From: a bacterium
GTDB taxonomy: Bacteria > Zhuqueibacterota > QNDG01 > JAFGCO01
Assembly (NCBI GenBank): GCA_016932575.1
Contig: JAFGCO010000058.1
Span: 1-19,056 of the forward strand
Reading direction: 5' to 3'
Length of the DNA: 19,056 nt
Below, in pieces: positions 1-19,056 of the stretch (its first letter is position 1; every line of letters starts with the position of its first letter). The translations under genes were made by a program, and so were the position numbers. Under the pieces are notes generated by a model. That model searched no databases. It was not told the DNA's origin and saw only the letters and a list, made by a program, of their open reading frames with translations.

Positions 1-2775
1 GGTCACGAGCGTATTGATGATCTGACAATAATAGGTCCCTGAATCTGACAATGCAACCGGATCTATGGTATAATCATCTTCAGTGGCGCCTGAAATCGCC
101 GAGCCGTTTTTGATCCACTGATACTGATTGGCTGTACCGCCCACATCAACCGACAGGGTCAAGCTGGCTCCTTCATAAGTGGATAGTTCCTGTTTCTCTC
201 CGACACTGTCCTGCGGTGTATACTGAAAGTTGGTGATGCCGATATTGGGTTCAAGATCCTCGAATGTCAGCCGGTTCTCAGATACAGACAGTTCTGTCAG
301 TGTCGTTATAATGGACAGATCCGGTAAATCCGTCAGTTCGTTCTGGTATAAAAACAGTCTCTTCAGACCAGTAAAATTGACAAAGCTGCCGGGGACTGCA
401 CCCGTCAGATGATTGATTTCCAGATAAAGCGATTCCAGATTCGCCAGATTATCCAGTTGGGCCGGTATATCTCCTTCCAGCTGATTGTCGGCCAGTGCGA
501 GACTGATTAAAGAGGTTAAATCCGCTATTTCAGATGGTATGGGTCCGGTCAATTGATTGCTCCCAAAACCCAGATGCTGCAGATTAAGAAGATTCCCAAT
601 ACTGGCAGGAATCGGTCCCTCGAGTTGATTGTGTCCGAGTAACAATGTTTGGATATTGACCAGATTCCCGATCCCGGATGGTATGGAATCCGAAAGTTGA
701 TTATAGCTCATTTCGATTCTGGTTAAAGCCGTCATATTGCCGATATCCGGCGGAAGGGGACCGGTTAATTGATTGTCGTTTAAATTGAAATAATATAGAT
801 TGGTCAGATTGCAGATTTCCTCCGGTATGGAACCGGTTAAATGTGCTCTCCAGAAACTGATGTCTTCCAGATTCTTCAGACTGCCAATCTCAGGGGGCAG
901 TGAGCATTGAAGCGGGTTCAGGCCAAGGTTCAGAGAGGTAAGATTTGTTAAATTTTCGATTTGCGGAGGAATGGGACCTTCGAGCTGATTGTTGTAAAGG
1001 GACAACTCCCTTAAATTTACACAATTCCCGATTGTGGACGGTATCGGTCCTGACAGCTGATTGACGTAAAGATAAAGTTTCTCAAGACGAGTCAGATCGC
1101 CAATCGATGAGGGAATCGAATCGGAAAGCTGGTTGTTCTGTAAAGATAGTATGACCAGCTGCGTTAAATTGCCGATCTCTTCCGGAATAGGACCGGCCAA
1201 AGCATTATCACGGAAAGAAAGATAAACCAGATTGACCAAATTTTCAATATCAGACGGCAGAGAATCCGCTATATCGTTTTTAGACAAATCCAGTTCTCTC
1301 AGATTGGTTAAATCATACAGCTCTATTGGAAGCGTTCCAGAAATCGAATTGTTGCAAACATTGAGTACTGTTAAATCAGTTAAATTTCCGATTTCAGACG
1401 GCAGGGTACCATTAAGACCATTGTTCGTCAGTCGAATTTGATCCACCCTGCCTGTTTTAACCATGATGCCGTGCCATGTGCCCACCGGGCCGGAAAGCCA
1501 GTTATCGTTGTTTATCCAGTTGGGGCCATCTGTGCTGTTGTACAGTGCCACCAGAGCCAGTGAATCCTGTTCCAGAAACAATGATGCGACATGGACCCGA
1601 ATCGGACGGCTGTGCAGTGTCAGATCCGGTACCATCGAATTAGTGATAGTACATGTATAAGCACCGGCATGATCCACACTCACCGGATCGATGGTGTAAT
1701 CACTGCTGGTTTCTCCGATGATTTCGGACCGTTCTTTGACCCATTGATACTGATTGTTCGCTCCCCCGACCACAACGGAAAGGGTTAAAGACGTGCCTTC
1801 ATCAACCGTGGTATCCTGCGCCGCACCCACACTGTCCTGGGGTGAATAACTGAACGTATCAATGAGGATATTGGGTTCAATGTCTTCGAAAGTAAAACAA
1901 TTATTATGAATTTGAAGATTGATTAAACTCGGCATCGAAGAAAGATCGGGCAGACCAGTAAACCGGTTATTAAAAATCCAGAAATGTTCCAAATCCGTCA
2001 GATGGGTGATATCAGAAGGAATACTCCCCTCAAAATCATTATGTTCGAGCCTCATTTCAATCAGATCCGTCAGATCGCTTATTTCATCAGGCAGAGTTCC
2101 TGACAGATTATTGTTTTGAACTTTGAAAAGGACCAACTGAGAGAGCTGACCAATCTCATCCGGAATTGTTCCTGTCAATTCATTACTATCAAGACTAAGA
2201 TACTCAAGATTAGTACAATCACACAATTCGACAGGGATATCCCCGGTAAACTGGTTACAACGTAAAGATAAATATTCTAATGAGGCCAAAAAACCCATTT
2301 CTGAAGGAATAGAATCCGACAGTAAATTGCTTCCAAGATTGAGATATTCCAAGTTTGACAGATTACCGATTTCAGGAGGAAGAGGACCGGTCAACTGATT
2401 ATAATGCATGACGCAATAGTTTAATTGTGATAGGTTGCCGATTTCGGAAGGAATCGTATCCGAGAGCATGTTATTATCCAAACACAATCTTCTCAAACTA
2501 TCCAGATCTCCAATCTCAACTGGAATCCGTCCATTCAGATGATTCTCATAGAGAGTAATTGCCGAAACGCGCCCGCTTTCAATATCGATCCCGTGCCACG
2601 TACCCACCAGACCTGCTAACCAGTTTTCATTGTTCGTCCAGTTGGCGCCGTCCGTGCTGTTGTACAGAGCCACCAGGGCCAGTGAGTCCTGTTCCGGAAC
2701 CTGCGCTTTTGCAACAGAAACCAGAACACTGCAGCCTAACAGCAAACTGCAAACACTGATCCTCGTCATACACAT
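1..2775 (-). CDS. Secreted LRR / Ig-like repeat protein, 3' end outside window (partial)
   Basis: The minus frame is open through 925 codons to the window edge with no stop. The start is the ATG at 2775, with GGAGGT five bases upstream; a second ATG two codons later is possible. Residues 1-24 form a signal peptide (hydrophobic LLLGCSVLVSVA, then AKA). Two similar modules follow. Module 1 has an N-terminal cap (LALVALYNSTDG...NW..NENWL, about 30-62), ten plant-type LRRs of about 24 residues (about 68-300, consensus LxxLxLxxNxLxGxIPxEIGNL), and an Ig-like domain (about 300-395, ending DHAGAYTC). Module 2 repeats this: a nearly identical cap (about 403-437), seventeen LRRs (about 440-845), and a second Ig-like domain (about 850 to the edge, SDSGTYYC). 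Such proteins are usually cell-surface or secreted binding proteins in FCB bacteria; the ligand is unknown. A C-terminal sorting domain would be expected beyond the edge but is not visible. Confidence 0.93.
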   Translation of the reverse strand, partial: MCMTRISVCSLLLGCSVLVSVAKAQVPEQDSLALVALYNSTDGANWTNNENWLAGLVGTWHGIDIESGRVSAITLYENHLNGRIPVEIGDLDSLRRLCLDNNMLSDTIPSEIGNLSQLNYCVMHYNQLTGPLPPEIGNLSNLEYLNLGSNLLSDSIPSEMGFLASLEYLSLRCNQFTGDIPVELCDCTNLEYLSLDSNELTGTIPDEIGQLSQLVLFKVQNNNLSGTLPDEISDLTDLIEMRLEHNDFEGSIPSDITHLTDLEHFWIFNNRFTGLPDLSSMPSLINLQIHNNCFTFEDIEPNILIDTFSYSPQDSVGAAQDTTVDEGTSLTLSVVVGGANNQYQWVKERSEIIGETSSDYTIDPVSVDHAGAYTCTITNSMVPDLTLHSRPIRVHVASLFLEQDSLALVALYNSTDGPNWINNDNWLSGPVGTWHGIMVKTGRVDQIRLTNNGLNGTLPSEIGNLTDLTVLNVCNNSISGTLPIELYDLTNLRELDLSKNDIADSLPSDIENLVNLVYLSFRDNALAGPIPEEIGNLTQLVILSLQNNQLSDSIPSSIGDLTRLEKLYLYVNQLSGPIPSTIGNCVNLRELSLYNNQLEGPIPPQIENLTNLTSLNLGLNPLQCSLPPEIGSLKNLEDISFWRAHLTGSIPEEICNLTNLYYFNLNDNQLTGPLPPDIGNMTALTRIEMSYNQLSDSIPSGIGNLVNIQTLLLGHNQLEGPIPASIGNLLNLQHLGFGSNQLTGPIPSEIADLTSLISLALADNQLEGDIPAQLDNLANLESLYLEINHLTGAVPGSFVNFTGLKRLFLYQNELTDLPDLSIITTLTELSVSENRLTFEDLEPNIGITNFQYTPQDSVGEKQELSTYEGASLTLSVDVGGTANQYQWIKNGSAISGATEDDYTIDPVALSDSGTYYCQIINTLVT

Positions 2776-2992
2776 GTCGCACCTCCATTTTTACCGCGAT
2801 TCGTTTTGATGACTGTGGAACATATTATTCCAGCAGCAGCATTTAACGGACCGCCTGATAATCCGATATAGGTATTGCCTCTAAAAAGGCAGAAAATAAA
2901 AAAACGACCTATAAAACCAAAACAATATGGATTGTTACTTCATGAATCCCCCCGATTTTAGAGGATTATTTATTCGTCAAATTTGAATTTAC

Positions 2993-3021
2993 ATAATATT
3001 GAATTGTGATATAATTGTCAG
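2993..3021 (-). promoter_or_regulatory. Candidate sigma70-like promoter for the LRR/Ig gene
   Basis: Read on the minus strand, CTGACA (3021-3016) is followed after exactly 17 bp by TATTAT (2998-2993). It would give a leader of roughly 210 nt before the ATG at 2775. Spacer and hexamers fit a sigma70-like consensus, but AT-rich sequence gives chance matches. Confidence 0.3.
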
Positions 3022-3235
3022 ATGCAGCTGATGTTCATTTTAATGGATCATGCCCGACAGGGATATGTTTTTTGATTATATATGAGAAAAAAATATCATC
3101 AATCATTGATATAATCCGACTTTTTGAAAAATCATCATCATTTAAAAGAATACAAATGTATTCATTTTATCATTCCAGGCATTTTATGCAGGATGCGGGT
3201 TTGTCTGTCCGGAATAAAAAATGGAGGGATTAAAC

Positions 3236-3266
3236 GCATGCCCGCTGAACATAATAACGGGCATGC
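3236..3266. repeat. Perfect 9-bp inverted repeat (hairpin)
   Basis: GCATGCCCG (3236-3244) and CGGGCATGC (3258-3266) are perfect inverse complements around a 13-nt loop. It lies about 200 bp downstream of the lipoprotein gene on the minus strand, so it could end that transcript. No clear T-run follows on either strand, so a role as intrinsic terminator is uncertain. Confidence 0.5.
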
Positions 3267-3467
3267 TCTCTGAAATTGAATAGTGTACAGTTCACTCAAT
3301 GACCGGCGGAAGTCGAATATCATCCCCAAAATATTGGAATACAAGCGTATTGATTAATAAAGCATTTCCATACTTTCCCGTCTTGTTCAGGAATTGCAGG
3401 AATTATTTGATTATATCGACGATATACTCCTTTTTTTACATGTGCCGGAGGTTCAGCCGTGAATCAT

Positions 3468-4007
3468 TTACTGAACGTCATATTGTTTTTTAATAATGGT
3501 TTGAGAGTCTTCAGTGATAATTTCACAAATTTCACTGCCATCATCTGATTCAGAAGATGCATTTTTATTCATGGCAGTTGTCGAAGAAGCATAAGAAGCC
3601 GAGTAACTCTTGGACCCGGAATAACTTGCCCTGCAGTATGAATCGTATTGGGACCATGAAATGTCTATCTCAGCCGTTGTTTCCGTTATAAAGGTTCCTT
3701 CAATCGTATAGGAGGATGAGTTGTAACTAAAGGACTTGCCATCGATTTCCATGCTGGCAGACAGCGATGTGGTTGATGTGTAACTGAAACTGCAGTATGA
3801 ACCGCTTGCATATCCGCTGTAAGTAAATCTTATGCTGCTCACAGAAAGCGGATCACCACCGACAGTAAATGAAATACCGGAACCACTCCATCTTCCAGAA
3901 TCCGGAGTAAACGATTTTTTCGATGACGTTGAATCTTTGTCGCAGCCGGAGAATACAATAATGCTCAGGATGAAAAATAGAGAAAGTCTTGAAAAAAGTT
4001 TAAACAT
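3468..4007 (-). CDS. Ser/Tyr-rich small lipoprotein, unknown function
   Basis: This 179-aa protein begins at an ATG preceded by GGGAGGG. Residues 1-21 form a lipoprotein signal peptide with the lipobox FSGC, so Cys22 would be lipidated after cleavage; a DKDSTSSKK stretch follows. The mature part (about 30-150) is very rich in Ser, Tyr and Thr and alternates in the manner of beta strands (SGSGISFTVGG, SYCSFSYTSTTS, SYTIEGTFITETTAEIDISW). This suggests a small all-beta domain anchored to a membrane. Three Cys (about residues 72, 124 and 162) lie in the mature part beyond the lipidated one. I recognise no family. The tail (about 150-179) is charged and polar. The gene stands alone, divergent from ligA, with a candidate promoter at 4077-4105. 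Confidence 0.75.
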   Translation of the reverse strand: MFKLFSRLSLFFILSIIVFSGCDKDSTSSKKSFTPDSGRWSGSGISFTVGGDPLSVSSIRFTYSGYASGSYCSFSYTSTTSLSASMEIDGKSFSYNSSSYTIEGTFITETTAEIDISWSQYDSYCRASYSGSKSYSASYASSTTAMNKNASSESDDGSEICEIITEDSQTIIKKQYDVQ

Positions 4008-6392
<2,385 letters not shown>

Positions 6393-6527
6393 ACTTGTTG
6401 AGAAAGAATGGCATCCTGATGGATCTGGCAAATGCAATGTCAAATGAAAGGGGATATTCTGCAGAAGGTTATGTTGTTCTCCAGATTCATGGATGATAAA
6501 AATTAATCGAGAACAAGGTGGCTTGCC

Positions 6528-8201
6528 ATGAATAAAAATAACAATTACAAGGGACGATTCATTGGGCTAAAAAAGACCGGATTTTGCAGTCTGCTTCTTT
6601 TATTATTATCGTCCATTTTGCAGGCCGGTTTTCACATGAAATGGGTCGAAGTGGATGTAGTGCTGGATGCGGACGGGAAAGCCTGGATTGCCTATGCGGT
6701 TCGCTGGTCCTGCAGGAACGCCGATCTGCATGGATTCTACTTTGAAGGATTCGCCGGCATTCCTGTTTTCGATGATCAAAATGCCTATGCGCTGGATCAG
6801 AATCAAGTCCGGTATCCTGTGGAGATACACGAAATCACTTCCCGCAAATATGATATTATTCTGGCCAATGGTCAGGCTTTCAGTGATGGCGAGATTACCT
6901 ATTTCTTTCGGTACGCCACGGATCTTGAAGCAAGCGGCAATGTGACGCAAACACAATATGGTAATGACGTTCTGGCTGTTTTTAACTGGGCACCGGTGCA
7001 ATGGTCGGAAGCCCTGGATCACGAGACTGTGATTGTTCATTATCCGATTCTTCTTCCCGGCGAGATGGTGACAGAAGGGGATCTTGAAACATACCGGTTT
7101 ATGACAGAAAAGTATGTCAATCAGCGTTATTTGATGGATTTCCCGGCAGTTCGCAATCGGCAGGGAGAGTCCGTATTCACTGTCAGGTTTCATCGCGCGA
7201 ATATCGGCAAACGATATCATTTTCAGATTCAAACCTATATCGATGCCAAATATTTTCAGCTGAACACCATGGCTCCCAGGCGGGCTGGAGGCAAGGTTGA
7301 AGGGTTTCAACAGGCTGAAGAGCGATTTATTCTGAATCGGTTTTTTCCGGGCAGTGTTTTTTCCCGTCTTCCCATGCGGTCTGGTGAATTGTTAATTCTG
7401 GCAGGCGGATTTGGCATTTTGTTTGTATTGTTTCCGGTTTTTATTATGACCCGGAAACATCGTTCCATGCTGGTTGCAAGAGAAGGAATCGAGCGTGTTA
7501 ACTGGGATGGCAATGAATGGATCCCCCCGAAATTGCAGGTCGGATCGTTTCGCAAATCCGGGAAGGTTTTTAAAACCCTTGACATGCTGGAGGCAGGACT
7601 TCTGCTGGATGTTCCTTTAACCACACTTCTGGGTATTATGCTTGCCGGCCTTGAGGATTCAGGCAAAATTAAAATCGAGAAACTGGAGCCCGAACTGATG
7701 ATTCATAAAATGCCTGACGCGAGATCGGACAATGTATATGAGAAGATGCTTCTTTCTTCGATTCGTGATGACGGCGTTTTATCTCAGGCCTCCTTAAATC
7801 GGATTTTTCAAGCTGCCGGGTCTGGTCTTGAACAGAAAATCTGGGATTCGGATCTTGAGGCGACCAAAGACTATTACAGAAAAAAAATGAAATTTGAAAC
7901 TGTATCCGCAGGCGAAACGTGCCCGGACACACGTCAATATCGGAGCCCGCATCCCGGGCAATTTTATCATTCTCATTATGCGCGCGCCAATGAAATATCG
8001 CAATCCTGTTCAAGACAATTCGAATCCATTCAGCATAATTTTTCCACATTTCGATCCACACCGGCCTGCTATGAGGGGCCTTTTTTACAGAATGTATGTC
8101 ATGATGCATGCCACTCTGCCTGTCATTCCGCCTGTCATTCTGCCTGCCATTCAGCATGTCATGGGGCGTGCCATGGCGCGTGTGTGAGCAGCGGACATTA
8201 A
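6528..8201 (+). CDS. DUF2207-like membrane protein with C-terminal Cys-His-x-Ala repeat tail
   Basis: This 557-aa protein starts at an ATG preceded by AAGGTGG. A hydrophobic segment at 19-33 looks like a signal peptide or N-terminal anchor. Residues about 36-245 form a beta-rich extracytoplasmic domain resembling the N-terminal part of DUF2207 (PF09972). A transmembrane helix lies at about 288-307 (LLILAGGFGILFVLFPVFIM) before MTRKHR. A cytosolic part follows, with a stretch like the DUF2207 core (LEAGLLLDVPLTTLLGIMLAGLEDSGKIKI, here described as residues 354-383). After a polar His/Cys-containing linker (about 460-520), the protein ends in seven CH-x-A units (x = D, S, S, S, S, G, G; residues 524-551) and then CVSSGH. 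The predicted topology puts the tail in the cytosol. The next genes encode an RRE-bearing radical SAM enzyme and a membrane protein, suggesting the tail is modified. The family call rests on pattern recognition; function is unknown. Confidence 0.85.
   Translation: MNKNNNYKGRFIGLKKTGFCSLLLLLLSSILQAGFHMKWVEVDVVLDADGKAWIAYAVRWSCRNADLHGFYFEGFAGIPVFDDQNAYALDQNQVRYPVEIHEITSRKYDIILANGQAFSDGEITYFFRYATDLEASGNVTQTQYGNDVLAVFNWAPVQWSEALDHETVIVHYPILLPGEMVTEGDLETYRFMTEKYVNQRYLMDFPAVRNRQGESVFTVRFHRANIGKRYHFQIQTYIDAKYFQLNTMAPRRAGGKVEGFQQAEERFILNRFFPGSVFSRLPMRSGELLILAGGFGILFVLFPVFIMTRKHRSMLVAREGIERVNWDGNEWIPPKLQVGSFRKSGKVFKTLDMLEAGLLLDVPLTTLLGIMLAGLEDSGKIKIEKLEPELMIHKMPDARSDNVYEKMLLSSIRDDGVLSQASLNRIFQAAGSGLEQKIWDSDLEATKDYYRKKMKFETVSAGETCPDTRQYRSPHPGQFYHSHYARANEISQSCSRQFESIQHNFSTFRSTPACYEGPFLQNVCHDACHSACHSACHSACHSACHGACHGACVSSGH
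8097..8180 (+). repeat. Seven 12-bp coding repeats (CH-x-A tail)
   Basis: Seven in-frame 12-bp units encode Cys-His-x-Ala. The DNA units differ mainly at synonymous sites: Ala is GCA, GCC, GCC, GCC, GCA, GCG, GCG; Ser is TCT, TCC, TCT, TCA; Cys alternates TGT and TGC. The peptide is more conserved than the DNA. Confidence 0.9.
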
Positions 8202-8224
8202 TGAGAATCAGGAAGGAAGACAAT

Positions 8225-8264
8225 GAGTCTTAGAGTCCTTGTGTCGTTGAGTCATAGAGTCGTA
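8225..8264. repeat. 8-bp-period tandem repeat (GAGTC-based)
   Basis: GAGTC recurs at 8225, 8233, 8249 and 8257, with the variant GTGTC at 8241, an exact 8-bp period over five units (GAGTCTTA, GAGTCCTT, GTGTCGTT, GAGTCATA, GAGTCGTA). Just downstream GAAACAGGT occurs twice, 19 bp apart (8279 and 8298). The block lies in the 170-bp gap between the DUF2207-like gene and the radical SAM gene. Function unknown. Confidence 0.75.
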
Positions 8265-8371
8265 GACAAAAGAATCAAGAAACAGGTGTGTCGTCCTGAA
8301 ACAGGTTGAGTCCCGGAATTAAATAAAGATCACATTATTTGCGTATTGTTATCAGTATAAAAGAGGAAATC

Positions 8372-9700
8372 ATGTCTTATCTTGAAAACATTGGGTGGGT
8401 TGACGATTACCTGCATCAGATACAGCCGTTTATTTTTATACGGGAAGACGATCAGCTTCTGATAAAGATACCCAATGAGGCATATAAACTTAATTCGCAG
8501 GGCGTTCGGATTCTGCAACATTTTTTTCAGGGAGGCAATGTTCAACAGATCATTGAAGCTTATGACAATCCGGAAAAAGTCGCCAGGGATATTCATTATT
8601 TTTTTTGTGATTTGAAACTTCTGCTGAAAGGATGCTTCCGTGAAAAGTGTGAGTATCGCGGTATCGAAAAAATTAACTTTGGACTGCAGTTTCAAAAGTT
8701 GCCGGTACTCAGTGAAGTGGCCCTTACTTATCGGTGCAATCTTCGCTGCCGGTTCTGTTATGCAAGTTGTGGCTGCCGGCGTTCTGATCAGGAATATGAA
8801 ATGAACACTCAGGAGGTGTTTAAAGTTTTAGAAAGAATCCGGTATGAAGCGCAGGTGCCCTCTGTCAGTTTTACCGGCGGAGAACCCGTTTTAAGAAAGG
8901 ACCTGCTTGATATTGTCCGCCATGCCAAATCTCTGTCCATGTGGACCAACCTGATCACCAATGGATCTCGAATCACTCCTGAGCTGGCAGATGCGCTTAA
9001 AGAAGAGGGCCTGGATTCCGCGCAGGTCAGTCTGGAGGCAGGAACGCCTGAGCTGCATGATGATATTGTTCAACACCAGGGTGCATTCCGGAAGACTCTT
9101 GACGGATTGTATGCATTGAAATCTGCCGGTATTCGTGTGCATACAAATACAACGATTTCCGCAATGAATAAGGATTGCCTCGCGGATATTCTCAACATTG
9201 TAAAACAGTCCGGATTGGATAAATTATCCATGAATTTACTCATGCCCGCAGGATCATCGCTTCAGTCCCTGGATCAGTTACTCGTTTCCTATTCCGAGAT
9301 CGGGGATATCGTACTCAGAATAAAGGAACTGGCAGAATCGATGCAGCTTGAGTTTATGTGGTATTCGCCTACGCCAATCTGTCTTTTCAATCCGATTATA
9401 CACGGTCTGGGCAACAAAGCCTGTGCCGCATGTGATGGTTTACTGAGTATTGCTCCAAATGGGGATGTGCTGCCCTGTTCCAGCTATCCTGAATCTGTGG
9501 GCAATTTACTGGATCAAAATGTTTCATTTGAAGACTTATGGCATTCAGAGAAAGTGCTTTATTTTCAGCAAAAGGCGTTTGCCCATGAAAAATGTCAGCA
9601 ATGTGAGCATTTAACTGTCTGCCAGGGCGGATGCCCCTTATACTGGCAGCATGTGGGTTATCATGAAATATTGGAGGATGATTATGTCCTGGTATCCTGA
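8372..9700 (+). CDS. Radical SAM/SPASM peptide-maturase-like enzyme with N-terminal PqqD-like (RRE) domain
   Basis: The 442-aa protein starts at the ATG at 8372, with AGAGGA four bases upstream; the frame extends to a TTG at 8339 that has no such site. Residues about 18-88 resemble PqqD, the RiPP recognition element that binds peptide substrates (YKLNSQGVRILQHFF...VQQIIEAY). The radical SAM core has CxxxCxxC at Cys122, Cys126 and Cys129 and GGEP at 169-172. The C-terminal SPASM domain has Cys351, Cys354 and Cys369, then the canonical CX2CX5CX3C at Cys408, 411, 417 and 421, for auxiliary Fe-S clusters. This RRE + rSAM + SPASM layout is typical of enzymes that crosslink or modify ribosomal peptides (PqqE, sactipeptide and ranthipeptide enzymes). 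The upstream gene's Cys/His repeat tail is the obvious candidate substrate. The downstream gene overlaps the end of this one, so the two are translationally coupled. The exact reaction cannot be told from sequence; an anaerobic sulfatase-maturase-like role is less likely with no sulfatase nearby. Confidence 0.93.
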   Translation: MSYLENIGWVDDYLHQIQPFIFIREDDQLLIKIPNEAYKLNSQGVRILQHFFQGGNVQQIIEAYDNPEKVARDIHYFFCDLKLLLKGCFREKCEYRGIEKINFGLQFQKLPVLSEVALTYRCNLRCRFCYASCGCRRSDQEYEMNTQEVFKVLERIRYEAQVPSVSFTGGEPVLRKDLLDIVRHAKSLSMWTNLITNGSRITPELADALKEEGLDSAQVSLEAGTPELHDDIVQHQGAFRKTLDGLYALKSAGIRVHTNTTISAMNKDCLADILNIVKQSGLDKLSMNLLMPAGSSLQSLDQLLVSYSEIGDIVLRIKELAESMQLEFMWYSPTPICLFNPIIHGLGNKACAACDGLLSIAPNGDVLPCSSYPESVGNLLDQNVSFEDLWHSEKVLYFQQKAFAHEKCQQCEHLTVCQGGCPLYWQHVGYHEILEDDYVLVS

Positions 9701-10637
9701 TCCTGAACAGCGGGGTGATATACAGTTCGTTTTTATGAAGAGCTGGCCTTATAATATACGAATGGCTGTTATTATGATCATCATGTTTTTCGGAATTCTT
9801 GTTCAGTTATTTGTCAATTTTTGGGCAGGCCTGGTTTTTCTTTTTTCAGGAACGCTTTTAGGCATAATCAGGGGATATCATTCAAAGCCCGTAATAAAAC
9901 GCGGAGAAACCTGGAATCGTGTGACTCCGGATGAATTGAAAAAGGTCATCGAAAAAGAGAAACAATTAAAATCATGGGATCGGGACGCCTTTGATATTAC
10001 CAACAAGACGGGATGTCTGATTTTCTTTCTGTTGATTATTGCCTTTATCTTCCTTTTCGGAATGATTGGCAGGTGGATTTCCTTTAAGCTTGCTGTTTAT
10101 GTTTGCATCAATGCAGTCGTTGTGATTGCTCCTCACTGGTTTACAGGTGTACGTACCTATTTGAAGCAAGATACGCTGATCCTCAAAATACATCTTTTAC
10201 AAGCCATTATGAAGGTTCTAGAAGCAAATAGCGAGATTCAGGTGCATCCCATGCTGTCTGTTCAAAAAACAAAAAAGAACAGACAGGTTCCAAAGGATGC
10301 CCGGTTGATGATCCGGATGATTCAGGCACCTGAGGATTTTCTGGGAATTCAGGTTCAGGTTGCAATAAATACAGTGCAGGGTACGAAATATCCTTATCTT
10401 TACTGTGTGCTTCTAGCCCAGGAAAAGGCAGGATTGTTAAATCAAAAACGATCAATAATATCGCCCTCTCCGAAAGTTGTTCTTTCTCAGAGTCACAGTG
10501 AGGGCGTGGATGTTCTGGTTGTCCGGCAGAAAACATCGAAAAATTCAGGATATCATACAAATGATAAAGCCGCCATCCATGTGGTTGATTCTGCTCTCAA
10601 CCTTGCACGGGATCTGCTGGGTGGAAAAGCCTCTTGA
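9684..10637 (+). CDS. Uncharacterised four-helix membrane protein coupled to the radical SAM gene
   Basis: This 317-aa protein starts at an ATG with GGAGG six bases upstream (9673-9677), lying inside the 3' end of the radical SAM gene; the 17-bp overlap implies coupled translation. Predicted membrane helices are at about 27-45, 47-63, 109-129 and 132-150, in two hairpins joined by a charged cytosolic loop (about 64-108, rich in Lys and Glu). The C-terminal half (about 155-317) is soluble and mixed alpha/beta, with a basic patch KTKKNRQVPKDAR. I recognise no family and see no ATPase, protease or transporter motif. Its coupling suggests it serves the same process as the radical SAM enzyme, for example by holding it at the membrane next to the DUF2207-like protein; that is inference. 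The frame can be read from a GTG at 9651, but that lacks a ribosome binding site. Confidence 0.85.
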   Translation: MSWYPDPEQRGDIQFVFMKSWPYNIRMAVIMIIMFFGILVQLFVNFWAGLVFLFSGTLLGIIRGYHSKPVIKRGETWNRVTPDELKKVIEKEKQLKSWDRDAFDITNKTGCLIFFLLIIAFIFLFGMIGRWISFKLAVYVCINAVVVIAPHWFTGVRTYLKQDTLILKIHLLQAIMKVLEANSEIQVHPMLSVQKTKKNRQVPKDARLMIRMIQAPEDFLGIQVQVAINTVQGTKYPYLYCVLLAQEKAGLLNQKRSIISPSPKVVLSQSHSEGVDVLVVRQKTSKNSGYHTNDKAAIHVVDSALNLARDLLGGKAS

Positions 10638-10664
10638 TTAATAAGCCGTGCCTGCCGGTCCCGC

Positions 10665-10740
10665 TATAAATATATCGTCCCTGCGGGACTTGGATTTTAG
10701 ATGATTGGGGTGGCTATAAATATGTTGTCCCTGCGGGACA
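10665..10740 (-). repeat. Two REP-like palindromic repeats, minus orientation
   Basis: Copies at 10665-10691 and 10715-10740, read on the minus strand, are AAGTCCC-GCA-GGGAC followed by an AT-rich tail (GATATATTTATAG in the first). Their GTCCC cores are exactly 50 bp apart (10677 and 10727). The first copy, with its tail, matches the plus-orientation copy at 10971 almost base for base. Confidence 0.85.
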
Positions 10741-10766
10741 AAAGGAAAAATATATGTTTTCGTTTG

Positions 10767-10840
10767 GGGATGTTTTCATATGTATCAAATAGGGCGTTTA
10801 TTTTTTCGATACATTATGTATAACATAAAACGAACATCCC
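10767..10840. repeat. Imperfect 74-bp inverted repeat at the centre of the REP cluster
   Basis: Outer arms GGGATGTT (10767-10774) and AACATCCC (10833-10840) and inner arms ATGTATC (10780-10786) and GATACAT (10808-10814) are inverse complements, with a 21-nt AT-rich loop and asymmetric bulges. It sits between the oppositely oriented repeat groups. Confidence 0.6.
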
Positions 10841-10876
10841 GTTTATAAATTTCTTGGGATTTAAAACTCAGCGGAT

Positions 10877-11048
10877 CCTGTAAGGGACGAAATGTTTATT
10901 GAAAATATGATCCGTTCATTAAGTCCCTTTAGGGACGGAATGTTTATAGCGAAATGTATAGTCTATGTGTTAAGTCCCGTCAGGGACGATATATTTATAG
11001 AAAACGCACAGAAACCAAGTTTAGTCCCTTTAGGGACGAAATAGATAG
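10877..11048 (+). repeat. Four REP-like palindromic repeats, plus orientation, about 50-bp period
   Basis: Copies lie at 10877-10899 (left arm degenerate), 10919-10949, 10971-11000 and 11021-11048. Consensus: a palindrome AGTCCC-N3-4-GGGACG, then an AT-rich tail such as GAAATGTTTATAG. GGGAC cores are at 10884, 10932, 10983 and 11033, so spacing is 48, 51 and 50 bp with unrelated spacers of about 20 bp. This resembles REP/BIME elements mobilised by REP-associated tyrosine transposases; no such gene is in the window. Confidence 0.85.
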
Positions 11049-11246
11049 TGCAACAGTACGGGCTATTTCAAAATATGGGATTGACCGTTGGTTTTTAGAC
11101 GTCTATGGAGGCCACTGTAATAAATACCTGGTGTAGAGGATTGCAATATCAATATTCGTGGATTTATCGATATGAGCATGATAAAAATCAGGGAGGATCT
11201 GTTCGTTGCGTGATGAATTGAGTTATCGATTTCTGGAGAAACAGGA

Positions 11247-11648
11247 ATGCATGTGATCGGGAGTTGCGCGGACAACTGCGAATATTGTCCACGATATATT
11301 GCCACGAAAACAGGCAGAAAAGATGACTTTGAAAAAGTAAAGGCTTTATGGGTGCGTCTGGGATTAAGAGACAGGGATTGTCCTGTCGAAGACATGGCTT
11401 GTGATGGCTGTTTGCCGGAACAGAAATGCGCCTACACCGAGCTTCGTGAATGTGTGCAGTCAAAAGCGATAGGTCATTGCGGCTGGTGTGATGAGTATCC
11501 TTGCAGACTCATTGAAGAACTGTTTGATAAATCAGAGCAATTAAAGCAGCACGCAATGCAAGTCTGCACAAAGAGAGAAATGGAATTGCTCAGTAAGGCG
11601 TTCTTTTCGAAAAGAGCCTATTTCGAGAAAATGCAGCCAGAAATTTAA
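11247..11648 (+). CDS. DUF3795-like Cys-rich small protein
   Basis: The 133-aa protein starts at an ATG with GGAG eight bases upstream; an in-frame stop lies shortly before, so no longer start is available. It shows the Cys layout of the DUF3795 family: CADNCEYCPRY (7-17), an ACDGC pair (52-56), C..TELREC (62-69) and CGWCDEYPC (78-86). These likely bind zinc or an Fe-S cluster. The family is widespread in anaerobes and has no established function; many members begin at a position equivalent to this CADNC motif, so length looks normal. The C-terminal 45 residues are helical and charged. It follows the REP cluster and precedes a decayed glycosidase fragment, so context gives no functional hint. 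Confidence 0.85.
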   Translation: MHVIGSCADNCEYCPRYIATKTGRKDDFEKVKALWVRLGLRDRDCPVEDMACDGCLPEQKCAYTELRECVQSKAIGHCGWCDEYPCRLIEELFDKSEQLKQHAMQVCTKREMELLSKAFFSKRAYFEKMQPEI

Positions 11649-11650
11649 AA

Positions 11651-11842
11651 TCATCTGTCATCGCATTATATAATTGTCATGGACAATATGTATTTCTATT
11701 TGTGGAACAGGGGGAAGGTTTCTTTTCTGATAATCATTTTGATCTGATACTGGGAAAATCATTCAAGGCGTATTATACACCTTTAAAAAATGAGGATCTT
11801 TATCAGAAGCTGTGGGTAAAAGTCTTATATGATGTTTTTTAG
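11651..11842 (+). pseudogene. 3' remnant of a GH2 beta-mannosidase-like gene
   Basis: A 63-codon frame ends at TAG 11840-11842 and has no proper start. It reads VFLFVEQGEGFFSDNHFDL, then ILGKSFKAYY, and ends LWVKVLYDVF. The pattern [YV]V[FW]L..EG.FSDN.FDL.PG resembles the final beta-sandwich of GH2 beta-mannosidases (as I know the family); the upstream catalytic part is absent, since the DUF3795 gene ends two bases before. It lies just before an intact GH3 gene, consistent with deletion inside a former glycoside-degradation operon. Family assignment is by eye. Confidence 0.5.
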
Positions 11843-11889
11843 CAGCTTCAGGAATCTTAAATTATCAATTTTGACAGAGGAGTGGCTCT

Positions 11890-14133
11890 ATGTTGATCCA
11901 AAGGACAGTTGTTTCTGCCGGTTTCCTGTTGATTCTTTCTGCAGGCTTGTGTATAGCGAAACCTATAGAAAATGAGATGAATCAAAAAATTGATGATCTT
12001 CTTTCACAAATGACCCTGGAAGAGAAGGTGGGTCAGCTTCATCAGATCGGCGGCAGTTTCGCAACAGGACCGGATTTTAAAAACGATGCCAACCGGGAAG
12101 CCCTGGTCAGAAACGGCTGGATCGGATCGTTTTTAAATATTGTTGATCTAGGATATATGCGGGAACTGCAGCGTCTTGCCGTGGAAGAATCCCGGATGAA
12201 AATTCCGCTTATGTTCGCACTGGATGTGGTTCACGGATACAAAACCATTTTCCCGGTGCCGCTGGCTCAGGCGGCCAGTTGGGATCCGGATCTGATTGAA
12301 AAGGCGGAACGCGTTGCCGCCACTGAAGCGGCTGCTTCAGGGATTCACTGGACTTTTGCGCCCATGGTGGATATTGCACGGGATCCCCGTTGGGGACGGG
12401 TCATGGAAGGATCCGGAGAAGATCCCTGTCTGGGAAGCCGGATTGCAGAGGCGCGCGTCCGGGGATTTCAGGGAGAGGATCTGAGCGCCGAGAACACGAT
12501 TCTGGCATGCGCCAAACATTTCGCGGCTTATGGGGCCGCTGAGGGGGGCAGAGATTACAATACCGTCGATTTATCCGAACTGGTGCTTCGGGAGGTCTAC
12601 CTGCCGCCGTTTCAGGCGGTTGTGGATGCGGGGGTGGCTTCTGTGATGAATTCATTTAATGTGGTATTTCGGATGCCGGCAAGCGCGAACGCATTATTAA
12701 TGAATCAAATTCTGAAAGGAGAGTGGAATTTTCAGGGATTTGTCATTTCCGACTGGAACAGCTACGGGGAAATGATTGCGCATGGTGTAGCCGCGGATAA
12801 ATATGATGTTGCCTGCCTCGCTATGAACGCAGGTTCCGATGTGGATATGCAGGGATATGTTTATATTGATGCCTTGATTCCGGCAGTCAAAGACGGAAAG
12901 GTTGCGGAAGAGCGGCTGAATGACGCAGTCCGGCGGTTTATGAAAATGAAATTCAAGCTCGGACTGTTTGATGATCCATACGGCTATATCAATCCTGAGC
13001 GTATGAAAAATACATTGATGATCAAGCCGTTTCAAGAGACCGCTTTAAAACTCGCTCATGAATCCATTGTATTGTTAAAAAATGAGAACCACCTTCTTCC
13101 TGTTCAAAAGAAGATCGGAAGCATCGCTGTTATCGGTCAGCTCGCAGACAGCCGGGAATTCCGGGATATGCTGGGAAACTGGTGTGCTATGGGGGATATG
13201 AATGATGTTGTGACAATATTACAGGGTGTGAAAAAAAAGGTATCCAGACACACAAAAATATTATATGCCAAAGGATGCGAGGCTTTCGGACAGTGTCCGG
13301 ACAGCTTGATTCAGGAAGCTGTGATTGCAGCGGAAGAATCAGATGTGGTTCTGCTTGCGCTGGGCGAAAACGGTTTTATGTCGGGCGAAGCCACGAGCCG
13401 CGCCTATATCGGTTTGCCCGGAGATCAGATCAAACTGGCCAAAGCCGTCCATGCCACAGGCAAACCGATTGTACTCTTGCTGATGACCGGACGTCCGCTC
13501 ACCATTCCATGGTGCCATGAGAACATACCCGCCATTGTCAATATCTGGCAGGCGGGCACCATGGGCGGTCAGGCTGCGGCCGATGTGGTTTTTGGAGACG
13601 TGAATCCTTCCGGCAAACTGCCGGTCACATTTCCTCTTACCATCGGTCAGGTGCCGCTTTATTATAATGCATTGAACACAGGCCGGCCTGTGGGGCCGGA
13701 TGGAAATCCGCATTTCCGCTCAGCCTATATCGACTGTCCCAATGATCCCCTTTACCCGTTTGGATTCGGATTGAGTTACACCGCATTTGAATATTCCGAT
13801 TTAATCTTGAGTTCTGTAAAAATCGGAATGAATGATGTGCTCACTGTACGTGTCAATGTCCGGAATACAGGAAAGCGCGATGGTATTGAAGTCGTTCAGC
13901 TATATATACGTGATCTCGTGGGGTCTGTGTCCCGGCCCCTTAAAGAATTAAAAGGATTCGAACGGGTGCCGCTGAAAGCCGGAGAATCCAGACAGGTTGA
14001 ATTTCATCTGACATCTGATGCGCTCGCTTTCTGGAGCCGGTCCATGACATTTGAAGCGGAGCCGGGTGATTTTAAAGTGTTTGTCGGCGGCAGCTCTGCG
14101 GATGTTCTTGAAGAAAATTTTACGCTTGAATGA
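11890..14133 (+). CDS. Secreted GH3 beta-glucosidase (BglX-like)
   Basis: This 747-aa glycoside hydrolase family 3 enzyme removes terminal beta-linked glucose (or a similar sugar) from oligosaccharides. A signal peptide spans 1-23 (GFLLILSAGLCIA), indicating a periplasmic or secreted enzyme. The (beta/alpha)8 domain (about 30-360) includes LDVVHG (111-116), FAPMVDIARDPRWGR (156-170), KHF (209-211) and the nucleophile Asp288 in ISDW. The alpha/beta sandwich domain (about 385-605) carries the general acid/base region (LGENGFMSGEA), and a C-terminal fibronectin III-like domain (about 640-745) ends the protein. Length is typical for BglX. The start ATG has AGAGGAG seven bases upstream. One oddity: where the family usually has SFNE-x-(N/D)G-xPA, this protein has SFNVVFRMPAS (255-265). 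Substrate preference cannot be deduced. It follows the GH2 remnant and is convergent with the next gene. Confidence 0.96.
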   Translation: MLIQRTVVSAGFLLILSAGLCIAKPIENEMNQKIDDLLSQMTLEEKVGQLHQIGGSFATGPDFKNDANREALVRNGWIGSFLNIVDLGYMRELQRLAVEESRMKIPLMFALDVVHGYKTIFPVPLAQAASWDPDLIEKAERVAATEAAASGIHWTFAPMVDIARDPRWGRVMEGSGEDPCLGSRIAEARVRGFQGEDLSAENTILACAKHFAAYGAAEGGRDYNTVDLSELVLREVYLPPFQAVVDAGVASVMNSFNVVFRMPASANALLMNQILKGEWNFQGFVISDWNSYGEMIAHGVAADKYDVACLAMNAGSDVDMQGYVYIDALIPAVKDGKVAEERLNDAVRRFMKMKFKLGLFDDPYGYINPERMKNTLMIKPFQETALKLAHESIVLLKNENHLLPVQKKIGSIAVIGQLADSREFRDMLGNWCAMGDMNDVVTILQGVKKKVSRHTKILYAKGCEAFGQCPDSLIQEAVIAAEESDVVLLALGENGFMSGEATSRAYIGLPGDQIKLAKAVHATGKPIVLLLMTGRPLTIPWCHENIPAIVNIWQAGTMGGQAAADVVFGDVNPSGKLPVTFPLTIGQVPLYYNALNTGRPVGPDGNPHFRSAYIDCPNDPLYPFGFGLSYTAFEYSDLILSSVKIGMNDVLTVRVNVRNTGKRDGIEVVQLYIRDLVGSVSRPLKELKGFERVPLKAGESRQVEFHLTSDALAFWSRSMTFEAEPGDFKVFVGGSSADVLEENFTLE

Positions 14134-14177
14134 TCAGGGCAGGATGTGGTCGGCGCATTATGCCTTTTATATATTTG

Positions 14178-17100
14178 TTATCTCACAAAGGTCATTTTCT
14201 TTATCTGGTGATACTGCCTGCTATCGGATTTGACACTGATCTGATAAATGTAAATTCCTGACGGCATGATTCTGCCTGTTTTATCACAGCCGTCCCATGT
14301 CACCCCGTGATATCCGGCATTTTTATGATGTTCCACCAGTCGGATGACTTCTCGTCCCTGTATGTCATAAATAGAGATTGTTGCCTCCGCGTCATGCGGT
14401 AATTGATACTGGATTGTCGTTGCCGGATTAAACGGATTGGGATAGTTCTGAGACAGCTTAAATGATTCTGGAATTTTTATTTCAGAAGATGTGCGATTCC
14501 CTTCCATATGGGTCGGTAAGATATCAATGATATTGACCTTATAGTCTTCCACCTCGCCACTGATATAATCCCAGGTGGGATTGCAGCTGCCGCTAAGATG
14601 ATTATACCGGAACCGTGCATATGTGAATCCCGGAACAGCATCATCAGGCACTGAAAAGGTCAGTGAATGTGTTCCCGTCGTCAGGAGAACGCTATCAAAT
14701 ATTCTGTCTTCTACGGCTTTTGGATTATTCAAATCCCAGCCGAAATCCTGTTTGAAATCGATCCAGGCACTTAAATATCCGGTACCTGTTGCTATTACCT
14801 GGATAGTGGCTGTTTCTCCCGCAATCAGATCAGGAATGATAACGCCGTCATCATCGTCAATACCGTCCAGATCATCGCCTGTTGCATCGCTGTTCGGCTG
14901 TCCGTCAGGGTCAGTATCGACTGTATCACCCAGGAACACCCGATGAGTGTTATAGTTCCAGCAACGGTGAGAAGCACCGTAATTTGCGCCATAAGTTGGA
15001 TATGAATTGACTGTACCATCATCCGGCAGATCCCCAAAATCAAACTGTGACGGGTACCACCAGCCCATAAGACCCGTGGTATAATCTTCCACTTCGCCAT
15101 TACTCGCATACCCTTCGTAAGTTAAGTCGGGATCAGAGCTGTAACGGAATCGTGAGTTTGCAATGATTGTAGTGTAACCGGGATCACAATAGACAGGGAG
15201 CATATAAATCCCGTCACTCAGCATAATGTCATCGAAAATATGATCATCCGGATCATTAAAATCGCCGTCCCAATTAAAATCAAGCCACCCATTGAGATAA
15301 CCATTACCGCGTACACTCACACGAAAGTAGACAGTATCTCCGCCAATCAAATGGGTCGGAAATCTTATACCATCCTCATCATCCAGGTCATGATCATCGT
15401 CACCATCCGAGTATACGGTCATATAGGCTTCATTTTCACCATCCACTGTGTCACCCAGAAAAACAACGGGTGATATGGCATGACGCGGACCATTGTCCGC
15501 GAGATAGGTCGGGTACATACAGAGGGTTGAGTAGTCCGGATACGTTGTGTTCCACGGCGCATCTCCATAATCCAGCTCGACATGAATGATGTTTACCAGA
15601 TAATCCTCCACTTCTCCGTCTGCAGCCAATCCCATGGAACTGACAACGGGCTGTGAACTCAGACGAAACCGCGCGTAAGAGATTCCGGTGTCCAGATCGG
15701 ATGAGACGTTAAAAGCCAGATTGTGGGTGCCGGTCGAGATCGGAATTTGATTTAAAATCAGATTACCTTCGTCTTCCCAGCTGTTGTTCCGGTTAAAGTC
15801 GATCCAGCCGGTGAGATACCCGGTCCCATGGACTTTGACTTGAATCGTATTGGGATGTCCGATACAGATATCTCCAATGGTGATGCCGTCTTCATCGTCT
15901 CCCTGATCGTCTTCATCATCTCCTTGCGCGTCGGAATCGGGCTGACCATTCGCATCTCCATCCACTTTGTCTCCCAGATAAAGCTGATCGCTTATCGTAT
16001 GCCGCGCACCGTTATTCGCATGCAGTGTGGGATATCCGACGTTTTCTATCGGATCAAAAGGCGCATCCCCGTAATCCTGAAAGAGGTGACTGAGGTGAAC
16101 CTGATAATCCTCCACCTCACCATCCGGTGCCAATCCGATGGAACCGAGGTTCGGATCTGTGCTGTACCGGAACCGGGCAAATGTGATTCCAGTGTCTACG
16201 CCTGCCGGCACTGTAAAGGTCAGATCATAGGAACCGGTTGAAAACGAAAGGTTTTGAATGATATGGTCTTCCGTGTCTGTCCAGCTGCTGTTCCGGTTAA
16301 AATCGATCCACCCGTTGAAGTAACCGGACCCATAAAGTTTTGCCTGAATTGTATTTGTAATACCAATCTTCAGTTCGCCAACGGTGATTCCATCTTCATC
16401 ATCTCCGTTTGAATCCGTGTCATCTCCGGTTGCGTCGCTGTTGACATACGCCTCCATCTCTCCATCAAGATCATCTCCCATGAAAACCTCATCGTTCAGA
16501 ATGTGTCTGGCACCGTTATGCGCCAGAACCGTTAAATACAGCCATCCCGCGTTCAAGTCGAATGGCGCGTCGCCAAAATCGAGATACGGAAAGGAGATAT
16601 GAACCCGGTAATCTTCCACCTCTCCATCTTCTGCCTCTCCTGTAACATCAAGGAAGCGCTCTGTGCTGTATCGGAATCGCGCAAAGGTATATCCTGTATC
16701 TGCATCAGAAGGAACAGTAAAAGAGAGAGTGCTGATGCCCGGAGATAATCCCATATTATTGAAAATCTGTTCGTTGGGTTCATCCCAGTCTCCGTCGCGG
16801 TTGAAGTCGATCCACCCGAAGAAATGTCCTGTACCCGCAGCAATGACTTCGATCTCGCAGAGCAGATCCACCAGCAATTCGGGAATTGTTACGCCATCCT
16901 CGTCATCGTCATCCACAAGATCGTCGCCGGTTGCAAATGGGCTTGGATATCCGTCATCCTCATTATCGATTAAATCTCCCAGATGGATAAAGAAGTCGAG
17001 ACGATGGCGCGCCCCATTCAATGCGAGAACCGTTGGATATGAATGATTTTCCGGTAAATTATAAGGGGCGTCGCCAAAATCAAGCCTTGGGGGCCAGACA

Positions 17101-17450
17101 TCGATATAGTGTGTTTTGGTCTCTGTATCCACGTCCTGCTGGGCCACTGACGTGCCTATGACTGTCAATGAGACATTATAGGTTCCCTGTGTATGGTAGG
17201 TTACCTGATGCGGTCCCTGTCCGGTGGCACTTGCAGGCCATCCGCCCGGGAATTCCCAGGTCCAGGATGAAATGCTGCCGGTTGACTGATCAGTAAATTC
17301 CACGGTTAAGGTGGCATAACCCGAAGTAGGATCTCCCGCAAAATCGGCGGTGACGTCTGCATAGAGTCGGGAGTTTCCAATTATTCCAATAAATACATAT
17401 AATAGGAAACGGTTGCTTGTTTTTCGGTTAATAAGATCAATTGAATGCAT
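14178..17450 (-). CDS. Secreted PKD + five GEVEDY repeat protein with type IX C-terminal sorting domain
   Basis: The 1090-aa protein starts at the ATG at 17450, with GGAGG eight bases upstream; the frame also allows a GTG at 17465, but that overlaps the ribosome binding site. A signal peptide (about 10-31, RFLLYVFIGIIG...LYA) is followed by a PKD domain (about 35-120, FTDQSTGSISSWTWEFPGG). Five tandem GEVEDY domains of about 170 residues follow; each runs DFGDAP...NGARH...(L)GD..D...Asp-rich..GWIDFN...ARFRYS...GEVEDY, with GEVEDY at 276, 444, 612, 785 and 965. The Asp-rich DDDDEDG-type loops probably bind calcium. The last about 95 residues (LSQNYPNPFNP...IYDIQGREV...SGIYIYQI...KKM) are the sorting domain of type IX secretion substrates, so the protein is likely exported to the surface. 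It has its own candidate promoter at 17566-17594. Likely a structural or adhesive surface protein; the ligand is unknown. Confidence 0.95.
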   Translation of the reverse strand: MHSIDLINRKTSNRFLLYVFIGIIGNSRLYADVTADFAGDPTSGYATLTVEFTDQSTGSISSWTWEFPGGWPASATGQGPHQVTYHTQGTYNVSLTVIGTSVAQQDVDTETKTHYIDVWPPRLDFGDAPYNLPENHSYPTVLALNGARHRLDFFIHLGDLIDNEDDGYPSPFATGDDLVDDDDEDGVTIPELLVDLLCEIEVIAAGTGHFFGWIDFNRDGDWDEPNEQIFNNMGLSPGISTLSFTVPSDADTGYTFARFRYSTERFLDVTGEAEDGEVEDYRVHISFPYLDFGDAPFDLNAGWLYLTVLAHNGARHILNDEVFMGDDLDGEMEAYVNSDATGDDTDSNGDDEDGITVGELKIGITNTIQAKLYGSGYFNGWIDFNRNSSWTDTEDHIIQNLSFSTGSYDLTFTVPAGVDTGITFARFRYSTDPNLGSIGLAPDGEVEDYQVHLSHLFQDYGDAPFDPIENVGYPTLHANNGARHTISDQLYLGDKVDGDANGQPDSDAQGDDEDDQGDDEDGITIGDICIGHPNTIQVKVHGTGYLTGWIDFNRNNSWEDEGNLILNQIPISTGTHNLAFNVSSDLDTGISYARFRLSSQPVVSSMGLAADGEVEDYLVNIIHVELDYGDAPWNTTYPDYSTLCMYPTYLADNGPRHAISPVVFLGDTVDGENEAYMTVYSDGDDDHDLDDEDGIRFPTHLIGGDTVYFRVSVRGNGYLNGWLDFNWDGDFNDPDDHIFDDIMLSDGIYMLPVYCDPGYTTIIANSRFRYSSDPDLTYEGYASNGEVEDYTTGLMGWWYPSQFDFGDLPDDGTVNSYPTYGANYGASHRCWNYNTHRVFLGDTVDTDPDGQPNSDATGDDLDGIDDDDGVIIPDLIAGETATIQVIATGTGYLSAWIDFKQDFGWDLNNPKAVEDRIFDSVLLTTGTHSLTFSVPDDAVPGFTYARFRYNHLSGSCNPTWDYISGEVEDYKVNIIDILPTHMEGNRTSSEIKIPESFKLSQNYPNPFNPATTIQYQLPHDAEATISIYDIQGREVIRLVEHHKNAGYHGVTWDGCDKTGRIMPSGIYIYQISVKSDSRQYHQIKKMTFVR

Positions 17451-17565
17451 GACAAATTCCTCCACAGATCAATGAAAACAAAGGTTGACAACTCAGTGTC
17501 GTCGGAGGAAATTCAGGATTGAATCAAATGAAGTTGAAGAACAGAAATCAATGAAATGTTAATTT

Positions 17566-17594
17566 ATTATAAGAAGTTTCCATATAAAAAGCAA
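17566..17594 (-). promoter_or_regulatory. Candidate sigma70-like promoter for the GEVEDY protein gene
   Basis: On the minus strand TTGCTT (17594-17589) is followed after exactly 17 bp by TATAAT (17571-17566). The start codon at 17450 would lie about 110 nt from the transcription start. This is the best promoter match found in the window. Confidence 0.5.
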
Positions 17595-17636
17595 GCAGGG
17601 ATTTCAAGTAAAAATTATTTGCATTTCAAGGTAAAA

Positions 17637-18377
17637 ATGACTATTATGAAACCGCTTTTTCAGTTAATAGCGAATGAACAGAAAGTTCAAATCATGAAAG
17701 TCGGGATTGTGATCCCTGCATATAATGAAGCACAGCGATTGGGAAAGGTGCTTGGCAAAGTCAAAAAGCACATCGGAAGGTATCATATATGCGTCATCGA
17801 CGATGGTTCCGATGATCGGACCTCAGGTGCAGCCAAAAGAGCCGGCGTTCGATGCATCCGGTTTCCGGAGAACCGGGGAAAAGGTGAAGCACTAAAAGCC
17901 GGCTTTCAATGGGCAATGGATCAGGGCCTTGATGCTGTGATTACCATGGATGCAGATGGCCAGCACGATCCGGCATACATCCCCGAATTTATCAAGGCAA
18001 TGCAGGTTAATCGATGTGACGTGGTCCTGGGAACCCGCCGGTTTCATCCGGGAGAAATGCCACTGGACCGGATTTTATCCAACAGGATCAGTTCTTTTCT
18101 GGTCTCCCTGGCTGCACAAAAAAAAATTCAGGACAGCCAGAGCGGATACCGCATGTTCAGGTTATCGGTTTTGAAAGGATTGCCGCTGCGCGGAAAGCTC
18201 TATGAACTGGAAAGTGAAATGCTGATCCGGCTGGGCCGTAAAAATGTATCCTTTGGTTCCTGCCGTATCCCCGCGGCTTATGAAGGTGCGCCCAGTCATA
18301 TCCGGCGCTGGCGGGATATCCGGCGGTTTGTGAACATGTGGCTTCATGTTGTATTCGAACGCAAGGAAATTCTATGA
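17637..18377 (+). CDS. GT2 family glycosyltransferase (dolichyl-phosphate mannose synthase-like)
   Basis: This cytosolic glycosyltransferase has a GT-A fold and would transfer a sugar from a nucleotide donor, likely to a lipid carrier or polysaccharide. With the chosen start it is 246 aa. Motifs: PAYNE (27-31), IDDGSDDRT (54-62), NRGKGEAL (79-86), the DxD-type metal site in DADGQHD (105-111), GTRRF (132-136) and SGYRMF (169-174). There is no C-terminal membrane domain, unlike some DPM-like enzymes. Start choice: ATG 17637 has AAGG five bases upstream, while ATG 17694 (giving MKVGIVIPAYNE and 227 aa) fits the usual family start but has no clear ribosome site; 17646 is also possible. The stop overlaps the next start (ATGA), so the two genes are translated as a pair. 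Confidence 0.93.
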   Translation: MTIMKPLFQLIANEQKVQIMKVGIVIPAYNEAQRLGKVLGKVKKHIGRYHICVIDDGSDDRTSGAAKRAGVRCIRFPENRGKGEALKAGFQWAMDQGLDAVITMDADGQHDPAYIPEFIKAMQVNRCDVVLGTRRFHPGEMPLDRILSNRISSFLVSLAAQKKIQDSQSGYRMFRLSVLKGLPLRGKLYELESEMLIRLGRKNVSFGSCRIPAAYEGAPSHIRRWRDIRRFVNMWLHVVFERKEIL

Positions 18378-18886
18378 TAATATCTATTGTGTGGCTGGCG
18401 CTGATTACGCTGATACCAACACTCGAGCTCAGGGCGTCGATTCCCATTGGCATATTCAAAATGGCCGATCAATTGTCATGGCCGGTTGTTGTTCTTATCT
18501 GTATCATTGTCAATATTTTGCTGGGATGGCTGATTTTCTGGGTGCTCGGCCCGGCGTTTTCTTTAATCCGCAAATGGCACTGGTTCGATCAAAAAGTATG
18601 GCCGGTTCTGGAACGTACACAGTATAAAATTCACCCGTATGTTGAAAAATACGGGGAACTGGGCGTTGCCGTGTTTATCGGCATTCCCCTGCCGGGTTCC
18701 GGCGTGTATACGGGCGCGCTGGGCGCTTATCTGCTTGGTGTGGACCGGAAGAAGTTTACGATTGCTAATGTGCTGGGTGTGCTGATTGCAGGAGCGGCTG
18801 TGACCCTGATTTGTCTTTTAATTCTGCATGGGGCCGTGTGTGAGAACAGCTGGATGGCACGACTCTTTGTGAAGATTAGGCATTGA
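18374..18886 (+). CDS. COG2426 / small multidrug export-type membrane protein
   Basis: The 170-aa integral membrane protein starts at the ATG of an ATGA overlap with the glycosyltransferase stop, with AAGGA five to six bases upstream. It carries the family's ELR(A/G)xIPxGI motif (18-27) and the IPLPGSGVYTGALGAYLLG segment (104-122), with hydrophobic helices at about 3-17, 36-58, 97-122 and 131-152. Pfam calls the family Sm_multidrug_ex (PF06695), but drug export has not been firmly shown to my knowledge. Its ELR and PLPG motifs also recall DedA/VTT lipid-handling proteins; with the coupled glycosyltransferase, a role in moving a glycosylated lipid is possible but speculative. Length is normal. 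Confidence 0.9.
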   Translation: MIISIVWLALITLIPTLELRASIPIGIFKMADQLSWPVVVLICIIVNILLGWLIFWVLGPAFSLIRKWHWFDQKVWPVLERTQYKIHPYVEKYGELGVAVFIGIPLPGSGVYTGALGAYLLGVDRKKFTIANVLGVLIAGAAVTLICLLILHGAVCENSWMARLFVKIRH

Positions 18887-18910
18887 TTTTCTGAAATAAT
18901 TTTGTATATT
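18883..18910 (+). promoter_or_regulatory. Candidate promoter for tRNA-Pro
   Basis: TTGATT (18883-18888) and TATATT (18905-18910) are separated by 16 bp. The -35 hexamer overlaps the stop of the upstream gene. Transcription would start near 18917, about 37 bp before the tRNA. Confidence 0.4.
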
Positions 18911-18917
18911 TATTTTC

Positions 18918-18937
18918 TGATCATCATGGAATGATCA
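18918..18937. repeat. Short inverted repeat in the tRNA leader
   Basis: TGATCAT (18918-18924) and ATGATCA (18931-18937) are perfect inverse complements around a 6-nt loop. It lies just after the predicted transcription start of the tRNA. It could be an operator or a leader hairpin; nothing shows which. Confidence 0.4.
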
Positions 18938-18953
18938 TCGTTCTTTTGAGTAA

Positions 18954-19031
18954 CGGGACGTAGCGCAGTCCGGTCAGCGCGCATGCTTCGGGAGCATGAG
19001 GTCGTGAGTTCAAATCTCACCGTCCCGACCA
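18954..19031 (+). tRNA. tRNA-Pro (anticodon CGG)
   Basis: The cloverleaf folds fully. The acceptor stem pairs CGGGACG with CGTCCCG, the D stem GCGC with GCGC, the anticodon stem CATGC with GCATG around the loop TTCGGGA (anticodon CGG at 18989-18991), and the T stem GTGAG with CTCAC around TTCAAAT. The discriminator base is A and the 3' CCA (19029-19031) is encoded. It reads the proline codon CCG. Confidence 0.97.
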
Positions 19032-19042
19032 TCCTGGTAGGG

Positions 19043-19056
19043 TGGGGCTTGCCCCA
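19043..19056. repeat. Palindrome at the window edge after tRNA-Pro
   Basis: TGGGGC-TT-GCCCCA is a perfect palindrome reaching the last base of the window. It could be the start of a terminator hairpin or of a GC-rich dispersed repeat; the flank needed to decide is missing. Confidence 0.45.

Follow-up and report, generated by a model that had tools for sequence, protein, structure and literature searches.

The 19,056-nucleotide stretch of DNA analyzed here (the window) carries a conserved three-gene cassette that recurs in metagenome-assembled genomes of several phyla. Gene 1 (6528 to 8201; all features given here lie on the forward strand) encodes a 557-residue DUF2207-like membrane protein ending in a repetitive Cys-His tail, gene 2 (8372 to 9700) a 442-residue enzyme assigned by its domains to the radical SAM/SPASM class, and gene 3 (9684 to 10637) a four-helix membrane protein of 317 residues. 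In all probability the enzyme acts on this tail in place, modifying it while it is still attached to protein 1. The three ORFs stand in the order described by an earlier reading made from the letters alone (the sequence-only reading): the tailed protein, then the enzyme, overlapped by the gene of the four-helix protein. The start of gene 2 (ATG at 8372) was set by alignment, and the alignment of homologues moved that of gene 3 from 9651 to 9684. Within the cassette, no Rfam match was found.

Components of the cassette

The ORF and its alignment, Pfam, AlphaFold2, Foldseek and hydropathy were used to describe protein 1, which consists of a signal peptide, an extracytoplasmic beta domain, one transmembrane helix (about residues 285 to 322), a cytosolic domain, and the Cys-His tail. 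The beta domain resembles the N-terminal domains of M1 aminopeptidases (Foldseek E = 3.5e-8). Because positive charges come after the single membrane helix and are followed by the predicted cytosolic region, the tail should lie on the cytosolic side, as judged from hydropathy and the model; AlphaFold2 draws the tail itself as a helix without confidence (pLDDT about 35). The Pfam DUF2207 model (PF09972) matches 12 of 21 family members (best E 7e-5) and TIGR04222 matches 4 of 21 (best E 4e-5). The window protein is matched by neither, and no NCBIfam model scores above its cut-off for genes 1 or 3 of the window. Profile matches thus mark the gene 1 family as a distant relative of DUF2207, remote but detectable, rather than as a member. 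The sequence-only reading, which had called this a DUF2207-like single-pass protein, was right about the single helix, while the DUF2207 tie holds only at this remote level. Gene 1 is present in one copy per genome, and the alignment shows the ~510 residues outside the tail to be conserved as well.

Protein 1 of the window ends in CHDACHSACHSACHSACHSACHGACHGACVSSGH. The tail (8097 to 8198), which is the proposed target of the enzyme, reads CHDA(CHSA)4(CHGA)2CVSSGH, exactly the seven CHxA units plus CVSSGH that had been noticed initially. In 24 genes, no change was seen at any Cys, His, or Ala of the six aligned CHxA units or at the next Cys, although synonymous codons vary. Pairwise comparison of the tail codons over these genes gave 3708 synonymous versus 423 nonsynonymous differences, and all 423 fall at the x position, where only S, G, D, or A occurs; the first unit is always CHDA. 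Mean pairwise identity is 94% in the tail versus 44% in the rest of protein 1. Tail length is variable, being far shorter in one genome (L067/L112). From these codon comparisons, the tail is evidently under strong purifying selection. The tail DNA does contain tandem 12-nt units, which could be taken to mean that the CHxA repeat is a functionless low-complexity or slippage artefact with a coincidental neighbor. We give this explanation practically no credence: the DNA of the units has diverged while the residues have not, which refutes an origin by chance or slippage, and the association with the enzyme holds in every tested locus.

Just N-terminal to the tail lies a linker, about FSTFRSTPACYEGPFL (8049 to 8096), in which F508, S511, and C514 are invariant or nearly so in the alignment. 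Conserved together with the enzyme partner, this linker is a possible candidate for the recognition segment.

The enzyme scores 104 bits with the Pfam Radical_SAM model (cut-off 29.5) and 38.8 bits with SPASM (cut-off 21.5). The CxxxCxxC motif named in the sequence-only reading is present as CNLRCRFC. In the alignment, the core cysteines are invariant together with seven cysteines of the SPASM region (C337, C351, C369, C408, C411, C417, and C421); the "full SPASM cysteine set" of that reading was slightly overstated, as no cysteine beyond C421 is conserved. Its PqqD-like recognition domain (about residues 10 to 95) also needs qualification. The N-terminus appears to be of this kind, but the window enzyme reaches only 17.1 bits, below the Pfam PqqD cut-off of 23.4, and 5 of 25 members of the enzyme family match at E<=0.1 (best 9e-5). 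A profile search of the PDB for an RRE returned TfuB1, which we take to be an RRE protein, at E = 0.008, ranked behind evident noise (CFAP115, retroviral proteases), and this match is given little weight.

Protein 3 has four predicted helices and a C-terminal domain (about residues 174 to 325 in the numbering of the longer ORF), modeled mostly with good confidence (pLDDT 83). The best matches of this domain in structure searches are class I type III secretion chaperones and YbjN-like proteins. VIA gave Z 8.4 to SycT (rmsd 3.1, 113 of 114 residues aligned) and Z 7.7 to Spa15, and Foldseek gave E 0.02 with a probability of 0.99. A Z of 8 borders what unrelated folds reach, but the top rows repeatedly show one fold class; the likeness is one of modeled structure. 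The domain is described as a predicted chaperone/YbjN-like fold, proposed to lie on the same side of the membrane as the tail. Secretion chaperones of this fold bind extended peptide segments, so a tail-binding role would suit protein 3.

Distribution and linkage

A search of public genome contigs with the enzyme yielded 27 loci, all from metagenome-assembled genomes labeled Elusimicrobia, Omnitrophota, WOR-3/Stahlbacteria, Sumerlaeota, Auribacterota, Spirochaetes, Clostridia, and others, although such labels may be wrong (the "Clostridia" genome belongs to a phylum with only three genomes available). A gene 1 homologue with a CHxA tail lies directly upstream of the enzyme in all 24 loci with upstream sequence, and a gene 3 homologue is found downstream in 27 of 27, which makes gene 3 a constant third component, an addition to the first reading. 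No other neighbor is common across the groups; in particular, no conserved protease, exporter, or regulator surrounds the cassette. The pairwise identities of the three proteins co-vary (r = 0.95 to 0.96), a pattern that joint inheritance or transfer of the genes would produce. In the window's phylum, where 59 genomes were searched with the enzyme, the only close match is in the window's own genome (next best E 7e-33), which indicates a patchy distribution. Four further genomes of the Auribacterota group encode this tail and its partners; gene 3 is present in the three whose contig reaches that far. A plasmid search with the membrane protein gave no match.

Two groups were surveyed with both queries. 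Of 247 Elusimicrobia-group genomes, 14 have both gene 1 and the enzyme, and the other 233 have neither. Among 147 genomes of the WOR-3 group, both are present in 29, the tailed protein alone in none, and the enzyme alone in 2 (G629 and G632), a status attributable to the enzyme lying at a contig end in each. Fisher tests of co-occurrence gave 4e-23 for the Elusimicrobia group and 1e-28 for the WOR-3 group, values that shared ancestry inflates and that are not true probabilities. Thus, none of the 394 genomes has the tail without the enzyme, and no other small precursor peptide was found paired with the enzyme; either finding would have counted against the proposal of the sequence-only reading. 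In two genomes (G636 and G638), the tail gene seems to lie 550 to 640 kb from the enzyme and gene 3. Both have scaffolded contigs with runs of N next to the tail gene and the enzyme, which makes a misjoin likely, and both were left out of the linkage evidence, for or against. Tail-only matches in other Elusimicrobia-group and WOR-3-group genomes were rejected as members, being either unrelated low-complexity repeats (CLSVCLSV and ACLPACLP; L069 to L072) or proteins with neither a Cys tail nor a cassette gene (L102 and L111).

The sequence-only reading had suggested that some DUF2207 relatives end in Cys/Ala-rich tails, and such proteins do exist. Six WOR-3-group genomes encode a related membrane protein with a tail of the CACACACAGCACACAGGGR type, five in full and one cut inside the tail by a contig end. 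A radical SAM/SPASM gene is adjacent in five of the six, and the sixth genome has the enzyme on another contig. Profile comparison shows homology to the window type for both the membrane proteins (E = 5e-21 over 378 columns) and the enzymes (E = 1e-81), and of three sister-type enzymes, two score above the Pfam PqqD cut-off (24.4 and 25.3 bits). Gene 3 was not found at these loci, most of which have a gene for a small two-helix zinc-ribbon membrane protein upstream. Two tail types, CHxA and CA, are thus paired with two related enzyme clades on homologous membrane proteins. Such a joint change of tail type and enzyme clade is what one would predict for an enzyme that acts on the tail. A search of two additional phylum samples (281 genomes) found no CA-tail type and brought up four more CHxA cassettes instead.

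Ordinary DUF2207 proteins served as a control, as the sequence-only reading had suggested. Within the window's phylum they were found in 46 of 82 genomes, the window's own not among them. They share the plan of protein 1 (signal peptide, extracytoplasmic beta domain, transmembrane helix, and cytosolic domain), but their C-termini are Gly/Ser-rich, and none of the 24 with a complete C-terminus has a Cys in its last 60 residues. Neither a Cys tail nor a radical SAM gene beside the DUF2207 gene was seen in the 20 loci with flanks (at one, a weak relative lies 3.7 kb away), compared with an enzyme beside the Cys-tailed homologues in 24 of 24 loci; the comparison suggested by the sequence-only reading thus had a clear outcome. 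At several loci of canonical (YciQ-like) DUF2207 proteins, the upstream gene resembles LemA by eye.

Proposed maturation of the tail

The sequence-only reading proposed that the enzyme acts on the cytosolic tail of a large membrane-anchored protein, and the association described above argues strongly for this enzyme-substrate link, although association cannot by itself tell modification of the tail from modification elsewhere in protein 1. In the mechanism that we propose, the PqqD-like (RRE) N-terminal domain of the enzyme would bind the cytosolic C-terminal region of protein 1, after which the enzyme would act on the CHxA repeats of the attached tail, most likely by introducing several crosslinks through cysteine. 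Thioethers from Cys are a common outcome for PqqD/SPASM enzymes and the most usual chemistry of the class. By this analogy, the bonds may be thioethers, but they could instead come from His-directed or Cys-Cys chemistry. Protein 3, in the same membrane and with its chaperone-like domain on the same side, could hold or present the tail or cap the finished product. The modified tail would remain part of the protein, where it would probably act as a metal or redox site in the cytosol, linked through the membrane to the extracytoplasmic domain. Such a fixed site on the cytosolic face seems the most obvious role for a Cys/His ladder modified in this way, but it is the weakest step of the proposal.

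Cys and His residues in alternation can bind metals well even when unmodified, and the small zinc-ribbon membrane protein encoded upstream at the sister-type locus would fit a metal-related setting. The tail could then be an unmodified ladder for Zn, Ni, Cu, an Fe-S cluster, or haem, with the enzyme acting on another part of protein 1 or on protein 3. We regard this as unlikely, given that the tail is constant wherever the enzyme is, that its type shifts with the enzyme clade, and that ordinary DUF2207 proteins have neither the tail nor the enzyme. Less probable still is that protein 1 serves as a membrane-anchored precursor from which the modified tail is cleaved and released as a small RiPP natural product, a signal or an antimicrobial. 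A repeat core, a PqqD-like domain, and a SPASM enzyme are typical features of RiPP biosynthesis. Across the groups, however, the cassette has no other conserved neighbor that could supply a protease or exporter, the single-copy tail is nearly identical across phyla, unlike diversifying peptide products, and the other ~510 residues of protein 1 are conserved too. The missing protease and exporter, the single copy, and the invariance thus disfavor a released product and leave modification of a tail that remains on protein 1 as the preferred reading.

Relation to known systems

In the open-licence literature, we found no published description of a radical SAM/SPASM enzyme paired with a Cys-His-tailed DUF2207-like protein and no paper linking DUF2207 with radical SAM enzymes; a description elsewhere is possible. 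RiPP-type radical SAM enzymes have mostly been studied on small free peptides. The closest solved homologues of the enzyme include SkfB, PqqE, 5v1q (presumably SuiB), and 5wgg (E 1e-27 to 1e-16), all SPASM peptide maturases, but they act on small free precursor peptides, unlike the membrane protein proposed here as substrate. The 5wgg enzyme is CteB (PMC7876137).

Another likeness is to TIGR04117 (Syntroph_Cxxx), annotated in NCBIfam as a "Cys-Xaa-Xaa-Xaa repeat radical SAM target protein," which has a Cys at every fourth residue of a C-terminal repeat. It weakly matches the tail in 17 of 21 members (best E 0.004), and the window protein, in its tail only, at 9.8 bits versus a 50-bit cut-off. 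However, the model describes a small protein of 98 residues, and the match to gene 1 is confined to the repeat. A precedent for several cytoplasmic thioethers in a lasting protein, formed with the help of a partner, is provided by QhpD, a cytoplasmic radical SAM enzyme that introduces several thioether crosslinks into a subunit that stays a protein, in a reaction promoted by a substrate-capturing partner (PMC7876137). In its substrate, the small subunit QhpC, a leader is cleaved off and the bonds run from Cys to Asp or Glu; the operon also encodes a protease and an exporter (PMC7876137). Unlike the cassette, the QhpD/QhpC system has neither a membrane anchor nor a CHxA repeat.

The closest published idea is the pairing of MNIO (DUF692) enzymes with TIGR04222 membrane proteins, whose Cys-rich C-terminal segments are the proposed substrates (PMC12452194). 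There, too, a large membrane protein from the DUF2207/TIGR04222 neighborhood with a Cys-rich C-terminal tail adjoins an oxidative RiPP-type enzyme. In that system the partner enzyme is an iron oxidase, the authors assign the Ser/Gly-rich tail to the periplasm, and the pairing is loose, with MNIO genes missing from 490 of the 1372 genomes that have TIGR04222 genes (PMC12452194). The cassette differs in its radical SAM/SPASM enzyme, its strict CHxA repeat, the opposite (predicted cytosolic) side of the tail, its third component, and a far tighter association.

It is tempting to speculate, and we do so tentatively, that the enzyme turns the cytosolic Cys-His ladder into a crosslinked metal or redox device working across the membrane with a chaperone-like partner, and that Cys tails modified by enzymes have arisen repeatedly in the DUF2207/TIGR04222 superfamily (CHxA and CA with radical SAM enzymes, Ser/Gly/Cys with MNIO). 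If so, tail maturation would be a general, unrecognized way for bacteria to regulate or equip their membrane proteins. A whole 550-residue membrane protein appears here as the substrate, and its (CHxA)n tail is nearly letter-identical across several phyla. The cassette would thus offer a clean enzyme-substrate pair for testing, a likely new repeat chemistry, and a possible function for a branch of the widespread, enigmatic DUF2207 superfamily. Together with MNIO/TIGR04222, it would mark the tails of such proteins as recurrent targets of post-translational chemistry.

Cassette variants in homologous loci

A natural short-tail variant of the tailed membrane protein is encoded at 4605-6344 of L112 (also designated L067), a homologous locus in another genome; its tail, CHDACHSACHSACVSAGH, contains three CHxA units and is accompanied by the complete three-gene cassette. 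This three-unit tail is of use as a minimal substrate. In one Elusimicrobia cassette (L029), the enzyme gene and gene 3 are separated by an additional short ORF at 9343-9760, which sets this locus apart from the rest of the cassettes inspected.

Surroundings of the cassette

Directly downstream of gene 3, six short related copies around the palindrome GTCCCTnnnGGGAC are clustered at 10662-11050 in both orientations. The exact palindrome has 5 matches in the window versus 0.01 expected, far above chance, and is nearly absent from the rest of the genome. Two long genes lie on the minus strand. One (1-2775) continues past the window edge, and its product carries numerous leucine-rich repeats together with a pair of immunoglobulin-like domains. 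The large product of the other (14178-17465) has five GEVED domains, one PKD domain and a C terminus of the FlgD-like/type IX sorting kind, and is probably a secreted protein of the cell surface.

Zinc-ribbon protein beside the CA-tailed type

In two WOR-3-group loci, the gene immediately upstream of the one for the CA-tailed protein encodes a small two-helix zinc-ribbon membrane protein (L106, 3521-3949; L110, 7781-8134, in each locus's own coordinates). It matches PF20990 weakly (E = 0.017) and is possibly a detached piece of the DUF2207 C-terminal region.
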